A DNA stretch of 64,000 bases from Oscillospiraceae bacterium (lineage in GTDB: Bacteria; Bacillota; Clostridia; Oscillospirales; Acutalibacteraceae), in assembly GCA_015065965.1 (NCBI GenBank), contig SVPH01000005.1:1-64000 (forward strand), in the 5' to 3' direction. Shown piece after piece: positions 1 to 64,000 of this stretch. The position numbers and the translations under genes were made by a program. Below the pieces are notes generated by a model. That model had not been told where the DNA came from. It saw only the letters and a list, made by a program, of their open reading frames with translations, and ran no database searches. The first letter of the stretch is position 1; the number at the start of each line of letters is the position of its first letter.

Positions 1-5
1 ATTTT

Positions 6-81
6 GCCCTAATAGCTCAGTCGGTAGAGCACGCGGCTGTTAACCGCGGTGTCACAGGTTCGAGTCCTGTTTGGGGCGCCA
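6..81 (+). tRNA. tRNA-Asn (GTT)
   Basis: Complete cloverleaf. The acceptor strand GCCCTAA pairs with TTGGGGC, followed by discriminator G and an encoded CCA. The D arm reads GCTC...GAGC. The anticodon stem CGCGG/CCGCG closes the loop CTGTTAA, giving anticodon GTT (Asn). The T arm is ACAGG-TTCGAGT-CCTGT. A strong hairpin terminator follows directly. Confidence 0.97.
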
Positions 82-83
82 GC

Positions 84-117
84 AAAAAGAACCATCCTTT
101 CGGATGGTTCTTTTTCT
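84..117 (+). terminator. Intrinsic terminator of tRNA-Asn
   Basis: A 12 bp or longer stem (AAGAACCATCC / GGATGGTTCTT) with loop TTTC is followed by a T-rich run. It starts three bases after the tRNA CCA end. Confidence 0.9.
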
Positions 118-167
118 TTGCTCTTCGTTTGGTTTGAAATTGCGGTACCGTAACATTAACAACATGT

Positions 168-316
168 CGCGGCTGTTAACTTGTTCAAGCACCGCCTGCA
201 TCTGCCACAGGCAGCGGCGGAACTTGAGCAGGAAGAAATACAGAGTGATGGACGCCGCTCCAAGGCGTTCATCACGACAATATTTCTGACCGATATTTGT
301 CACAGGTTCGAGTCCT
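168..316 (+). pseudogene. Broken tRNA-Asn-like copy split by two hairpins
   Basis: Two exact pieces of the upstream tRNA-Asn recur here in order. The anticodon-arm piece cgcggctgttaac (168-180) matches 32-44, and the T-arm piece tgtcacaggttcgagtcct (298-316) matches 50-68. They are separated by 117 nt instead of 5. The interval holds an imperfect hairpin (about 185-227) and a near-perfect 12 bp hairpin (245-256 with 264-275). No acceptor or D arm can be recognised. It is a decayed or insertion-split tRNA duplicate, or a trace of integration at the tRNA; it is not a functional tRNA. Confidence 0.6.
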
Positions 317-403
317 TTAATGTAACAGAGCAACATCAAGCGGCTTTTGCACTGTGTTGATTTTTTTGTGTTTTTATGATATTCTAGTTTAAGAGGTGTT
401 AGT

Positions 404-877
404 ATGAAAACAATAAAAGCCCTGTTTAATTTCTTTGCCATATTATTAGTCATTTTTATTTTATTAATTTTACTGCTCAATTCTTTTTTGAGTAACAACT
501 TATCAAAAAGACAAATTTTTAATCTTGTTGAGAAGTATTCCAATACTATACTTGTTGATATTGATGAAGATAATTTTGAGGATACGTTGGATATCAAGGG
601 TGTTACTAATGTTGTCTCTCATGATGTGACGGATATTCATTGTGGTGGAAAAGGTTTCGGTTCTGCAACCAGTTATTATGGTTTTTATTACTATGGAAAT
701 GATGAGCCTGTTGTAATGTTTAACGGCAATATAAGCAAGGTTGATGAGTCGGAATTTATTGCTGATGGCAAGGGCTTTTCTTATAGAGAGAAAAATATTG
801 ATGGTACAGTCAGTGACAATACATATTACACAGAGAAAATCTTAACGGGTTTTTATTATTATGAGTGGCATTTCTGA
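404..877 (+). CDS. Hypothetical membrane-anchored protein
   Basis: 157 residues. One strongly hydrophobic N-terminal segment (about residues 8-30) suggests an uncleaved signal anchor with the rest outside. The mature part is acidic and rich in Tyr and Gly, including a YYGFYYYG stretch and a FYYYEW end. An AGAGGTG ribosome site sits upstream of the ATG. I recognise no family. Such short anchored proteins are often lineage-specific. It is monocistronic, between the tRNA region and a hairpin terminator. The function is unknown. Confidence 0.75.
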   Translation: MKTIKALFNFFAILLVIFILLILLLNSFLSNNLSKRQIFNLVEKYSNTILVDIDEDNFEDTLDIKGVTNVVSHDVTDIHCGGKGFGSATSYYGFYYYGNDEPVVMFNGNISKVDESEFIADGKGFSYREKNIDGTVSDNTYYTEKILTGFYYYEWHF

Positions 878-930
878 TTTTTATTTGTGTTTAAATAATA
901 AGGTCTTGAAGTTTGTAATGCAAATTATAT

Positions 931-974
931 ATCCGAACCTTTTCTTTTATCAGAATCGGTTCGGATTATTTTTT
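931..974 (+). terminator. Intrinsic terminator
   Basis: ATCCGAACC (931-939) pairs with GGTTCGGAT (958-966), followed by TATTTTTTG. It ends the transcript of the small anchored protein. Confidence 0.8.
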
Positions 975-1059
975 GCTTTTTGCAGGTTGATTTCTATTGA
1001 CAGTGTTATTTGATTTGTTGTAAGATATCGCTATGGATATTTTGAAAAGGAGATATATT

Positions 1060-2067
1060 ATGGAAAAGAGATTAGTTGTTGCCAATATTGGCATGAAATT
1101 CGGCATGTGTCATGTTGAGGGTGCTATGAGTTACGGTGCAGAGATTGCCGCAATATGTGACAGTAATGAAGAAAATCTTCGTTTTGCCGGTGAAAGATAC
1201 GGTATTCCTGAGGAAAAACGCTTCACCGATTACATGGATATTGTCAACAATAAAGATATAGATGTTGTTACTGTTGCAATTCCTGATCAGCAGCATGTTA
1301 AAGTTTCATGTGATTTGCTTCGCTCCGGCAAGCATGTTCTTTGTGAAAAGCCGCTTGCTCTTACCCGTGAAGATCTTGAGAAAATAATTAAGGTTGCTGA
1401 TGAATCCGGAAGTAAGTTTATGGTTGGTCAGATTTGCAGATTTACTCCCGCTTTTGAAAAAGCAAAAGAGATTATTGATACAGGGACAATAGGCGAAATT
1501 TATTTTATTGAATCTGAATATGCGCATGACTATATGAAACTCTGCGATGATTGGCGTGCTGATCCGAAACGGCACGGTGTTATCGGTGGCGGATGCCATG
1601 CAGTTGATCTTATCAGATGGCTTGCAGGTAATCCGCAGGAGGTTTTTGCATACGGAACACATAAACTTTTACCTATGGTTGAATACGATGATGCAACAAT
1701 TGCTGTTATGAAATTCGGCGAGAATGTTGCGGGTAAGGTGTTTGTTTCAACAGGATGTAAGCGTGATTACACAATGCGTACGGTTATTTACGGCACGAAG
1801 GGAACTATTATATGCGATAATACATCACCTGCAATGACTCTTTTTGTAACTGATGAAGACGGTGTTACACAAGAACCGCAGACCATTGATGTTGAAGTTA
1901 ACAATCATAACGCTGCAAGAGAGTTTGAGGTGTTTGCTGATGCAATTATAAATAACAAACCTGTTGCAACAGACGCCAGAGAGGGTGCAAAGACAGTTGA
2001 AGTATGCCTTTCAATTGTTGAATCATCAAAAACGGGTAAACCGGTTAAACCCAACTACAATTTTTAA
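1060..2067 (+). CDS. Gfo/Idh/MocA family oxidoreductase
   Basis: A 335-residue NAD(P)-dependent dehydrogenase of the glucose-fructose oxidoreductase / inositol dehydrogenase type. It has an N-terminal Rossmann domain with the conserved CEKPLAL motif near residue 97 and a C-terminal alpha/beta substrate domain with the family-type GGGCHAVDLIRW segment. The start is the ATG seven bases after AAAAGGAG; an earlier in-frame ATG at 1033 lacks a ribosome site. The nucleotide-binding loop is unusual (NIGMKFGMCH in place of a plain GxGxxG). Substrate unknown, probably a sugar or cyclitol. It stands alone between two terminators. Confidence 0.9.
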   Translation: MEKRLVVANIGMKFGMCHVEGAMSYGAEIAAICDSNEENLRFAGERYGIPEEKRFTDYMDIVNNKDIDVVTVAIPDQQHVKVSCDLLRSGKHVLCEKPLALTREDLEKIIKVADESGSKFMVGQICRFTPAFEKAKEIIDTGTIGEIYFIESEYAHDYMKLCDDWRADPKRHGVIGGGCHAVDLIRWLAGNPQEVFAYGTHKLLPMVEYDDATIAVMKFGENVAGKVFVSTGCKRDYTMRTVIYGTKGTIICDNTSPAMTLFVTDEDGVTQEPQTIDVEVNNHNAAREFEVFADAIINNKPVATDAREGAKTVEVCLSIVESSKTGKPVKPNYNF

Positions 2068-2081
2068 TTAAAGAAATAATT

Positions 2082-2123
2082 AATCCCGAACTGTTCACTT
2101 TTGTGAAAGGTTCGGGATTTTTT
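2082..2123 (+). terminator. Intrinsic terminator after the oxidoreductase
   Basis: AATCCCGAAC...GTTCGGGATT hairpin followed by a T run. The stem is strong, and it probably also stops minus-strand transcripts arriving from the lipoprotein gene. Confidence 0.85.
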
Positions 2124-2138
2124 ATCAGGAGATGTAAA

Positions 2139-2690
2139 TCAATTCAATTTGAAATTATTATCAACAAAATCAATCATCGCTTGGTTTAGGTCTTCGTTGG
2201 ATTCACATATGTAATCCCGGTCGGGATCGTTAAACCAAAGATACGCGATTTCTTTTGTTTCATCATTATAACCGACAATGCCGAATTTTTTAGGGTATTC
2301 GCCGCCGTCGGCAACTCGCATCTGAAAGCCTTTATACTCAAATTTCGTTACGGGTACAAGATAATGTCCATTAAGTGTATCGGATAAAATCGGTTTAGTC
2401 AGAAAATCATATGTTTCTTCAACCTCGTGTTTTTTTGAAACATAGAAATCATCGTATTTTGCTTTTACGGTCATTGTGTTTGTTTGAAATACTATAAGGT
2501 TTTTTCTGTCGTGATTGTAATATACGCTGTCATAACTTGCAAAACCCGTGGGTAAGAAATCCTCTGCTTCATATTTCTCACGGTGATATTCATAGATATA
2601 CCGTTCAACTGTCCAATTTGAACACGATGACAGTACAAAAGGAATCATAAGGAGCGCAACGATTGAAAAAACATATTTAATCTTCTTCAT
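2139..2690 (-). CDS. Hypothetical lipoprotein
   Basis: 184 residues from the ATG at 2690, which has GAGG at a proper distance; a TTG five codons earlier is less likely. A classic lipoprotein signal (MKKIKYVFSIVALLMIPF, then lipobox LSSC) predicts Cys lipidation and outer-face membrane anchoring. The mature part has no family I recognise. It starts within the last codons of the upstream DMP19-like gene, so the two are translationally coupled and probably work together. It is the last gene of the minus-strand run from the ECF sigma factor. Confidence 0.8.
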   Translation of the reverse strand: MKKIKYVFSIVALLMIPFVLSSCSNWTVERYIYEYHREKYEAEDFLPTGFASYDSVYYNHDRKNLIVFQTNTMTVKAKYDDFYVSKKHEVEETYDFLTKPILSDTLNGHYLVPVTKFEYKGFQMRVADGGEYPKKFGIVGYNDETKEIAYLWFNDPDRDYICESNEDLNQAMIDFVDNNFKLN

Positions 2691-2691
2691 T

Positions 2692-3447
2692 TTAAAAATC
2701 CTCAATGTTATCCTGAATATAATTGATTACCAAAAAATTCAGATAAGGTTCGTATTCACCTTCAGGAATGTAAATCTCCATATAGGCATCGTTGAATTTA
2801 TCAAACGGCTTGCTTTTTTCAAATTCAATACTTTCCTCAATGCTGCTGGTTTCAACATGTTTGAATTCAATATCGTTTTCTGTCATGAACGTTTCAAGCA
2901 ATGTTGCTTGTTCTTTTGCATCGAGCATTCGGAGATAATCAACGATTTTTTTAATGTATTCATCATCTTCATTGATGAGATACTGAGCCAGACCACCGTT
3001 CTGAATTTCAAAATCAAAGTTGATAACCGCTATAACCGCTTTCTGCTTTTCATTTTTCGGAACACCGATGTTATCTCTTATCGAGTAAAGACCTTCTTCA
3101 AAGTATTCTTCACCGTATTTCTCCTCATATATAGAATAATCGTATGTATCCCATTCAAGTTCACCCGTTTTAGAATAATGAAGCCAAAATGTTCTGTCGT
3201 TTTTATCAAGATGTACCTCAACATGATAAGGTCCTTCAACGGGACTGTCAAAATAATCAATATCAACAATTGTGGGATTCATTTCGGAATAATTATCGGC
3301 AAGATATTGCTCAGCGATATTTCTAACGTTTTTTCTGTCAAGAGGATTGCCGAAAAGTCCGAAAACTACTGCTGTCAAAAATCCGATAACAAATGCCGAT
3401 ATGGTTGCAATTGCTGCAGCAATCAATGCTTTTTCCAACTTTTTCAT
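2692..3447 (-). CDS. Membrane-anchored protein with a C-terminal DMP19/DUF4375-like domain
   Basis: 251 residues with one N-terminal transmembrane segment (about 8-32). Residues 33-115 resemble small extracytoplasmic YfjL-like domains (RNIAEQYLADNYSEMN, WLHYSKTGELEWDTY). The C-terminal half carries NFDEIQNGG-type sequence (FDFEIQNGGLAQYLIN, then LRMLDAKE). That is the hallmark of the DMP19/DUF4375 family, some of whose members mimic DNA. With an export-type anchor in front, a DNA-mimic role is doubtful. AAAGGAGG precedes the ATG. It lies 18 bp after the giant LRR gene and overlaps the lipoprotein's ribosome site. Confidence 0.75.
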   Translation of the reverse strand: MKKLEKALIAAAIATISAFVIGFLTAVVFGLFGNPLDRKNVRNIAEQYLADNYSEMNPTIVDIDYFDSPVEGPYHVEVHLDKNDRTFWLHYSKTGELEWDTYDYSIYEEKYGEEYFEEGLYSIRDNIGVPKNEKQKAVIAVINFDFEIQNGGLAQYLINEDDEYIKKIVDYLRMLDAKEQATLLETFMTENDIEFKHVETSSIEESIEFEKSKPFDKFNDAYMEIYIPEGEYEPYLNFLVINYIQDNIEDF

Positions 3448-3465
3448 AGCAATCCTCCTTTACTT

Positions 3466-6400
3466 TTACATAAATATGCCAACAATAAATGCTCTGATTC
3501 TTGCAATTATTGTATTGAAAAATGAAATAATTCTGTTAAGGAAACTTTGCGATTCACTCATCTTAACAATTTTGAATGATGTTGACATTGAGCCTGAATA
3601 GTTACCTATGCCTGTAATTTTTGCTGTTGCTGTGCCTGAATTTATGTTGTTACTGTAGGTTACAGAGTAATCAACGCCCTCACGCAGAACATTTCCGCCG
3701 TCTGTAATTGTTAATGAGGGAGTAACGGCAGAACCGGTGTAGGATTGGTCAAGAACAGGGAGAACCGATGTTTCAGAAATTTTCTTTGTTACAATTGCAA
3801 AATTCGCTCTGCTTGCAAACATTCTGAAATCGCCCTTGCCCTTAACGGTAACATCGGCATTACCGACGTTAATGTTGTTTGCATAGGTTACACCAAAGTC
3901 AACATTTTTATCAAGAGTATCGCCTGATACGGAAACAGAAACATCGGGTTCAATTTCAAATCCCGTGTAAGTCTGATTGGGGATAGGATCAACAACAAAT
4001 GTGCTGACTCTGATGCCCTGTGTCTGTGCATATGAATGTGCATAGGAGTTTTCCGCACAGTAAATGGTGAGTTTATCGCAGCCGTCAAATGCATCATCGG
4101 CAATCTCGGTTACACTGTCTGCGATAACTGCTGTTTCAAGGTTTGTGCAGTCCGCGAATGCCTGAGATTTAACTGTGGAAACATTACCGCCGATGCCGAG
4201 AGTTTCAAGTTTTTCACATTCTTTGAAACTTTGAACATCAATTGTTTCAAGCGCTGTGTTTTGTTCGTTCTGTGATTCGCCAAGTTGAACAACCGAAACA
4301 CCGCTGCCTGTAAAACTGTTTTTATAAAGTTTTTCTACGTTTACAAAATCAAAGTCGGAAAGTTTCACACAGTTACCGAATGCATATCTGCCGATAAGTT
4401 TGCTTTCGGATTCCCATATGAATTCAGAAAGTGCGGTGCAGTTGTGGAATGCCTGACGGGGGATATAATTAACATTTGGTGACATTCTTACCGATTCAAG
4501 TTTTGTGCATCCTTCAAAAACAGATGTTTCAATGTTTGAAACAGTATCAGGAATATAAATGGTTTTGAGCCAGTCGCAGCCCATGAATGCTCCCATACCT
4601 ATAAGTAAAAGGTTATCTTCAAGTTTGATTTCTTCAAGGTATGTGCAGTTTTTAAATGCATATTCCTCGATGCTTTCAACATTTGAAAGGCTGTCAAAGC
4701 CTGAAATGCTGCTGTTTGCGAACGCTCCTACACCAATATCCGTTACCGATGCAGGCAAAGAGATTTTATCAATATTCTGCAAACCTGCATATAAGAAAGC
4801 AGGGAGTTCTTTAACTGTATTATAAAGATTTATATTCTCAAGTTTTTGTGATGAAATAAAAGGTGATTCGGGAATAATCTCTTCATCAAACTCTGTTGCA
4901 GGGATGATATCACAACTTGCGGCATGTAAATTTACTGTTATGATGTTTTCGCATTGATAAAATGCAAGTTCGCCGATGCTGTTAACGTTTTCCGGGATTG
5001 TTACTTCTTTCAGACCTTCGCAATTAAAAAATGCAAACTGACCAACCAAATCCACGTTTTCGGGGAGAGTAATTTCCTCAATGAGTTTGCAGTCTGCGAA
5101 TGCATAATCGCCGATTGTATTAACTGTAGACGGGAAATCAACGTCTGCAAGATATACACATCCCGCAAAAGCGCGTTCTCCGATTGTTTGGAGACCATAG
5201 GGCAGAATCAACTCGGAAATATCGGTCTGATGAAATGCACGCTCGCCGATTACTTTGAGGTTATTCGGCATATTAACCGTTGTGAGATAGAAGCAGTTTC
5301 CGAATGCATAACTGCCTATATATTCAACGCTGTCGGGAAGTTCAACGGCTTCAACCTTGGATTTAAAAGCAAAATAATCAGGTATTGTTTTTACACCCTC
5401 GCCAAAGATGAGGGTGGGAAGAGTTCCGCCGACTGTAGCAAAAAGAGATCCTGTAATATCAGAATAATTGATAATTTCAGCCTCTATGGCATTATAATAC
5501 AGAGTATTGATATATACCTCTGTTAACGCTTCAATGTTTATTTTTTTTATCGTTGAAGGAATTATAAGTTCGTCAACCATTGCTCCGCTGAAAGCGCAAC
5601 TGCCTATCTCTTCAACACCCTCGGCAATAACAATTTCTTTGATTGTATAATTTTTACAGGCAAAAGCATCTGCTTCAATAACCTCGATATTTGAGGGAAC
5701 ATAAACTTTTTTCAGGGGACATCCGCTGAATGCGCCGTAACCGATTTTTGTCAGAAGCGGCGGAATATCAACCTCGGTAAGGGCACATTTTGAGAATGCA
5801 TGTGAGCCGAGGTGTTCAAGGCTTTTCGGCAGTTGAACTTCGTCAAGGCTGCATCTTTCAAACGCATAATCATCAATGATTTTAAGAGTTTCCGGTAATG
5901 TTACGGTATCGAGGTATGAATTGCAAAATGCATATTCGCAAATTCTTTCAACGCCTTCGGGGAAATCAATTTTGCCGAAAGTTGTTGTATAAAAAGCATA
6001 GGGTGCAATTTCCTTAACTTTGTAAAAGTTATAATCGAAAATGCTGTTGTTATAGAATGCGTATGCGCCGAGTTTTTCAACATTCTCTGCACCGTAGGTG
6101 TAACAGACGCCGCACTGATAGAATGCTCCATAGCCGATTTCAGTTATTGTTTCAGGCATACCCGTATCAGTCAGACACAACAGGTTGCAGCCGCTGAATG
6201 TTTCGCTTTCAATGACTTTGATACCCTCGGGCAGAGTTACAGCACGAAGATTTTCAGAATCCATAAATGCTCCGTAGCCGATTCTTTTAACATATGAAGA
6301 AATATATATTTTGGTGAGATTGCATCCGTAAAAAGCATAGGGTGCAATTTCAACAACGGGCAGATATTTGCCGTTTTCATATATTGTGTTGATATTGATG

Positions 6401-7332
6401 GTGCCGTTGCTTTTGAGGTTATAACTCATCAGGATAACTTCTTGATCAGGTGTAACGATATAGTCAAAAGTTCCGTTTGATACTATATCGTTATCGGTAT
6501 AGTCGTAATATGCGTAGCCTTCTTTAAATATAACAGGTTCCCAGTATCCCGTTTCTTCATTCTTGCGCATATCGTCAAAAACTTCAATAACAGAACTGCT
6601 CTGAGAATGAAGGAAAAAAATTTCTTCGGGATAACGAGCGATGTATCTTGCTTTACCGTCAACAATTATTCTTTTTGAAAATACTGATGAAAATGTTCGG
6701 AATGTGTAGCCCTCAATAGTTACTTTATCAAGTGTTTCGCAGTAAAGTGAACCCTGACCGAGATTGTTAACGCATTCAGGAATGACAAGTTCTTTTATGT
6801 TTGTTTTATCAAAAGTCTGGTTGTATATATATCTGAGATTCTTTTGCGGCAAATCAATTTCACTCAGCGCTGTGCCGTAAAATGCCCTTCCGTAAATGGT
6901 GTAAAGATTTTCAGGCAACTTTATACTCGTGAGTTTTGAACAGTTTTCAAAGGCACTTACGCCGATATATCTGATTGAATCAGGTAAAACTACACTCTCA
7001 ATATTTTTGAGGTTTTCGTTCTTCCATCTTATGTTAACTGTACTGCTGTCAGCGCTGTCGGTAAATGCTTCCGTATCAATCTCATAAACGGTAAGCCCTT
7101 CAATTTCTTCGGGTACAACAACGTTAACATCGCTGCCGATATATTTTGCAATTACGGCTCTGTTATTTTCAATTGTGTAAACATAGTCACCGCTGACAAG
7201 ATATTCAGGCGTTTTTGCCGCCTCGGCATTAAGAGTAAACAACTCGGTTAAATCAGCACCGAAAACGGGGATTGCCGCAACAACCGCAGCCGCTAAAATG
7301 ATACAAAGTGTTTTTTTGAGGAAAATTTTCAT
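3466..7332 (-). CDS. Giant secreted BspA-like leucine-rich-repeat protein
   Basis: 1288 residues. A Sec signal peptide (about 1-26) is followed by dozens of LRR_5/BspA-type repeats, recognisable by recurring I-G-x-x-A-F-x-x-C and L-P-x-x-[VL]-x-x-I-G signatures. From about residue 1120 there are two MBG/YDG-like modules sharing YTG...P...V-x-Y-x-N-N-I-x-x-G and K-G-x-G-x-[FY]. The protein ends in an aromatic amphipathic tail (SFFNTIIARIRAFIVGIF). BspA-like proteins bind host or matrix ligands, so an adhesin role is likely but inferred. AAAGGAGG lies eight bases before the ATG. It follows a second LRR gene by 16 bp. Confidence 0.92.
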   Translation of the reverse strand: MKIFLKKTLCIILAAAVVAAIPVFGADLTELFTLNAEAAKTPEYLVSGDYVYTIENNRAVIAKYIGSDVNVVVPEEIEGLTVYEIDTEAFTDSADSSTVNIRWKNENLKNIESVVLPDSIRYIGVSAFENCSKLTSIKLPENLYTIYGRAFYGTALSEIDLPQKNLRYIYNQTFDKTNIKELVIPECVNNLGQGSLYCETLDKVTIEGYTFRTFSSVFSKRIIVDGKARYIARYPEEIFFLHSQSSSVIEVFDDMRKNEETGYWEPVIFKEGYAYYDYTDNDIVSNGTFDYIVTPDQEVILMSYNLKSNGTININTIYENGKYLPVVEIAPYAFYGCNLTKIYISSYVKRIGYGAFMDSENLRAVTLPEGIKVIESETFSGCNLLCLTDTGMPETITEIGYGAFYQCGVCYTYGAENVEKLGAYAFYNNSIFDYNFYKVKEIAPYAFYTTTFGKIDFPEGVERICEYAFCNSYLDTVTLPETLKIIDDYAFERCSLDEVQLPKSLEHLGSHAFSKCALTEVDIPPLLTKIGYGAFSGCPLKKVYVPSNIEVIEADAFACKNYTIKEIVIAEGVEEIGSCAFSGAMVDELIIPSTIKKINIEALTEVYINTLYYNAIEAEIINYSDITGSLFATVGGTLPTLIFGEGVKTIPDYFAFKSKVEAVELPDSVEYIGSYAFGNCFYLTTVNMPNNLKVIGERAFHQTDISELILPYGLQTIGERAFAGCVYLADVDFPSTVNTIGDYAFADCKLIEEITLPENVDLVGQFAFFNCEGLKEVTIPENVNSIGELAFYQCENIITVNLHAASCDIIPATEFDEEIIPESPFISSQKLENINLYNTVKELPAFLYAGLQNIDKISLPASVTDIGVGAFANSSISGFDSLSNVESIEEYAFKNCTYLEEIKLEDNLLLIGMGAFMGCDWLKTIYIPDTVSNIETSVFEGCTKLESVRMSPNVNYIPRQAFHNCTALSEFIWESESKLIGRYAFGNCVKLSDFDFVNVEKLYKNSFTGSGVSVVQLGESQNEQNTALETIDVQSFKECEKLETLGIGGNVSTVKSQAFADCTNLETAVIADSVTEIADDAFDGCDKLTIYCAENSYAHSYAQTQGIRVSTFVVDPIPNQTYTGFEIEPDVSVSVSGDTLDKNVDFGVTYANNINVGNADVTVKGKGDFRMFASRANFAIVTKKISETSVLPVLDQSYTGSAVTPSLTITDGGNVLREGVDYSVTYSNNINSGTATAKITGIGNYSGSMSTSFKIVKMSESQSFLNRIISFFNTIIARIRAFIVGIFM

Positions 7333-7348
7333 TATCCCATCCTCCTTT

Positions 7349-10150
7349 TTATCTACGGAAAATAGTGAACTGGTCGAAAAATTCTCTTATCCTCATAATA
7401 AAGGATTCAAAGAAATTACTGAAATAATCGTTTGCAGCCTGCTTTGAGTAAAGCGGATCTTCATCTTTGCTATTATCCGGTGCAGGAGCAGTATTCGGCA
7501 CTTTAACCGGAATGCCATGCTCCATGGCGTACAGGTAAGCATATGAATTTTCACTGCAGACAATCGTAAGATTATTACAGCATTCAAAGGCATAATCGGA
7601 TATTTCCGTTACGCTGTCAGGAATGTTTGCTGTTATAAGAGATGTGCAGTAGTTGAACGCATCGAATTTTATTTCGGTTACGCCATCGGGAATACAGATT
7701 GTTTTGAGTGAAGAACAGTTGTAGAATAAGTACGGTTCAATGGTTTTTAGATTCTTAGGTAATTTAACATATCTGAGCCCTGTACAGCCCATGAATGCAC
7801 CGTAATCAATTTCTGTTATACTGTCTGAGAAAACAATTTCTTCAAGCGATTCACAGTTAAGCGAGAAGAAAGCGGGAACAAATGTAACTTTTTCACCAAA
7901 AACTATTTTCTTAAGTGTATCGGTTGAGAATTTAGCGTGTTTATTGGTTGAAGTTGCTCTTTCAATGTTTATATCAAACTCAACAGCGTTATAATAAACG
8001 ACTTCTGCTTCTGTTTCGGCAATAATTCCGTAACCAAGTTTTTTAACGCTTTCAGGGATTGTTATTTCTTTTATACGGCTGCCGAAAAATGCTTCGTTTC
8101 CAATAGATTCAACGCCGTTTTCAATTGTTATTTCAACAACATTATCGCAGCATGTAAACGCATCGTCACAGATTGTTTTAACGGTTGACGGAATATGAAT
8201 TTTTACAATTGAAAGAAGATATGCAAATGTGCTGTTGTTGATTGTTTCAAGTTTCGGCGGAATATTAATGCTTGTTATTGCTTCGCATGCTTCAAATGCC
8301 GATTCACCGATATATGTAACTGTATCGGGGAATTCAATGCCGTCAAGCGATAAACATTCATAAAACGCAACTTTGCCGATTTTTTCAAGATTATCGGGTA
8401 AATCAATTGATTGAAGCGGAGTGAATGCGAAAGCACCCTTAGGAATTTCTTTGAGATTATCAGGCAGTTCAACCTGTTCAAGCGCCGAATGGGCAAAAGC
8501 ATCTTTGCCGATATGTTTTATGCTTTCAGGAATTATTATTTTTTTGAATGATTCGTTATATATAAATGCTCTGTCGCCGATATATTCAAGACTTTCGGGC
8601 AATTTTTCGGTATTTATTGTTGCGTGCGGTCCTATATTTCCGACCAATACCGAGGTTGTGAATGCAAAATCGCCGATTTCTTTCAACTTATCTCCGAAGT
8701 TATCAACCACAAGCGAGCCGCATGCGATGAATGCGCCGCTTGAAATTATTTCAACATTCTCAAAAATTCCGAAATCGTTGAAACTTCTACAATCCCAGAA
8801 TGCATCGGCAGGCACATAGTTGACTTTTGAGGGCCAATTAATACTTTTTAGATTGGTGCAGCCGAGAAATGCTTTAACACCGATTTCTGTTACGGATTCG
8901 GGAAGAGCGAGTTCTTCAAGCGCGGTACAGCCAAAGAATGCGCCGTTGCCGATTTCTTCAATTCCTTCGGAAATTGATATTATGCTGACATTTGAGTTTT
9001 TGAAAGCGTAATTGCCGATTCGTTTGATTGTGCCGGGAATAATAACTTCCTGCGCCAATGTGTCTGTAAAGGCTTCAGCGCCGATTTCTGCAACAACGCC
9101 GTAATTTACATTTACATATCCTACATTATCGGGAACAACAATATAAGGATTGTTACCTATGTACTTTGTAAGAACCGCTTCTCCGTTTTCATTGAGAATA
9201 TATTCAAACGCACGGTCAGTATAAACTTCTGAGGAATATCCGCCCGAATATTCGCAGTGCCAGAATCCGCTGTTATCATCATAACTGATATTATAATCTT
9301 CGCAGTAAGGCATATGACTCGGCATATGGCGGAAATACACGTTTTTAAGCGCAGGGCTGTTTGTTTTTAACAAAAACTGATAATTATCATCTATTGCAGG
9401 GTAGAAATTCTCGGTAAGAACATCGGAGAATATAACGGTTTCAACGCTTTTGTAAAATGCATGCTTATCAATGCTTGTTATAGTTGAGGGGAGCGTAATG
9501 CTTGTTACTTTTGTATCCTGCAAAAAATATGCAGGTATTATCGTCATACCTTCGTTCAGATTCATTTTTTCAATACTGCTATTGCTGAAAGCATCGTATG
9601 AAATAGTTATATCTTTGCCGGGAAGGGTAAGTTCTTTAAGGCTTGTGCATTCGAAAAACAAACAATTACCCAAATTTTTAATGCTGTAAGGAATATTGAT
9701 TGAAGAAAGATTAGGGCAGTTTGCAAAAGCGGAATCACCTATAACCTGAACACCTTCACTTAAAGTAACCGTTTTTAAGTTGTCCATATATTCAAATGCA
9801 TCACTGCAGATTGTAACCACGGTTGAAGGAACTGTAATACTTTCAATTTTAATGATGTTTTCTATATATTTTGAAGGCCAACAGCCGCTGAAGCATTCTG
9901 CGCCTATTGATGTAACAGGCATGCCGTTGATTTCAGATGGAATAATTACATTTATATCATCGCCGAGATATTCTTTAAGTTTTACCTCACTTCCGTTTAT
10001 AGCGGTGCAATTATAATCGCCCCATGTAAAATCCGATTCGGCAGCCGATGCTGTTGATGAAAATATATTGCTGAAATCAAGCCCTGTTAAGGGTGATACT
10101 GAAATGATTAAAGTAAATATAAGTAAAAAAGATAAAATCTTTCGTTTCAT
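7349..10150 (-). CDS. Large secreted BspA-like leucine-rich-repeat protein
   Basis: 933 residues with an N-terminal signal peptide (about 1-38, ending near STASAAES). Nearly all of the rest is LRR_5/BspA repeats (I-G-x-x-A-F-x-x-C, L-P-x-x-V-x-x-I). The same fold occurs in the downstream 1288-residue protein, but this one lacks the MBG-like modules and has a short linker (APAPDNSKDEDP) before an aromatic tail, FFESFIMRIREFFDQF. GGAGG precedes the ATG. It is probably a paralogue produced by duplication and transcribed with the sigma/anti-sigma pair. Cell-surface binding is inferred from the family. Confidence 0.92.
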   Translation of the reverse strand: MKRKILSFLLIFTLIISVSPLTGLDFSNIFSSTASAAESDFTWGDYNCTAINGSEVKLKEYLGDDINVIIPSEINGMPVTSIGAECFSGCWPSKYIENIIKIESITVPSTVVTICSDAFEYMDNLKTVTLSEGVQVIGDSAFANCPNLSSINIPYSIKNLGNCLFFECTSLKELTLPGKDITISYDAFSNSSIEKMNLNEGMTIIPAYFLQDTKVTSITLPSTITSIDKHAFYKSVETVIFSDVLTENFYPAIDDNYQFLLKTNSPALKNVYFRHMPSHMPYCEDYNISYDDNSGFWHCEYSGGYSSEVYTDRAFEYILNENGEAVLTKYIGNNPYIVVPDNVGYVNVNYGVVAEIGAEAFTDTLAQEVIIPGTIKRIGNYAFKNSNVSIISISEGIEEIGNGAFFGCTALEELALPESVTEIGVKAFLGCTNLKSINWPSKVNYVPADAFWDCRSFNDFGIFENVEIISSGAFIACGSLVVDNFGDKLKEIGDFAFTTSVLVGNIGPHATINTEKLPESLEYIGDRAFIYNESFKKIIIPESIKHIGKDAFAHSALEQVELPDNLKEIPKGAFAFTPLQSIDLPDNLEKIGKVAFYECLSLDGIEFPDTVTYIGESAFEACEAITSINIPPKLETINNSTFAYLLSIVKIHIPSTVKTICDDAFTCCDNVVEITIENGVESIGNEAFFGSRIKEITIPESVKKLGYGIIAETEAEVVYYNAVEFDINIERATSTNKHAKFSTDTLKKIVFGEKVTFVPAFFSLNCESLEEIVFSDSITEIDYGAFMGCTGLRYVKLPKNLKTIEPYLFYNCSSLKTICIPDGVTEIKFDAFNYCTSLITANIPDSVTEISDYAFECCNNLTIVCSENSYAYLYAMEHGIPVKVPNTAPAPDNSKDEDPLYSKQAANDYFSNFFESFIMRIREFFDQFTIFRR

Positions 10151-10194
10151 TTAAATATACCTCCGAATATAAGTTTTCCGTAATATCCCGTTTA

Positions 10195-10293
10195 GCCTCC
10201 CTTTTAAGGGAGGGGAACCGCTTGCGGTGGAGGGAATTTCAAGAACTTCCTCCGCATTGCTTTGCTCTGCACCTCCGTCGTTGGGGAGGTGAT
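10195..10293. repeat. Intergenic REP/MITE-like palindromic repeat
   Basis: Alternating complementary G/C-rich blocks (CCTCCCTTTTAAGGGAGG, then CCGCTTGCGG, then GGAGGG...CTTCCTCC and CACCTCC...GGGGAGGTG) fill the space between the anti-sigma and LRR genes. Base use is unlike the AT-rich neighbours. Repeats of this style (CCTCCCTT..AAGGGAGG with a GCTTGC core) are common between genes in gut Clostridia, but copy number cannot be tested within this window. It may attenuate readthrough into the LRR genes. Confidence 0.6.
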
Positions 10294-10297
10294 GAAC

Positions 10298-11242
10298 TTA
10301 TTCCTTAAATACCATAAACGAGCATGAGCAATTCTCATATTCAACTGTTACGGTTGCGCTTTCTTCAAACAATGTTTTTTCATACTCACTGTTAACCGTA
10401 TATTCATCAGCAGAAAGTTCTGTTTCGTCGCCGTTGCTGTAAACCGCAAAAACCTGCATTTCACCGAGGTCAATGTTTTTAACATCCTCTGCCGTGAAAT
10501 CGAAATCATCGGGGAACAGAGCATAAATTGAGTTTAGTTTTTTACTTTCAAGGCTTTCAATAACTCTGACCGTAATCTCATGAGTGAATCCGTTTGATTT
10601 TATGATTAATTTTTCATATTTGGGCTGTGTAGCAAAACCGTCGGGAATTTCAACAGTATAGTCGCCGGATTTAACAAGAATTCTTTCACCGTTTGAATAT
10701 TCGGCAAAAACTTTTATTCCTTTTTCACTGAAAGATTCACCTACATAATATTCCGATTTGAATTCGGACATTGTTTCAACTGTGATTCCCGTTATAACTG
10801 CAACTTCTTCAGTTTGCATCTGTGTTGTTGATTCAGGCTGAGTTGTTGCTTCAATCTGTTTTTTACCTGTGAAGAATTCCGAAACGATGCCTGAAAGCGC
10901 CTGCATAACTGAGATGTTTTCTTCTACTTCAATCTGTGTGCCAGCGGTGAAAATGAGCGCTATTGCCGCACATGCAGCGACAAAAATCTTAATTTTACTG
11001 TCTGTTTTTATTCCGAGTTTCTTAAGAAAATCTTTGCGTGAAACAAGGGGAAGAATCTGTGCTGTGTTACCCGAACGGATTGAATTTATCGCATCTGCAC
11101 ATTCGTCAATAAAATCAAAATCAGTATCATTGCCCTTGTCAAATTCTGCGTCAATAAGTGCTTCAAGCATTTCGCAAAGTTCGTCTGCAAGGTTTGCAAT
11201 AAAATCGGGGTGCATGAGTATTTCTTTATTTACTGTCATCAT
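10298..11242 (-). CDS. Putative anti-sigma factor with Ig-like (Big_3) ectodomain
   Basis: 314 residues. The start is the ATG at 11242 (AAAGGAGG eight bases upstream), four bases after the sigma gene's stop. The N-terminal about 90 residues are soluble and acidic, followed by one transmembrane helix (about residues 85-102, IFVAACAAIALIFTAG). A Thr/Gln-rich linker follows, then two bacterial Ig-like repeats of the Big_3 type (ITGITVETMS..YYVGESF...YSNG...YTVEI and a second YSNGDE..YTV copy). Operon position and topology fit a membrane anti-sigma factor sensing outside. No zinc-binding anti-sigma motif (HxxxCxxC) is present, so the assignment is inferred. Confidence 0.65.
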   Translation of the reverse strand: MMTVNKEILMHPDFIANLADELCEMLEALIDAEFDKGNDTDFDFIDECADAINSIRSGNTAQILPLVSRKDFLKKLGIKTDSKIKIFVAACAAIALIFTAGTQIEVEENISVMQALSGIVSEFFTGKKQIEATTQPESTTQMQTEEVAVITGITVETMSEFKSEYYVGESFSEKGIKVFAEYSNGERILVKSGDYTVEIPDGFATQPKYEKLIIKSNGFTHEITVRVIESLESKKLNSIYALFPDDFDFTAEDVKNIDLGEMQVFAVYSNGDETELSADEYTVNSEYEKTLFEESATVTVEYENCSCSFMVFKE

Positions 11243-11246
11243 TTCG

Positions 11247-11789
11247 TCAGCCTCCTTTCTTTTCAATATCAAAAGAATAAACCATATCTTTAATTTTATT
11301 TCTGAGTCGCATTAACCGCATGGAAGCGGCAGGTCTTGAAATTCCGAGCCTTTCTGATATCTCCTCGACGCTGACTTTTTGAGAGTAGCGCAAATTATAT
11401 ATATTTTTCTCTTCGTCAGTCAGAAGATTGATAAGAATATTTGCACATTCACTGTAATCAATCTGATCAAGCCGTTCGCAATATTCTTCGTCGCATATTC
11501 CTATGTCTGCCGCACTTTCAAGCGGAACCTGATGCCTTAACTCCGAAGCGGCTTTTTGTTTTTGCCGCTTAACGAAGTTGTCGGCTGTGCGGTAGAGGAA
11601 TGCTCTCGGATTTTCAAACTGCTCGCCATCAAGCAATTTGTTATAGAAAACAATGAAGGTTTCCTGTACACAGTCGTCTGCAGCCTCCCGTGAACCGTCA
11701 AGGCGCGAAAGACAATAATTGAAAAGTTTAATGCGGTATTCGTTGTAGCATTCCTGCAGTAATGCATTCGCACGCTTCTTTTCGCTCAT
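11247..11789 (-). CDS. ECF-type RNA polymerase sigma factor
   Basis: 180 residues. Region 2 is visible as the SREAADDCVQETFIVFYN segment, and region 4 is a helix-turn-helix (LTDEEKNIYNLRYSQ..SVEEISERLGIS..AASMRLMRLRNKI). The length is typical for the ECF class. The start at 11789 is set by AAAGGAGTGAGG; an ATG six codons upstream overlaps that ribosome site. The next gene encodes a membrane protein with extracytoplasmic Ig-like domains. Targets probably include the LRR surface-protein genes immediately downstream (inference). Confidence 0.9.
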   Translation of the reverse strand: MSEKKRANALLQECYNEYRIKLFNYCLSRLDGSREAADDCVQETFIVFYNKLLDGEQFENPRAFLYRTADNFVKRQKQKAASELRHQVPLESAADIGICDEEYCERLDQIDYSECANILINLLTDEEKNIYNLRYSQKVSVEEISERLGISRPAASMRLMRLRNKIKDMVYSFDIEKKGG

Positions 11790-11874
11790 TATCCTCACTC
11801 CTTTCATTAGTCCTTCATTATGTAGTCATCGAAATTTCAAAATGTAACAGAAAATTTTATATTTTTTCAATTTA

Positions 11875-11903
11875 ATTATAACTCTCTAAGCATAAATGTG
11901 CAA
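11875..11903 (-). promoter_or_regulatory. Housekeeping-type promoter of the ECF sigma operon
   Basis: On the minus strand, TTGCAC, a 17 bp spacer and a perfect TATAAT, about 85 bp before the sigma gene start. Confidence 0.7.
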
Positions 11904-11920
11904 TGCAGTTATATTATAAA

Positions 11921-11960
11921 TGAAAATTCCCTGAACTTTCATAGTGAAAATTCAGGGAAT
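11921..11960 (-). terminator. Terminator of the xylAB operon
   Basis: Perfect 10 bp stem ATTCCCTGAA / TTCAGGGAAT, read on the minus strand just after the xylB stop and followed by TTTTCA. Confidence 0.75.
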
Positions 11961-11964
11961 AATT

Positions 11965-13494
11965 CTATTGCATATTTGCAAGTGCTTTGTAGTTTTCTTT
12001 AAGTGAAGCGTAAAGCGATGCATAAATTTTGTGATACGATCTGTAAAGTTTTGTGTCTGTTTCAACCGGCTCGGTTATATTTGAGTCTGAAGGAACCATG
12101 TTTAAACATGCTGTTTTAACATCGGGGTAAATTCCTGCGCCGACTGCAGCAAGAATTGCAACTCCAAGAGCAGGTGCTTCAGATGACTTTGATGTTTCGA
12201 CAGGCATTGCAAATGTGTTGCAAATCATGCTTTTCCACAGTTTGCTTTTGCTGCCGCCGCCGCAAAGAAGCATTGAAAGGGGAGCAATATTCATTTCTTT
12301 AAGAACAAGCAGACAGTCATAAAGTGAATATGTGACACCTTCCATAACCGCTCTTATCAGATGGCTTTTTGTGTGCATTGCAGAAAGGCCAAAGAAAACT
12401 CCTCTGCAGTCGGGGTCAAGATGCGGTGTACGTTCGCCCATAAGATAAGGCAGATAAATCAGTTTATCGCAACCTATGGGGATATTTTTTGCCTTTTCGT
12501 CGGTAATCTGATAAACGTCTTTGTTTTCATCTTTTGCTTGCTGCTTCTCTTCATAACAAAAGTTATTTTTAAACCATTGTAATGAAAGCCCTGCACCCTG
12601 AGTAACACCCATAACATGCCATGCATTCGGCACAGCGCAGCAGAATGTGTGAACTCTTCCTTCAGGGTCAATAATCGGATTATCTGTATGAGCAAAAACA
12701 ACGCCCGATGTGCCTATTGTTGTGAATGCTTTGCCTTCGGTTACAACACCCATGCCGACTGCGGCAGCCGCATTATCGCCTGCACCGCCAACAACTGTTG
12801 TTTTTGTTGAAAGACCGGTCTTTTCTGCTGTGTCTTCATTTATATATCCGGTAATTTCAGGGGATTCATAAACTTTTGCAAGATATTCCTCTTTGATGCC
12901 GAGTGTGTTAATCATAACATCTGACCATTTTCTGTTCGGAACATCAAGCAGTTGCATTCCCGATGCATCTGATACTTCTGTTGCAAATTCTCCCGTTAAT
13001 CTGAATCTCAGATAATCTTTAGGCAGCAGAATGTGGCGGCATTTATCAAATATTTCAGGTTCATTATTCTTTACCCAGAGTATTTTGGATGCTGTGAATC
13101 CTGTCAAAGCAGGGTTTGCGGTTATTTTTATAAGTGTATCTCTGCCAAGCATTTCTGTTAACTGTTCGCATTCCTTGGCTGTTCTTTGGTCACACCAAAG
13201 AATTGAAGGTCGAAGAACATTGCAGCCTTCATCAAGCATTACAAGACCGTGCATCTGACCTGAGATGCCGAGAGAAACAATATCTTTTTTGTTTACGCCG
13301 CTTTTACTTACAACCGAATTAAGTGTTGTTATTGCTGCGTTATACCAATCCTCGGGGTTTTGCTCAGCCCAACCGTTATGAGGCTGATACATAGGATAAT
13401 CATAACTTTCTGATGCCGTTATTTTGCCTGTTTCATCAAAAAGAACGGTTTTGGTTGCCGATGTGCCGAGGTCTATACCAATAACATATTTCAT
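11965..13494 (-). CDS. xylB: Xylulokinase
   Basis: 509 residues. A FGGY-family kinase that phosphorylates D-xylulose to xylulose 5-phosphate for the pentose phosphate route. It opens with the actin-fold phosphate-1 motif (IGIDLGTSATKTVL). YPMYQPHNGWAEQNPEDW and GISGQMHG are typical xylulokinase signatures, as is the LLCGGGSKSKLW adenosine motif. It begins two bases after the xylA stop, so the two are co-translated. Full length, no defects seen. Confidence 0.97.
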   Translation of the reverse strand: MKYVIGIDLGTSATKTVLFDETGKITASESYDYPMYQPHNGWAEQNPEDWYNAAITTLNSVVSKSGVNKKDIVSLGISGQMHGLVMLDEGCNVLRPSILWCDQRTAKECEQLTEMLGRDTLIKITANPALTGFTASKILWVKNNEPEIFDKCRHILLPKDYLRFRLTGEFATEVSDASGMQLLDVPNRKWSDVMINTLGIKEEYLAKVYESPEITGYINEDTAEKTGLSTKTTVVGGAGDNAAAAVGMGVVTEGKAFTTIGTSGVVFAHTDNPIIDPEGRVHTFCCAVPNAWHVMGVTQGAGLSLQWFKNNFCYEEKQQAKDENKDVYQITDEKAKNIPIGCDKLIYLPYLMGERTPHLDPDCRGVFFGLSAMHTKSHLIRAVMEGVTYSLYDCLLVLKEMNIAPLSMLLCGGGSKSKLWKSMICNTFAMPVETSKSSEAPALGVAILAAVGAGIYPDVKTACLNMVPSDSNITEPVETDTKLYRSYHKIYASLYASLKENYKALANMQ

Positions 13495-13496
13495 AA

Positions 13497-14813
13497 TTAC
13501 TCACCGAATAAAATGCTGTTAAGAGCAGACTGGAGATATTCCTGGCTGCCTGAGCCGGGGTCGCTGCATTTGCCAAGAGAGCAGGCGTATGCAGAGAGTT
13601 CTTCAAGCGTTGTTTCACCGTCAACAATTTTCTTGCCGATTCCGCTGCTGTAACTTGAATATCTTTCGGCTTTGAATTCATCAATTCTGCCGTCTTCAAT
13701 GATTTTTGCAGCCTTGATAAGACCGAGCGCAAATGTATCCATACCAAGAATAAATCCGAGAACCATATCTTTAAGCGTGTTGCTGGGTCTGCGGTTTTTA
13801 GCATCAAAATTAAGTCCGCCGTTTTTCATTCCGCCTGCTTTAAGCACCTCATACATGCACATTGTTGCTGAGTAAACATCAAACGGGAATTCGTCTGTAT
13901 CCCAACCGAGAATGGGGTCGCCCTGGTTTGCATCAATTGAACCGAGCATACCGTTGATTGCTGAAATGCGGAGTTCATGTTCAAATGTATGGCCGGCGAG
14001 AAGTGCATGGTTTGCCTCAATATTCATTTTAAAGTCTTTGTCAAGACCGTATTGACGAAGGAATCCGATTGCGGTTGCTGCATCAAAATCATACTGATGC
14101 TTCATAGGCTCCTTAGGCTTGGGCTCAATATAGAAATCACCTTCAAAACCGATGCCTCTGCCGTATTCAACAGCCATCTTCATAAGGCGTGCAATATTTT
14201 CCTGTTCAAATTTAACATCAGTGTTAAGAAGTGTTTCGTAGCCTTCTCTTCCGCCCCAGAAAACATAGCCCTTACCGCCGAGTTTTACTGTAAGGTCAAG
14301 CGCTTTCTTGATTTGTGCAGCAGCAAAGCAGTATACCTCTGCGCTGTTCGTACTACCGGCACCGTTCATAAATCTGGGATTTGAGAACATATTTGCTGTT
14401 CCCCAAAGGCATTTGATACCTGTTTCTTTCATCTTTACAAGAATATAATCTGTGATTTCATCGAGGCGCTTATTTGTTTCGTTGATATCTTCTGCTTCAG
14501 GAACAAGGTCAACATCATGGAAACAGAAATATTCAACGCCAAGTTTCTGCATGAATTCAAAACCTGCATCAACTTTTGCTTTTGCGTGATCCATTGTGCC
14601 TTTTTCTGCACCGAATGATTTATCGGCTGTATCTCTGCCGAACATATCTGTGCCTGCAGCGCCGAGATTATGCCACCATGCCATTGCAAATGAAAGATGT
14701 TCTTTCATAGTTTTGCCCATTATAATTTTGTCTGCATCATAATATTTGAATGAAAAGGGATTTTTGCTTGCGGGTCCTTCATAATTTACTTTTTCAATAA
14801 AATCAAAATACAT
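13497..14813 (-). CDS. xylA: Xylose isomerase (class II)
   Basis: 438 residues, converting D-xylose to D-xylulose in the cytoplasm. The start is the ATG at 14813 with AGGAG upstream; 28 further in-frame codons upstream lack a ribosome site. Conserved family segments are present: [15 protein letters not shown], the metal-site [13 protein letters not shown], the [16 protein letters not shown] stretch and SIDANQGD. The length and the N-terminal [20 protein letters not shown]-like region match class II enzymes. It is transcribed divergently from a DEDD exonuclease gene and leads the xylAB operon. No xylR or transporter gene is adjacent. Confidence 0.97.
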
Positions 14814-14844
14814 GGGAATTTCTCCTATCTGTGTTATTGTATTA

Positions 14845-14873
14845 ATTATATATTTATATTTCTGTATATGCAA
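14845..14873 (-). promoter_or_regulatory. xylA promoter
   Basis: On the minus strand, TTGCAT, 17 bp, perfect TATAAT, about 31 bp before the xylA start codon. Confidence 0.8.
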
Positions 14874-14904
14874 GTGAATTTTTTTATTTAACTTCAAAAT
14901 AATA

Positions 14905-14915
14905 TGAAACGTTCA
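14905..14915. promoter_or_regulatory. Candidate operator between divergent promoters
   Basis: TGAAACGTTCA is a near-symmetrical sequence lying between the xylA promoter and the divergent exonuclease promoter. It shares the TGAAA..CG..T core of catabolite-control (cre) sites but is shorter than the usual 14-mer. It could bind CcpA or another LacI-type regulator. This is inferred only from position and symmetry. Confidence 0.35.
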
Positions 14916-14923
14916 ATTATCTC

Positions 14924-14952
14924 TTGCAATAAGTAAGGAAATAATGTATTAT
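14924..14952 (+). promoter_or_regulatory. Promoter of the exonuclease-rfbB pair
   Basis: TTGCAA, 17 bp, TATTAT, located 31 bp upstream of the ATG at 14984. Confidence 0.75.
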
Positions 14953-14983
14953 TATCAAGAAGTATATTTAAAGGAATGTTTTG

Positions 14984-15859
14984 ATGCAGTTTATTGTTAT
15001 GGACTTGGAGTGGAATAATACATATTCCAAAAAAGCCAACGGATATATCAATGAAATTATTGAAATCGGTGCAGTTAAACTTGACGAAGAACTTGATACT
15101 GTTGATACTTTTTCCTGTATTATCCGCTCACAGATAGGCAAAAAATTAAGAGGAACGGTTAAAAGGCTTACTCAACTGACAAATGCCGATATTAACAGCG
15201 GAATGCCATTTACAAAAGCATTCTCAATGTTCAGAAAATGGATAGGGAACGATGACACAGTCATTCTTACATGGGGTGACGGCGATATCCGTGTTTTGCT
15301 TGATAACTTCAAATATCTTAACGGAATTAAAGTTATTCCTTTTTTAAAAAAATATTGCGACCTTCAGAAGAGTTTTCAAAAATTCAGCAGCAGCGGAAAA
15401 GGTCAGCAGACCGGATTGCTTGCTGCAGCCGAAATTCTTGGTATTGATCCGGAAATGTATATTCACCACAGAGCGCTTGGTGACAGCATGCTTACTGCAG
15501 ATATTCTTAAGAAGATATATCCGATGGGAATTGTTGAGCCGGATTTTATTGAGTGTAATGAGGAGTTTTATTCAAAATTACTTTACAAAGCAAAAGTTAT
15601 CAGAAATATAGATAATCCTCTTGTTGATAAAAAACGTCTTAACCATACTTGTGAATCCTGCGGAACTGCGTGTACTCAACTTACAAACTGGAAATTTCAT
15701 TGCCAGTTTTTCAGAGCAAATTTTTACTGTGAGAAATGTGATTTGACGTATTCCGTAGGTATAAGATTTAAAAAGTTGTATGATCAGGTTGAATTCAGGA
15801 AAATAGTTTCCGTAAAAGAACCTGAACCTAAAATTGAGTTGGAGGAGAATGCGGAATGA
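14984..15859 (+). CDS. DEDD-family 3'-5' exonuclease with C-terminal Cys4 motif
   Basis: 291 residues. The N-terminal RNase T/DnaQ-like exonuclease domain shows ExoI (D7-x-E9 in MDLEW), EIGAVK, and the ExoIII HRALGDSMLTA signature, where HxxxxD marks a DEDDh enzyme. The closest style is KapD/ERI-1-like nucleases. After about residue 210 there are two CxxC pairs (CESCGTAC and CEKCDLTYS), which look like a zinc ribbon for nucleic-acid binding. AAGGA is placed correctly for the ATG at 14984 rather than the preceding TTG. It overlaps rfbB by four bases (ATGA). Substrate, RNA or DNA, unknown. Confidence 0.85.
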   Translation: MQFIVMDLEWNNTYSKKANGYINEIIEIGAVKLDEELDTVDTFSCIIRSQIGKKLRGTVKRLTQLTNADINSGMPFTKAFSMFRKWIGNDDTVILTWGDGDIRVLLDNFKYLNGIKVIPFLKKYCDLQKSFQKFSSSGKGQQTGLLAAAEILGIDPEMYIHHRALGDSMLTADILKKIYPMGIVEPDFIECNEEFYSKLLYKAKVIRNIDNPLVDKKRLNHTCESCGTACTQLTNWKFHCQFFRANFYCEKCDLTYSVGIRFKKLYDQVEFRKIVSVKEPEPKIELEENAE

Positions 15860-16863
15860 AAATTCTTGTTACCGGCGGAGCGGGGTTTATAGGCTGTAAT
15901 TTTGTGTATTACATGCTTGAAAGATATAAGGATTATGAGATTGTCTGCCTCGATGCTCTGACATATGCAGGTAATCTTAAAAGTCTTGATGCAGCAATGC
16001 AAAATGAAAATTTCAAATTTGTTAAGGGCAGCATTGCAGACAGAGAACTTGTTAATTCTCTTTTTGATAAAGAAAGATTTGATGTAGTTGTTAATTTTGC
16101 TGCTGAGAGTCATGTTGACCGTTCGATTGAAAATCCGTTTATTTTCCTTGAAACAAATGTTATGGGCACTGCGTGCCTGCTTGATGCAAGCAAGAAATAC
16201 GGTGTTAAAAGATACCATCAGGTTTCGACTGACGAGGTATACGGTGATTTGCCGCTTGACAGACCGGATCTTTTCTTCACGGAAGACATGAATCTGATTA
16301 CATCAAGTCCTTACTCTGCGTCGAAGGCTTCATCCGACTTGCTTTGCCTTGCATTTAACCGCACATACGGTTTGCCTGTTACTATTTCAAGATGTTCAAA
16401 TAACTACGGTCCGTATCAGTTCCCTGAAAAACTTATACCTCTTATGATAATGAAGGCTCAGGCAAATGAGAATTTACCTGTTTACGGTCAGGGACTTAAT
16501 GTAAGAGATTGGCTTTATGTTGAAGACCACTGTAAAGCGATTGATATGATAATTCATAACGGAAAAATCGGTGAGGTTTACAATGTAGGCGGTCATAATG
16601 AAAAGCAGAATATTGAGGTGGTTAAAACAATTCTCAGCCATCTTTCAAAGCCCGAAAGCCTTATCACTTATGTTAAAGACAGAGCAGGGCATGACCTCAG
16701 ATATGCAATTGACCCCACTAAAATATCAACTGAACTCGGTTGGGAGCCGGAAACGGAATTTAATATCGGCATGAAAAAAACAATAGATTGGTATCTTGAA
16801 AACTCACAATGGTTGGATGATATCAAAAGCGGAGAGTACAGCAAATATAATAACAGAATATAA
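15856..16863 (+). CDS. rfbB: dTDP-glucose 4,6-dehydratase
   Basis: 335 residues of the extended short-chain dehydrogenase family, converting dTDP-glucose to dTDP-4-keto-6-deoxyglucose for rhamnose-type surface glycans. It shows the NAD-binding GGAGFIGCNF loop at the N-terminus and LDALTYAGN typical of RfbB. Catalytic STDEVYGDL and YSASKASSD (YxxxK) are followed by RCSNNYGPYQFPEKLIPLMI. The length matches the family. The usual rfbA/C/D partners are absent here; instead it is coupled to a nuclease gene through an ATGA overlap, an odd pairing. Confidence 0.95.
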   Translation: MKILVTGGAGFIGCNFVYYMLERYKDYEIVCLDALTYAGNLKSLDAAMQNENFKFVKGSIADRELVNSLFDKERFDVVVNFAAESHVDRSIENPFIFLETNVMGTACLLDASKKYGVKRYHQVSTDEVYGDLPLDRPDLFFTEDMNLITSSPYSASKASSDLLCLAFNRTYGLPVTISRCSNNYGPYQFPEKLIPLMIMKAQANENLPVYGQGLNVRDWLYVEDHCKAIDMIIHNGKIGEVYNVGGHNEKQNIEVVKTILSHLSKPESLITYVKDRAGHDLRYAIDPTKISTELGWEPETEFNIGMKKTIDWYLENSQWLDDIKSGEYSKYNNRI

Positions 16864-16903
16864 AAACATCCTGCTTGATATTTTTCAAGCAGGATGTTCT
16901 GTT
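16863..16903. terminator. Bidirectional terminator between rfbB and the subtilase gene
   Basis: A 14 bp perfect stem AACATCCTGCTTGA / TCAAGCAGGATGTT with a short T-rich loop, placed between two convergent genes and flanked by A-rich and T-rich ends. Confidence 0.85.
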
Positions 16904-19900
16904 TTAAAGGTTTGCAAAAAATGTGTTTATTCTGTTTGCAAATGCAGCAAGGAATCCAAAAAGATAGGAAAGTATTTTTTCAAAAACGGTTAAATGACCT
17001 TCAAAGGAAATGGTTCCTTCTGTAATGCTTCCGTCAGTGTTGATAACTTTGAGTGTTACGTCGGCTGTGCCTTCACCGATGCACCATGCATAACCATCAT
17101 GGGTGACTACTATAATATCTTCGTTGTTTGATATCCATTCTGTTTTCTCGTATTTAACATTTTTAGGATAAAAAACGGGAATGATTCGCATGCTGTCAAG
17201 AAATCCCAGTGTAGTTTCTGATGCATAAAGTTCAACAGTTTCGACCTTTTTAATCTTAAGATTGGCAATAGCCCCGTTTATTGCTTTTGTTTGAGCATCA
17301 ACAAAATCTTGCTCACATGAATAACGGTTTCGTACATTAACCTTAAGTGCATTGTCAAGTTCGGTAAGGCTGACATACAGATTACGGTCAATACTGTTGG
17401 CTTTTTTTAATGCCTCATTATATGCAGTGTAATCTGCAGGAGTGGTGTCTTTGGTTATAATGCTCGTTGCTATTGTTGCAACCGTTCCAAGGTCATTTTG
17501 TGTTACTTTACAGTAATAGTACGGAGCGGTATCGGCATCGGTGAAAGTGTAGGACATTGTAGTTGCGCCTTCAATTGCTGTGCCGCCTTCTGTTGATTCG
17601 GTTGTGTTCCAATACCACTGATATGTAAGGTCAAATCCGACGGCTATAACGTAAACTGTTTCACTGTTTTCTGTTACATATTCAGGAATCGGTTTATAAA
17701 TGAGCGGAATTGAAACGAATTTATATCCTTTCAGATTTGAGTATCTCTCAACAAAAGTGTTTGGAGTGCCGTAAACAGTAAGATTTGAAGCATTATCTGT
17801 TGATTCAAGAAAATTGTTTGAAAGCAGAATGCCGCTGTTATCTGGCATGTCAGCCGTTGTAACAAGATTTCTTGCGTCAATGAATTCGATAGTACATTCA
17901 TTGAATGCTCCGTCATTTATATTCTGAACATTTTCAATGTTAAGTGAGTAAATATTATGACATCCTCTGAATGTGTTTGCTGCAATATCAGTTGCCGAGT
18001 TCAGACGTATATATGTAATGTTTGGTGAGGTTTTGAACATGTCTGCAACTGTCTTACTGAGTTTTGGTGCTTCAAACCATTCAAGGTTTGGAGGGAGTTC
18101 AATAAATTTTTTGCCGTAACTTAAATTGATTGCAGTAACCTCAGGTAAAACAAGGGATGTCATTTTTGTGCAGCCCTTGAATGAATCTGAACGGACACTT
18201 ATTGCAGAAGGTAATTCAATATTAATAAGTGAGATACAGTTTTCAAATGAAGTTGCCGCTACTTCAGTTACATCAGTAAAAACGGCGCTTACAAGACTTT
18301 CACATGAATGAAAAGCAGATGCAGGTATAAATTCCAATCCGTTAATTTCAACATCGGTAAGCATAGACAGATTTTTAAATAATCCTGTGGGAATGCTGCT
18401 TACGTTTTCTGCATAAAAATTAACAAGTTGTGAGCATTCCGAAAAAGCCTGTTTTTCAATCGTTGAAACTGTTCCAAGATCAATTTCTGAAATGGCAGAG
18501 CCTTTAAATGCTGCTTCGGGAATAGAGGTAAGTTGTTTCAATTGAAGTTTAAATGTTGAACCTGTAACAAGATATTGTTTTGTTCCGACATTTTCAAAAG
18601 AATTTTTTCCGATTGATTTTAGTTCTGTCTGAAGAAACAGATTTTTTACCCATATACAGTTGAGGAAAGCGTAGTCGCCTACATGTGTAACATTTCTTCC
18701 AAAAATTGTTTTCAGATTTCCGCAGTTCTTAAATGCAGAGTTACCTATTGAAGTAACTGTATCGGGCAGGATAATCTCTGTAATGTCTTTGTCTTCAAAA
18801 ACATTATCTCCGATTGAATTAACCGTTATTCCGTTTACGGTTTCAGGTATTGTAAAACTTGTTTCACTACCGCTGTAAGCAGTCAGAACACCTCCGGAAC
18901 TTACGGTTAGTTCATTTTCACTTGCATATGGAGCAATAATTGATGCGAACGATGCAACTGATGAGCGGTACATACCTTCACAGTAAGCAACTGCCATTAA
19001 AGTAATTGTTTGCGAGGCATGTATTGGGCTGCCTGAATATTTTTTTGCGCTTGGGTTTGATTTTGAGGGGATAGTTCGGTCTGTTGTATAATAAATAACA
19101 GCGTCTGGTGTATCGCAAAAGATTTCAACATCAATTTCTTCAAAACTGAATGAAGTTTCATGGGAAAAATATGGTTTTTTAACTTTTTCTTTTGTTCCGG
19201 ATTCCAAAGGCTCTTGGGGAGCAAATATAATACCGTTACCGTATTTTAATTCGGCGTTGTGCTCGCTTACCTGAATTGCACAGTCTGTCATTATTTGAAG
19301 AACGTCTTCAGAAGAAGCAAGATTGTTTACAGCAATAATTGTTGCTGCGATTGAAGCGACAAACGGAGCAGCAAAGGATGTTCCTAATGTTGTGATATAT
19401 CCGTTATTAAGAGTTGTTGTTTTGATTGACATTCCGGGAGCAGCAAAATCAACACCGTTGCCGTATGTGCTGAAAGAAGGAAGAATACCTGATGCATTGA
19501 TTGCGGTAACTTTAACAACATTGTCATATGATGCAGGATAATACAGTGTATCAGAACCGTCATTTCCTGCGGCACCGATAACGAGAATATCGTTAAGTTC
19601 TGCGTTGTTTATTGCTGATTTGAGAACATCGGATTCTTCTTCAAAACCAATACTGATATTTATAACGTCAACGCCATCGTTAACAGCGCAGTTTATTCCG
19701 GCTGCAAGGGATATGAGTGTTCCGTTCCCTTTGTTATCCAGCACCTTATACGGCTTAACAAAAACATTATCAAGTGTGCTGTCAATAATAACACCTGCAA
19801 CCTGCGTTCCGTGACCATTATCATCCATTGAGTCGTTTCTTATTCCGCTTGAACTTGTATTAATTCTTGTAGGAAGAACTCTGCCTTCAAGATAAGGGTG

Positions 19901-20470
19901 ATTAGGATCAACACCGGTATCAATTACGGCAACTATTGTATCAGCAAGGGTTGTGCCTTTATTTACCAGATTTTCATTCAGTTTTTCAATGCCGATATAT
20001 TTCGGACCCCATGAAAGGTAACTTGTTTCTTCTGTGTCGGATGCAACGAGAATCTGAGTTTCTGTTTCACTGTTCAGTGCGTAAAGTTTTTTATCTGTTT
20101 CAACAAATTCAACATCGGAATCTTTTGTGTAATACTCATATGCCTTTTTTGCTTCGCTTACCGTAGAATACTGAAGTACCCAAAGATCATCAAAACCGTT
20201 GATTACTGATGAGGCGCCGTGAGCTTCAATTTTTTTCTCGCTTTTTACAATAAGTCTGGCCGTTGAAAACTCACTGTTTGTTGTATTGACGGTATCGTCT
20301 GATGACATCATGTTTACTGCTTCAGCGGAATTTATCATATTACCGATTTCCGCAGCAAACTTTTCAGCGGATATTTCATTTGTATTCTGCTCTGAGGCTG
20401 TTGCAAGCATATATCCTGCAGATGAAATGATTATAATTAATGATAATAGAATACAAAATGTTTTTTTCAA
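16904..20470 (-). CDS. Secreted subtilisin-like protease fused to leucine-rich repeats
   Basis: About 1188 residues. The likely start is TTG at 20470 (AAAGGTG nine bases upstream); a GTG four codons earlier overlaps that site. A signal peptide is followed by a propeptide-like region. A peptidase S8 domain carries catalytic Asp184 (VIDTGVD), His220 (GHGTQVAG), oxyanion Asn303 (AAGNDG) and Ser365 (GTSFAAP), all intact. Then come a chitobiase-type Fn3-like module (IYYTTDRTIPS), BspA-like LRR_5 repeats, an Ig-like module (YQWYWNTT...YYCKV), a Big_2-like module and an aromatic tail (FGFLAAFANRINTFFANL). It is probably a surface or secreted protease whose LRRs direct binding (inferred). Confidence 0.92.
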   Translation of the reverse strand: MKKTFCILLSLIIIISSAGYMLATASEQNTNEISAEKFAAEIGNMINSAEAVNMMSSDDTVNTTNSEFSTARLIVKSEKKIEAHGASSVINGFDDLWVLQYSTVSEAKKAYEYYTKDSDVEFVETDKKLYALNSETETQILVASDTEETSYLSWGPKYIGIEKLNENLVNKGTTLADTIVAVIDTGVDPNHPYLEGRVLPTRINTSSSGIRNDSMDDNGHGTQVAGVIIDSTLDNVFVKPYKVLDNKGNGTLISLAAGINCAVNDGVDVINISIGFEEESDVLKSAINNAELNDILVIGAAGNDGSDTLYYPASYDNVVKVTAINASGILPSFSTYGNGVDFAAPGMSIKTTTLNNGYITTLGTSFAAPFVASIAATIIAVNNLASSEDVLQIMTDCAIQVSEHNAELKYGNGIIFAPQEPLESGTKEKVKKPYFSHETSFSFEEIDVEIFCDTPDAVIYYTTDRTIPSKSNPSAKKYSGSPIHASQTITLMAVAYCEGMYRSSVASFASIIAPYASENELTVSSGGVLTAYSGSETSFTIPETVNGITVNSIGDNVFEDKDITEIILPDTVTSIGNSAFKNCGNLKTIFGRNVTHVGDYAFLNCIWVKNLFLQTELKSIGKNSFENVGTKQYLVTGSTFKLQLKQLTSIPEAAFKGSAISEIDLGTVSTIEKQAFSECSQLVNFYAENVSSIPTGLFKNLSMLTDVEINGLEFIPASAFHSCESLVSAVFTDVTEVAATSFENCISLINIELPSAISVRSDSFKGCTKMTSLVLPEVTAINLSYGKKFIELPPNLEWFEAPKLSKTVADMFKTSPNITYIRLNSATDIAANTFRGCHNIYSLNIENVQNINDGAFNECTIEFIDARNLVTTADMPDNSGILLSNNFLESTDNASNLTVYGTPNTFVERYSNLKGYKFVSIPLIYKPIPEYVTENSETVYVIAVGFDLTYQWYWNTTESTEGGTAIEGATTMSYTFTDADTAPYYYCKVTQNDLGTVATIATSIITKDTTPADYTAYNEALKKANSIDRNLYVSLTELDNALKVNVRNRYSCEQDFVDAQTKAINGAIANLKIKKVETVELYASETTLGFLDSMRIIPVFYPKNVKYEKTEWISNNEDIIVVTHDGYAWCIGEGTADVTLKVINTDGSITEGTISFEGHLTVFEKILSYLFGFLAAFANRINTFFANL

Positions 20471-20482
20471 TGTATTGCACAC

Positions 20483-20683
20483 CTTTCAAATTACAAATTG
20501 TATATTATTTTTATGGAATTTATATTTATAATTATATATTTTCGAGAAATAAAATGCAACACCTTTGTTAAAAATCAATAAAAACTTCATACATATTATT
20601 AAAATTGTATGATAATTTACAAACAATTAAATACAAATTGTATAATGTAATACCAATTGAATTTGAAAAATACATTTTTATTG
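20483..20683. other. AT-rich intergenic region with repeated ACAAATTGTAT motif
   Basis: No gene is seen. The 11-mer ACAAATTGTAT occurs at 20493-20503 and 20633-20643, with related AATTGTAT sequence near 20603. Its core ACAAATTGT is palindromic apart from the flanks, so it may be a regulator binding site shared by the divergent subtilase and nitroreductase genes. This is speculative. Confidence 0.35.
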
Positions 20684-20712
20684 TTGAAATAATATAACTT
20701 GTGTATTATAAT
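20684..20712 (+). promoter_or_regulatory. Nitroreductase promoter
   Basis: TTGAAA, exactly 17 bp, perfect TATAAT, 31 bp before the ATG. Confidence 0.8.
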
Positions 20713-20743
20713 TAAAATATAAAATTTTGAAAGGTGAATCAAA

Positions 20744-21316
20744 ATGTTAAAAGATCTTGTTTTAAATAATCGATCATACAGACGTTTTTATGAGAATGAA
20801 AAAATAGATATTCAAACCCTTAAAGAGTTTATTGATTTAGCAAGGAACACAGCGTCAACGGTTAATTCGCAGGCTTTGAAGTATGTTCTTATTAATAATG
20901 AAGAATATAATGAAAAAGTTTTTGAGACTCTGGCGTGGGCCGGTATGCTGAAAGAATGGGACGGTCCTGAAAAAGGTGAAAGACCATCAGCATACATTAT
21001 TATATTATGTGATCTTGCACTTGGTCACAATAAATCAACAGATGTTGGTATTGCTGCTCAGACAATTTTGCTTGGAGCGGTTGAAAAAGGCTTTGGCGGT
21101 TGCATGCTTGGCAGTATTAAAAGAGAACAACTTGCCGAAAGTTTAAACATAGATTTAAAAAAATATACAATTGATCTTGTTGTTGCTCTTGGAAAGCCAA
21201 AGGAGACTATAAAAATAGTTGACCTGCCGGAAAGCAAGACAACTGCATACTACAGAGATGAAAACGGTGTACATTATGTACCAAAACGTTCGCTTGACGA
21301 TATAATTATCAGATAA
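20744..21316 (+). CDS. Nitroreductase family protein
   Basis: 190 residues, an FMN-dependent NAD(P)H oxidoreductase fold. The N-terminus has the family RSYRRFYE motif, with NTASTVNSQALKYVLI for FMN phosphate contacts. The DVGIAAQTILLGAVEKGFGGCMLGSI core and the VALGKPKE end are classic. AAAGGTG precedes the ATG. It is monocistronic with a strong promoter and terminator. The electron acceptor is unknown: a nitro compound, quinone or flavin. Confidence 0.93.
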   Translation: MLKDLVLNNRSYRRFYENEKIDIQTLKEFIDLARNTASTVNSQALKYVLINNEEYNEKVFETLAWAGMLKEWDGPEKGERPSAYIIILCDLALGHNKSTDVGIAAQTILLGAVEKGFGGCMLGSIKREQLAESLNIDLKKYTIDLVVALGKPKETIKIVDLPESKTTAYYRDENGVHYVPKRSLDDIIIR

Positions 21317-21325
21317 TAACAGGAA

Positions 21326-21366
21326 ATCCCACGGAAATTTAAATCTCCGTGGGATTAATTTTTTTA
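21326..21366. terminator. Bidirectional terminator, nitroreductase / AICAR transformylase
   Basis: AATCCCACGGA / TCCGTGGGATT stem followed on the plus strand by AATTTTTTT. It sits between convergent genes and is preceded by an A-rich stretch. Confidence 0.85.
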
Positions 21367-22548
21367 GTGGTGGAAAAGTCTCATGCCTGTAAAGCACATA
21401 ACCATTCCGTGCTTATCACATGCTGCAATAACATTATCATCGCGGATTGAGCCGCCGGGCTCTGCGATGTATGTAACACCGCTCTTTGATGCTCTTTCAA
21501 TGTTGTCACCGAAGGGGAAGAATGCATCGCTGCCAAGTGCAACGCCCTTGATTGTTGCAAGGTATGCTTTTTGCTCTGCTTTAGTGAAGGGTTCAGGCTT
21601 TTCTGAGAAAAGAGTCTGCCATACACCGTCTGCAAGAACATCTTCATATTCATCTGAGATATATACATCAATGGTGTTATCTCTGTCCGGTCTGCCGACT
21701 GTATCAAGGAAAGGAAGATTAAGGACCTTTTCGTGCTGTCTGAGGTGCCAGATATCAGCCTTGTTGCCTGCAAGTCTTGTGCAGTGGATTCTGGATTGCT
21801 GGCCTGCACCAACACCGATTGCCTGACCGTCAACTGCATAGCATACTGAGTTTGACTGTGTATATTTAAGAGTGATAAGTGATATGATAAGGTCACGCTT
21901 TGCGCTGTCGGGCATTTCTTTGTTTGCGGTAACAATATTTTCAAGAAGAGCATTGTTGATTTCAAAATTATTTCTGCCCTGTTCAAAGGTGATTCCGTAA
22001 ACCTGCTTTGTTTCAATGGGTGCAGGAACAAAGTTTGGATCAATCTTTACGATGTTGTAATTGCCGTTTCTCTTACTCTTGAGGATTTCAAGTGCTTCAG
22101 GTTCGTAATCAGGAGCGATAACGCCGTCAGACACTTCTCTTTTTATAAGTTTTGCTGTTGTAACATCACATGTATCTGAAAGTGCAATCCAGTCGCCGAA
22201 TGAACTCATTCTGTCAGTGCCTCTTGCTCTTGCATATGCGGTTGCAAGGGGAGAATCGTCAAGACCTTCAATATCATCAACAAAGCAAGCCTTCTTAAGA
22301 GTGTCGCTCATTTTAATGCCGACGGCTGCTGATGTGGGGCTAACATGTTTAAATGAAGTTGCTGCAGGCATGCCAAGAGCCTCTTTGAGTTCTTTTACAA
22401 GTTGCCAACTGTTGAATGCATCAAGGAAATTGATATAGCCGGGTCTGCCGCTGAGAATTTCAATGGGAAGTTCTGTTCCGTCAGCCATGTAAATTTTAGC
22501 AGGCTTCTGGTTAGGGTTACAACCGTATTTAAGTTCAAACTCTTTCAT
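21364..22548 (-). CDS. Stand-alone AICAR transformylase (PurH transformylase-type)
   Basis: 394 residues. It transfers a formyl group from 10-formyl-THF to AICAR, the ninth step of purine synthesis. It opens with ELKYGCNPNQKPA, matching the conserved LRYGxNPxQ entry of the AICARFT domain. SFKHVSPTSAAVG (the Lys-His pair) and a C-terminal DAFFPFGDNIERA..GVTYIAEPGGSIRDD stretch are also present. The IMP cyclohydrolase (MGS-fold) half of normal PurH is absent; that activity is supplied by the upstream purO-like gene, 10 bp away. Together they replace bifunctional PurH. Confidence 0.93.
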   Translation of the reverse strand: MKEFELKYGCNPNQKPAKIYMADGTELPIEILSGRPGYINFLDAFNSWQLVKELKEALGMPAATSFKHVSPTSAAVGIKMSDTLKKACFVDDIEGLDDSPLATAYARARGTDRMSSFGDWIALSDTCDVTTAKLIKREVSDGVIAPDYEPEALEILKSKRNGNYNIVKIDPNFVPAPIETKQVYGITFEQGRNNFEINNALLENIVTANKEMPDSAKRDLIISLITLKYTQSNSVCYAVDGQAIGVGAGQQSRIHCTRLAGNKADIWHLRQHEKVLNLPFLDTVGRPDRDNTIDVYISDEYEDVLADGVWQTLFSEKPEPFTKAEQKAYLATIKGVALGSDAFFPFGDNIERASKSGVTYIAEPGGSIRDDNVIAACDKHGMVMCFTGMRLFHH

Positions 22549-22558
22549 AATTATCTCC

Positions 22559-23278
22559 TTATTTATTCTTGTTTATCATTCTGCTGTCATATTTGCCGCT
22601 TTCAAGGTCAACATAGCGAACGTAAAGTGAAATCTTGTTCTGCTCGTTGAGGTTTGCCCAAAGCATATCTGTGAATTCATCGATATCATCGGGAATAGCA
22701 ACTCTTTCAGGTTCGCCCGTGAAAGTGGGGATGGGGTTGCCATCGTGATTATATGTATGGATGAAATGACCGAGACCTGCAAGAGGAGCGTATGAGAAAG
22801 TGTATCTGTTGCAGGCTGAGCCGTTTTCATCAGCGCTTTTAAGAATGCTCATTTTGTATGTGAAATCACCGTTTGCAAATGTCATCATGCCGCTGATACG
22901 GGGTGTAAAGTTAGGCATGTCGGGCTCAAATTCTCTTGTTTCAAGCGCTTGTTCAAATGTTTTTCCGTCTTTGATAAAATCATAAACAGTGTCAGTCTGG
23001 TCACCGTTTGTTACTATAAGATTATTTTCAATCTGTCTTACGGGAGCATAGATGATGAGTGAAGGGTCTTCAACTTTTGAAGCGTCAAAGGGATGGATAA
23101 TTATTTCATCGCCTTGCTCAATGAAAACTCTGTTTCTGCTGTTTTCGCTTCTTCCCATAATGAAGTAAGCGGTAACGGCTTTTTTGCCGTCTGCACTTTT
23201 GCCGATAACAATGCCTCTGCCGACATATGTGTTATCCTTGATAAGTTCGCCGATGTTGTTAATTTCATAAATACCCAT
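22559..23278 (-). CDS. purO: IMP cyclohydrolase, archaeal PurO type
   Basis: 239 residues of the PurO family (NTN-hydrolase-like fold), unrelated to the PurH cyclohydrolase domain. It closes FAICAR to IMP. Family features seen are the N-terminal GRGIVIG segment followed by AYFIMGRSENSRNRVF, the TPRISGMM motif, and YAPLAGLGHFIHTY. GGAAAGGAAGAGG precedes the ATG. It leads a two-gene unit with the AICAR transformylase and is controlled by a ZTP riboswitch, which senses accumulation of the substrate ZMP/ZTP. Confidence 0.92.
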   Translation of the reverse strand: MGIYEINNIGELIKDNTYVGRGIVIGKSADGKKAVTAYFIMGRSENSRNRVFIEQGDEIIIHPFDASKVEDPSLIIYAPVRQIENNLIVTNGDQTDTVYDFIKDGKTFEQALETREFEPDMPNFTPRISGMMTFANGDFTYKMSILKSADENGSACNRYTFSYAPLAGLGHFIHTYNHDGNPIPTFTGEPERVAIPDDIDEFTDMLWANLNEQNKISLYVRYVDLESGKYDSRMINKNK

Positions 23279-23300
23279 AATATCCTCTTCCTTTCCATTA

Positions 23301-23335
23301 AATAAAGGCAGCCCTATCCCACGGATAAGACTGCC
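23301..23335 (-). terminator. Riboswitch-controlled terminator before purO
   Basis: On the minus strand, GGCAGTCTTATCC pairs fully (two G-U pairs) with GGATAGGGCTGCC, then TTTATTT. Its 5' arm uses the GGGCA bases that belong to the conserved 3' end of the aptamer, so ligand binding and termination exclude each other. Confidence 0.85.
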
Positions 23336-23408
23336 CAGACGGTCGGCATAAATCCGGGTTTATTTGTTCCCTTGCAGTGCTCTGCATAATTCCGTCAGTC
23401 ACAAATAA
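23329..23408 (-). ncRNA. ZTP (ZMP/ZTP, pfl motif) riboswitch
   Basis: Minus-strand leader of purO. It contains the two conserved blocks of the pfl/ZTP aptamer: the 5' GTGACTGACGG block (23392-23402) and the 3' CCGACCGTCTGGGCA block (23331-23345), with a GCACTGC-type hairpin and GGGAAC between them. ZTP riboswitches sense AICAR ribotide when 10-formyl-THF is limiting and switch on folate and purine genes. The genes downstream are the ones that consume this ligand. Confidence 0.9.
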
Positions 23409-23427
23409 CCTTTAATTTTATGCTTAA

Positions 23428-23456
23428 ATTTTATCATTTAATATAATATTTGTCAA
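23428..23456 (-). promoter_or_regulatory. purO operon promoter
   Basis: Minus strand: perfect TTGACA, 17 bp, TAAAAT, about 20 bp before the aptamer begins. Confidence 0.8.
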
Positions 23457-23462
23457 TAATTA

Positions 23463-24821
23463 TTATATTTTGATTTTAGGTTTTTTCCATTTGCCGCTTG
23501 CAACAAAAATTGCACCCACAATAATTGATGCAAATGATGCCAGACCTGTTGCAAGACCTATACCGTTGAAACCGAGATCTGTAAGGGATACAATAAGATA
23601 TGCAAAAGGCACTCTTACAAGAATTGAACTGAAGCAAGCATTAAACAGAGCAAAGTTTGTATATCCTGCACCGATTGCAAGTCCGTTCATACAGAACACA
23701 AACGGGACAAACAGATAGTCAAGTGCAATGTATCTCATGTATTCCGTGCCAACTGAAATAACCTCGGGGTTAGTATCGAAAAGTGAGATGATGGGTTGCG
23801 GGAACATCTCAACAATAACAAATACAATTGCTGAAATTGCAAACGCAATCCCCATGCCTGTAAGCATTGTTTTCTTTGCTCTTGCATGCTCGCCTGCGCC
23901 GATGTTCTGACCTGCCATTGATGAAACAGCACTGCTCATTGCAAGAGAGGGAAGGACTGCAAAAGAGTTAACTTTTCCGCCAATGCCTTGACAAGCCGAA
24001 GCGATTGCGGCATTCGGTAAAGAATTGACAAGAGCAGTAAGGGTAAGAAATGAAAATGAAACCACAACCTGCTGGACAGATGAAGGTAAACCGAGTTTAA
24101 GAAGCATTTTCATCTTTTCTTTGTCAACTTTAAAGTCATCTTTTTTGTAACCTATAAAGAAATGATTTTTAATCAAATAGATAAGTGAAAGTATAACGCT
24201 GAGCGCCTGCGCTCCGACAGTTGCGTAGGCAGCACCTGCTGCACCCATATTAAACGGACCAACAAGAATAATATCACCTATTATATTTACTATTGTTGCA
24301 ATAAGAACAAAATAGAGAGGTCTTTTTGAGTCGCCCATACCGCGCAAAATTGCACTGATAACATTGTATGCGAACATGAACACAAGACCTGCCATACAGA
24401 TGTTGTAATAGTTTTGCGCTTCTGTATATGCAACTTCAGGCGTGTTCAGCAAATCAAGCAGTGTGTTGTCAAGAAAAAGCATTACAGCAGTACATACAAC
24501 GCTGAGTATCATATAAGCGGTAAAAAGAGTACCTATTGTTTTTCTTTGCTCATCAAATTTTTGTGCTCCGCCGTATTGAGCAATAAGAACGGTTCCGCCG
24601 ACAGCGAGGCCGAACGCAGCGCCTGTAACGAGAATGTTTATTTGGCTGCCGATGTTAACGCCCGTTATGCCGTGTGTGCCGCAAAGTCTGCCGACTATAA
24701 TCATATCTGCAACTGAATAGAAAGCCTGAAGCAGGTTTGAAAGCAGGAAAGGAACAGAAAACTGAATTAATTGTTTTCCGACACTGCCTTTTGTTAAATC
24801 TTGTCTGAATTTATCTGCCAC
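23463..24821 (-). CDS. MATE family efflux transporter
   Basis: 452 residues, about 12 hydrophobic segments in two homologous halves. The N-terminus (GKQLIQFSVPFLLSNLLQAFYSVADMIIVG) and the mid-protein LGLPSSVQQ start of the second half are typical of the MATE DinF/NorM-type branch. It exports drugs or metabolites using Na+ or H+. It starts with GTG, with AGGAG upstream, three bases after tex, so it is co-transcribed in the dnaD operon. The substrate cannot be predicted. Confidence 0.93.
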   Translation of the reverse strand: MADKFRQDLTKGSVGKQLIQFSVPFLLSNLLQAFYSVADMIIVGRLCGTHGITGVNIGSQINILVTGAAFGLAVGGTVLIAQYGGAQKFDEQRKTIGTLFTAYMILSVVCTAVMLFLDNTLLDLLNTPEVAYTEAQNYYNICMAGLVFMFAYNVISAILRGMGDSKRPLYFVLIATIVNIIGDIILVGPFNMGAAGAAYATVGAQALSVILSLIYLIKNHFFIGYKKDDFKVDKEKMKMLLKLGLPSSVQQVVVSFSFLTLTALVNSLPNAAIASACQGIGGKVNSFAVLPSLAMSSAVSSMAGQNIGAGEHARAKKTMLTGMGIAFAISAIVFVIVEMFPQPIISLFDTNPEVISVGTEYMRYIALDYLFVPFVFCMNGLAIGAGYTNFALFNACFSSILVRVPFAYLIVSLTDLGFNGIGLATGLASFASIIVGAIFVASGKWKKPKIKI

Positions 24822-24824
24822 TTT

Positions 24825-26993
24825 TTAATTCTCCTGTGTTTTTTTCTCTTTCATTGTAAGTGAAATTCTCTTCTTTGCTGTTTCAACAGAAATAACCCAA
24901 ACGGTTACAACCTGACCTACCTTGAGAACTTCAGATGGGTGCTTGATAAACTTATTTGTAATCTGCGAAATATGAACAAGCCCGTCCTGATGAACACCGA
25001 TATCAATGAATGCACCAAAATCCGTAACGTTTCTGACCGTACCTTTTAGTTCCATTCCGGGAACAAGGTCGCTTAAATCCATAACGTCTGTTCGGAGCAT
25101 CGGAGGAGGAAGTTCGTCTCTCGGGTCTCTTGCAGGCTGAATAAGTTCTTTTACAATATCTTTGAGGGTAGGTACACCGACGCCGAGTTTTTCAGCAACT
25201 TTATCTTCGCCGAGAAGTTCAACTTTTTCTTTAATTTCAGAGATTGACTCTGAGCCGATATCGCTGAGCGAATAGCCGCAGAGTTTGAGAAGTTCTTTTG
25301 CAGCAGCATAACTTTCAGGGTGAACACCCGTGTTGTCAAGTGCATTTTTACTTTCAGGCACTCTGAGGAAACCTGCGCATTGTTCAAATGCTTTTGCACC
25401 GAGTTTGGGGACTTTTTTAAGTTGTGAACGTTCGTTGAATTCTCCGTTTTCATCTCTGAACTCAACAATATTTTTTGCAACGGTTGCGTTGATACCGGAA
25501 ACTCTTGCAAGAAGGGGAGCGGAAGCCGTGTTAAGGTCAACGCCGACAGAGTTAACAGCATCTTCGATAACACCGTCAAGCGCTGCATCGAGTTCCTTGG
25601 GCGGCATATCGTGCTGATATTGACCTACACCGATTGCTTTAGGATCAATTTTAACAAGTTCTGCAAGAGGATCCTGAAGACGGCGTGCAATTGAAACTGC
25701 GCTTCTGAGAGATACGTCAAACTGCGGAAATTCTGCAGCAGCAAGTTTTGAGGCGGAGTAAACGGATGCACCTGCTTCGCTGACTACCATATATGAAACA
25801 TCTGCTTTGATTTCACGGAGAACTTCGGCGGCAAAAATCTCTGTTTCTTTTGATGCGGTACCATTGCCGATTGAAATGCAATTAACACCGTGTTTTACTA
25901 TAAGATTCTTTATAAGTTCTTTGGCCTGATTTCTCTGTGCTTCGGAATGCGTAACATAAATTACACCTGTGTCAAGAACCTTGCCTGTGGGTGCAACAAC
26001 AGCAACTTTGCAGCCTGTTCTGTATCCGGGATCAAGACCGATTACAACTTTACCTTTAACCGGAGGAGCAAGAAGGAGTTCTTTTGTGTTAAGAGCAAAA
26101 ACTTTGATTGCGCTTGCTGCTGCTGTTTCGGTAAGCATGTTTCTTATTTCGCGTTCAATCGAAGGGTAAATAAGGCGGTTATATGCATCTTCGCCTGCTT
26201 CGCGAACTGCTTCGGTTGTAGGAGAACCTTCGGGATTAAGGGTAACGCTTGTAATAACATTTGCAGCCTTAACAGCATCAATTGTAACATTGACTTTAAG
26301 GAACTTTTCCTTTTCACCTCTGTCTATTGCAAGCACTCTGTGACCTGCAATCTTGTTAACAGGCTCTGAATACTCATAATACATTGTATATACGCTGTCC
26401 GCATCTTTATCTGCAGCAGTTGTTGTTACAACACCGATTACTGTGAAAAGGTTGCGAAGTCTGCGGCGGATATCAGCATTGTCGGAGATGTTTTCGGCGA
26501 TGATATCCATTGCGCCTTTAAGAGCGTCTTCTGCAGTTTCAACGCCTTTTTCAGCATCAATATATTCTGCGGCAAGTTCAATGGGGGCTGCAGAATCAGC
26601 GTTCTGTTCATAAATAGCATTTGCAAGAGGTTCAAGACCTTTTTCTCTTGCAACAGATGCTCTTGTTTTCCTTTTGGGTCTGAATGGTCTGTATATATCT
26701 TCAATTTCGGCAAGAGTTGCCGCTTTTGAAAGTGCCTGCGCAATTTCATCGGTAAGTTTTTCCTGAGCCTCGATTGAAGCGCGTACTTCTTCACGTCTTT
26801 TTTCAAGATTTCTGAGATATTCAAGCCTTTCTGAAAGTTCACGGATTATCTGATCATCAAGAGTGCCGTGTGCCTCTTTTCTGTATCGGGCGATGAATGG
26901 AATAGTGTTACCCTCATCTATAAGTTTAACAGTGTTTTCTACCTGCCATGTCTGCAGACCGAACTGAGTTGTAAGTTGCTGAATGATGTCCAT
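24825..26993 (-). CDS. tex: Tex-type S1 RNA-binding transcription accessory protein
   Basis: 722 residues from the ATG at 26993 (AAGGAG upstream); a longer reading frame overlaps the upstream gene without a ribosome site. Domains in order: N-terminal helical Tex region (IPFIARYRKEAHGTLDD), YqgF-like nuclease-fold domain (VIGLDPGYRTGCKVAVV), helix-hairpin-helix motifs (LNTASAPLLARVSGI), and a C-terminal S1 RNA-binding domain (GTVRNVTDFGAFIDIGVHQDGLVHIS). Tex proteins act in transcription and ribosome-associated RNA handling. The length matches the family. Confidence 0.96.
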   Translation of the reverse strand: MDIIQQLTTQFGLQTWQVENTVKLIDEGNTIPFIARYRKEAHGTLDDQIIRELSERLEYLRNLEKRREEVRASIEAQEKLTDEIAQALSKAATLAEIEDIYRPFRPKRKTRASVAREKGLEPLANAIYEQNADSAAPIELAAEYIDAEKGVETAEDALKGAMDIIAENISDNADIRRRLRNLFTVIGVVTTTAADKDADSVYTMYYEYSEPVNKIAGHRVLAIDRGEKEKFLKVNVTIDAVKAANVITSVTLNPEGSPTTEAVREAGEDAYNRLIYPSIEREIRNMLTETAAASAIKVFALNTKELLLAPPVKGKVVIGLDPGYRTGCKVAVVAPTGKVLDTGVIYVTHSEAQRNQAKELIKNLIVKHGVNCISIGNGTASKETEIFAAEVLREIKADVSYMVVSEAGASVYSASKLAAAEFPQFDVSLRSAVSIARRLQDPLAELVKIDPKAIGVGQYQHDMPPKELDAALDGVIEDAVNSVGVDLNTASAPLLARVSGINATVAKNIVEFRDENGEFNERSQLKKVPKLGAKAFEQCAGFLRVPESKNALDNTGVHPESYAAAKELLKLCGYSLSDIGSESISEIKEKVELLGEDKVAEKLGVGVPTLKDIVKELIQPARDPRDELPPPMLRTDVMDLSDLVPGMELKGTVRNVTDFGAFIDIGVHQDGLVHISQITNKFIKHPSEVLKVGQVVTVWVISVETAKKRISLTMKEKKTQEN

Positions 26994-27003
26994 TTGTATC
27001 TCC

Positions 27004-27984
27004 TTAGAATTTGTTTTTGATTTGTCTGATGTCTTTTCCGACGAAAAGAAGCGATACATAGTTGCCTATGATTCTTGAAGTTACACGTTGAGTGTATTTG
27101 TTTTCTATTTCTTTTTCTGTTAGATTTGTGCTGATAATAACAGGTTTTGAACGGTTGATTCTTGTGTTAATTATGTTATAAATCGCTGCAGTTGTAAACT
27201 GCGTTGAAAACTCTGAACCGAGGTCATCAATTATAAGTAAATCGCACTCAAGAATTTCATTTTCTCTTTCGTTGTTGTTTGTATAACTGAATCTTTCCTT
27301 TTCAAGAGAAGTTAAAAGATTCTGCGCAGAATCATAGATAACTCGGTATCCTTTTTCGGCTACAACATTTGCAATAGCGAGCGAAAGGTGCGTTTTGCCG
27401 AGACCTGTTGCGCCGTGCATATAAAGACTTTCGGATTCTGTATCAAAATCTTCTGCATAACATTTGCAGTATTCAAGAATGCTTGCCATTCTTTTTTGTG
27501 GAGAGATACCGTAATTTGAATCAACGGGTTCAGGGTAATAGCCGAGGTCAAAATTATCAAATCTGCAATGTTCGCTTGCAGAAACGGATGCAAGTTCTTT
27601 CTTTGCAAGTTCTTTTAAAAGTTCCTTACGGCATTCACAGACAAATCCGCCGCAAAAACCGGAGTCACCGCATTTTTTACAGGTGTACGGGATTTCAAGA
27701 TAATCTTCGGGGTATCCGTTCTGAACAAGAATGTTTTTTATTGTTTGCTGCAATGAAAGGTTAATGTGAGAGAGTTGCTCGATGAATTCTTTCGCATCTT
27801 TTCCCATGCCGATAGACTTGACTGCTTCAAGACCGGTTTTTGAAAGTTGTGCTTCGTATTCGGCTATAACAGGAAATTTTTCTGTAACTTCAAGATGCCT
27901 TGCAAGTTGAGTGCGCTGTGCTTTATTGCGTCTGATTTCAAGCAACTGAGTCGCTTTTGAAAGGGTTGCTTTGCTGTAACTCAT
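27004..27984 (-). CDS. DnaI/DnaC-type replicative helicase loader
   Basis: 326 residues. An N-terminal helicase-binding region with a Cys cluster (CKKCGDSGFCGGFVCEC) precedes an AAA+ ATPase domain with Walker A GATGLGKTH, Walker B LLIIDDLG and sensor-1 IISTNLT. The zinc-binding N-terminus plus AAA+ architecture fits DnaI of Firmicutes more than transposon IstB. It overlaps dnaD by four bases (ATGA), so loader and primosome protein are coupled. It acts in the cytoplasm to place DnaB helicase on DNA. Confidence 0.93.
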   Translation of the reverse strand: MSYSKATLSKATQLLEIRRNKAQRTQLARHLEVTEKFPVIAEYEAQLSKTGLEAVKSIGMGKDAKEFIEQLSHINLSLQQTIKNILVQNGYPEDYLEIPYTCKKCGDSGFCGGFVCECRKELLKELAKKELASVSASEHCRFDNFDLGYYPEPVDSNYGISPQKRMASILEYCKCYAEDFDTESESLYMHGATGLGKTHLSLAIANVVAEKGYRVIYDSAQNLLTSLEKERFSYTNNNERENEILECDLLIIDDLGSEFSTQFTTAAIYNIINTRINRSKPVIISTNLTEKEIENKYTQRVTSRIIGNYVSLLFVGKDIRQIKNKF

Positions 27985-29000
27985 TGTTTTTTCTTCCTTT
28001 CATATTTCAGTTCGGAGTGAAGTGAATGCTCTTGAAATTCGTCAAGGTTATATGATGCGGTGTTGGCGTTACCAACTTTACTTTGACCATAATTTTGCTT
28101 CGTTGCTTTCTGTTCTTCCTTTGCATTTTCAATATCCGTTGGATTTTTATATCCCTTGCTGTGCCATGAAAGAAGAACTTTATCCATATAACTCATGCTG
28201 AGTTTGGTCGTGTGGTTTGCCATTTCTTCATATGCAAGCATAATCATATCTATGTTGAATTTAAGTTCTGTTCCCCATCGGCGAAGATATTCTGACTGTT
28301 TCATTGAGGGACGGGGAGTGGTGATTCCTGCAGCGGCAGCAAATTCTTTCCAAAGTGAGTTTGTGTTTCTGAGAATGGTAATTTGTTCTGCGGCTTTATC
28401 AAGTGTATCAATTTCTCTTGTGCCCCAATCTTTACCTACGGCTTCAATATATCCGTAATTGCTTTTACCGATTGAAACGCAGTAATCAATCATCATAAAA
28501 ATAACTTCAGTCGGCAAACCGTAATGGTCATGGATAAGAAGCAATGTGCATTGACCGTCATATCCGATTGTTTTACCGAGTTTTGCTTGTGCTTCATTAA
28601 AAAGATGGCCGATTTCGGGTGACTCATCAAGCCTTGCTGCTATCTCTGCACTTGAAGGTTTTGAGGGCGTGGATGCAATCTCGGCAACCTTATTATTAAA
28701 ATGAGTAACTTCAGTTTTTATTTCAACTGTTTCCGGTTTTACCGGCATGGCTTGTTCATCTGCATTTCCGCCAAGAACTCCCGTAAGTACCCAATATTGA
28801 AGATAATCATGTGCATCGCTTTTGTCAATTTTTAATGCAGTACACATTTTGTCAATATCAGGATTATCAGGGGAGTTGCGCAAAATCCAGAGTAAAACTT
28901 TAAGTTGATGTTCGTTGGCAAGGCGGATGTGTTTATCAACAATATCCGTCGGAACGGCAAATATTGATTTAAATACTGAAGGATTAACAGAATAACTCAT
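27981..29000 (-). CDS. dnaD: DnaD-domain primosome protein
   Basis: 339 residues. The N-terminal winged-helix-like part (HQLKVLLWILRNSPDNPDIDKMCTAL) is followed by two DnaD/DnaB helical domains (about residues 125-200 and 215-295), the second ending in the conserved YMDKVLLSWHSKGYKNPTDI motif. This YxxxILxxWxxxGi signature defines the family. It remodels DNA and recruits the helicase loader encoded directly downstream. CGGAG precedes the ATG; a TATAAT-like -10 lies near 29039-29044 on the minus strand. Confidence 0.92.
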   Translation of the reverse strand: MSYSVNPSVFKSIFAVPTDIVDKHIRLANEHQLKVLLWILRNSPDNPDIDKMCTALKIDKSDAHDYLQYWVLTGVLGGNADEQAMPVKPETVEIKTEVTHFNNKVAEIASTPSKPSSAEIAARLDESPEIGHLFNEAQAKLGKTIGYDGQCTLLLIHDHYGLPTEVIFMMIDYCVSIGKSNYGYIEAVGKDWGTREIDTLDKAAEQITILRNTNSLWKEFAAAAGITTPRPSMKQSEYLRRWGTELKFNIDMIMLAYEEMANHTTKLSMSYMDKVLLSWHSKGYKNPTDIENAKEEQKATKQNYGQSKVGNANTASYNLDEFQEHSLHSELKYERKKKQ

Positions 29001-29179
29001 TTTATATCTCCGTTTTTTGAAATTTTGCAGTAAAAATAATTATACACAATTTAAACAGAAAAATAAACAAATTTTTTGAAAAAAAACCGCAAATTGAAAT
29101 CTTTTATATAATAATGTAATTAATCACAAGGTGTTGTGGAGAACTCATATATCAAATACAATCCGTTTGTCAAAAGCAA

Positions 29180-29216
29180 CAAAAAGAAAAAGAGACCGCT
29201 GAAAAAGCAGTCTCTT
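29180..29216 (-). terminator. Terminator of rpmB
   Basis: Minus strand: AAGAGACTGC / GCGGTCTCTT stem with an A-T-rich loop, then TTTTTCTTTTT. Confidence 0.85.
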
Positions 29217-29231
29217 AATCATGCGTTTAAA

Positions 29232-29420
29232 TCAAACGGCTCTTGTTACCTTACCTGAGCGAAGGCAGCGTGTGCAAGCATATACTCTCTTGGGAGTACC
29301 GTTTACAACGGCCTTAACTCTTTTAACATTGGGCTTCCATGTTCTGTTTGAACGTCTGTGTGAGTGGGAAACCTTGATGCCGAATGCTACATCTTTGCCG
29401 CAGTATTCGCATTTTGCCAT
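29232..29420 (-). CDS. rpmB: 50S ribosomal protein L28
   Basis: 62 residues with the L28 signature: MAKCEYCGKDVAFGIKVSHS, then RRSNRTWKPNVK and a VYACTRCLRSGKV end. Two CxxC pairs make this the zinc-binding (C+) form. The ATG at 29420 is set by AAAGGAGG. It is monocistronic with its own promoter and terminator. Confidence 0.97.
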   Translation of the reverse strand: MAKCEYCGKDVAFGIKVSHSHRRSNRTWKPNVKRVKAVVNGTPKRVYACTRCLRSGKVTRAV

Positions 29421-29456
29421 GTGCCTCAACCTCCTTTTTAGTCATTAACAGATGAT

Positions 29457-29485
29457 ATATTAGCAGACTTTCGCACAAAATGCAA
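29457..29485 (-). promoter_or_regulatory. rpmB promoter
   Basis: Minus strand TTGCAT, 17 bp, TAATAT, about 37 bp before the start codon. Confidence 0.75.
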
Positions 29486-29542
29486 GCATTTTTTTATTTT
29501 TTTTCAAACTAATTAAAAAAATAATTATTTTTCAAAAAAGTA

Positions 29543-29591
29543 TTGCAATTTTTGAGAATATGTTATACAATACCGATAGAACATTTGTTTG
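29543..29591 (+). promoter_or_regulatory. recA promoter with LexA (SOS) box
   Basis: TTGCAA (29543-29548), 17 bp, TACAAT (29566-29571). Directly downstream lies GAACATTTGTTTG (29579-29591), one base off the Firmicute LexA core GAAC-N4-GTTC. Repression by LexA and induction on DNA damage are therefore likely. Confidence 0.75.
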
Positions 29592-29614
29592 ATTAACTCT
29601 TGGAGGTTTTTAAT

Positions 29615-30721
29615 ATGGCAGATAAGAAAAAGGCTCTTGAAACTGCTCTTGCTCAGATTGAAAAGGCATACGGTAAAGGTACCATTATGCGCCTTGGTGA
29701 AAACAGCGGAATGAATGTTGAGGCTATTTCAACAGGTTCAATTACTCTTGATGCCGCAACCGGTATCGGTGGTTTACCCAAGGGCAGAATCATTGAAATA
29801 TACGGTCCTGAATCTTCAGGTAAAACAACGCTTGCGCTTTCTGTTGTTGCTCAGGCACAGAAGAACGGAGGTGAAGCGGCATTTATTGATGCGGAGCATG
29901 CTCTTGACCCTGCATACGCCTCTAATCTCGGTGTTGATGTTGATTCACTTCTTGTATCACAGCCGGATAACGGTGAACAGGCGCTTGAAATTGCTGAGGC
30001 GCTTGTCCGTTCAGGTGCTCTTGATGTTGTTGTTATTGACTCTGTTGCGGCTCTTGTTCCCCGTTCTGAAATTGAAGGTGAAATGGGCGATTCACATGTC
30101 GGCGCTCATGCCAGACTTATGTCTCAGGCTCTCAGAAAAATTGCGGGTGCCGTTGCTAAATCAAATACAATAATCATCTTTATTAATCAGTTGCGTGAAA
30201 AAGTCGGTGTAATATATGGTAATCCAGAAGTTACAACCGGAGGCAGAGCACTCAAATTCTATGCAACCATGAGAATTGATGTGCGCCGTACAGAGTCACT
30301 CAAAGGCGCCGGCAGTGAAGTAGTAGGCAACAGAACAAGATGTAAAATTGTTAAAAATAAAGTTGCGCCTCCTTTCAAGGATGCTGAGTTTGACATCATG
30401 TACGGAAGAGGTATCTCCAAAGAAGGCGAAATGGTTGATATCGGCGTAAAATATAATGTTATTCAGAAGAGCGGTGCATGGTTCTCTTACGGTGACATGC
30501 GTCTTGGTCAGGGCAGAGATAATGTTAAGGAACTTTTCATTAATTCTCCTGAACTTGCTGAGGAAATCGAAAAGAAAATAGTTGCTGCAATGGCAGAGGC
30601 TGCTGAGGCAACAAAAGTCAGAAAACCCAGACCGGCTGCACCTGCAATGCCTGCTCCTGAACCGACCACAAAAGCAAGCGCTAGAGCAAAACTTGATATT
30701 GTAGTTGATGATGACGAATAA
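29615..30721 (+). CDS. recA: Recombinase RecA
   Basis: 368 residues from the ATG with TTGGAGG upstream. The complete RecA core has Walker [10 protein letters not shown] near residue 65, the DAEHALDP stretch, Walker [11 protein letters not shown], the L2-region [16 protein letters not shown] and the C-terminal lobe. An Ala/Pro-rich acidic tail ends it. It catalyses strand exchange and activates LexA self-cleavage. It is followed three bases later by recX. Confidence 0.98.
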
Positions 30722-30724
30722 TTT

Positions 30725-31354
30725 ATGAAAATAACCGCAGAAAAAGGAAAACAGAATAAAATACATATTTCCTGTGACGGCGAGTACATTTTTACTGTTG
30801 ATGCCGAATACTGGTTCAGTTCACCGTATTACGGCAAGGATAATATTGATGATGAAGAGGAGTTGGCGGCTTTTTATGAAGCCGTCGGCTCCCGTTGTGC
30901 GTTCATTGCCGGTCTGCGACTGCTGTCGTATAGTGACCACAGCGCAAAGAATCTTGTAACAAAACTTGTTCAAAAGGGTCATAAACGCGAATATTCAGAA
31001 AATGCTGTTGAGAAACTTAAGGAATACGGATATGTTAATGATGAACGATATGCGCAGTATCTTGCCGAGAGTTTGCTTGAACGTAAAGGCATGAATATCC
31101 GTGCAATTAAATTCGAACTTATGCATAAGGGGATTTCAAAACAAATTGCGGATAATGTAACGGAAAGTCTTGACTTTGACCCGATTTTGCGTATTATAGA
31201 CTTGTTGAACACAAAATATTCAAGAAAAATATCCGATGAAAAAGGTGTAAAACGCACCGTTGCATCTTTGATGCGTCTTGGCTACAGTTGGTCGGATATT
31301 AACTCTGCTTTTCGCAGGCTTGAAATAGAAACGGAGGATATCGACAATGTATAA
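30725..31354 (+). CDS. recX: Regulatory protein RecX
   Basis: 209 residues of tandem three-helix repeats. The family motif RLLSYSDHSAKNLVTKLVQKG, then VEKLKEYGYVNDERYAQYLAES, is clear; an N-terminal about 55-residue extension is common in Firmicutes. It modulates RecA filament activity. The position right after recA supports the call. It overlaps rimO by eight bases. Confidence 0.93.
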   Translation: MKITAEKGKQNKIHISCDGEYIFTVDAEYWFSSPYYGKDNIDDEEELAAFYEAVGSRCAFIAGLRLLSYSDHSAKNLVTKLVQKGHKREYSENAVEKLKEYGYVNDERYAQYLAESLLERKGMNIRAIKFELMHKGISKQIADNVTESLDFDPILRIIDLLNTKYSRKISDEKGVKRTVASLMRLGYSWSDINSAFRRLEIETEDIDNV

Positions 31355-32675
31355 AATCGGAATGATTTCTTTGGGCTGCCCCAAAAATCAGGTTGATGCC
31401 GAAAGAATGCTTGCACAACTTGACGGAAACGATTTTTCAATTGCGGATTGTTATGACGGAGTTGATGCGGTTATTGTCAACACCTGCGGGTTTATTGATG
31501 CTGCAAAACAGGAGGCAATTGAAAATATTCTTGAAATGGCTCAACTTAAAGAAGATGGAATTGTCGGTAAAATCATTGTTACCGGCTGCCTTGCTCAGCG
31601 TTATAAAAATGAAATCTTAACAGAAATTCCTGAAATTGATGCAGTAGTCGGAATAGGTGCGAACGGTAGAATTGCTGAAATTACAAAAAAAGTTATTGAG
31701 GGTGAATCTGTTTATGATATGCCCTGCAATGAGGAACTTCCGCTTGTCGGTGAAAGGCTGCTTACAACTCCTGAATATTGGTCATATCTTAAAATTGCAG
31801 ACGGATGTTCAAACAGATGCACATACTGCGCGATACCTTTAATCAGAGGCAATTACAGAAGTGTTGCGTTTGAAACACTTATCAATGAGGCAACTCAACT
31901 TGCCGCTGCGGGAACTAAGGAACTCATTCTAATTGCACAGGATACAACTAATTACGGCGCGGATCTTTACGGAAAACTCCGCTTGCCCGAACTTCTTGAC
32001 GCGTTGTGTGAAATAGAGGGAATAGAATGGATTCGCATGCTCTATTGCTATCCGGATAAAATTACCGATGAACTTCTTGATACGATGGCTAAGCAACCCA
32101 AGGTTATCCCTTATATTGATCTTCCTCTCCAGCATGCTGATGACGGAATACTTAAAGCAATGAACAGAAAGGGTGACAGTGCATATCTTCGCGAAACAAT
32201 CGGCAGAATACGCGCTAAATTGCCCGATGCTGTTATCAGAACAACATTTATTGTCGGTTTTCCGGGAGAAGGCGAAGAAGAGTTTGAAAATCTTGCCGAG
32301 TTTGTCAATGAAATTGAGTTTGACCGCCTCGGATGTTTTGAATTCTCACCTCAGGAAGGTACTCCTGCTTTTGATATGGAGGATGATGTTGATCCCGACA
32401 TAAAACTTCGCAGAGGCGAGATTATAATGCAGGATCAACTTGAAATTGTTACTCTCAAAAATAACGAAAGAATCGGTAAAACATATAAAGTTCTTGTTGA
32501 AGATTATGACGGATACTCTGACAGTTACAGCGGCAGAACATATATGGATGCTCCTGAAATTGACGGAACAATTTCTTTTACAACCAATAATAGTTATGAG
32601 CCCGGTGATTTTGCTGATGTTGTTGTAATCGGAGTTAATGATTACGATCTTATCGGTAAAGATATTAATGATTAA
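31347..32675 (+). CDS. rimO: Ribosomal protein S12 methylthiotransferase
   Basis: 442 residues. A radical SAM enzyme that methylthiolates Asp of ribosomal protein S12. It has an N-terminal MTTase domain with the first cluster's Cys (SLGCPKNQVD, NTCGF, VTGCLAQRY), a radical SAM core with CSNRCTYC, and a C-terminal TRAM domain. SLGCPKN..D separates RimO from MiaB. The gene order recA-recX-rimO-pgsA forms a tight operon. Confidence 0.97.
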   Translation: MYKIGMISLGCPKNQVDAERMLAQLDGNDFSIADCYDGVDAVIVNTCGFIDAAKQEAIENILEMAQLKEDGIVGKIIVTGCLAQRYKNEILTEIPEIDAVVGIGANGRIAEITKKVIEGESVYDMPCNEELPLVGERLLTTPEYWSYLKIADGCSNRCTYCAIPLIRGNYRSVAFETLINEATQLAAAGTKELILIAQDTTNYGADLYGKLRLPELLDALCEIEGIEWIRMLYCYPDKITDELLDTMAKQPKVIPYIDLPLQHADDGILKAMNRKGDSAYLRETIGRIRAKLPDAVIRTTFIVGFPGEGEEEFENLAEFVNEIEFDRLGCFEFSPQEGTPAFDMEDDVDPDIKLRRGEIIMQDQLEIVTLKNNERIGKTYKVLVEDYDGYSDSYSGRTYMDAPEIDGTISFTTNNSYEPGDFADVVVIGVNDYDLIGKDIND

Positions 32676-32684
32676 GGAGAAAAA

Positions 32685-33239
32685 ATGAATTTACCAAATA
32701 AACTTACGATGCTGAGAATTATTCTTACACCAATTTATCTTGCAGCAATGCTTATTGATTTTGATTTTCATTATTTTGTTGCGGTTATAATTTTTATTGT
32801 TGCATCAATTACAGATTTTCTTGATGGTAAAATTGCAAGAAAGAATAATTTGATTACAACTTTCGGCAAACTTTGTGATCCTGTAGCAGATAAAATGCTG
32901 ACAACTGCCGCTTTGCTTGCTTTTATGCAACTCGGTCTTTGCAGCATCTGGATTGTTATGATTGTTCTTGCTCGCGAGTTTCTTGTAACATCATTCCGCC
33001 TTGTTGCATCTGCACAAGGGTTAGTTATACCTGCAGGAATATGGGGTAAACTCAAAACTGTCAGTCAAATGGTGTTTTCAATAGCAATTATGCTTGCAAT
33101 TCCGTTTGTGTACGATACGCATTTTGAAACACTTGCTTTTGTTTCTAATATTCTTCTTTGGATAACGGCAGTGTTGACTGTTATTTCGGGAATCAAATAT
33201 ATTATCGATGGTAAAAAAGTAATTGACTTTTCAATGTAA
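32685..33239 (+). CDS. pgsA: CDP-diacylglycerol--glycerol-3-phosphate 3-phosphatidyltransferase
   Basis: 184 residues, integral membrane, about four to six helices. It makes phosphatidylglycerol phosphate. The CDP-alcohol phosphotransferase motif is complete: D-x2-D-G-x2-A-R-x8-G-x3-D-x3-D (DFLDGKIARKN...GKLCDPVADK). MNLPNKLTMLRI is the typical start, preceded by AAGGAG. The 3' end of the gene contains the promoter for the next operon. Confidence 0.96.
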   Translation: MNLPNKLTMLRIILTPIYLAAMLIDFDFHYFVAVIIFIVASITDFLDGKIARKNNLITTFGKLCDPVADKMLTTAALLAFMQLGLCSIWIVMIVLAREFLVTSFRLVASAQGLVIPAGIWGKLKTVSQMVFSIAIMLAIPFVYDTHFETLAFVSNILLWITAVLTVISGIKYIIDGKKVIDFSM

Positions 33240-33251
33240 ACCTCATATAAT
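33223..33251 (+). promoter_or_regulatory. Promoter of the cysE-cysS T-box operon
   Basis: TTGACT, 17 bp, perfect TATAAT. The -35 lies inside the end of pgsA. Confidence 0.8.
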
Positions 33252-33264
33252 ATTGTAAACAGAA

Positions 33265-33446
33265 AAATGCAATCGGCGGGTAGAGTACCCGAATTCAGGC
33301 ATATCAGAGAGGGAGCAGGCAGCTGAAAATGCTTCTTATGCCGTTTCGGTGAAGTGCGCCCGACGGCACACAGGGGGAATGCAGTATCTCTGTGCGTACG
33401 GCTGCGTTAAAGCCTTTCTTGAGTTATAAACAGGAGTGGAACCGCG
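33265..33446 (+). ncRNA. T-box leader (Cys specifier)
   Basis: A structured leader ending in the T-box sequence AGGAGTGGAACCGCG (33432-33446), which pairs with uncharged tRNA acceptor ends. The long stem I closes through CAGAGA (about 33306) with TCTCTG (33387-33392). The specifier bulge GAATGCAG holds a TGC Cys codon at 33380-33382. The downstream genes make cysteine precursors and charge tRNA-Cys, in agreement with a Cys T-box. Low tRNA-Cys charging should prevent termination. Confidence 0.93.
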
Positions 33447-33455
33447 TATATACGC

Positions 33456-33491
33456 CTCCGTTGTCATTGTTGACAGCGGAGTTTTTTGTTT
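33456..33491 (+). terminator. T-box attenuator terminator
   Basis: CTCCGTTGTC / GACAGCGGAG stem followed by TTTTTTGTTTT, immediately after the T-box sequence. Confidence 0.9.
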
Positions 33492-33508
33492 TATAAGGTG
33501 TGATTTAT

Positions 33509-34144
33509 ATGTTCAGGCAACTCAAAGAAGATATTGCTTGTGTTAAGGACAGAGATCCTGCTGCACGCTCGGCAGTTGAAATTCTTTTGCTTTACCCGGG
33601 ACTTAAAGCCATAAGGATGCACAGGTTGGCAAACAAATTCTATAATAAAAAGTTGTTTTTTGCTGCCAGATGGATTTCACAAAGGGCTTCCAAGAAAACC
33701 GGCATCGAAATTCATCCTGCAGTTCAGATAGGAAAACGTTTTTTTATTGACCACGGAACAGGTGTTGTTATCGGTGAAACGACGGTAATCGGTGATGATG
33801 TTACCATTTATCAGGGTGTTACTCTCGGCGGAACGGGTAAAGATACCGGCAAAAGGCACCCAACAATCGGTAACAATGTTATGATCGGTGCGGGTGCAAA
33901 AGTGCTTGGACCGCTTAATATTGGTGATAATTCCAAAATTGCATCGGGTGCTGTTGTACTTAATGATATTCCACCCGACTCAACTGCGGTTGGCGTTCCT
34001 GCCAGAGTTGTTAAAAGAGAGGGTATGAGGGTTGATGACCTTGATCAGGTTCATATTCCTGACCCTGTTGCACAGGAAATAGCAAGGCTTGAAAATGAAA
34101 TTATTGAATTGAAAATGATTGTTAATCAGGAGGAAAATAAATGA
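33509..34144 (+). CDS. cysE: Serine O-acetyltransferase
   Basis: 211 residues. Makes O-acetylserine, the carbon skeleton for cysteine. An N-terminal helical part with ILLLYPGLKAIRMHRLAN is followed by left-handed beta-helix hexapeptide repeats holding FIDHGTGVVIGETTVIGDDVTIYQGVTLGG, a CysE signature. The start is the ATG at 33509, set by AAGGTG; a GTG three codons earlier is too close. It overlaps cysS by ATGA. Confidence 0.96.
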   Translation: MFRQLKEDIACVKDRDPAARSAVEILLLYPGLKAIRMHRLANKFYNKKLFFAARWISQRASKKTGIEIHPAVQIGKRFFIDHGTGVVIGETTVIGDDVTIYQGVTLGGTGKDTGKRHPTIGNNVMIGAGAKVLGPLNIGDNSKIASGAVVLNDIPPDSTAVGVPARVVKREGMRVDDLDQVHIPDPVAQEIARLENEIIELKMIVNQEENK

Positions 34145-35532
34145 GAATTTTTAATACTCTCACAAGAGAAAAGGAAGAATTCAAACCTATAACCGAAGGC
34201 AAAGTGAAAATTTATGCCTGCGGTCCTACAGTGTATAACTATATCCATATAGGCAATGCAAGACCTATCTGTGTTTTTGATGTTCTCAGAAGATACCTTG
34301 AATACAGAGGATACAATGTAACTTTTGTTCAGAATTTCACTGATATTGACGATAAGATTATTAAGCGTGCAAATGAAGAAAATTCAACATTTACAGAAGT
34401 TTCCGAGAAGTATATTGAGGAGTTCTGGAAAGATGCAAAGGGTCTTAATTTCCGCCCTGCAACTATTCATCCCAAAGCAACTGAAAACATTGAAAAAATC
34501 ATTGAAATAGTAAAGGGTCTTGTTGATAACGGCCATGCATATGAGGTTGACGGAGACGTTTATTTCAGCCCCTCAACTTTCAATGAATACGGCAAACTTT
34601 CACACCAGCCTCTCGAGGAACTTGAAGCAGGCGCAAGAATCATGGTTGGCGATATAAAGCGCAATCCCATGGATTTTGCTCTTTGGAAGTCTGCCAAACC
34701 CGGTGAACCTTACTGGGATTCCCCTTGGGGCAAAGGCAGACCCGGCTGGCATATCGAATGCTCTGCAATGGTGTGCAGATATCTCGGTGAAAGTATTGAT
34801 ATTCACTGCGGCGGTCAGGATCTTATCTTCCCTCATCATGAAAATGAAATTGCTCAGAGTGAATGCTTTACAGGCAAGCCTTTTGCAAACTATTGGATGC
34901 ATAACGGTTATATCAATGTTGATAATGTCAAAATGTCAAAATCTCTCGGTAATTTTAAGACTGTCCGTGATGTTGCCGCTGTTTACGGATATGAGCCTAT
35001 CCGATATCTTATGATTTCTTCTTCATACAGAAGCCCTATAAACTACAGTATTGATATCATCGAGCAGTGCAAGGCATCGCTTGCAAGGCTTTATACCTGC
35101 CGCGACAGCCTTGATTTTGAAATCAAAAATGCTCCCGAAGGTGAACTTTCTGCCGAAATTAAAGAACAACTTGATAAGAGAGTTGCTCAGTTTATCGAGG
35201 CAATGGATGATGACCTTAATACTGCGGACGGTATTGCTGCTGTATTTGAACTTGTAAGAGATATCAATTCTCTTGTTATCGGTAAGGTCGGTTCAAAATC
35301 AACTGCAGAATATGCTGCAAAAATCTTTGATGAACTCACAGAAGTTCTCGGTTTGGTTTATAACCGCAAAAACGAAACTCTCGATGAAGATATTGATGCT
35401 ATGATTGCAGCAAGAACTGAAGCAAGAAAAAACAAGAATTGGGCTGAGGCTGACAGAATCAGAGATGAACTTAAGGCTATGGGCATTGTTCTTGAGGATA
35501 CTGCTCAGGGTGTTAAGTGGCACAGAGAATAA
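34141..35532 (+). CDS. cysS: Cysteine--tRNA ligase
   Basis: 463 residues, class I synthetase. [16 protein letters not shown] carries the first zinc Cys and the HIGH-like HIGN motif. GWHIECSAM and [18 protein letters not shown] hold the other zinc ligands, and KMSKSLGNF is the KMSKS loop. A C-terminal DALR helical domain ends the protein. It forms the cysE-cysS pair under Cys T-box control and is full length. Confidence 0.98.
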
Positions 35533-35548
35533 TCTTTTAAAGCATTTT

Positions 35549-35583
35549 GCCGCATCGGATTGGCTTCGGTGCGGCTTGTTTTG
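35549..35583 (+). terminator. Terminator of cysE-cysS
   Basis: GCCGCATCGGA / TTCGGTGCGGC stem with G-U pairs, then TTGTTTTG. Confidence 0.75.
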
Positions 35584-35633
35584 TGTAATTTATAAAAATT
35601 TGCATATTAATATAAAATATTACTAATTAGTGC

Positions 35634-35662
35634 TTGCAATTTTCACGCTGTTGTGATATAAT
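35634..35662 (+). promoter_or_regulatory. rpsB-tsf promoter
   Basis: TTGCAA, 17 bp, perfect TATAAT. The roughly 120 nt leader that follows (to 35789) contains complementary G/C-rich segments (GCAAGGC..GCCT-type and CCGTTG..CGGCGG) that could be a ribosomal-protein autoregulatory structure; this is only suggestive. Confidence 0.8.
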
Positions 35663-35789
35663 TCCAAGGCAAATCACACGCAAGGCTATTTTTATTATGA
35701 GTGCGGCATCAAAAACCGTTGTAATATCAGGCTTTGCGGCGGTTCGTATCTGACATTAGATACAAAATTTAACTTAGGAGGAAAAACAA

Positions 35790-36512
35790 ATGTCAGTAGT
35801 ATCAATGAAGCAATTGCTTGAAGCAGGTGTTCATTTCGGACACCAGACCAGAAGATGGAACCCTAAAATGGCTGAGTACATCTTCACAGAGCGTAACGGC
35901 ATCTACATCATCGACCTTCAGAAGACAGTTAAGAAACTCGAAGAGGCTTATATGTTCGTTCGCGAAATCGCAGCAGAAGGCGGCGATATCCTTTTTGTAG
36001 GCACAAAGAAGCAGGCTCAGGATTCAGTTAAGGAAGAAGCAATCCGTTGCGGTATGCCTTTCGTAAACGCACGTTGGCTCGGCGGTATGCTCACAAACTT
36101 CAACACAATCCAGAAGAGAATCAAAAGACTTGCTCAGCTTAAGGCTATGGAAGCAGACGGCACATTCGATCTTCTTCCCAAGAAGGAAGTTACAAAACTC
36201 AATCTTGAAATTGAAAAACTTGAAAAATTCATGGGCGGCATCACAGAGATGAAGAAGCAGCCCGCAGCAATGTTTATCGTAGACCCCCGCAAAGAAAAGA
36301 TTGCTGTTCTTGAAGCACATAAACTCGGTATCCCCATCGTTGCAATCGTAGATACAAACTGCGATCCCGATGAAGTTGATTATGTAATCCCCGGTAACGA
36401 TGACGCTATCCGCGCTGTTAAACTTATCGCCGGCGCAATGGCAGATGCAGTTATCGAAGGCAGACAGGGCGAGCAGACCGCTCCCGAAGCAGAAGCATCA
36501 GAGGAGGAATAA
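35790..36512 (+). CDS. rpsB: 30S ribosomal protein S2
   Basis: 240 residues. The S2 opening [22 protein letters not shown] and the [22 protein letters not shown] and [15 protein letters not shown] motifs are all present. An acidic C-terminal tail ends in EASEEE. TAGGAGG precedes the ATG. It is coupled to tsf as in most bacteria. Confidence 0.99.
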
Positions 36513-36516
36513 TACA

Positions 36517-37611
36517 ATGGCAGCATTTACCGCTAAAGACGTACAGGCTCTCAGAGAAAAGACAAACGTTGGCATGATGGACTGCAAAAAAGCACTCGTT
36601 GAGGCTGACGGTGATATGGATAAGGCAGTTGACATTCTTCGTGAGAAGGGTCTTGCAACTGCAGCAAAGAAAGCAAGCAGAGTAGCAGCAGAAGGCGTTA
36701 TCGGTCTTTATTCAGACGGCAGCGCATCAGCACTTGTTGAACTCAACTGTGAAACAGACTTCGTTGGCAACGGTCCTGAATTTAAGGCTCTTGCAAATCA
36801 GATTGCTAAAACAGTTGTTGAAGCAAAGCCCGCTGATCTTGATGCACTTCTTGCAACAACAATTTCAGAAGGCAGTGTTTCAGTTGCAGATGCAATTCAG
36901 GAACTCTTCCTTCAGATTCGTGAAAACCTTAAACTCCGCCGTTTTGTTCTTGTTGAGGGAACAGCAGTTTCATACATTCACGGCGGCGGTTCAGTTGGTG
37001 TTCTCGTAAGTTTTGATACAAATGCAGCAGACAACGATGAATTTGTTGCTATGGGTAAGAACATTGCTATGCAGGTTGCAGCAATGAACCCCGAATATCT
37101 CAGCAAAGAAGATATTTCAGCTGATGAACTTGCAAAGATGAAGTCAATCACAATTGACAGTTCACTTAACAAGCCTGAGTCACTTCCAAAGCCCATCCTC
37201 AGAAAACTCTTTGAAAAGGCTTGTAACGAGAAACTCTTCAGCGATGAAGATATCGCTGCTTATGAAGAGCAGAAGAACAACAACTTCCTCTTCAACTTCC
37301 TTTCAAAGGAAGCAGTTGCTACTCTTGCATCACTTGCAGTAGCAGGTAAAGAAGAATATGTAAACGACAAGATTTTTGCAGGTGCAGTTGAAGGCCGTAT
37401 TAAGAAGCAGCTTAAAGAAACTTGCCTTCTTGATCAGACTTTCGTTCGTTCAGATCTCTTTGACGGCACAGTTGCAGGTTATGTTGCTGATGTTGCAAAG
37501 AAGATCGGCGCAGAAATCAAAGTTACAGGCTATACCCGTCTTGCAAAGGGCGAAGGCATCGAGAAAAAGGCAGATGACTTTGCAGCAGAAGTTGCAAGCA
37601 TGGTTAAATAA
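36517..37611 (+). CDS. tsf: Elongation factor Ts (long form)
   Basis: 364 residues, nucleotide exchange factor for EF-Tu. The N-terminal UBA-like domain and TNVGMMDCKKAL motif, then LNCETDFVG, are standard. It is about 60 residues longer than the usual 290-310. The extra sequence lies in the second half, around NEKLFSDEDIAAYEEQKNNN and LASLAVAGKEEYVN, before the conserved KETCLLDQTFV segment. GGAGG within the end of rpsB serves as ribosome site. Confidence 0.97.
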   Translation: MAAFTAKDVQALREKTNVGMMDCKKALVEADGDMDKAVDILREKGLATAAKKASRVAAEGVIGLYSDGSASALVELNCETDFVGNGPEFKALANQIAKTVVEAKPADLDALLATTISEGSVSVADAIQELFLQIRENLKLRRFVLVEGTAVSYIHGGGSVGVLVSFDTNAADNDEFVAMGKNIAMQVAAMNPEYLSKEDISADELAKMKSITIDSSLNKPESLPKPILRKLFEKACNEKLFSDEDIAAYEEQKNNNFLFNFLSKEAVATLASLAVAGKEEYVNDKIFAGAVEGRIKKQLKETCLLDQTFVRSDLFDGTVAGYVADVAKKIGAEIKVTGYTRLAKGEGIEKKADDFAAEVASMVK

Positions 37612-37628
37612 TTTATCTTATAATTTAA

Positions 37629-37661
37629 GGCTGTTACCGATTGGTAACAGCCTTTTTATTT
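37629..37661 (+). terminator. Terminator of rpsB-tsf
   Basis: Perfect 10 bp stem GGCTGTTACC / GGTAACAGCC with loop GATT, then TTTTTATTTT. Confidence 0.95.
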
Positions 37662-37726
37662 TAGTTTTTGTATGATCTGTGTAAAAATGCCAATAATAAA
37701 ACTACATTAAGTAAAGGAGTGTTATT

Positions 37727-37912
37727 ATGGCAAATTTATCTGCAAAAGAACTTTCTGCTCTTGAGGATCAACTTAACTGTGAACAGAATCTAGTAAAAAA
37801 ATTCAAAGCATATGCGCAGGCAGCAACCGATCCTCAGATTAAAAGCACATGCGAACAGATTGCAAATCAGCACAAGCAGCATTTTGATACTCTTATGGGG
37901 CATCTTTATTAA
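37727..37912 (+). CDS. Small CotF-like protein
   Basis: 61 residues, predicted all-helical, with conserved-looking LSALEDQLNCEQNLVKKFKAYAQAATDPQIKSTCE. This resembles the ferritin-like four-helix half found in small coat-F-related proteins of Clostridia. AAAGGAG precedes the ATG. It lies 14 bp before a longer CotF-like gene, so the two probably form a pair of spore-coat or spore-associated proteins. The call rests on context and helix pattern. Confidence 0.7.
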   Translation: MANLSAKELSALEDQLNCEQNLVKKFKAYAQAATDPQIKSTCEQIANQHKQHFDTLMGHLY

Positions 37913-37926
37913 TAGGAGGGGATAAC

Positions 37927-38202
37927 ATGAACACTAACTCATCGTTTGCAGACAGAGAAATTATGGATGATATTCTCTCGTCGCAGAAGCATATGACCGA
38001 TGTTTACAACACGTTTTCAAACGAATGCACAAATCAGCAACTTCAGAGCGATATGCTTAATATTCTCAAGGAAGAGCACACTATTCAATTTAATGTTTTC
38101 AGCGAGATGCAGAAACGCGGATGGTATAGCCCCGGAGCGGCGGAAGCGCAGAAAATCAACGAAACCAAAACAAAGTTTGAGGGAATAGCAACCCAACTTT
38201 AA
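37927..38202 (+). CDS. Spore coat protein, CotF family
   Basis: 91 residues. The DREIMDDILSSQKHMTDVYNTF segment and the EEHTIQFNVFSEMQKRGWY end are diagnostic of the Coat_F family (ferritin-like helices). GGAGGGG precedes the ATG. It is expected to be made late in sporulation and placed in the coat. A strong terminator follows. Confidence 0.9.
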   Translation: MNTNSSFADREIMDDILSSQKHMTDVYNTFSNECTNQQLQSDMLNILKEEHTIQFNVFSEMQKRGWYSPGAAEAQKINETKTKFEGIATQL

Positions 38203-38204
38203 AA

Positions 38205-38242
38205 AATAAGGATACCTTTAATCGGGTATCCTTATTTTTTTT
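38205..38242 (+). terminator. Terminator of the coat-protein pair
   Basis: AATAAGGATACC / GGTATCCTTATT perfect stem, then a run of eight T. Confidence 0.95.
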
Positions 38243-38262
38243 AGAAATTTTTATAAAAAGGG

Positions 38263-38291
38263 TTGGAAAAATCATATTAATGTTTTATAAT
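38263..38291 (+). promoter_or_regulatory. hprK operon promoter
   Basis: TTGGAA, 17 bp, perfect TATAAT, 57 bp before the hprK start. Confidence 0.8.
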
Positions 38292-38348
38292 AACATTAAT
38301 ATGGGTTTGTGTAGAATTCAAAGCAAACCTATTAATAAGGAGAAACAT

Positions 38349-39314
38349 ATGGGTAAATATCAGGTTTCACTTGAAAAGGTTGTTAATGACCTTTCGTTTC
38401 AAGTGATTTACACTCCAAAAGATATCGCAGATATTTATATCTCTGCGCAGGATGTTAACCGCCCCGGTCTTATTCTTACCGGCTTTGAGGAATACTTTGA
38501 TCCCGAGCGTATTCAGTTTTTTGGTTTGACCGAACTTGAATATTTCAAAAGTCTTGATAAAGAAAGATTTTTGGATTGTCTTGAAAGATTTTTTTCTAAG
38601 CGTCCTGCTGCAATTGTTGTAACAAGAGATTTGAAATGCAGCAAAAGATTTCTCAGTTTTGCTGAAAAATATGAAGTTCCTGTTCTCGGCTCATCTGAGT
38701 CAACATCAGGTTGTATGTCTGCAACTATTTCATATCTCGGTGTTGAACTTGCTCAAAGAATAACCCGCCACGGCGTTCTTGTTGAAGTTTACGGTGAAGG
38801 CGTTCTAATCTTGGGTGACAGCGGTGTCGGTAAAAGCGAAACTGCCCTTGAACTTATCAAGAGAGGTCACAGACTCATTGCCGATGATGCAGTTGAAATC
38901 AGAAGAGTTTCAAACAAAACGCTTGTCGGTTCCGCACCGGATAACATCCGTCACTTTATTGAACTTCGCGGCGTAGGCGTTCTTAATGCAAGACGTCTTT
39001 TCGGTATGGGTGCAGTTAAAATGACTGAAAAGGTTGATATGGTAGTTCAACTTGAACCTTGGGACAGTGAAAAGGTATATGACAGACTTGGACTTGAAAA
39101 TGAGTATACTGAAATTCTTGATATCAAGGTGCCTGTAACAACCGTTCCGGTAAAGCCCGGCAGAAACCTTTCAATCATTATTGAAGCGGCGGCTATGAAT
39201 AACAGGCAGAAAAAGATGGGTTATAATGCAGCCAGAGAACTTCTTCACAGTCTTGGAATGACTGAAGATATCATTCCTGCCAAGAAAGAACTTGAATTCT
39301 GGCACAATTTTTAA
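38349..39314 (+). CDS. hprK: HPr kinase/phosphorylase
   Basis: 321 residues from the ATG with AAGGAG upstream; an ATG 23 codons earlier has no ribosome site and falls within the promoter. The N-terminal domain is followed by Walker A GDSGVGKSE (about residue 158) and the HprK signature (IELRGVGVLNARRLFG). It phosphorylates Ser46 of HPr, which then acts with CcpA in carbon catabolite control. It heads the hprK-ROK-murB-whiA-dnaE run. Confidence 0.97.
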   Translation: MGKYQVSLEKVVNDLSFQVIYTPKDIADIYISAQDVNRPGLILTGFEEYFDPERIQFFGLTELEYFKSLDKERFLDCLERFFSKRPAAIVVTRDLKCSKRFLSFAEKYEVPVLGSSESTSGCMSATISYLGVELAQRITRHGVLVEVYGEGVLILGDSGVGKSETALELIKRGHRLIADDAVEIRRVSNKTLVGSAPDNIRHFIELRGVGVLNARRLFGMGAVKMTEKVDMVVQLEPWDSEKVYDRLGLENEYTEILDIKVPVTTVPVKPGRNLSIIIEAAAMNNRQKKMGYNAARELLHSLGMTEDIIPAKKELEFWHNF

Positions 39315-39348
39315 TAATAAATGATAAATTTACTTTGGAGGTAATAAT

Positions 39349-40296
39349 ATGTATAGAATCGGCGTTGATCTTGGCGGAACAAACATTGCGGTAGGTGTTG
39401 TAACCGAAGACATGAAAATAATCGGCAGGGGAAAAGTTAAAACAAAGTGCCCCAGACCTGCAGCAGAAATTTTTGATGATATCAAAGTTGCTGTTGATAT
39501 GGCAATTAAAGATGCAGGTATCACAATGGATGATGTTTCATCAGTCGGTGTAGGAACTCCCGGTTCCGTTAACAAAGAAAATGGTTATATTGAATTTGCA
39601 AATAACCTTGATTTTAATCAGGTTCCCGCAAAAGAAATGCTTGAGGAAAGACTGGGTAAAACCGTTTATCTTGATAATGATGCAAACTGTGCTGCTCTCG
39701 GTGAAGCAATTGCAGGTGTTGGTAAAGGCGTTGGCAACTTTGTTGCTGTTACTCTTGGTACAGGTGTTGGCAGCGGTATCATTGTTAACGGCAAAATCGT
39801 AAGCGGTGTTAACTATGCAGGTGGTGAGATGGGTCACACTGTTATTATGGTTAACGGTAAGCAGTGTAATTGCGGCAGAAAAGGCTGTTGGGAACAGTAT
39901 GCATCGGCTACTGCTCTTATTTCTCAGACTAAAGAAGCAATGCTTAATAATAAAGACAGCAAAATGTGGCAACTTACAAACGGCAGCATTGATAATGTAA
40001 GCGGCAGAACTGCTTTTGATGCAATGCGTCTTGGTGATGAAGTGGCAAAAGAGGTTTGCGATAACTATATTTATTATGTTTCTGTTGGCATTATTAATAT
40101 TATTAATACTTTCCAGCCTGAGTTTGTTTGTATCGGCGGCGGCGTAAGTCACGAGGGCGATACTATTCTTAACCCTATCAGAAAACATGTTGAAAACGAA
40201 AAATACAGCATTCATGCAACCAAACAGACAAAGGTTGTTGCAGCCGAACTCGGTAATGATGCAGGTATATTCGGTGCTGCGCTTCTTAATGAATAA
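39349..40296 (+). CDS. ROK-family glucokinase
   Basis: 315 residues. N-terminal ATP motif IGVDLGGTNIAVGVV; DNDANCAALGE and GTGVGSGIIVNGKIVSG are typical of ROK kinases. The zinc site CNCGRKGCWEQ and a second half with FVCIGGGVS complete the fold. The glucose-type EMGH segment supports glucokinase. TTGGAGG precedes the ATG. Its place after hprK links it to sugar metabolism. Confidence 0.93.
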   Translation: MYRIGVDLGGTNIAVGVVTEDMKIIGRGKVKTKCPRPAAEIFDDIKVAVDMAIKDAGITMDDVSSVGVGTPGSVNKENGYIEFANNLDFNQVPAKEMLEERLGKTVYLDNDANCAALGEAIAGVGKGVGNFVAVTLGTGVGSGIIVNGKIVSGVNYAGGEMGHTVIMVNGKQCNCGRKGCWEQYASATALISQTKEAMLNNKDSKMWQLTNGSIDNVSGRTAFDAMRLGDEVAKEVCDNYIYYVSVGIINIINTFQPEFVCIGGGVSHEGDTILNPIRKHVENEKYSIHATKQTKVVAAELGNDAGIFGAALLNE

Positions 40297-40312
40297 TTTT
40301 ACGGAGGAAATT

Positions 40313-41230
40313 ATGGACTCATATAGAAATCTTATTAATCTTTGCACGGAAATCAAATGCGATTATTTGACCGAAGCATTATTAAAAGACTATACGAGTT
40401 TTAAAATTGGCGGAAAAGTCGATATTATGGTTTTCCCTGAAAGTGAAGAAAAACTTTCTGCAATTGTTTCTTGTGTCAGTAGAGAGGATAAAAATCTCCT
40501 GGTTATCGGCAAAGGCAGCAACATGCTTGCGGATGATGAGGGGTTCAGGGGTGTTGTAATTAACACATGCCGGATGGATAAAATTGAACTTTTGGATGAA
40601 ACAACGATCATTTGTCAAAGCGGTGCACCGCTTTCAAGATTGTGCCGCTTTGCTCTTGATAATTCATTGACGGGTCTTGAATTTGCTTTTGGTATTCCCG
40701 GCACTGCAGGCGGAGCGGCTTATATGAACGCTGGTGCATACGGCGGCGAAATGAAAGATGTTCTTGTTTCTTGCAGCCATATTCAGCCCGACGGCTCAAC
40801 ATCGTCATTTTCTGATGATGAATTGGAACTCGGATACCGTCACAGTGTTTATTCTGACACTAAGAATATTATTACGTCTCTTACGATTAAACTTTCAAAA
40901 GGAGATAAGACAGATATCAAAGCCAGAATGGATGAACTAATGGCAAAGCGCAAGGAAAAACAGCCTCTTGAATATCCAAGCGCAGGAAGCACATTTAAGC
41001 GTCCTGAAGGATATTTTGCAGGCGCTCTTATTGAACAGTGCGGGCTTAAGGGTTACACTTCTGGCGGTGCGCAGGTAAGTGAAAAACATGCGGGTTTTGT
41101 TATTAACATTGGTGGTGCAACTGCGGATGATGTTAAGGCGGTTATTGAGCATTGCAAAAAAACAGTGTATGATACAACAGGTGTTTTACTTGAACCTGAG
41201 GTTAAAATTTTAAAGCAGGAGGAGATTTGA
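40313..41230 (+). CDS. murB: UDP-N-acetylenolpyruvoylglucosamine reductase
   Basis: 305 residues. FAD-linked reductase in peptidoglycan precursor synthesis. FAD-binding GKGSNMLADDEGFRGVVI, LEFAFGIPGTAGGAAYMNAGAYGGEM, and the catalytic-serine YPSAGSTFKRP motif are present; this is the type IIb form of Firmicutes. The start at 40313 is set by GGAGG; the frame is open upstream inside the ROK gene. It runs directly into whiA. Confidence 0.97.
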   Translation: MDSYRNLINLCTEIKCDYLTEALLKDYTSFKIGGKVDIMVFPESEEKLSAIVSCVSREDKNLLVIGKGSNMLADDEGFRGVVINTCRMDKIELLDETTIICQSGAPLSRLCRFALDNSLTGLEFAFGIPGTAGGAAYMNAGAYGGEMKDVLVSCSHIQPDGSTSSFSDDELELGYRHSVYSDTKNIITSLTIKLSKGDKTDIKARMDELMAKRKEKQPLEYPSAGSTFKRPEGYFAGALIEQCGLKGYTSGGAQVSEKHAGFVINIGGATADDVKAVIEHCKKTVYDTTGVLLEPEVKILKQEEI

Positions 41231-42130
41231 TTGTCATTCTCATCTGATGTAAAAAGTGAAATTTCAAAAATAGAAAATCTTTCTTCCTGTTGTTTTCACG
41301 CACAAGTCTACGGGCTTGTGCTTTTTGCTCATTTCTCAAAATATAATTTTTCAATTACAACAGAGAATAATGATGTTTTTGAATTGTATTTATCTTATTT
41401 AAGAGATTATTGTGACTCTGAGCCTGTTATCAGCGAAAACGGTACAAAGAAAATGACGGCATATCTCAGAACCGATAAAGAAAAAGAAAAGGTATTTGAT
41501 AAGTTTGGACACGCTCTTAATGAAACAACTTTGCGTATAAACAGAGCAAATATTTCGGATGAGTGTTGCGCAGGAGCATTTTTAAGGGGAGCATTTCTTT
41601 CGTGCGGAACAGTTACTGCACCTGAAAAAGGTTATCACCTTGAATTTGTTGTTCCGTTTAAGCGTCTTTGCACGGATATGATAAAATTTATGGATGAACT
41701 TAATTTAAATCCTAAATATATTGTCAGAAAAGGTAATCATGTTATCTATTTTAAAGATAGTGAGAGCATTGAAGATATTCTTGCAATTATCGGTGCACAG
41801 GATGCATCGTTGTACGTTATGGGCATAAAAATAGAAAAAGATGTCAAAAATAAGGTGAACAGAAAACTTAATTTTGAAATGTCCAATATAAGTAAAACAG
41901 TAGATGCTGCTAACATTCAAATTGAGGCTATTGAATATATAGAGAGCAGAATGGGTATATCGTCATTACCCGATAATCTTCAGGCAATTGCACATATCCG
42001 TCTTGAACATCAGGAAGCAAGCCTGAGCGAACTCGGAAAACTTTTGGACGAGCCTATTTCTCGCTCAGGAATAAATCACAGACTGAACAGAATAGTCAGT
42101 ATTGCTGAGAAAATGAAGAACGGTGAATAA
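41231..42130 (+). CDS. whiA: Sporulation/cell-division regulator WhiA
   Basis: 299 residues. LAGLIDADG-homing-endonuclease-like N-terminal domains (GAFLRGAFLSCGTV) and the C-terminal WhiA helix-turn-helix (LPDNLQAIAHIRLEHQEASLSELGKLLDEPISRSGINHRLNRI), the most conserved part of the family. It starts with TTG after GGAGGAG, right after the murB stop. The common rapZ and yvcK neighbours are missing between murB and whiA. Confidence 0.96.
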   Translation: MSFSSDVKSEISKIENLSSCCFHAQVYGLVLFAHFSKYNFSITTENNDVFELYLSYLRDYCDSEPVISENGTKKMTAYLRTDKEKEKVFDKFGHALNETTLRINRANISDECCAGAFLRGAFLSCGTVTAPEKGYHLEFVVPFKRLCTDMIKFMDELNLNPKYIVRKGNHVIYFKDSESIEDILAIIGAQDASLYVMGIKIEKDVKNKVNRKLNFEMSNISKTVDAANIQIEAIEYIESRMGISSLPDNLQAIAHIRLEHQEASLSELGKLLDEPISRSGINHRLNRIVSIAEKMKNGE

Positions 42131-42132
42131 TA

Positions 42133-45100
42133 ATGTCTTTTACTCACTTGCATGTACATAGTGAATACAGTTTGCTTGACGGAGCATGCAGAATTGAGCC
42201 TATGCTTGATAAAATCAAGAGCATGGGGCAGACTTCTGTTGCCATAACAGACCACGGTGTTATGTACGGTGTTATAGATTTTTATAAAGCCGCATTAAAA
42301 AAAGGAATAAAACCTGTTATCGGCTGCGAGGTTTATGTTGCTCCGAGGTCAAGGTTTGATAAAGTTCACGGAATAGACAGCGAGAGATATCATCTTGTTC
42401 TTCTTTGTGAGAATAATGAAGGTTATAAAAATCTTATTAAATTGGTTTCCGAAGGATGGGTAAACGGATTTTACACAAAACCGAGAGTTGATAAGGACAT
42501 ACTCGAAAAATATCATGACGGTCTAATTGCGCTTTCAGGTTGCCTTGCCGGTGAAGTTGCAAGGGCTTTGCAGCGTAATGATTATGATGAAGCGAAAAAT
42601 GTTGCTGAATGGTATAAAGAAACTTTCGGAGAAAATAACTATTTTCTTGAAATTCAGAATCACGGGCTTGATGTACAACTTCAGATTAATCCGGACATCA
42701 TTAAACTTTCAAGAGAACTTAATATTCCTTTGGTTGCCACAAATGATGCTCATTATGTTGAAAAAGATGATGCAAAAATGCAGCAGGTTCTTATTTGTAT
42801 TCAGACGAACCATACTGTAGGTGAGGATACGGGTCTTGAATTCAGCACACAGGAGTTTTATCTTAAAAGCGAATATGAGATGCTTGAAGCGTTTCCGCAA
42901 TGCCCTGAGGCTGTTGAAAACACAGCCAAAATTGCGGAAAGATGTAATGTTGATTTTGAATTCGGCAAAACAAAACTTCCGCATTTTGATGTTCCTGCAG
43001 GATATGAGCATTTTGAATGGTTTTCTCTTCTTTGCAGAAAAGGGCTTGTTGAACGCTATGGTGATAATCCGCCCAAAGAGTATGTGGACAGGCTCAATTA
43101 TGAACTCGATGTAATTAACAGAATGGGTTATGTTGACTATTATCTTATAGTCCATGACTTTATTAAACATGCAAAAGATATGGGTATTCCCGTAGGACCG
43201 GGAAGAGGTTCGGGTGCAGCAAGCATATGTGCTTATTGCATTGGCATAACCGGAATTGATCCTATGAAATATAACCTTCTTTTTGAAAGGTTTCTCAATC
43301 CTGAAAGAGTCAGTATGCCTGACTTTGATGTTGATTTCTGCTTTGAAAGACGCGGAGAAGTTATAGATTACGTAATCGAAAAATACGGAGCGGATCATGT
43401 TGCCCAAATAGTAACATTCGGTACTCTTGCGGCTAAGGCGGCTATTCGTGATGTCGGACGTGCTCTTGGTGTGCCTTATTCGGTTGTGGATAATATTTCA
43501 AAGCAAGTTCCCAACGAACTGAATATAACAATTGACAGAGCGTTGAAACGCTCTTCTGATTTTAAAGCACTTTATGAAAGCAGCGATGAAATAAAAGAAC
43601 TTGTAGATATGGCCCGCAAGGTTGAAGGAATGCCGCGCCACGCATCAACACATGCGGCCGGTGTAGTTATAACCCATGACCCTGTTGAGTCATATGTTCC
43701 GCTTGCCAGAAATGATGAAGCAATTGTAACAGAATTTCCGATGACAACGCTTGAAGAACTCGGACTTCTTAAGATGGATTTTCTTGGGTTAAGAACTTTA
43801 ACTGTTATCAGTTCTGCAGAAAAGATGATAAAACAGAAAGATCCTTGTTTCAGTATAGATAAAATTGATATTGAGGATAAAGCCGTTTTTGAAATGATGT
43901 GTTCTGCTCAGACAGAAGGTGTATTTCAATTTGAATCTGCCGGAATGAGAGCGGTTCTTTCTCAACTCAAGCCTGAAAGCCTTGAGGATTTGATTGCGGT
44001 TATTTCGCTTTACAGACCCGGACCGATGGATTCGATTCCGACATATATTGAAAACCGCCACAATCCGGATAAAATAAGATATAAAGTACCTCAACTTAAA
44101 AGTATTCTTGATGTTACCTACGGATGTATGGTTTATCAGGAGCAGGTTATGCAGATTTGCCGTGAACTTGCCGGTTATTCATACGGCAGAGCAGATATAG
44201 TACGCCGTGCAATGAGTAAAAAGAAATATGATGTTATGCTCAAAGAACGCGAGAATTTTGTTTACGGCATAGTTGATGAAAACGGCAGTGTTATCTGTGA
44301 TGGTGCAGTAAGGCGCGGAATTGATGAAAAGATTGCCAATGAAATATTTGATGAAATGATGTCTTTTGCTTCGTATGCATTTAATAAGGCGCATGCTGCT
44401 GCCTATGCATATGTTGCTTATCAGACTGCATGGCTTAAATGTCATTATCCTTGTGAATTCCTTGCAGCATTGCTGACAAGTTTTCTTGATAATTCCGGTA
44501 AAGTTGTTCAGTATATAAATGAATGCGCAAGGCTCGGGATTAAAATTCTTCCTCCGCATGTTAACCAAAGTTCGGAGTCATTTGAAGTTTCAAACGGTAA
44601 TATTCATTTCAGTCTTCTTGCCGTTAAAAATCTTGGCAGAAACTTCATCAAAAGGATGGTTGAAGAAAGATCGAATAACGGAAACTTCACAGATTTTTAT
44701 GATTTTTGCCGACGCATGTACGGGAAAGATTTTAATCGAAGAGCAATTGAGAGTCTGATTAAATGCGGTGCTTTTGACGGTATGGGCGCAAACCGCAGGC
44801 AGATGTATAGTGTAATTGACAATATTATAGAGGATTTGGATAATTCTAAAAGAAGGAATGTTGACGGACAACTTGGTTTCGGTGATTTGATGAATGCAAG
44901 TGAAGAAACACAGGACACCTTTGTTCCATCTTTTAATTATCCTGAGTATGAGGAGTTTTCTCAGGAAATTCTTTTGAAATATGAAAAAGAAGTTGCTGGC
45001 ATGTATCTCTCAGGTCATCCTATGTCAAAATACAAAAATATTTCGGATACTCTTAAATGTGCAAAAATATCAGATATTTTAAATGAAGAATCAATTTATA

Positions 45101-45624
45101 AAGATAACGAGAGAGTAGTTATTCTTGGTATGGTTGGTTCAGTAAAAAAGAAAATCACAAAAAAAGATTCTACAATGGCTTTTCTTTCGTTTGAGGATAC
45201 ACATGGCAGCATAGAGGTTATTGTATTCCCGAAAACATTGATGGAAAATCCGACAATGTTCTATGAGGGAAATATAATTTTGCTGCACGGAAGAGTAAGT
45301 ATGCACGAGGATGAGGATACCAAAATTGTTTGCGAATTTGTTGAGCCTTGTCCTAGTGATGTTACATTGTCTGACAAACAAAAAACCGAAAAGAAAAAGG
45401 CAAAAGGTCTTTTCTTAAGGTTTGATACGGCAGATTCTCCTCAGATAGAATATTGCCGCAGATTACTTGCGATTTTTGACGGTAACACACCTCTGTTTTA
45501 TTTTTTTAGTAATACAAAAGAGTATAAAAGAAATCCAATTGGGCAGGGGATTGATGTTAATTCCGTGCTTCTCCGTGAACTTCGCAGGATTCTTGGTGAG
45601 CAAAATGTTATATATAATGATTAA
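42133..45624 (+). CDS. dnaE: DNA polymerase III alpha subunit (DnaE)
   Basis: 1163 residues. An N-terminal PHP domain (FTHLHVHSEYSLLDG) precedes the family C polymerase core with PGRGSGAAS and the catalytic PDFDVDF aspartates. Then come the fingers, the tandem HhH region, and a C-terminal OB-fold (ILGMVGSVKKKITKKDSTMAFLSFEDTHGSIEVIVFP). This is the DnaE1-type layout without the PolC exonuclease. Two bases separate it from whiA. Full length. Confidence 0.98.
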   Translation: MSFTHLHVHSEYSLLDGACRIEPMLDKIKSMGQTSVAITDHGVMYGVIDFYKAALKKGIKPVIGCEVYVAPRSRFDKVHGIDSERYHLVLLCENNEGYKNLIKLVSEGWVNGFYTKPRVDKDILEKYHDGLIALSGCLAGEVARALQRNDYDEAKNVAEWYKETFGENNYFLEIQNHGLDVQLQINPDIIKLSRELNIPLVATNDAHYVEKDDAKMQQVLICIQTNHTVGEDTGLEFSTQEFYLKSEYEMLEAFPQCPEAVENTAKIAERCNVDFEFGKTKLPHFDVPAGYEHFEWFSLLCRKGLVERYGDNPPKEYVDRLNYELDVINRMGYVDYYLIVHDFIKHAKDMGIPVGPGRGSGAASICAYCIGITGIDPMKYNLLFERFLNPERVSMPDFDVDFCFERRGEVIDYVIEKYGADHVAQIVTFGTLAAKAAIRDVGRALGVPYSVVDNISKQVPNELNITIDRALKRSSDFKALYESSDEIKELVDMARKVEGMPRHASTHAAGVVITHDPVESYVPLARNDEAIVTEFPMTTLEELGLLKMDFLGLRTLTVISSAEKMIKQKDPCFSIDKIDIEDKAVFEMMCSAQTEGVFQFESAGMRAVLSQLKPESLEDLIAVISLYRPGPMDSIPTYIENRHNPDKIRYKVPQLKSILDVTYGCMVYQEQVMQICRELAGYSYGRADIVRRAMSKKKYDVMLKERENFVYGIVDENGSVICDGAVRRGIDEKIANEIFDEMMSFASYAFNKAHAAAYAYVAYQTAWLKCHYPCEFLAALLTSFLDNSGKVVQYINECARLGIKILPPHVNQSSESFEVSNGNIHFSLLAVKNLGRNFIKRMVEERSNNGNFTDFYDFCRRMYGKDFNRRAIESLIKCGAFDGMGANRRQMYSVIDNIIEDLDNSKRRNVDGQLGFGDLMNASEETQDTFVPSFNYPEYEEFSQEILLKYEKEVAGMYLSGHPMSKYKNISDTLKCAKISDILNEESIYKDNERVVILGMVGSVKKKITKKDSTMAFLSFEDTHGSIEVIVFPKTLMENPTMFYEGNIILLHGRVSMHEDEDTKIVCEFVEPCPSDVTLSDKQKTEKKKAKGLFLRFDTADSPQIEYCRRLLAIFDGNTPLFYFFSNTKEYKRNPIGQGIDVNSVLLRELRRILGEQNVIYND

Positions 45625-45679
45625 AAACAAATAATATTATTGTTTTATTTAACTTTTTTATCAAAAAATGTTTAATTCA

Positions 45680-45708
45680 TTGACATTGTGTAATAAAAAG
45701 TGTATTAT
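45680..45708 (+). promoter_or_regulatory. pfkA promoter
   Basis: Perfect TTGACA, 17 bp, TATTAT, 33 bp before the start codon. Confidence 0.85.
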
Positions 45709-45741
45709 ATTGGATGAACATTTTTAAGGAGAGTAGTTATT

Positions 45742-46704
45742 ATGAAGACAATCGGCGTTTTAACAAGCGGCGGCGATGCCCCCGGAATGAATGCTGCGGT
45801 GCGTGCAGTAGTCAGAACCGCATGTGAAAACGGAATAAAAGTTTACGGAATTAACAGAGGATATCAGGGCCTTATTGAAGGCGATCTTCGTGAACTTAAT
45901 ATCAGAAGTGTTTCAGATATAATCCACAGAGGCGGCACAATGCTTTATTCGGCAAGATGCAAAGCATTCAGAGAAGAATCAGGTATGCAGCAGGCTATTG
46001 ATACTTGTAAAAAATTCGGTATTGAGGGTATTGTTGTAATTGGCGGCGACGGCTCTTTCAGAGGTGCACGCGATCTTTCTCTCAGAGGAATTCCGTGTAT
46101 CGGTGTTCCCGGCACAATTGATAATGATATTGTAAGTTCAGATTATACAATCGGTTATGATACATGCCTTAACACTGTTATGCAGATGGTTGACAGAGTC
46201 AGAGATACTGTTGAATCACACAGCCGCTGCATTGTTGTTGAAGTTATGGGTAACAGATGCGGTGACCTGACTCTTAATGCAGGTATTGCTGTTGGCGCAA
46301 CCGCAATTGTTATTCCTGAAATCCAGTCTGATATTGAAAAGCATGTTATTGACAGAATCAGAAGGACTCAGAAAACTGATAAAAAACACTTTATTGTTAT
46401 GGTTGCTGAGGGCATCGGCGGCGTTGAAGAACTCGCAAGAAAGATAGAAAAAGAGTGCGGTGTTGAATCAAGAGCAGTTATTCTCGGTCATGTTCAGAGA
46501 GGCGGATCACCTACAGTTCGTGACAGAGTTGCTGCAAGTGTTATGGGTTATAAAGCAGTTCAACTTCTTATGGCCGGTATTGGTAACAGGGTTGTTGTTC
46601 AGAAGAATGACACGGTTATTGATTATGATATCTACGAGGCTCTTAACATGGATCGTTCTGTTAATAACGAACTTTATAAGATTGCTCACGAAATTTCAAT
46701 TTGA
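45742..46704 (+). CDS. pfkA: 6-phosphofructokinase
   Basis: 320 residues, ATP-dependent glycolytic kinase. GVLTSGGDAPGMNAAVRAVVR, VVIGGDGSFRGA, GVPGTIDNDI and the catalytic TIGYDTCLNT segments are classical PfkA; GGDGS indicates ATP rather than pyrophosphate use. AAGGAGAG precedes the ATG. pcrA begins eight bases later. Confidence 0.98.
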   Translation: MKTIGVLTSGGDAPGMNAAVRAVVRTACENGIKVYGINRGYQGLIEGDLRELNIRSVSDIIHRGGTMLYSARCKAFREESGMQQAIDTCKKFGIEGIVVIGGDGSFRGARDLSLRGIPCIGVPGTIDNDIVSSDYTIGYDTCLNTVMQMVDRVRDTVESHSRCIVVEVMGNRCGDLTLNAGIAVGATAIVIPEIQSDIEKHVIDRIRRTQKTDKKHFIVMVAEGIGGVEELARKIEKECGVESRAVILGHVQRGGSPTVRDRVAASVMGYKAVQLLMAGIGNRVVVQKNDTVIDYDIYEALNMDRSVNNELYKIAHEISI

Positions 46705-46712
46705 GGTATCAG

Positions 46713-49067
46713 ATGTATTCCAACGAATTCATTTCATTACGAAGAAGAATTATTGAAAGAGATTTTAAGTCTCTTAATGATATGCAGAAAAAGGCGGTCC
46801 TTTCTACGGAAGGACCGCTTTTGGTGCTTGCCGGAGCAGGAAGCGGTAAAACAACGGTTCTTGTTAACCGCATAGCAAATCTTATTAAATACGGCAAGGC
46901 TTATTACAGCGAAGAAATTACATATGAGCCAACTGAAAATGAACTTGCGATTATGCGAGCCTATGCAGACGGTATTATTGACAATGCATTCGATATAGAA
47001 CCGCTGCTGAAAGTTGATGCGGCAAAACCATGGGAAATTCTTGCAATTACATTCACTAATAAGGCTGCAGGAGAACTTAAGGAGCGCCTTGAAAAAATGC
47101 TCGGTGAGCAGGCACTCGACATATGGGCAAGTACATTTCACTCTGCCTGTGTACGAATTCTCAGAAGAAATGCGGATTATATAGGTTATTCATCAAATTT
47201 TACAATTTATGATACAGATGACAGCAAGCGTGTAATTAAAGACTGCTTGAAACAACTTGGTTTTACAGATAAAATCCTTACACCCAAGAGTGTTCTTTCG
47301 GCAATCAGCAGTGCCAAGGATATGCTTATTTCTCCATCTGAATATATCAAAGAGAATTATATGGATATCCGTAAGCGTAACATCGGTTCTGTTTACGAAG
47401 CATATCAAAACAGATTAAAAGCCGCTGATGCAATGGATTTTGATGATATTATTGTCAATACCGTTCGATTGCTGCAGAATAATCCTGAAGTTCTTGAATA
47501 TTATCAGAGAAAGTTTAAGTACATCATGGTTGATGAGTATCAGGATACAAACCATGCGCAGTATCTGCTTACCTCTTTGCTTGCAGGCGGATATAAAAAT
47601 ATATGCGTTGTCGGCGATGATGATCAGAGCATATATAAATTCAGAGGCGCAACTATTGAAAATATATTAAGTTTTGAGCACCAATATAAAAATGCTAAAG
47701 TTATCAGGCTTGAACAGAACTACCGTTCAACTCAAAATATTCTTGATGCGGCTAACACAATTATTTCAAATAATGAGAACAGAAAAGGTAAAAACCTTTG
47801 GACAGATAACGGAAAAGGCGATTTAATTATATATCATACTGCCGATTCTGACCGTGATGAAGGCTTTTATGTTGCAGATAAGATTTATGACGGTATAAGA
47901 AACGGACGCAAATACAGCGATTATGCCATACTTTACCGCATGAATTCTCAGTCGAATAATATAGAACAGTCTTTTGTCAGAATGGGTATTCCTTACCGTC
48001 TTATCGGCGGTCACAAATTCTATGACAGAAAAGAAATCAAGGATGCAATTGCATATCTCAGCGTTCTTGCAAACCCTAATGACAGCGTCAGACTTCAGCG
48101 TATTATAAATGTGCCTAAGAGGGGAATAGGGGATTCATCTGTTGCTGCTGCGCAGGAAATAGCAGACGGGCTTGGAATAGGTCTTTTCGATGTTATTAAA
48201 TCTGCTGATCAGTTCCCAAGACTCAGCAGATGTGCAAAGAAAATGATTGAATTTGCAACGATGATACAAGATTTCATTGATGAGATGGATAATATTGATT
48301 TATCGCAACTTTTTAAAAGAGTTATCAATGTATCGGGCTATGTCGAATCACTTTCTCTTGAACCTGAAACAAAAGAAGACAGACTTGCTAACCTTGATGA
48401 ATTGGCTAACAACTTGCTTAATTTTTCCAGGGAAAACGAAGATTCAACTCTCAATGACTTTTTGCAAGAAGTTGCTTTGATGACAGATATTGATAATTAC
48501 AATGCAGAGGCTGAAACTGTTGTGCTTATGACTGTTCATGCAGCAAAAGGTCTGGAGTTCCCCGTTGTATTCCTTGTTGGCATGGAGGAATCTATTTTTC
48601 CGTCAGATATGTCATCAATGGCAGGTCAGGATGAGATTGAAGAAGAGCGCAGGCTTGCTTACGTTGCTGTTACAAGGGCCAAAAAGCAACTTTATCTGAC
48701 AAGGGCAAAAACAAGAATGCTTTTTGGTCAGACAAGGTATAATCAACCTTCAAGGTTTATCAGAGAAATCCCTGAAAAACTGCTTGAAAGAACCGGAGAA
48801 ACTTTAAAAAGTTTTTCTGTCGGTTCTCAGCAGGTATCGAAGCCTCAGGCACCTTCCAGAGGTTTTACATCTGCGCCGTCTGTTGCAGTTCCGTCAAAGA
48901 ACACAACGCAGTTTAATGTTGGAGACACCGTTGTTCATAAAGCATACGGAGAGGGTATTGTGTTAAGTGCAAAGCCTATGGGTAATGATACGCTGCTTGA
49001 AATTGCTTTTACTGCAGCGGGTACCAAAAAAATCATGGCAAACTACGCCAAAGTTGAAAAGAAATAG
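46713..49067 (+). CDS. pcrA: UvrD/PcrA-type DNA helicase
   Basis: 784 residues. Superfamily 1A helicase with Q motif (LNDMQKKAV), Walker A GAGSGKTT, DEYQDTNHAQY, GDDDQSIYKFRGA, EQNYRST, VMTVHAAKGLEF-type and VTRAKKQLYL motifs. A PcrA-type C-terminal Tudor-like end has VGDTVVHKAYGEGIVLS. An insert of about 40 residues sits between motif I and ILAITFTNKAA. The start at 46713 has GAGG upstream; a TTG at 46701 overlaps pfkA. Confidence 0.96.
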   Translation: MYSNEFISLRRRIIERDFKSLNDMQKKAVLSTEGPLLVLAGAGSGKTTVLVNRIANLIKYGKAYYSEEITYEPTENELAIMRAYADGIIDNAFDIEPLLKVDAAKPWEILAITFTNKAAGELKERLEKMLGEQALDIWASTFHSACVRILRRNADYIGYSSNFTIYDTDDSKRVIKDCLKQLGFTDKILTPKSVLSAISSAKDMLISPSEYIKENYMDIRKRNIGSVYEAYQNRLKAADAMDFDDIIVNTVRLLQNNPEVLEYYQRKFKYIMVDEYQDTNHAQYLLTSLLAGGYKNICVVGDDDQSIYKFRGATIENILSFEHQYKNAKVIRLEQNYRSTQNILDAANTIISNNENRKGKNLWTDNGKGDLIIYHTADSDRDEGFYVADKIYDGIRNGRKYSDYAILYRMNSQSNNIEQSFVRMGIPYRLIGGHKFYDRKEIKDAIAYLSVLANPNDSVRLQRIINVPKRGIGDSSVAAAQEIADGLGIGLFDVIKSADQFPRLSRCAKKMIEFATMIQDFIDEMDNIDLSQLFKRVINVSGYVESLSLEPETKEDRLANLDELANNLLNFSRENEDSTLNDFLQEVALMTDIDNYNAEAETVVLMTVHAAKGLEFPVVFLVGMEESIFPSDMSSMAGQDEIEEERRLAYVAVTRAKKQLYLTRAKTRMLFGQTRYNQPSRFIREIPEKLLERTGETLKSFSVGSQQVSKPQAPSRGFTSAPSVAVPSKNTTQFNVGDTVVHKAYGEGIVLSAKPMGNDTLLEIAFTAAGTKKIMANYAKVEKK

Positions 49068-49077
49068 TAGTATTGTT

Positions 49078-49114
49078 TAAGACGGATAGAATTAATTCTA
49101 TCCGTCTTTTGTCA
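49078..49114 (+). terminator. Terminator after pcrA
   Basis: AGACGGATAGAATT / AATTCTATCCGTCT perfect palindrome then TTTTG. Confidence 0.9.
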
Positions 49115-49165
49115 TAAAAAATGGACTTGCTCATATAATTTAACAAAACCGTTAGGAGGTTAAAA

Positions 49166-49795
49166 ATGAGCAAGTCAAAATATAATTATAAGGTTTATAA
49201 CGGAAAAGCGTTGAAAAAGATATTTGAAAATTCAAGAATATATCTTTTTGCGGTTATTTTTGCAATAGGAATTGTTGCGGGTGCAATTGTAATCGGTGGC
49301 GATTCGGAGTTGATTTTAAAAATAAAAAATTTAACTGATTCGTTTGTTCAAATGAAATCACAACAGGGAATTGCAGAGAATTTTTGCAACTCCGTTTCCG
49401 TAAGCGTATTATTTATGATAATAAATGTATTTTTTGGATTTTCGCTTGTCGGATATCCTTTTTTAATCTGGCTGCCTTTTCTCAGAGGAATGGGAATAGG
49501 CGTTGTCACCGGTTATTTTTACTCTGTGTTTAAGGCGCTGGGATTGGGATATTGTGTTTTAATAATATATCCAGGAGCAATTGTATCAACATTAGCATTT
49601 ATTCTGGCTTGTAACGATAGTTGCGAATATTCAAAAAATGCATTTCAAAAAGCAATAAAGGGCAGGGGACAGTTTGAAAAAGATGAAACCAAAGTATACT
49701 TTATACGACAGATAATTTTTATGGGTATATGCGCAGCATCTTCTGTTATTGATGCAATTTTCTCGGCATCATTTTCGAGATTTTTTGAGATTTGA
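49166..49795 (+). CDS. SpoIIM-like (DUF95) membrane protein
   Basis: 209 residues with about five transmembrane helices. Resembles stage II sporulation protein M, part of the engulfment cell-wall machinery: FAIGIVAGAI helix, FGFSLVGYPFLIWLPFLRGMGIG and YPGAIVSTLAFILA segments. TAGGAGG precedes the ATG. A XerD-like gene next door recalls the spoIIM-ripX/xerD neighbourhood of Bacillus, although here the genes converge. Its last 27 bp overlap the recombinase gene on the other strand. Confidence 0.85.
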   Translation: MSKSKYNYKVYNGKALKKIFENSRIYLFAVIFAIGIVAGAIVIGGDSELILKIKNLTDSFVQMKSQQGIAENFCNSVSVSVLFMIINVFFGFSLVGYPFLIWLPFLRGMGIGVVTGYFYSVFKALGLGYCVLIIYPGAIVSTLAFILACNDSCEYSKNAFQKAIKGRGQFEKDETKVYFIRQIIFMGICAASSVIDAIFSASFSRFFEI

Positions 49796-50755
49796 TGGGT
49801 TATTAAGAGGATTTGAATCAACGGCTTGCTTAAGTTGTTCATCGCGAATGTGAGTGTATATTTCTGTTGTTGAAAGATTTTCATGGCCGAGAATTTCTTT
49901 AAGTTGAAGAGGATCAACATTACCGTGTTGATACATGAGTGTTGCAGCGGTATGTCTGAGTTTATGTGTTGAAAGCCCCATACCGTCAAAACCGCATTTT
50001 TTTAGATTAGCCTCAACCATTTTCTGAACACTTTGTTTACTGATTCTTTTCTTTTGATTACTTATAAATAATGCATCGCGGTCAATTACTCCGTCAACAG
50101 GTCTTACTGCCATATATGCTGAAATTGCGTTAATACAAGCGTTGTTAAGATAAATTGTTCGTTCTTTGTTGCCTTTACCAAGCACAACAAGTGTATTATC
50201 GTCTTTTAAATGCGAAATATTGATTCCAACAAGTTCTGACAGACGCAAACCGCAGTTTAGAAAAAGAGTTAGAATGCAATAGTCACGTTCTTTAAATTTT
50301 CCGTCAACATTTTGTAAAAGCGTAACGCTCTGTTCAAGTGTAAGATACTTAGGCAGACTCTTTTTGGTCTGAGGGGATTCAAGGAAAGCAATTCGATTAA
50401 CGCTTATATAACCGTTTACTTCAAGATATCTGAAAAAGCGTTTTATTGCAACCGCTTTGCGCGCTCTTGCATTATTGTCATTTTTTCTTTCATTCCTGCA
50501 GTAAACAAGGAAAGCATAGGCCTCATCAAGCGTTACACTGCAAACAATATCATTTGAAAGCATTGCAATATTAATTTCATCAAACGGTACATTATTATCA
50601 CAGATACCGCGTGATTTTGCTATAAATCTGTAAAACAGTCTTAAGTCTGAGCCGTATTCAAGAACTGTAAGCATAGATTTGCTTTTGATTGCGGAAAGGT
50701 AGTTAAGATATGTTCTGACCAGTGCAGGTAAAGTGATAAGTTCTTCCTGTCTCAT
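49769..50755 (-). CDS. XerC/XerD-like tyrosine recombinase
   Basis: 328 residues. An N-terminal SAM-like core-binding domain is followed by a catalytic domain with Arg171 (GLRLSEL), Lys194, His264/Arg267 (HKLRHTAAT), His291 (LGHENL) and Tyr300 (TTEIYTH): the full set. Length and neighbours (spoIIM-like gene) fit a chromosomal XerD-type enzyme rather than a phage integrase. However, a mobile element with core-like sites begins 76 bp upstream, so a link to that element cannot be excluded. Confidence 0.9.
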   Translation of the reverse strand: MRQEELITLPALVRTYLNYLSAIKSKSMLTVLEYGSDLRLFYRFIAKSRGICDNNVPFDEINIAMLSNDIVCSVTLDEAYAFLVYCRNERKNDNNARARKAVAIKRFFRYLEVNGYISVNRIAFLESPQTKKSLPKYLTLEQSVTLLQNVDGKFKERDYCILTLFLNCGLRLSELVGINISHLKDDNTLVVLGKGNKERTIYLNNACINAISAYMAVRPVDGVIDRDALFISNQKKRISKQSVQKMVEANLKKCGFDGMGLSTHKLRHTAATLMYQHGNVDPLQLKEILGHENLSTTEIYTHIRDEQLKQAVDSNPLNNPSNLKKSRK

Positions 50756-50780
50756 AAAAATTCACCGCCGAAAACAAAAG

Positions 50781-50809
50781 GGTATGTTATAAATTAATTA
50801 TAACATACC
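50781..50809. repeat. Perfect 12 bp inverted repeat upstream of the xerD-like gene
   Basis: GGTATGTTATAA and TTATAACATACC are separated by five bases (ATTAA). The 29 bp size and A/T centre resemble a recombinase or dimeric-repressor site. It sits between the xerD-like start codon (50755) and the left boundary of the integrated element. Confidence 0.7.
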
Positions 50810-50830
50810 TAAATGAAAAAATCAATACAA

Positions 50831-50861
50831 TTATACAAAATAACAAAGTTTTGTATAGTTT
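50831..50861. repeat. Left boundary site (attL-like)
   Basis: TATACAAAA and TTTTGTATA arms form an inverted repeat around an 8 bp centre (TAACAAAG). This is the arm-spacer-arm form of tyrosine recombinase core sites. It matches the right site except for two missing bases in the centre. Confidence 0.7.
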
Positions 50862-50890
50862 GCGTTCAGGCTTGCGCCGGACTGATATGA

Positions 50891-51015
50891 AGTTGCCATC
50901 TGTTATCAGTGAGCCAACTGAAAAGTAGATGTTAAGTTGCTATCTGTTATCAGTGAGCCAACTGAAAAGTAGATGTTAAGTTGCTATCTGTTATCAGTCA
51001 GCCAACTGTGACGCA
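50891..51015. repeat. 44 bp tandem repeats, 2.8 copies (iteron-like)
   Basis: Units start at 50891, 50935 and 50979. The first two are identical except one base; the third matches for about 30 bp and then diverges. Each unit carries AGTTG...CCAACT inverted arms and the ATCTGTTATCAGT core. An ACTGATA complement precedes the first. Placement just before the rep gene suggests a replication origin or Rep binding site. Confidence 0.85.
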
Positions 51016-51026
51016 AAAAAAGTAGT

Positions 51027-51284
51027 ATGGATAGTGTAATTGATGTTGCAATGGAATTGCAGAGGGTTCTGAACAATGCCCGCATTATCAGCGATTATGA
51101 CCGCAGTGTGTATGTTGAAAGATATGGTGAGGATAGAGTTTCTTTTATTGAATATCAATCAGAGATTCTTGCAGAGCCTGGCCACAATATTCAGGCTTGC
51201 CTTAACATTGCTTATGACAAAGGATTTGTTGATTGCATTGAAATGATTGGTCGCTGTCTGTCACGAATTGAGGTGACGGAATGA
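51027..51284 (+). CDS. Small hypothetical protein upstream of rep
   Basis: 85 residues, acidic, mostly helical, no recognised family. It begins 11 bp after the tandem repeats and overlaps the rep gene by four bases (ATGA), so the two are translated together. The ribosome site is weak (AAAGTAG). In rolling-circle plasmids this position is often held by copy-control proteins, but nothing in the sequence proves that here. Confidence 0.6.
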   Translation: MDSVIDVAMELQRVLNNARIISDYDRSVYVERYGEDRVSFIEYQSEILAEPGHNIQACLNIAYDKGFVDCIEMIGRCLSRIEVTE

Positions 51285-52306
51285 GCGTAGCACCTTTACT
51301 TGATAATATAGAAACAACGTGCGCGCCTTCAAAACGTTCAAAATCGTTGACAGATAAGGCTTTCAGAGAAAATTTTGACGAAAAATTGTATACTCTGTTA
51401 GAATTGGATTTTGAGAAATACAAGAAGTTATCTATAGAAGTTTCTGAAGCATTAAGGTTTTTCAGCAACAATGATAAACTAAAAGAAAAAGGTAAGGTTA
51501 TGCAGTCTTGTGGTTTTGAACTTGGTTTCATAGAAGATAGACTTGTAGACGCTAACTTCTGCAGAATCAGACTTTGTCCTATGTGTCAGAGGAGAAAGTC
51601 ATTGAGAACTTACAGTGATTTTGTAAAGATGCTTGATTTACTTACAGACTATGCTTTTTTGCATCTAACTCTTACTGTGCCGAACTGTTCTTTTGATGAA
51701 CTCTCTGACACCATAACATTTCTTAACAAATGTTCATCAAAGTTTTTTTCATTGCCTATATTTAAAAAAGCCTTTCATGGTGTTGTCAGAACTCTTGAGG
51801 TTTCATATAATAGTGTCACTAATAAAATGCACCCTCATTTTCATATTCTTATTGCAGTCAGACCCTCGTACTTTAAATCAAGAGTGTACATTAAATCGGA
51901 CAGAATACAACAGATATGGTCGCTGTTATGGAAACATAGAGAAGAAAATTTAAGAGGAAAAAAATGGACACTTGAACACTTGGACACACTTCCTCTTGCT
52001 GATGATGAACTCCTGCAGACACATATAACAAAAGCAGATAATGGCGCTTTGCCTGAAATAGCAAAATATGCAGTTAAGCCCATTGACTTTGAGTGCTCCT
52101 TGAAAGAACGTGCAAAAGTTCTTGATTGCTTATACAGCGCTCTTAATGGGAAAAGAATGGTGTTTCTTTCGGGTGTGTTCAAAGATGTTGCAAAGAAGTT
52201 GAAGATTGACCTTGAAGCATCCGAGCCTTTACCTGCAATTGACAAAAACAAGATAGTTTACTATTATTGGAATTATAGACAAGCACACTATGAAAGCGAG
52301 GGCTGA
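51281..52306 (+). CDS. Rolling-circle replication initiator (Rep_1-type HUH)
   Basis: 341 residues. A zinc-like Cys cluster (C94, C99, C102 in CRIRLCPMCQRRKS) is followed by Rep motif 1 (FLHLTLTVPN, 126-135), the metal-binding HUH motif 2 (HPHFHIL, 184-190) and motif 3 with the nicking Tyr263 in KYAVK. This order and spacing match the pUB110/pC194-type Rep family. GAGGTGACGG precedes the ATG. It would nick the origin and start rolling-circle replication. All key residues are intact, so it may be active. Confidence 0.92.
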   Translation: MSVAPLLDNIETTCAPSKRSKSLTDKAFRENFDEKLYTLLELDFEKYKKLSIEVSEALRFFSNNDKLKEKGKVMQSCGFELGFIEDRLVDANFCRIRLCPMCQRRKSLRTYSDFVKMLDLLTDYAFLHLTLTVPNCSFDELSDTITFLNKCSSKFFSLPIFKKAFHGVVRTLEVSYNSVTNKMHPHFHILIAVRPSYFKSRVYIKSDRIQQIWSLLWKHREENLRGKKWTLEHLDTLPLADDELLQTHITKADNGALPEIAKYAVKPIDFECSLKERAKVLDCLYSALNGKRMVFLSGVFKDVAKKLKIDLEASEPLPAIDKNKIVYYYWNYRQAHYESEG

Positions 52307-52336
52307 TTTAACTTTTTCCAGAAAGTAAACTGATAA

Positions 52337-52837
52337 ATGAAAACAGATTTTATTGACAATGACATTATGGCGCATGTGCTTTATGCACTTACCTATGAGA
52401 ATAGAATTGCATGCAAGGTTTGCCTTGAAACGGGCTTGCGTATTGGTGATGTTTTGGCTTTTAAAACTGCTGATCTTAAAAAGAAAACATTCACTATAAC
52501 GGAACAAAAAACAAAAAAGAAGCGTGTTATCAGACTTACTAAAAAATTAAAGGATGAATTAAACGCTATAGCAGGCTCATATTATGTTTTTGAGGGTCGA
52601 ACAGACCCTCAAAAACATAGAACACGTCAAGCAGTCTACAGCGATATTAAAAGGGCTTGTAGGGCTTTTAGGATAAAAGAAAATTTCAGTGTACATTCTT
52701 TGCGTAAGGCTTATGCTGTGGATTTATACAAAAAAACAGGGGACTTAAAAAAAGTTCGTGATGCCCTCAACCATGACAATGAATTAACAACACTGTTATA
52801 TGCTTTGGCTGATGAATTGAGCAAAAAAAAAGGATAG
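52337..52837 (+). CDS. Minimal tyrosine recombinase (catalytic domain only)
   Basis: 166 residues. The complete catalytic set is visible: Arg35 (ETGLRIGDVL), Lys58-60 region, His120/Arg123 (HSLRKAYA), His146 (NHDNELTT) and Tyr155. The N-terminal core-binding domain of normal integrases is absent: the protein begins almost directly at the catalytic fold. It lies 30 bp after rep on the same strand. It probably integrates or resolves the element, perhaps with help of a host Xer protein (inference). No strong ribosome site. Confidence 0.88.
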   Translation: MKTDFIDNDIMAHVLYALTYENRIACKVCLETGLRIGDVLAFKTADLKKKTFTITEQKTKKKRVIRLTKKLKDELNAIAGSYYVFEGRTDPQKHRTRQAVYSDIKRACRAFRIKENFSVHSLRKAYAVDLYKKTGDLKKVRDALNHDNELTTLLYALADELSKKKG

Positions 52838-52865
52838 GTGCGAAAGCACCTATCCTTTTATTTTA
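52828..52865. terminator. Bidirectional terminator inside the element
   Basis: AAAAGGATAGGTGC / GCACCTATCCTTTT with a GAAA tetraloop, between convergent genes and followed by TTTTATTTT on the plus strand and A-rich sequence on the other side. Confidence 0.93.
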
Positions 52866-53208
52866 AATGCCTTATAGACCATAATTTACTTGAAAATTCT
52901 ATTGTTTCATAAATCCTTGATGCTTCTTTTGAAGCCTCAATTATGGCTTGCTGAACTCTTGCGCTGATTAATTTTTCTGCTGACTTCTGGAGCCTTGCTC
53001 TGAACTCTTCTACACTTATTTCTTTATAGGCTACTATTAAACCTTCTTGCGCATTAAATGCACATTCAAAAATTTCAGATGTATCAGGATCATACATCGG
53101 AAAAAACTCACCTGCAGGACTCCAACTGCTTGTGGCAACTTCATTGAACTTTTCAAGATTTCTGAAACCATCATAAACCTCTGGAATTTGACAATATACT
53201 CTTAACAT
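52858..53208 (-). CDS. Hypothetical element-encoded protein
   Basis: 116 residues. The N-terminal half contains MLRVYCQIPEVYDGF and a SPAGEFFPMYDPDTSEIFEC stretch; the C-terminal half is one long Ala/Glu-rich helix (EEFRARLQKSAEKLIS). No family is recognised. AAAGGATG lies before the ATG and is part of a 12 bp arm of a large inverted repeat, so its translation or transcription may be influenced by that structure. It is the only minus-strand gene of the element. Confidence 0.7.
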   Translation of the reverse strand: MLRVYCQIPEVYDGFRNLEKFNEVATSSWSPAGEFFPMYDPDTSEIFECAFNAQEGLIVAYKEISVEEFRARLQKSAEKLISARVQQAIIEASKEASRIYETIEFSSKLWSIRHLK

Positions 53209-53213
53209 TTTTT

Positions 53214-53347
53214 AGCATCCTTTCGTTTTCTTTTCTCTTATCCTTGCTTGCTTTTTAATGGAGTTGTCAAGGTTGAGGGCTTGCCCTCACCCTGGCTTGA
53301 CCTTGACAACGGGGCAGGGGAAACAATGGGAAATGCGAAAGGATGCT
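53214..53347. repeat. Nested palindrome (candidate replication or transfer origin)
   Basis: Three nested inverted repeats share one axis: outer AGCATCCTTTCG (53214-53225) with CGAAAGGATGCT (53336-53347); middle GTTGTCAAGGT (53263-53273) with ACCTTGACAAC (53300-53310); inner TGAGGGC/GCCCTCA (53274-53280, 53283-53289). No coding sequence lies inside. Single-stranded DNA of this region would fold into a long hairpin, as single-strand origins do. Confidence 0.75.
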
Positions 53348-53443
53348 TTGTTCGTCACAAAATCGAAAGAATGTTCTGATTGACAACTTTTTATCTGTGG
53401 TGTATATTGTTGTAGGGTTGTTTCTTACTGCTTTTGTTTGCCA

Positions 53444-53600
53444 GCGCTATTCTAAGCGCAAACAAGGACTAAAGGCGCTTAGGGTGCGCGGACGGCGACG
53501 CAGTAGCGAGCACCGAGAAAATTGGAAAGGAAGGTTGATGGGCGACACACTTTGGCAGGCGCATTGGCTGAACGGAAATTATACCACAACTTTTATTTTG
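53444..53600. other. GC-rich hairpin region of the element
   Basis: Visibly richer in G+C than the rest of the window. CTAAGCGC (53452-53459) pairs with GCGCTTAG (53475-53482); a competing stem GCGCT/AGCGC spans 53444-53459. GTGC..GCAC follows to about 53513. No convincing gene is present. It may be a single-strand origin or an oriT that borrows a relaxase from elsewhere; no relaxase gene is present in the element. Confidence 0.45.
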
Positions 53601-53616
53601 TAAGACGGTAGGCGAT

Positions 53617-53650
53617 TAATAGCCTTTTTTATTTTTTATAAAGGCTATTA
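53617..53650. repeat. Inverted repeat abutting the right boundary
   Basis: TAATAGCCTTT and AAAGGCTATTA are separated by 12 A/T bases. It touches the right core-like site. It could be a terminator or an arm-type recombinase site. Confidence 0.6.
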
Positions 53651-53676
53651 TACAAAATAAATGTTTTGTATAGTTT
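53648..53676. repeat. Right boundary site (attR-like)
   Basis: TTATACAAAATAA-ATG-TTTTGTATAGTTT has the same two arms as the left site, with a central region shorter by two bases (TAAATG). Confidence 0.7.
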
Positions 53677-53701
53677 AGGGGAGAGTTTAATAAATAATAA
53701 A

Positions 53702-54451
53702 CTAATATGTTTCTTCTTTAAGCGGAAGAATTCCACCAATATCATAAAGCGGGTTTCTATGCAGTTCAACACATTCAACATTATGTTTACTCAGAAAGTC
53801 TAATATATTGTTATGGTCTGTATGGCTTTCAATTGCTCCGTTAAATGCAATTTTGTTTTTATCAATTTTACCGCAACAACCTCCGATAAATCCATAATTG
53901 TATCCATCTAATTTAATGGAGCCTTTTGAAATGAACAGAACATCGTTCAGAAATTTTCCAGCGGCTGTAAAGATGGATTTATCATCAGTTATTATTGCAT
54001 TTTCATTAACAACACAGATTGAACATTTTGCATAACCTTGATTAACATTAATAACTGTAAAACCGTTTGAATCGGCATATTCAAGAATTTCACGTGCAAC
54101 GGTTTTTGTGTTACATATTAATTTGTTACCTATCAATGCACAATTGAGTTTTACATCATCAGGATATTTGTTACCTACTGTTGCTGAAATTTTTTTAAAA
54201 TTTAAATTTTCAGCAAACTCTCCTACGCACAAATGTTCGCACTGGTAAAAAATGTCATTTCTTCCAATGTGAAGTATTTGTAAATCCGCATGTGAATTAA
54301 CAGGTTCAGGCAGGCATAAATCTTGTTTTATAAGGATAGTTTCAATGCCGAAAGAGTTTAGTTTTTTTATTGACTCCCCTGCTTTGATGCTTATTGCAAC
54401 AATAGTTACCCTGCCCTGAGGTAAGTTTGGTTTTTCTGTAAATTTAATCAT
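53702..54451 (-). CDS. Uncharacterised protein, possible GME-fold (DUF6873-like)
   Basis: 249 residues, soluble. The opening MIKFTEKPNLPQGRVTIVAIS and repeated beta-alpha pieces (NAIITDDKSIFTAAGKFLNDVL, GFIGGCCGKI) recall the DUF6873 proteins, thought to have the guanidino-group-modifying enzyme (GME) fold. A Cys pair (GCCG) and C-terminal LHRNPLYDIGG are seen, but no certain catalytic set. It follows radA by eight bases on the same strand. Function unknown; family call is moderate. Confidence 0.7.
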   Translation of the reverse strand: MIKFTEKPNLPQGRVTIVAISIKAGESIKKLNSFGIETILIKQDLCLPEPVNSHADLQILHIGRNDIFYQCEHLCVGEFAENLNFKKISATVGNKYPDDVKLNCALIGNKLICNTKTVAREILEYADSNGFTVINVNQGYAKCSICVVNENAIITDDKSIFTAAGKFLNDVLFISKGSIKLDGYNYGFIGGCCGKIDKNKIAFNGAIESHTDHNNILDFLSKHNVECVELHRNPLYDIGGILPLKEETY

Positions 54452-54459
54452 ATATTTCT

Positions 54460-55824
54460 TTATACAGCAGCATTGAATGCTTCGTTAACGTTTCTTGCGC
54501 CTACAATCTCAATGTTTCCTTTGAATCCGTCGGACAATGTTTTAAGGTTATGTTTTGGTATGATACAGCGTTTAAATCCGAGTCTTTCGGCCTCTTTGAT
54601 TCTTTGTTCGCAGTACGAAACAGTTCTTAATTCGCCGCCAAGACCGATTTCACCGATAACAAGTGTGTCATCCCTTATAGGGGTGTCTTTAAGGCTTGAA
54701 ATAAGTGCAAGAGCAACAGAAAGGTCGGTTGCAGGCTCATCTAGTCTAAGACCGCCTACAACATTGATGTAAGCATCGCAATTACTGAAAAAGTAACCTG
54801 CTCTTTTTTCAAGAACAGCAAGCAGCATCGACATTCTGTTATAGTCAAATCCTGTTGACATTCTTCTTGCATTTCCGTAATTTGTTGAAGCAACAAGGCC
54901 TTGAACTTCAGCAAGAATCGGTCTGCTGCCCTCCATTACGCAAGCAATACAAGTTCCTGCTGTGTTTTTGGGCTTTCCTGAAATGAGCATTAGTGAAGGG
55001 TTAACAACCTCTACAAGCCCTTTATCCAGCATTTCAAAAACTCCGATTTCATTTGTTGAGCCGAATCTGTTTTTTACGGCTCTGAGAATACGGTATGAAA
55101 GATGTCGTTCGCCTTCAAAATATAAAACGCAGTCAACAACATGCTCAAGAACTTTTGGACCGGCAATATTTCCGTCTTTGTTTACATGACCTACAAGTAT
55201 TGTCGGAATTCCGAGTCCTTTTGCACATTGCATATAAAGGTTTGTTGATTCTCTGACCTGAGTCACGCTGCCCGGAGAAGAATTTATTTCTGAAACGCAC
55301 ATTGTCTGGATCGAGTCGACTATAACCAGGTCAGGCTTTGATGACTTGATATATTCAACAATACTTTCAACATCGGTTTGACACAGTATAAGAAGATTAT
55401 CAGTTGATACTCCGAGACGGTTTGCGCGCAGTTTAATTTGTCTTGCTGATTCTTCTCCGGAAATATAGAGAATTTTAATATTCTTGCCAAGGTATTCACA
55501 TATTTGTAAAAGAATGGTTGATTTGCCAATACCGGGGTCACCGCTTAAAAGCACAAGTGAGCCTTTAACAATTCCTCCGCCAAGAACTCTGTCAAGTTCA
55601 GCCATACCTGTTTTAAAGCGAATTTCGTCATCCGCATTTATTTCATTTATTGTCTGCGCAAAGATTGTTTTGTTTGCTGATTTTACATTTTTTTGCTGTT
55701 GTGCCGAACGGAATTCTTCTTCCATTGTGTTCCATTCAGAGCATCCGGGGCAACAACCGTACCATTTTGCACTTTCATAGCCGCATTGGTTACATATATA
55801 TAATGTTTTAGATTTAGGAGCCAT
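54460..55824 (-). CDS. radA: DNA repair protein RadA
   Basis: 454 residues. An N-terminal zinc finger (CNQCGYESAKWYGCCPGC) is followed by a RecA-like ATPase (Walker A SGDPGIGKST), the RadA-specific KNRFGSTNEIGVFEM motif, and a C-terminal Lon-protease-like domain. It processes recombination intermediates. The start at 55824 is nine bases after CGGAGG; an ATG three codons earlier abuts the ribosome site. It overlaps cwlD by 11 bp. Confidence 0.97.
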   Translation of the reverse strand: MAPKSKTLYICNQCGYESAKWYGCCPGCSEWNTMEEEFRSAQQQKNVKSANKTIFAQTINEINADDEIRFKTGMAELDRVLGGGIVKGSLVLLSGDPGIGKSTILLQICEYLGKNIKILYISGEESARQIKLRANRLGVSTDNLLILCQTDVESIVEYIKSSKPDLVIVDSIQTMCVSEINSSPGSVTQVRESTNLYMQCAKGLGIPTILVGHVNKDGNIAGPKVLEHVVDCVLYFEGERHLSYRILRAVKNRFGSTNEIGVFEMLDKGLVEVVNPSLMLISGKPKNTAGTCIACVMEGSRPILAEVQGLVASTNYGNARRMSTGFDYNRMSMLLAVLEKRAGYFFSNCDAYINVVGGLRLDEPATDLSVALALISSLKDTPIRDDTLVIGEIGLGGELRTVSYCEQRIKEAERLGFKRCIIPKHNLKTLSDGFKGNIEIVGARNVNEAFNAAV

Positions 55825-56566
55825 TATTAACATCCTCCGTATTTAGAAAATAATCGGTTATCCCGATTGCAATTGCAAAGGCAAGTTTTTGCTGATATTT
55901 TTCATCTTTTAGATTCATAGTATCATCTTTGTTTGATAGGAATCCGCATTCTACCATAACTGCAGGTGTTTTTGCATTGTTTAGAAGGTAAATTTCTGTT
56001 CCGCTTTGTTTTATTTCTCTTGTATTATCTGTTTGCAAATAAGAAACAATAGGCAACCTTATTGATTCTGCCAACGTATGTGAAAGCATATTATTTTTTG
56101 AATAAAATATTTGCGTACCTTTGTATTTAGCGCTTGAAAAATGATTCTGATGTATGCTTACATATACAGCATTATCGGTATTATTTATAATATTGAGTCT
56201 GTTTTTTAAGTCGGAAACCTTCTGCTGCCTTATTGTTTTGGCGCTTTCATCGTGTATCGAAACATCTTCAGTTCTTGTCATAACTGTCTTAACGCCCATC
56301 GCTTGCAAAATATTATTCAGTTTGTGGGCAATTTGAAGATTGATGTCTTTTTCAACTGTACCGTCATCCGCAGATGTTCCGCCGTCTATCCCGCCGTGTC
56401 CTGCATCAATTATAACTGTTTTAAACGAGTTGGTTTCGGCAGATGCATCAACCGCTTTCTTTTCTATAACATATTTTGTACCAAAAATAAGTGAGGAAAA
56501 AATCACTGCAAGTGCAATGATAAGATAAAATTTAATTTTTATTTTTTTAGGTGCAATAATTTTCAT
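55814..56566 (-). CDS. cwlD: N-acetylmuramoyl-L-alanine amidase CwlD
   Basis: 250 residues. One N-terminal signal-anchor helix (about 10-32) is followed by the Amidase_3 zinc domain: DAGHGGIDGG (His, then Glu in VEKDINLQIA), SIHQNHF (second His) and MVECGFLSN (catalytic Glu). The length and context fit germination-specific CwlD, which makes muramic delta-lactam in the spore cortex. The first gene of a coupled cwlD-radA pair. Confidence 0.92.
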   Translation of the reverse strand: MKIIAPKKIKIKFYLIIALAVIFSSLIFGTKYVIEKKAVDASAETNSFKTVIIDAGHGGIDGGTSADDGTVEKDINLQIAHKLNNILQAMGVKTVMTRTEDVSIHDESAKTIRQQKVSDLKNRLNIINNTDNAVYVSIHQNHFSSAKYKGTQIFYSKNNMLSHTLAESIRLPIVSYLQTDNTREIKQSGTEIYLLNNAKTPAVMVECGFLSNKDDTMNLKDEKYQQKLAFAIAIGITDYFLNTEDVNNGS

Positions 56567-56621
56567 TTATATCACTCCGCAAATCATGATATTAAATGAT
56601 ATGCAGAAGCAGTTATAAAAA

Positions 56622-57044
56622 TTATATTCCCTGATTTTTTCTGAAGTCTATGTAATCTTGCAAAATCATAACGGCAGCAACCTGATCAACAACATTTTTG
56701 CGTTTTTTTCCTCTTGTATTTGTTGTATTAAGAGCGTTGTGAGCACTGACTGTTGAAAGACGCTCATCTCTCATTACGAAATCAATTCCTGTGTGTTTGG
56801 AAAGGTTTTCAGCAAATTCAGCGCATTTTTCCGCACGCGAACCAATGGATGAATCCATATTTTTGGGTAATCCAACAACAAAAAGTTCTGCTTTATGTTG
56901 TTTTGCAAGTTCGGATATTTCGTTTATAAGTTTTTCAGTATTTCTTTCAGTTATAACGCATACCGGAGAAGCAAGCATTTCAAATTTATCACAAACGGCT
57001 ATGCCTGTCCTTACATCTCCGTAATCAATCGCCATGATAATCAA
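56622..57044 (-). CDS. ruvX: Holliday junction resolvase-like RuvX (YqgF)
   Basis: 140 residues, RNase H-like fold: AIDYGDVRTGIAV, VVGLPKNMDSSIG and RDERLSTVSAHNAL, then VDQVAAVMILQDYI, as in YqgF/RuvX. Required for 16S rRNA 5'-end maturation in studied bacteria. The start is TTG at 57044 (AAAGGA nine bases upstream); the ATG three codons on is too far from it. Confidence 0.94.
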   Translation of the reverse strand: MIIMAIDYGDVRTGIAVCDKFEMLASPVCVITERNTEKLINEISELAKQHKAELFVVGLPKNMDSSIGSRAEKCAEFAENLSKHTGIDFVMRDERLSTVSAHNALNTTNTRGKKRKNVVDQVAAVMILQDYIDFRKNQGI

Positions 57045-57063
57045 ATAATCAATCCTTTATTTA

Positions 57064-57099
57064 AAATTGCGGAGTCTGCAAGAATACAAACTCCGCACG
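57064..57099 (-). terminator. Terminator of the class A PBP gene
   Basis: Minus strand: TGCGGAGTTTG / CAGACTCCGCA stem followed by ATTTTAAAT. Confidence 0.75.
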
Positions 57100-57102
57100 G
57101 TT

Positions 57103-59307
57103 TTAATTGTTTAGAAGCCCGTTAATAACATCACCGACACCTGACGCAGCCTGACTTGCAAGTTCACTGATAACTTCATTGGTTGACGGTGCGGCAGAGC
57201 ATGATGTGCATGTTGATGGTAAGGATGAAATTTTATACCAACCTTTACCTGTTGATGAACAGTTTTTACCTGCAATTTTACCCGTTACTCGGCAATAACT
57301 TTTCTCAATAGTCTTTGTGCTCTTTGGAAACTTTTTTTCGGGAAGGTCTTCGTGAATTTCATCAAAAACAGTCATAAATATCTTACCGCCAGGGTTTGTT
57401 GTAACACCGAGTGACTCGGGATGATCAAAACCGAACCATATTGCAGCAACATAATAAGGTGTTCCAGCACAGAACCAGCGGTCTTTATTGCTTGTTGTTG
57501 TACCTGTTTTAGCCATTATCTGAAATTTACGAACATTAGATGCCTTGCCGTAATAACTTGTGTCAACACTTTGAAGAAGTTCACACATTATATCAGATGT
57601 TTCTTCAGAAAGAACTTGCTGAGCCTTTTCATCGGGATTTTCATTGCTGAGAAGTATTTCTGTTCCCTGGCTGTTTGTAACTTTATAATATGAATACGGT
57701 TTATAATAATAACCGCCGTTACCGAAAGTTGCATATGCAGCAGCCATTTCAACGGTTGTTGTTCCGTATGTGAGAGCACCTGTTGCAAGAGGCGCAAGAG
57801 TTCTGTCTTCATCCTCATCGAGTTTTGAAAGTTTAAAACGATCTCTGATAAATTCAAAGGATGTGTCAGCGCCGATGTCGTAATTGATTATTCTTGCAGG
57901 GACAGTATTAAGTGATTCCTGAATTGCATATTCAACAGTAACATTATTTCCTGAACCGTATGTCTCGTTAACATTATGGGGCCAAAGTTTACCTGACACA
58001 TGGATTGCATAATCTTTTACCATGCTTGAATAATGATGAAGATTCATCTCAATTGCCGGAGCATAGGTAGCAAGAGGTTTAATTGTTGAACCGGGTTGCC
58101 TGTATGAGTTTGCTGCTCTGTTAAGGCACATTGCACCGGATTTTTCACCTGCTTCACCAATAATCGCAACAACTCTGCCGCTGTAATCCATAATTGTCAT
58201 TGCAGACTGTACAGGCTCACCTTTGTGTTCTTTATCTTTACTGTATATCTCAGGGAATGATTTTCGGTTAATATAAACATCTTCAAGAGTTTCCTGAACT
58301 TCAAGGTCTACCGCAGCATAAATCTTTAAACCGCCATAGAGTATTTTGTCCTGTGCCTGTTGTTTGGAATAACCGTATTCTTCCATTAGATCTCTTTGGA
58401 CACATTGCCTTACATAGTCAACATAGAAACTGTCAACAGTGTTTTCCGTATCTTTTTTTGCTTTTTCTTCTTCATCTTTATCCGGAACATAGTTTTCGCT
58501 GTTTGTAAAAATGAGTTCGAAGTTACATGCATCGTTATATTCATCTTCGGTAATGAAGCCTTGGGTTTTCATTTTTTCAAGACAATTTAACTGACGGGTT
58601 CTGTTATTTTCAGGGTTAATAAGCGGATTCCATTTTGTTGGAGCCTGGGTAATAGAAGCAATAACAGCGCATTCGGCAGCATTGAGTTCACTGACATCTT
58701 TACCGAAATACTCTTCGCTTGCTGTTTTAACACCATAACAACCGTTTCCGAGATAAAGTGTATTAAGATATGCTTCAATGATTTTATCCTTATTGTAATG
58801 CTCTTCAAGATTAAGTGCGGTAAGAATTTCATTGAATTTACGGACAACAGTTACTTCCTTGTTATTTGTGAGGTTTTTAATTAACTGTTGTGTAATTGTT
58901 GAACCGCCTTGACCGAGATTTTCAGGGACAACAATAACGCCGATTGTTCTTATCCAGTCAACACCGCTGTGACTTTTAAATCGTTCGTCTTCAAGAGCAA
59001 TGAACGCATCTGCCATATACGGCGACATATCATCAAGGTCAACCCAAACACGGTCTTCTTCACCGTGAAGCCTCGCAATTTCAACAGTTTTGCCGTTTGC
59101 ATCATAAGCATAAATAAACGATGTTTGGTTCTGATTTGCCTTGTATTCATCAAGGTTAATAATCAGGTCGCCTTTTATAGTTGAAATTACATTGAAAAGA
59201 ACATAGGAAACAACAATTACAGCCGTTAGTGCAACCGTGCTTAGAATACCGAGAATAACTAATGCCGGTTTGCTTAGTTCCTTTTTCTTCTTTTTGTTTT
59301 TTGCCAA
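57103..59307 (-). CDS. Class A penicillin-binding protein (PBP1A type)
   Basis: 734 residues. One membrane helix (about 14-38) is followed by glycosyltransferase family 51 (ALEDERFKSHSGVDW with the catalytic Glu, GQGGSTITQQLIKNL), then a transpeptidase with SxxK (PGSTIKP), SLN (ESLNTVPAR) and KTG (KTGTT). It polymerises and crosslinks peptidoglycan outside. The C-terminal tail has four Cys, unusual for this family (KNCSS, STCTSCS). The start is probably TTG at 59307, ten bases after GGGAGG. Confidence 0.95.
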   Translation of the reverse strand: MAKNKKKKKELSKPALVILGILSTVALTAVIVVSYVLFNVISTIKGDLIINLDEYKANQNQTSFIYAYDANGKTVEIARLHGEEDRVWVDLDDMSPYMADAFIALEDERFKSHSGVDWIRTIGVIVVPENLGQGGSTITQQLIKNLTNNKEVTVVRKFNEILTALNLEEHYNKDKIIEAYLNTLYLGNGCYGVKTASEEYFGKDVSELNAAECAVIASITQAPTKWNPLINPENNRTRQLNCLEKMKTQGFITEDEYNDACNFELIFTNSENYVPDKDEEEKAKKDTENTVDSFYVDYVRQCVQRDLMEEYGYSKQQAQDKILYGGLKIYAAVDLEVQETLEDVYINRKSFPEIYSKDKEHKGEPVQSAMTIMDYSGRVVAIIGEAGEKSGAMCLNRAANSYRQPGSTIKPLATYAPAIEMNLHHYSSMVKDYAIHVSGKLWPHNVNETYGSGNNVTVEYAIQESLNTVPARIINYDIGADTSFEFIRDRFKLSKLDEDEDRTLAPLATGALTYGTTTVEMAAAYATFGNGGYYYKPYSYYKVTNSQGTEILLSNENPDEKAQQVLSEETSDIMCELLQSVDTSYYGKASNVRKFQIMAKTGTTTSNKDRWFCAGTPYYVAAIWFGFDHPESLGVTTNPGGKIFMTVFDEIHEDLPEKKFPKSTKTIEKSYCRVTGKIAGKNCSSTGKGWYKISSLPSTCTSCSAAPSTNEVISELASQAASGVGDVINGLLNN

Positions 59308-59384
59308 TAAAATCAAACCTCCCTGAAGAAGATTATGTTAATCAAATGATAACTTTAAATAATTAAATTTTTATAAAATAAATA

Positions 59385-60989
59385 TTAATTATTTAATTTT
59401 TTGCCGTATTTAACTTGGTTACCAATGAATCCGCAAAGAATAAGTATAAGCCAAACGGGAAGAAAAATAATGAGTAACATCATTGTGATGATAACAACAG
59501 GTAACCCTTTTTTACTTTTTCTTACTGTGTTGACGGCTTTTGGCCATTCAAGTTTTTTATTAAAATTCTCCCCTGCAGAAACATAAGGGAACATTTCAAG
59601 AACAGTGTTGTATGAATCAATTTTCGGATTGTAAAGTAATGATTCAACAAGACCTGCCGCTGTTGGAGTAACCTTAATGATTTTTTGGAAATCAATATGA
59701 AGAACATTAAGAATACTGTCAATTATATTCATAAGTCCGATTGTTATTTTGTATTGCGGTGTTTCAGGCGGATATTTGCTTTCACCGCCAAATAGATTTA
59801 AAACAAGTTCTGAAATAAAATCAACAACTTTGTTATTTTTAATGTTTTTATAGTCGTCTGGTTTAAGTCCTGTTTCCTTCCTTGTCCACTTTGCAACCGT
59901 ACCTATTTTCAGTGAATTAAGGAATTTAAAAATCGGTTTTATTATCCAACCGAACTTGTATATAAGTTTTGGTTTAATGCTGATTGAAGTTGCCATATTT
60001 GCAAGTTTATCAATATCTTTACCTGCTGTTTCAATCATTGCATTTATTGTACCGATAAGTTGATTTTCAAAATGTTTGCGAAGATCAATTCCTTTTTTTC
60101 TGAATTGTTCAGGTGTTTCAACATAATCCGTTTCCAACCTTACGTTATTTTTTTCAACGTCGAATGTTGCGATTCTTATTGTACCCGGATATCCTATCGG
60201 AGAACCGGTGCAAATATCATAAAGAACATTCCCCTGCTTACTTTGGTATGCCGAAACATTTTGAATATGAGTATGACCTGTAAATATAAATTGAATACCT
60301 ATATCGGCGAGTTGCTCTATTCTGGTTTTATAATCACCAAGCATATCGCCTTTACCAATTAATTCATATATTGGTGAAGGTGCGATAAGCGGATGATGTG
60401 TCATTGCAATTATAAACTGATTTTCCTCTCTGGCTTTTTGTGCCTGTTTTGTAATCCATTCAAAACATTCATCTGAAAAACCGCTTTTGCCATTCAAATT
60501 TGAATCGTCGTTAAGCGCAAAAAGTCTGTAGCCTTCTGCGAGTTGAACAATATATGACATACTTTGAGGATGAACTGCTATCGCTTCATCAGGACCGAAT
60601 TCGCGGTACATATCAAACAGCATATCACGGGTTGCTGCCGGCACCTGATATTTTTCATCGCCCTTGTACCCGTCTGCAACACCGCCGCAGCGAAAGTCAT
60701 GTGTAGCGGTTATAACATAAACGCGTTTGCCTTTTAATTTTAAATCACGTAACATTGCAATAAATTCGCGGTGAGAATTAAGTTCGCCGTTGTTGGTTAG
60801 ATCACCGCTGATAAGAACAATGTCAGTTTTTATTTGATTAAACGCTTGTTGAAGAACTTCGGCACTTTCTGCAAGCAGTTTCTGGCTTTTTAAATTAGCA
60901 GTGTCATATGCTTTGCCGCTTGTTCCGTTTTCTTTTGAATAGTAGTGTGTGTCGGTCAGCACAGTAAGCGTAAGAGGCGAATAATTCAT
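59385..60989 (-). CDS. Membrane-anchored metallophosphoesterase
   Basis: 534 residues. Calcineurin-type phosphoesterase motifs: LTVLTDTHYYS (D-x-H), ISGDLTNNGE (GDxxNN-like), TATHDF in place of GNHD, MTHHPLI and FTGHTHIQ. A C-terminal helix (about 500-525, VVIITMMLLIIFLPVWLILILCG) anchors the protein with the enzyme most likely inside, as no signal peptide is visible. Substrate unknown, perhaps a lipid-linked or cyclic nucleotide phosphate. It overlaps the upstream isomerase-like gene by one base (TAATG). Confidence 0.88.
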   Translation of the reverse strand: MNYSPLTLTVLTDTHYYSKENGTSGKAYDTANLKSQKLLAESAEVLQQAFNQIKTDIVLISGDLTNNGELNSHREFIAMLRDLKLKGKRVYVITATHDFRCGGVADGYKGDEKYQVPAATRDMLFDMYREFGPDEAIAVHPQSMSYIVQLAEGYRLFALNDDSNLNGKSGFSDECFEWITKQAQKAREENQFIIAMTHHPLIAPSPIYELIGKGDMLGDYKTRIEQLADIGIQFIFTGHTHIQNVSAYQSKQGNVLYDICTGSPIGYPGTIRIATFDVEKNNVRLETDYVETPEQFRKKGIDLRKHFENQLIGTINAMIETAGKDIDKLANMATSISIKPKLIYKFGWIIKPIFKFLNSLKIGTVAKWTRKETGLKPDDYKNIKNNKVVDFISELVLNLFGGESKYPPETPQYKITIGLMNIIDSILNVLHIDFQKIIKVTPTAAGLVESLLYNPKIDSYNTVLEMFPYVSAGENFNKKLEWPKAVNTVRKSKKGLPVVIITMMLLIIFLPVWLILILCGFIGNQVKYGKKLNN

Positions 60990-61768
60990 TATTTTTCGTT
61001 CCTTCCGGCAATTTCAACAAGGTTCTTATAACTTATTGCCATTGACTCTCTTGGATCTATTTCGCATATATCCTGTTCAATAACGATGTACTTAACACCT
61101 GTTTCTTTACATTTATTATAAATTGCATCAAGGTTAAGATTACCTGTTCCGATTTCAACAAACTTCGGTGTATGATCGGTTATACCGTAATCTTTGAAGT
61201 GGCAAACTTTCATTCTGCCTGCTATTTTCTCAATATAATCGCACGGATTAACTCCGCCAAACTGAAACCAGTATGTGTCACCGATAAAACTGAATTCCTC
61301 GGGCTTAGTGTCCTCAATAAGCATATCAAAAATTCGGCGTCCGTTATCAAGTTTGGCAAACTCAAAAGCATGATTATGATATGCAAACTGTAAGCCGTTA
61401 TCATGCATTCTTTTGCCTATTTCACTTGTGATTTTTATGAATTCTTTAACAGATTGAGCATCTTTTTTATAGACGTCGGGCATTCCGCCGATACCGAGAG
61501 TGTCACACCCCATCATCTTATGTTCTTTCATAACAGTGTCAAGGTCTGATATCATTCTGTCAAATGAAGTGTGAGTTACGCATACGTCCATATTGTACTT
61601 TTCCACAAGGTAGGCAACTTTTTCGGCAGGAATAGGACCAATACCCGAAATTTGAATAACATTTATTCCGATGCTGTTAAGGTATTTGAATGTTTCTTCA
61701 CAGTCCTCATATGTTTTTATATAATCACGCAGAGTATAAAGTTGCGCGCCAAGTTTTATAGAACTCAT
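60989..61768 (-). CDS. Sugar phosphate isomerase/epimerase family protein
   Basis: 259 residues. AP endonuclease family 2 / xylose-isomerase-like TIM barrel: KLGAQLYTLRDYIKT start, YHNHAFEFAK, IGDTYWFQFGGVNPCDYI, VCHFKDYG and EIGTGNLNLDAI. These Glu/His/Asp positions form the metal site of inosose dehydratase- and sugar epimerase-type members. GAGGTG precedes the ATG. It is coupled to the phosphoesterase, so both may act on one sugar-phosphate substrate (inference). Confidence 0.9.
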   Translation of the reverse strand: MSSIKLGAQLYTLRDYIKTYEDCEETFKYLNSIGINVIQISGIGPIPAEKVAYLVEKYNMDVCVTHTSFDRMISDLDTVMKEHKMMGCDTLGIGGMPDVYKKDAQSVKEFIKITSEIGKRMHDNGLQFAYHNHAFEFAKLDNGRRIFDMLIEDTKPEEFSFIGDTYWFQFGGVNPCDYIEKIAGRMKVCHFKDYGITDHTPKFVEIGTGNLNLDAIYNKCKETGVKYIVIEQDICEIDPRESMAISYKNLVEIAGRNEK

Positions 61769-61798
61769 AAAAAATCACCTCTGAAATATATTTATTAT

Positions 61799-61827
61799 AT
61801 TATATAACTTTTTAATATAATATGCAA
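61799..61827 (-). promoter_or_regulatory. Promoter of the isomerase-phosphoesterase pair
   Basis: Minus strand TTGCAT, 17 bp, perfect TATAAT. Confidence 0.8.
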
Positions 61828-61918
61828 GTTTATATTGTTTATAAATATATAGAATTTACATTTTTTTGGAATTTAAGTATTTGAAATATAATATATATTT
61901 GATTAGCGAGGTGATAAA

Positions 61919-62650
61919 TTGCTAAACTTTATATTAGACATTATTTCAAAAGGATTTTTATTTTTTGCTCTGCACATCGGGAACGGTAATTCATTTCCGC
62001 CTGCGCTTTCTGCAAAAGAAGAAAAGGATTATTTTAATCGTTATAAGCAAGGTGACACTTCTTCAAAAAATATTATAATTGAGCATAACCTAAGACTTGT
62101 TGCTCATATTACAAAAAAATACTGTTCAAACACAACAGAACAAGATGATTTAATTTCAATCGGCACAATTGGGTTAATTAAAGCAGTCAATACTTTTGAT
62201 GATACAAAAGGAATAAAATTTGCAACATATGCATCAAAATGTATTGAAAATGAAGTTTTAATGTATTTCAGAAGTCTAAAAAAAAGCGCACAGGATGTAT
62301 CAATCAATGAGCCTATAGACTCTGACAGTGATGGAAATCCCTTAACTTTGATGGATATAATTAGCGTTGATGATACAATTGCAGATGAAATTAATCATAA
62401 AATGCAAGTAAAAAAGTTATATAAATTTATTGATGAAATTAAAGATGAAAGGGAAAAAACGATAATAATTTTAAGATATGGATTGTACGGCATTACTCCC
62501 CTAACCCAAAAACAAATCGCCGAAAAATTAAATATTTCCCGTTCATATGTAAGCCGCATTGAAAAAAAAGTGGTTGAGAATCTTCGGAAAAATTTTAATA
62601 AAAATGAAAAAGCCGCTCCAAAAGGAACGGCTTTTGATGACAATTTTTAA
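61919..62650 (+). CDS. sigK: Sporulation sigma factor SigK (pro-form)
   Basis: 243 residues. The hydrophobic N-terminus (about residues 2-22) corresponds to the pro-sequence removed in the mother cell, followed by FPPALSAKEEKDYF. Region 2 (NIIIEHNLRLVAHITKKY...DLISIGTIGLIKAVNTFD) and region 4 (TQKQIAEKLNISRSYVSRIEKK) match SigK/SigE. It starts with TTG after GAGGTG. The gene is uninterrupted, so no skin element is present. No SpoIVFB protease gene lies in the window. Confidence 0.93.
   Translation: MLNFILDIISKGFLFFALHIGNGNSFPPALSAKEEKDYFNRYKQGDTSSKNIIIEHNLRLVAHITKKYCSNTTEQDDLISIGTIGLIKAVNTFDDTKGIKFATYASKCIENEVLMYFRSLKKSAQDVSINEPIDSDSDGNPLTLMDIISVDDTIADEINHKMQVKKLYKFIDEIKDEREKTIIILRYGLYGITPLTQKQIAEKLNISRSYVSRIEKKVVENLRKNFNKNEKAAPKGTAFDDNF
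62607..62635. terminator. Terminator hairpin inside the sigK 3' end
   Basis: AAAAGCCG..TCC-AAAA-GGA..CGGCTTTT, one mismatch. It lies within the last 15 codons of sigK, between convergent sigK and secG, and could serve both strands. Confidence 0.7.
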
Positions 62651-62902
62651 TTAGTCAAGAAAAAGAACGATAAGAGTTGAAATGAGTGAGAGAAGGAAGA
62701 AAACAATTGCAACAATCTTTGTGATTTTTGCAAGTTTCTGCTCTGCTGTTTTACTCTTACCTTTGCCGAGAAATGTTTCTGCGCCGCCTGCAATTGCACC
62801 TGAAAGACCTGCTGAACGGCCTTCCTGAAGAAGAACTGTTGCAACAAGAATAAGAGATGTAATGATAAGAACTACGCCTACTACTACTTCATACCACTGC
62901 AT
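62651..62902 (-). CDS. secG: Preprotein translocase subunit SecG
   Basis: 83 residues, two transmembrane helices. VVVGVVLIITSLILVATVLLQEGRSAGLSGAI, then GGAETFLGKGKSKTAEQKL and the second helix: the SecG pattern. The start is the ATG at 62902, set by TTGGAGG; 15 further upstream codons overlap the promoter side. It abuts the sigK stop with no gap. Confidence 0.95.
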   Translation of the reverse strand: MQWYEVVVGVVLIITSLILVATVLLQEGRSAGLSGAIAGGAETFLGKGKSKTAEQKLAKITKIVAIVFFLLSLISTLIVLFLD

Positions 62903-62937
62903 AGGTAAATAACCTCCAAAAAATATTGTACTCATGA

Positions 62938-62966
62938 ATTCTAACATATATTAAGAATAAATGCAA
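62938..62966 (-). promoter_or_regulatory. secG promoter
   Basis: Minus strand TTGCAT, 17 bp, TAGAAT, 36 bp before the start codon. Confidence 0.8.
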
Positions 62967-63116
62967 GATATTTTTTTAATTTATTTGGAAAAATGTACAT
63001 GGAATTTTAAATAAATCAACGGATATGCTATTTTTGCAGAGGAAATTAAGAATTGCGTTTGCCTATTCCTTTGTAAAGAGCATAATACGGATAAATTGTT
63101 ATCGGTGTTTTTGCTC

Positions 63117-63164
63117 ATGCCGTTCACTGTGGGGAAGCCCGACAATGAACGGCATTATTTTATT
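63117..63164 (+). terminator. Hairpin with plus-strand T-rich tail, purpose unclear
   Basis: ATGCCGTTCA / TGAACGGCAT with an inner GGG-GAAG-CCC stem, then TATTTTATT on the plus strand. It lies just past the topoisomerase gene's stop, so it may end that transcript despite a poor T run on the minus strand. The rest of 62967-63116 holds nothing recognised. Confidence 0.55.
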
Positions 63165-64000
63165 CTGCACCGAACGTTATTTGTTCCGGTTCATCATCGC
63201 TGCTGAGCAGTGCGCCTGCAGCAGGAAGATTCTTTGCTTTGTATCTGTACGGTTTTGAAAATTCACCTTCAACATAGTCACGCGCAGTCATGAGTCTGTG
63301 CCCTTTTTTTAATGTCAAAACTCCAACACCGATAGTATCTTTTGTTGTTTTCGGAAGAATTACGGCTGTGTTAATAAGAAGGTGTCTGCCTGCACTGGAT
63401 ATTACAACAAGTTCTTTATCCTGTTCAATATGCATTATTGTTGAAACAGGTGATTTGTCAGAAAATGCTTTTATCAGTTTTTTACGTTTGGTCACAGTCT
63501 GATATGCTTTTAGATCAACTTTAGCAACTTTACCGTTTTCAAAGAAGAAAAGCATATAACCGCTGTAATCACTTGTAACAGTCATATAAAGAGGTATTTC
63601 TCCGTCTTCCATTTCAAGTTTTGCAGGGATATAGTCGCCGAGAACGCTTGCTTTAGAATCTTCAAATGCTGATGCAGACGTTTTATAAACCTGACATTTG
63701 TTGGTAAAAAAAAGTAATTCTTTAGCGTTGGTGGTTTCAAATGTCTGAACAATTTCGTCTCCGTCTTTAAGTTTATTGGAACCACTCATTCTGAGTGAAA
63801 GCGGAGTTATTTTTTTGAAATAACCTTCACGGCTGAAGAAAAGATGAACAGGATAATCGGGAATTTCTTCTTCGTAAGGTGCATCATCAATTTCATTAGA
63901 ATAAATTATCTCGGTTTTTCTGGGAATTGAATACTTCTTGATAACCTCTTTAAGTTCATAAATAATAATTTGCTTGATTCTTTTGGCGTTTTCAAGGATG
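63160..64000 (-). CDS. DNA topoisomerase (ATP-hydrolysing) subunit A, 3' part (ParC-like)
   Basis: Partial: the reading frame continues past the window's end at 64000, so about 280 C-terminal residues are visible. They cover the end of the coiled-coil (LENAKRIKQIIIYELKEVIKKYSIPRKTEI region) and beta-propeller blades (YFKKITPLSL, ELLFFTNKCQVYKT, GYMLFFFENGKVAKVDL, ELVVISSAGRHLLINT). No GyrA box (QRRGGxG) is seen, which favours a topoisomerase IV/ParC-like subunit over GyrA. It decatenates or relaxes DNA with its ATPase partner, probably encoded upstream outside the window. Confidence 0.88.
   Translation of the reverse strand, partial: ILENAKRIKQIIIYELKEVIKKYSIPRKTEIIYSNEIDDAPYEEEIPDYPVHLFFSREGYFKKITPLSLRMSGSNKLKDGDEIVQTFETTNAKELLFFTNKCQVYKTSASAFEDSKASVLGDYIPAKLEMEDGEIPLYMTVTSDYSGYMLFFFENGKVAKVDLKAYQTVTKRKKLIKAFSDKSPVSTIMHIEQDKELVVISSAGRHLLINTAVILPKTTKDTIGVGVLTLKKGHRLMTARDYVEGEFSKPYRYKAKNLPAAGALLSSDDEPEQITFGAE

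Follow-up and report, generated by a model that had tools for sequence, protein, structure and literature searches.

A rolling-circle plasmid integrated beside xer in an Oscillospiraceae bacterium, probably by dif mimicry through a folded attachment site

Introduction

In a 64,000-nucleotide stretch of contig SVPH01000005.1 from an Oscillospiraceae bacterium (the window), genes for a rolling-circle replication initiator and for a tyrosine recombinase consisting of the catalytic domain only lie together beside a xer gene. How did so small a segment come to lie there, and by which recombinase? An earlier note, made from the letters of the window alone, had proposed a minimal integrated element at 50831-53676, flanked by matching sites and perhaps using host Xer. 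We now consider the segment to be, probably, a rolling-circle plasmid integrated by dif mimicry through a folded attachment site, with the host Xer and perhaps the plasmid's own mini-recombinase acting on it.

Results

We compared the locus with its relatives in the genus. In all 22 readable relatives, the corresponding place is an empty site, a single palindrome beside chromosomal xer, between xer and the DUF6873 gene; this count leaves out L036 and L037, in which xer is truncated. In 10 of the 22 empty sites the centre is exactly CATTTA, which reads TAAATG on the opposite strand. The comparison bears out a discrete integrated element and shows the flanking sites to be its breakpoints; the earlier note had suggested searching related genomes for the locus without the segment, and every readable one has it in that form. 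Joining the flanks delimits the element, which carries a Rep_1 rolling-circle Rep and the 166-aa tyrosine recombinase.

49769..50755, minus strand: host xer gene for a single Xer recombinase (328 aa), adjoining the target site
50830..50859, plus strand: attL, composed of the chromosomal left arm ATTATACAAAA, an enlarged 8-bp centre TAACAAAG and the element right arm TTTTGTATAGT
50841..53657, plus strand: integrated element, 2817 bp (comparison with the 22 empty sites)
53647..53674, plus strand: attR, composed of the element left arm, the native 6-bp centre TAAATG and the chromosomal right arm
53702..54451, minus strand: host DUF6873 gene, on the opposite side of the target site (profile search, comparison of relatives)

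These borders put the crossover at the boundary of left arm and centre, with an ambiguity within the common arm and TAA. Judged by its sequence, attR is the native site regenerated. The window has just two matches to the pattern TTATACAAAA-N4..12-TTTTGTATA, against none in 100 shuffles, and the whole 2.33-Mb assembly, estimated to be 86% complete, also has just two. The two flanking sites do share their arms, as had been claimed, but they are not identical, the centre being 8 bp on the left and 6 bp on the right. Likewise, the proposed ends at 50831 and 53676 do mark flanking sites but fall inside them, the inserted segment being shorter.

The "xerD-like" neighbour and the flanking site form a conserved module that belongs to the host: xer orthologues in the 22 loci L014-L035 are 57-82% identical. 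The host xer product matches the XerC, XerD and XerS models, all below cut-off (XerC, 196 vs. 335 bits; XerS, 135 vs. 267 bits). One conserved Xer scoring 177-198 bits was found in 14 of 16 genus genomes, with all other matches at 129 bits or less. None of the 16 exceeded the XerD cut-off, a weak pointer to a single-Xer system, as control genomes passed in just 4 of 14 cases. A switch of GC skew coincides with xer in the window, in a one-contig genome of the order, where xer lies at 1.545 of 3.009 Mb and the skew goes from +0.05 (1.50 Mb) to −0.073 (1.56 Mb), and in G021 (from +0.047 to −0.097); no clear switch was seen at xer in G015, one of three relatives sampled. Because the skew switches at the palindrome beside xer in the window and in two of the three relatives, we take the target for the probable dif of a single-Xer system. 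L177, L178 and L180 show no palindrome within the 350 bp upstream of their xer. As the target is the palindrome adjoining the host's own xer, use of the host Xer, which the earlier note had raised, is likely.

The element contains five ORFs, together with the iteron-like repeats and long palindromes noted before, namely three 44-bp direct repeats and several long inverted repeats.

50884..51015, plus strand: three 44-bp direct repeats
51027..51284, plus strand: 85-aa ORF without a family match (profile searches)
51281..52306, plus strand: Rep_1-family HUH replication initiator, 341 aa (Pfam, alignment)
51298..51304, plus strand, the same strand as rep: CTTGATA motif inside the 5' part of rep
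52337..52837, plus strand: catalytic-domain-only tyrosine recombinase, 166 aa (profile searches, alignment)
52858..53208, minus strand: 116-aa ORF without a credible family match (profile searches)
53343..53603, plus strand: 86-aa ORF without a credible family match (profile searches)

Rep matches Pfam Rep_1 with an E-value of 1.1e-45 (156.5 bits; cut-off 33.2 bits) and carries the motifs HPHFH at residue 184 and EIAKYAVK at residue 259. H184, H186, H188, E259, Y263 and K266 are invariant among five aligned Reps, confirming an intact HUH Rep with its nicking Tyr. The CTTGATA motif, which we take to be the likely nick site of the double-strand origin, lies on the Rep strand in 10 of the 11 Rep_1 elements that were searched for it, among them the element of the window. 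The mini-recombinase matches Pfam Phage_integrase over residues 9-157 (E = 1.8e-21) and ends 11 residues beyond the catalytic Tyr; the Pfam search reported no N-terminal SAM-like domain. Its R35, K61, H120, R123, H146 and Y155 are invariant in all 56 aligned relatives, so the complete catalytic set first read from the sequence holds for the whole alignment.

Other classes of mobile element were considered and rejected. No relaxase or conjugation gene matched among the five ORFs, as a conjugative or mobilisable element would have; matches to IS91-like transposons were weak only; and no structural gene of a phage or phage satellite matched in the element. The recombinase itself matches 117 phage records, the ten listed being 32-33% identical and mostly Streptococcus satellites. 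In a scan of viral contigs that kept 80 recombinase loci, L097 was close (47%) and the other 79 stood at 29-36%.

We identified the recombinase family in 54 genome loci, 31 of them with xer in the same locus, within about 3.5 kb, and on seven circular plasmids, those carrying it being 2.2-3.8 kb. A search of plasmid databases, also suggested earlier, thus found Rep and recombinase together on free circular plasmids. These include the rat-cecum plasmids pRGI00836 and pRGI00891, which with five others carry the same mini-recombinase at 40-56% identity; in the available parts of their source (PMC3913684) they are known as circular records only, in contrast to the integrated element of the window. 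pRGI00836 and pRGI00891 additionally share a forked att site with the window element, and their Rep is related to its own. The words "Xer" and "recombinase" are absent from the main text of PMC3913684 as far as it is available. Element arms match the host's own site in each genus, and arm similarity correlates with recombinase similarity at r = 0.38. Target, scar polarity and hairpin are found again in elements whose Rep family and host arms differ. On this sequence evidence the element belongs to a plasmid family of related gut bacteria, apparently with the same mode of integration.

In 18 of 33 loci a partner site lay on the recombinase side, against none of 33 on the other side and 16 of 660 with scrambled arms; scrambling was used because arm permutation would be circular, the partners having been chosen by their arms. 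The remaining 15 loci had no partner site, several through a contig end. All 17 elements bracketed by a pair have the enlarged centre (7-10 bp) on the left and the native 6 bp on the right. This table leaves out L049 and L078, whose partners have 6-bp centres and do not bracket the recombinase; L092, with tandem genes and no clear native site, and L073, L051 and L082, with possible left sites found by eye (centres of 6, 7 and 7 bp), are uncounted. Among eight held-out loci, paired sites were not found in four, and the four with both sites all had the same polarity. The two centres agree in their first bases (at least one in 17/17; 3.4 on average) and hardly ever in their last (0.06 on average). 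In 21/21 paired elements the scar polarity would fit integration of plus-strand single-stranded DNA by one strand exchange, but it would fit an exchange of double-stranded DNA as well.

A further dif-like site, inverted, lies inside the element near its right end.

53568..53574, plus strand: outer stem half CTGAACG, which in the folded plus-strand circle pairs with CGTTCAG at 50863-50869
53579..53606, plus strand: accessory inverted dif-like site TTATACCACAA-CTTTTA-TTTTGTAAGAC (12/14 inner bases), its centre placed by hand in the 6-bp register

An accessory site was found by a strict filter in 14 of the 17 bracketed elements, the window passing only a looser one, and in all four held-out elements with both sites. 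It was absent from 22/22 empty sites and from L089, no site pair of this type occurred in 5/5 Rep plasmids without a known recombinase, and a doubtful case in L095 was set aside although its score equals that of the window. Of 14 recombinase-bearing contigs that are circular or small, a de novo scan found no dif-like forked pair in 8.

The predicted plus-strand fold pairs the two sites in 16/16 elements and 4/4 held-out ones (20/20 with an accessory site, cases selected for having one), and the fold of the window has a z of −8.26. Since dif arms are palindromes, arm pairing is partly automatic, and only the centres and outer flanks give independent support for the fold. Covariation between the centres was reached by 11 (prefix) and 3 (suffix) of 50000 permutations, or by 24 and 3 of 50000 without the window, and that between the outer flanks by 0 of 50000; centre pairing was weak in the held-out L246 and L248. 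The fold and covariation tests leave out L054 and L079 (near copies of L053 and L069), L089 and L095. The minus strand is expected to adopt much the same structure, which means that the fold does not tell which strand is used.

Discussion

The compared genomes show insertion at an empty site, a target linked to xer, a polarity of the spacers and a predicted fold with covariation; target and fold are well supported. Rep would make single-stranded circles of the plus strand, on which the two inverted dif-like junction sites, whose centres are enlarged in one and 6-7 bp long in the other, could pair into a forked hairpin imitating dif. The host Xer, perhaps with the mini-recombinase, would then swap one strand between hairpin and dif where the left arm meets the centre, and chromosome replication would complete the insertion. 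We infer that the target functions as dif, that the substrate is single-stranded and that a single strand is exchanged, and likewise which recombinase would cut. The native site at one end may let the host keep dimer resolution, while the enlarged, probably poor site at the other would keep the plasmid in place. More tentatively, and with some doubt on our part, plasmids with at least three kinds of HUH Rep might all insert single-stranded DNA, through a folded hairpin, at the dif of Gram-positive gut bacteria with a single Xer, the mini-recombinase acting as the XerC-like partner that the host Xer lacks; if true, a two-recombinase reaction would be built from one host and one plasmid subunit.

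A different course, which we regard as unlikely, would resemble that of VGJphi: the double-stranded plasmid integrates at dif by host Xer in one strand exchange, a half-matching centre limiting the reaction to that exchange, and the accessory site and hairpin serve another role, for example as single-strand origin or in multimer resolution. Centres common at their first and not their last bases would alone give the observed scar, a clear accessory site is missing in some cases (L089, L095 and the 8/14 contigs), and rolling-circle plasmids need a hairpin single-strand origin. However, this hairpin is built from the dif arms themselves, its centre pairs at both ends and covaries, and the layout matches attP1/attP2 of CTXphi; a centre of 7-10 bp facing one of 6 bp would, we presume, also be awkward in a double-stranded synapse.

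It is less probable still that integration and excision are both the work of the mini-recombinase alone, which would merely happen to target the host dif, with host Xer unneeded. It does have the full catalytic set in every member, and its gene is in every element described, though the elements were found through it; yet it lacks an N-terminal core-binding domain, and the arms follow the host genus while recombinases beside identical arms are down to 38% identical. That the segment is a relic, or marks a recombination hot spot where one chance entry at a palindrome left functionless paired repeats, seems very improbable: recombinase genes are truncated in L061 and L089, but the rep and recombinase frames of the window are open, the empty sites are consistent throughout, and target, scar polarity and hairpin recur across Rep families and host arms.

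Integration of a plasmid through a folded dif mimic, our preferred reading, points to a single-Xer/dif module in the host's order. That this architecture recurs in a Gram-positive order, on minimal plasmids whose Reps are of three kinds, suggests that rolling-circle replicons have a general route from a single-stranded intermediate to stable inheritance, one that leaves the host with a working dif. Having only two genes, the system is small enough for reconstruction in a laboratory host, and the part played by the catalytic-domain-only recombinase could then be tested directly. A search of a literature library, weak in one of its parts, found no earlier description of such dif-integrating plasmids.

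The element resembles pC194/pUB110-type Rep_1 plasmids in Rep family, CTTGATA on the Rep strand and a size of 2-4 kb, and differs from them in being integrated and in having a recombinase and dif-like attachment sites. Available parts of the literature describe one Xer, as in the present host, for XerS/difSL and XerH/difH; the XerS site also lies directly beside its gene, whereas these sites have other arms, with an 11-bp centre in difSL (PMC5357621). LME-1, which uses XerL/dif of Legionella, likewise mimics a single-recombinase dif and leaves two sites behind, of which one is intact and the other modified, but its host is unrelated, its modified site has three arm substitutions instead of an enlarged centre, and the available text describes no folded site (PMC9765430). 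VGJphi and TLCphi share a dif mimic with a centre heterologous on one side, and the accessible accounts give them a single site, with neither second site nor fold (PMC4246890, PMC5357621). Folded single-stranded integration at dif has been described, in the same partly available sources, for filamentous phages of Vibrio: attP(+) of CTXphi comprises two inverted dif-like sites 90 bp apart, with centres of 12 bp and 5-7 bp (PMC4246890, PMC5357621). Like CTXphi-type IMEX as presented there, our element is a rolling-circle replicon at a probable dif, with an inverted site pair, one enlarged centre, a predicted plus-strand fold and dif homology on one side of the centre; the tandem copies known there are seen here in L048. 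Unlike CTXphi, it is plasmid-sized, has centres of 7-10 bp and no recognised phage structural gene, lives in a Gram-positive host with probably one Xer, and brings its own catalytic-domain-only recombinase.

Insertion at a xer-linked site

The element is an insertion at a site linked to the host xer gene. Two palindromic sites surround it, as the earlier note had claimed of matching flanking sites, and their pattern is present at two places in the window and at two in the assembly. Each consists of two arms around a centre, which is enlarged in attL and has the native 6 bp in attR. The features discussed here are as follows.

49769..50755, − strand: xer, a separate host gene
50781-50809: 12-5-12 palindrome, GGTATGTTATAA-ATTAA-TTATAACATACC, closely upstream of xer
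50841-53657: the element, a 2817-bp integrated rolling-circle plasmid
50884-51015: three 44-bp direct repeats at the left end of the element, between the attachment site and the first ORF; outside what the integration model explains
52337..52837, + strand: mini-recombinase, a catalytic-domain-only tyrosine recombinase
52583-52619: perfect 16-bp inverted repeat with a 5-nt loop, within the mini-recombinase coding sequence
52823-52864: 19-nt terminator-like hairpin where the mini-recombinase gene ends

The neighbour described as xerD-like is indeed a xer-type gene adjoining the element; it is chromosomal, and relatives carry it without the insert. Some match to it was present in 39 of 45 genus genomes, a count that takes in weak matches to other integrases. 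For the empty-site count we used the 22 loci readable throughout (L014-L035; xer 57-82% identity), leaving out two truncated loci (L036, L037). All 22 hold a single site and no insert, which answers the earlier suggestion to look for an empty site in relatives. DUF6873 lies upstream of xer in these loci, with a gap of 75-386 bp. The empty site has a 6-bp centre between two 11-bp arms, with 7 to 11 of 11 arm bases paired, and the centre is identical to that of the window's right-hand site in 10 of 22. Joining the window's flanks without the element gives almost the sequence of the empty locus L014. The palindrome at 50781-50809 is a possible operator of xer; L014 and L016 have a less regular stretch resembling it upstream of their xer genes.

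The target is probably dif. At the element, GC skew in the window drops from about +0.15 to just below zero. A one-contig genome from the same order has its xer at 1.545 of 3.009 Mb, with a skew of +0.05 at 1.50 Mb and −0.073 at 1.56 Mb; genome G021 goes from +0.047 to −0.097 at xer, and G015 has no clear switch there. By eye, a palindrome was visible within 350 bp upstream of xer in two of five further genomes of the order (L179, L181) and in none of the other three (L177, L178, L180). A dif survey (PMC3025954) has dif predicted in 97 of 100 Firmicutes; neither Ruminococcus nor Faecalibacterium is named in its main text.

The XerD model recovered one conserved Xer (177-198 bits) in 14 of 16 genus genomes, the remaining matches scoring at most 129 bits. 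None of the 16 passed the XerD cut-off, but neither did most controls (4 of 14 passed), and a single Xer therefore counts as likely, not as proven. Another tyrosine recombinase, about 303 aa long, adjoins xer directly and is convergent with it at L061 7882-8790, L079 8074-8985, L089 3367-4275 and G044:C1:1546419-1547138; in these hosts it may be a second Xer.

Genes and relatives of the element

The intact HUH Rep read from the sequence is a Rep_1-family initiator in an open frame (Pfam E 1.1e-45), with HPHFH and EIAKYAVK present. The 166-residue recombinase likewise has the full catalytic set ascribed to it (R35 K61 H120 R123 H146 Y155), invariant among 56 aligned members. It starts 30 bp downstream of rep and matches its relatives over the C-terminal, catalytic part only. 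Family profile searches gave no credible match for the three small ORFs.

Seven circular plasmids from rat cecum, 2.2-3.8 kb in size, carry the mini-recombinase at 40-56% identity. Two of these, HG796380 and HG796394, are also among the 20 best Rep matches and have the window's gene order, Rep then recombinase, so that the pair sought on plasmids does exist there. In the source study, circularity of rat-cecum elements was PCR-confirmed in 38 of 40 tested (PMC3913684), a set that may or may not include the seven recombinase plasmids.

A pattern search across 84,980 species genomes yielded 54 loci. Most carry names such as Oscillospiraceae, Clostridia, Flavonifractor or Gemmiger; L071, L072, L075 and L090 are named after other groups. 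In 31 of the 54, a gene closely homologous to the chromosomal xer is no more than about 3.5 kb away, and exact terminal overlaps, as expected of circular molecules, were found in 5 of 12 small contigs tested. Sampled genomes had the recombinase family in 17 of 395 cases for the order and 4 of 391 for the class, the latter four again belonging to the same order. Rep is interchangeable within the family: a scan of 20 further proteins assigned 14 to Rep families (REP_ORF2-G2P nine, Rep_1 three, Rep_OBD two), and L076 had no Rep family match. The window's Rep was found in one of 60 genomes searched, the window's own.

At L048 3306-10167, two copies of a related element stand in exact tandem with a 3417-bp period; the first two sites have the enlarged centre and the last the native one. 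Arms other than ACAAAA (CGCTAAA, GGCATAA) occur in some hosts (L056, L066, L073, L076, L080), where the element's arms track the host's wherever both ends were found.

Polarity of the integration scar

We paired element ends around the recombinase in 16 loci and the window, taking element direction from the recombinase, or from Rep in L089, where the recombinase is inverted relative to it. In 17 of 17, the 6-bp centre lies downstream of Rep and recombinase and a 7-10 bp centre at the opposite end, for either orientation relative to xer. The bases that begin the two centres agree (mean 3.4 shared, one or more in 17/17), and those that end them almost never do (mean 0.06). Of 33 loci, 18 had a partner site on the recombinase side and none had one on the opposite side; with scrambled arms, 16 of 660 trials produced a partner. 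Two of the 18 (L049, L078) were excluded, as their partners, with 6-bp centres, do not bracket the recombinase. Among eight held-out loci, four had both sites and all four obeyed the rule. In one of these four, a further enlarged site with an 8-bp centre (L250 11122) lies beyond the native site on the far side, perhaps a second element or remnant. Such a polarity would result from exchange of the top (Rep-coding) strand only, at the left arm/centre border, or from an equivalent directional reaction on double-stranded DNA.

A predicted folded attachment site

By a strict filter, 14 of 17 elements have, in the circular form, a second dif-like site near the enlarged one; it lies on the recombinase side in 11 (53-122 bp off) and on the other side in three (within 20 bp). 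Shuffling the right-hand segment gave such an accessory site in at most 2.5% for any element. The window's own was found with a looser filter (12 of 14 inner bases). A looser score of at least 12 was reached by 19 of 20 elements and circular plasmids, all but L089, and by none of 22 empty sites; L095 reaches 12 and was set aside.

The accessory site is inverted: its reverse-complemented centre tends to start and end as the main-site centre does (prefix agreement 34 vs a permuted mean of 23.1, 11 of 50000 as high; suffix 25 vs 13.1, 3 of 50000), also without the window (24 and 3 of 50000). The ten bases outside the arms pair too (80/160 vs a mean of 45.2; 0 of 50000). The predicted plus-strand DNA fold joins the main left arm to the accessory right arm, and the main right arm to the accessory left arm, in 16 of 16 tested and 4 of 4 held-out cases, all 20 picked for having an accessory site. 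For the window it reaches −27.3 kcal/mol (z −8.26; 0/200 shuffles as low). A host-blind scan of 14 circular or small contigs gave dif-like forked pairs in six (L005, L007, L008, L009, L063, L075), other pairs in four and none in four, and no dif-like forked pair was found in five Rep plasmids without a known recombinase.

Proposed mechanism

Of 11 Rep_1 elements searched, 10 carry CTTGATA, the likely nick site, on the Rep strand. If it is the nick site, the circle displaced is plus-strand, and the scars put the exchange on that same strand. The folded attP would meet dif, and one strand would be exchanged by the host Xer, whose site the element copies, perhaps together with the mini-recombinase; replication would complete the insertion. 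The 6-bp-centre end would be a native site again, and the enlarged-centre end would be expected to serve poorly as a substrate. The circle could be regained by replication out of tandem copies, such as the exact tandem in L048, or by excision through the mini-recombinase.

This model is least certain about what the mini-recombinase does. In CTXphi, catalytic XerC requires XerD as a partner (PMC4246890, PMC5357621); a host with a single Xer has no second protein to supply, and the mini-recombinase may take that place. Recombinases beside identical arms are as little as 38% identical, which argues that the mini-recombinase does not set arm specificity alone.

Comparison with known systems

Among the open-access papers listed by our searches, we found no description of dif-integrating rolling-circle plasmids in Clostridia, of a dif in this order or of a folded attP on a plasmid. 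The layout, a Xer with a site beside its gene, resembles XerS/difSL (PMC5357621), whereas the window's xer is far below the XerS cut-off. Legionella is a known single-Xer host of an integrating element (PMC9765430). The window's element is real and has well-defined ends; it belongs to a family of plasmids that use mimicry to target the xer-linked site, and this family would be a form of IMEX. It shares its attachment-site plan with CTXphi, for which PMC4246890 and PMC5357621 describe attP1 with a 12-bp centre and an inverted attP2 with 5-7 bp, 90 bp apart, in a plus-strand fold. The route is most likely CTXphi-like, on minimal plasmids in Gram-positive bacteria.
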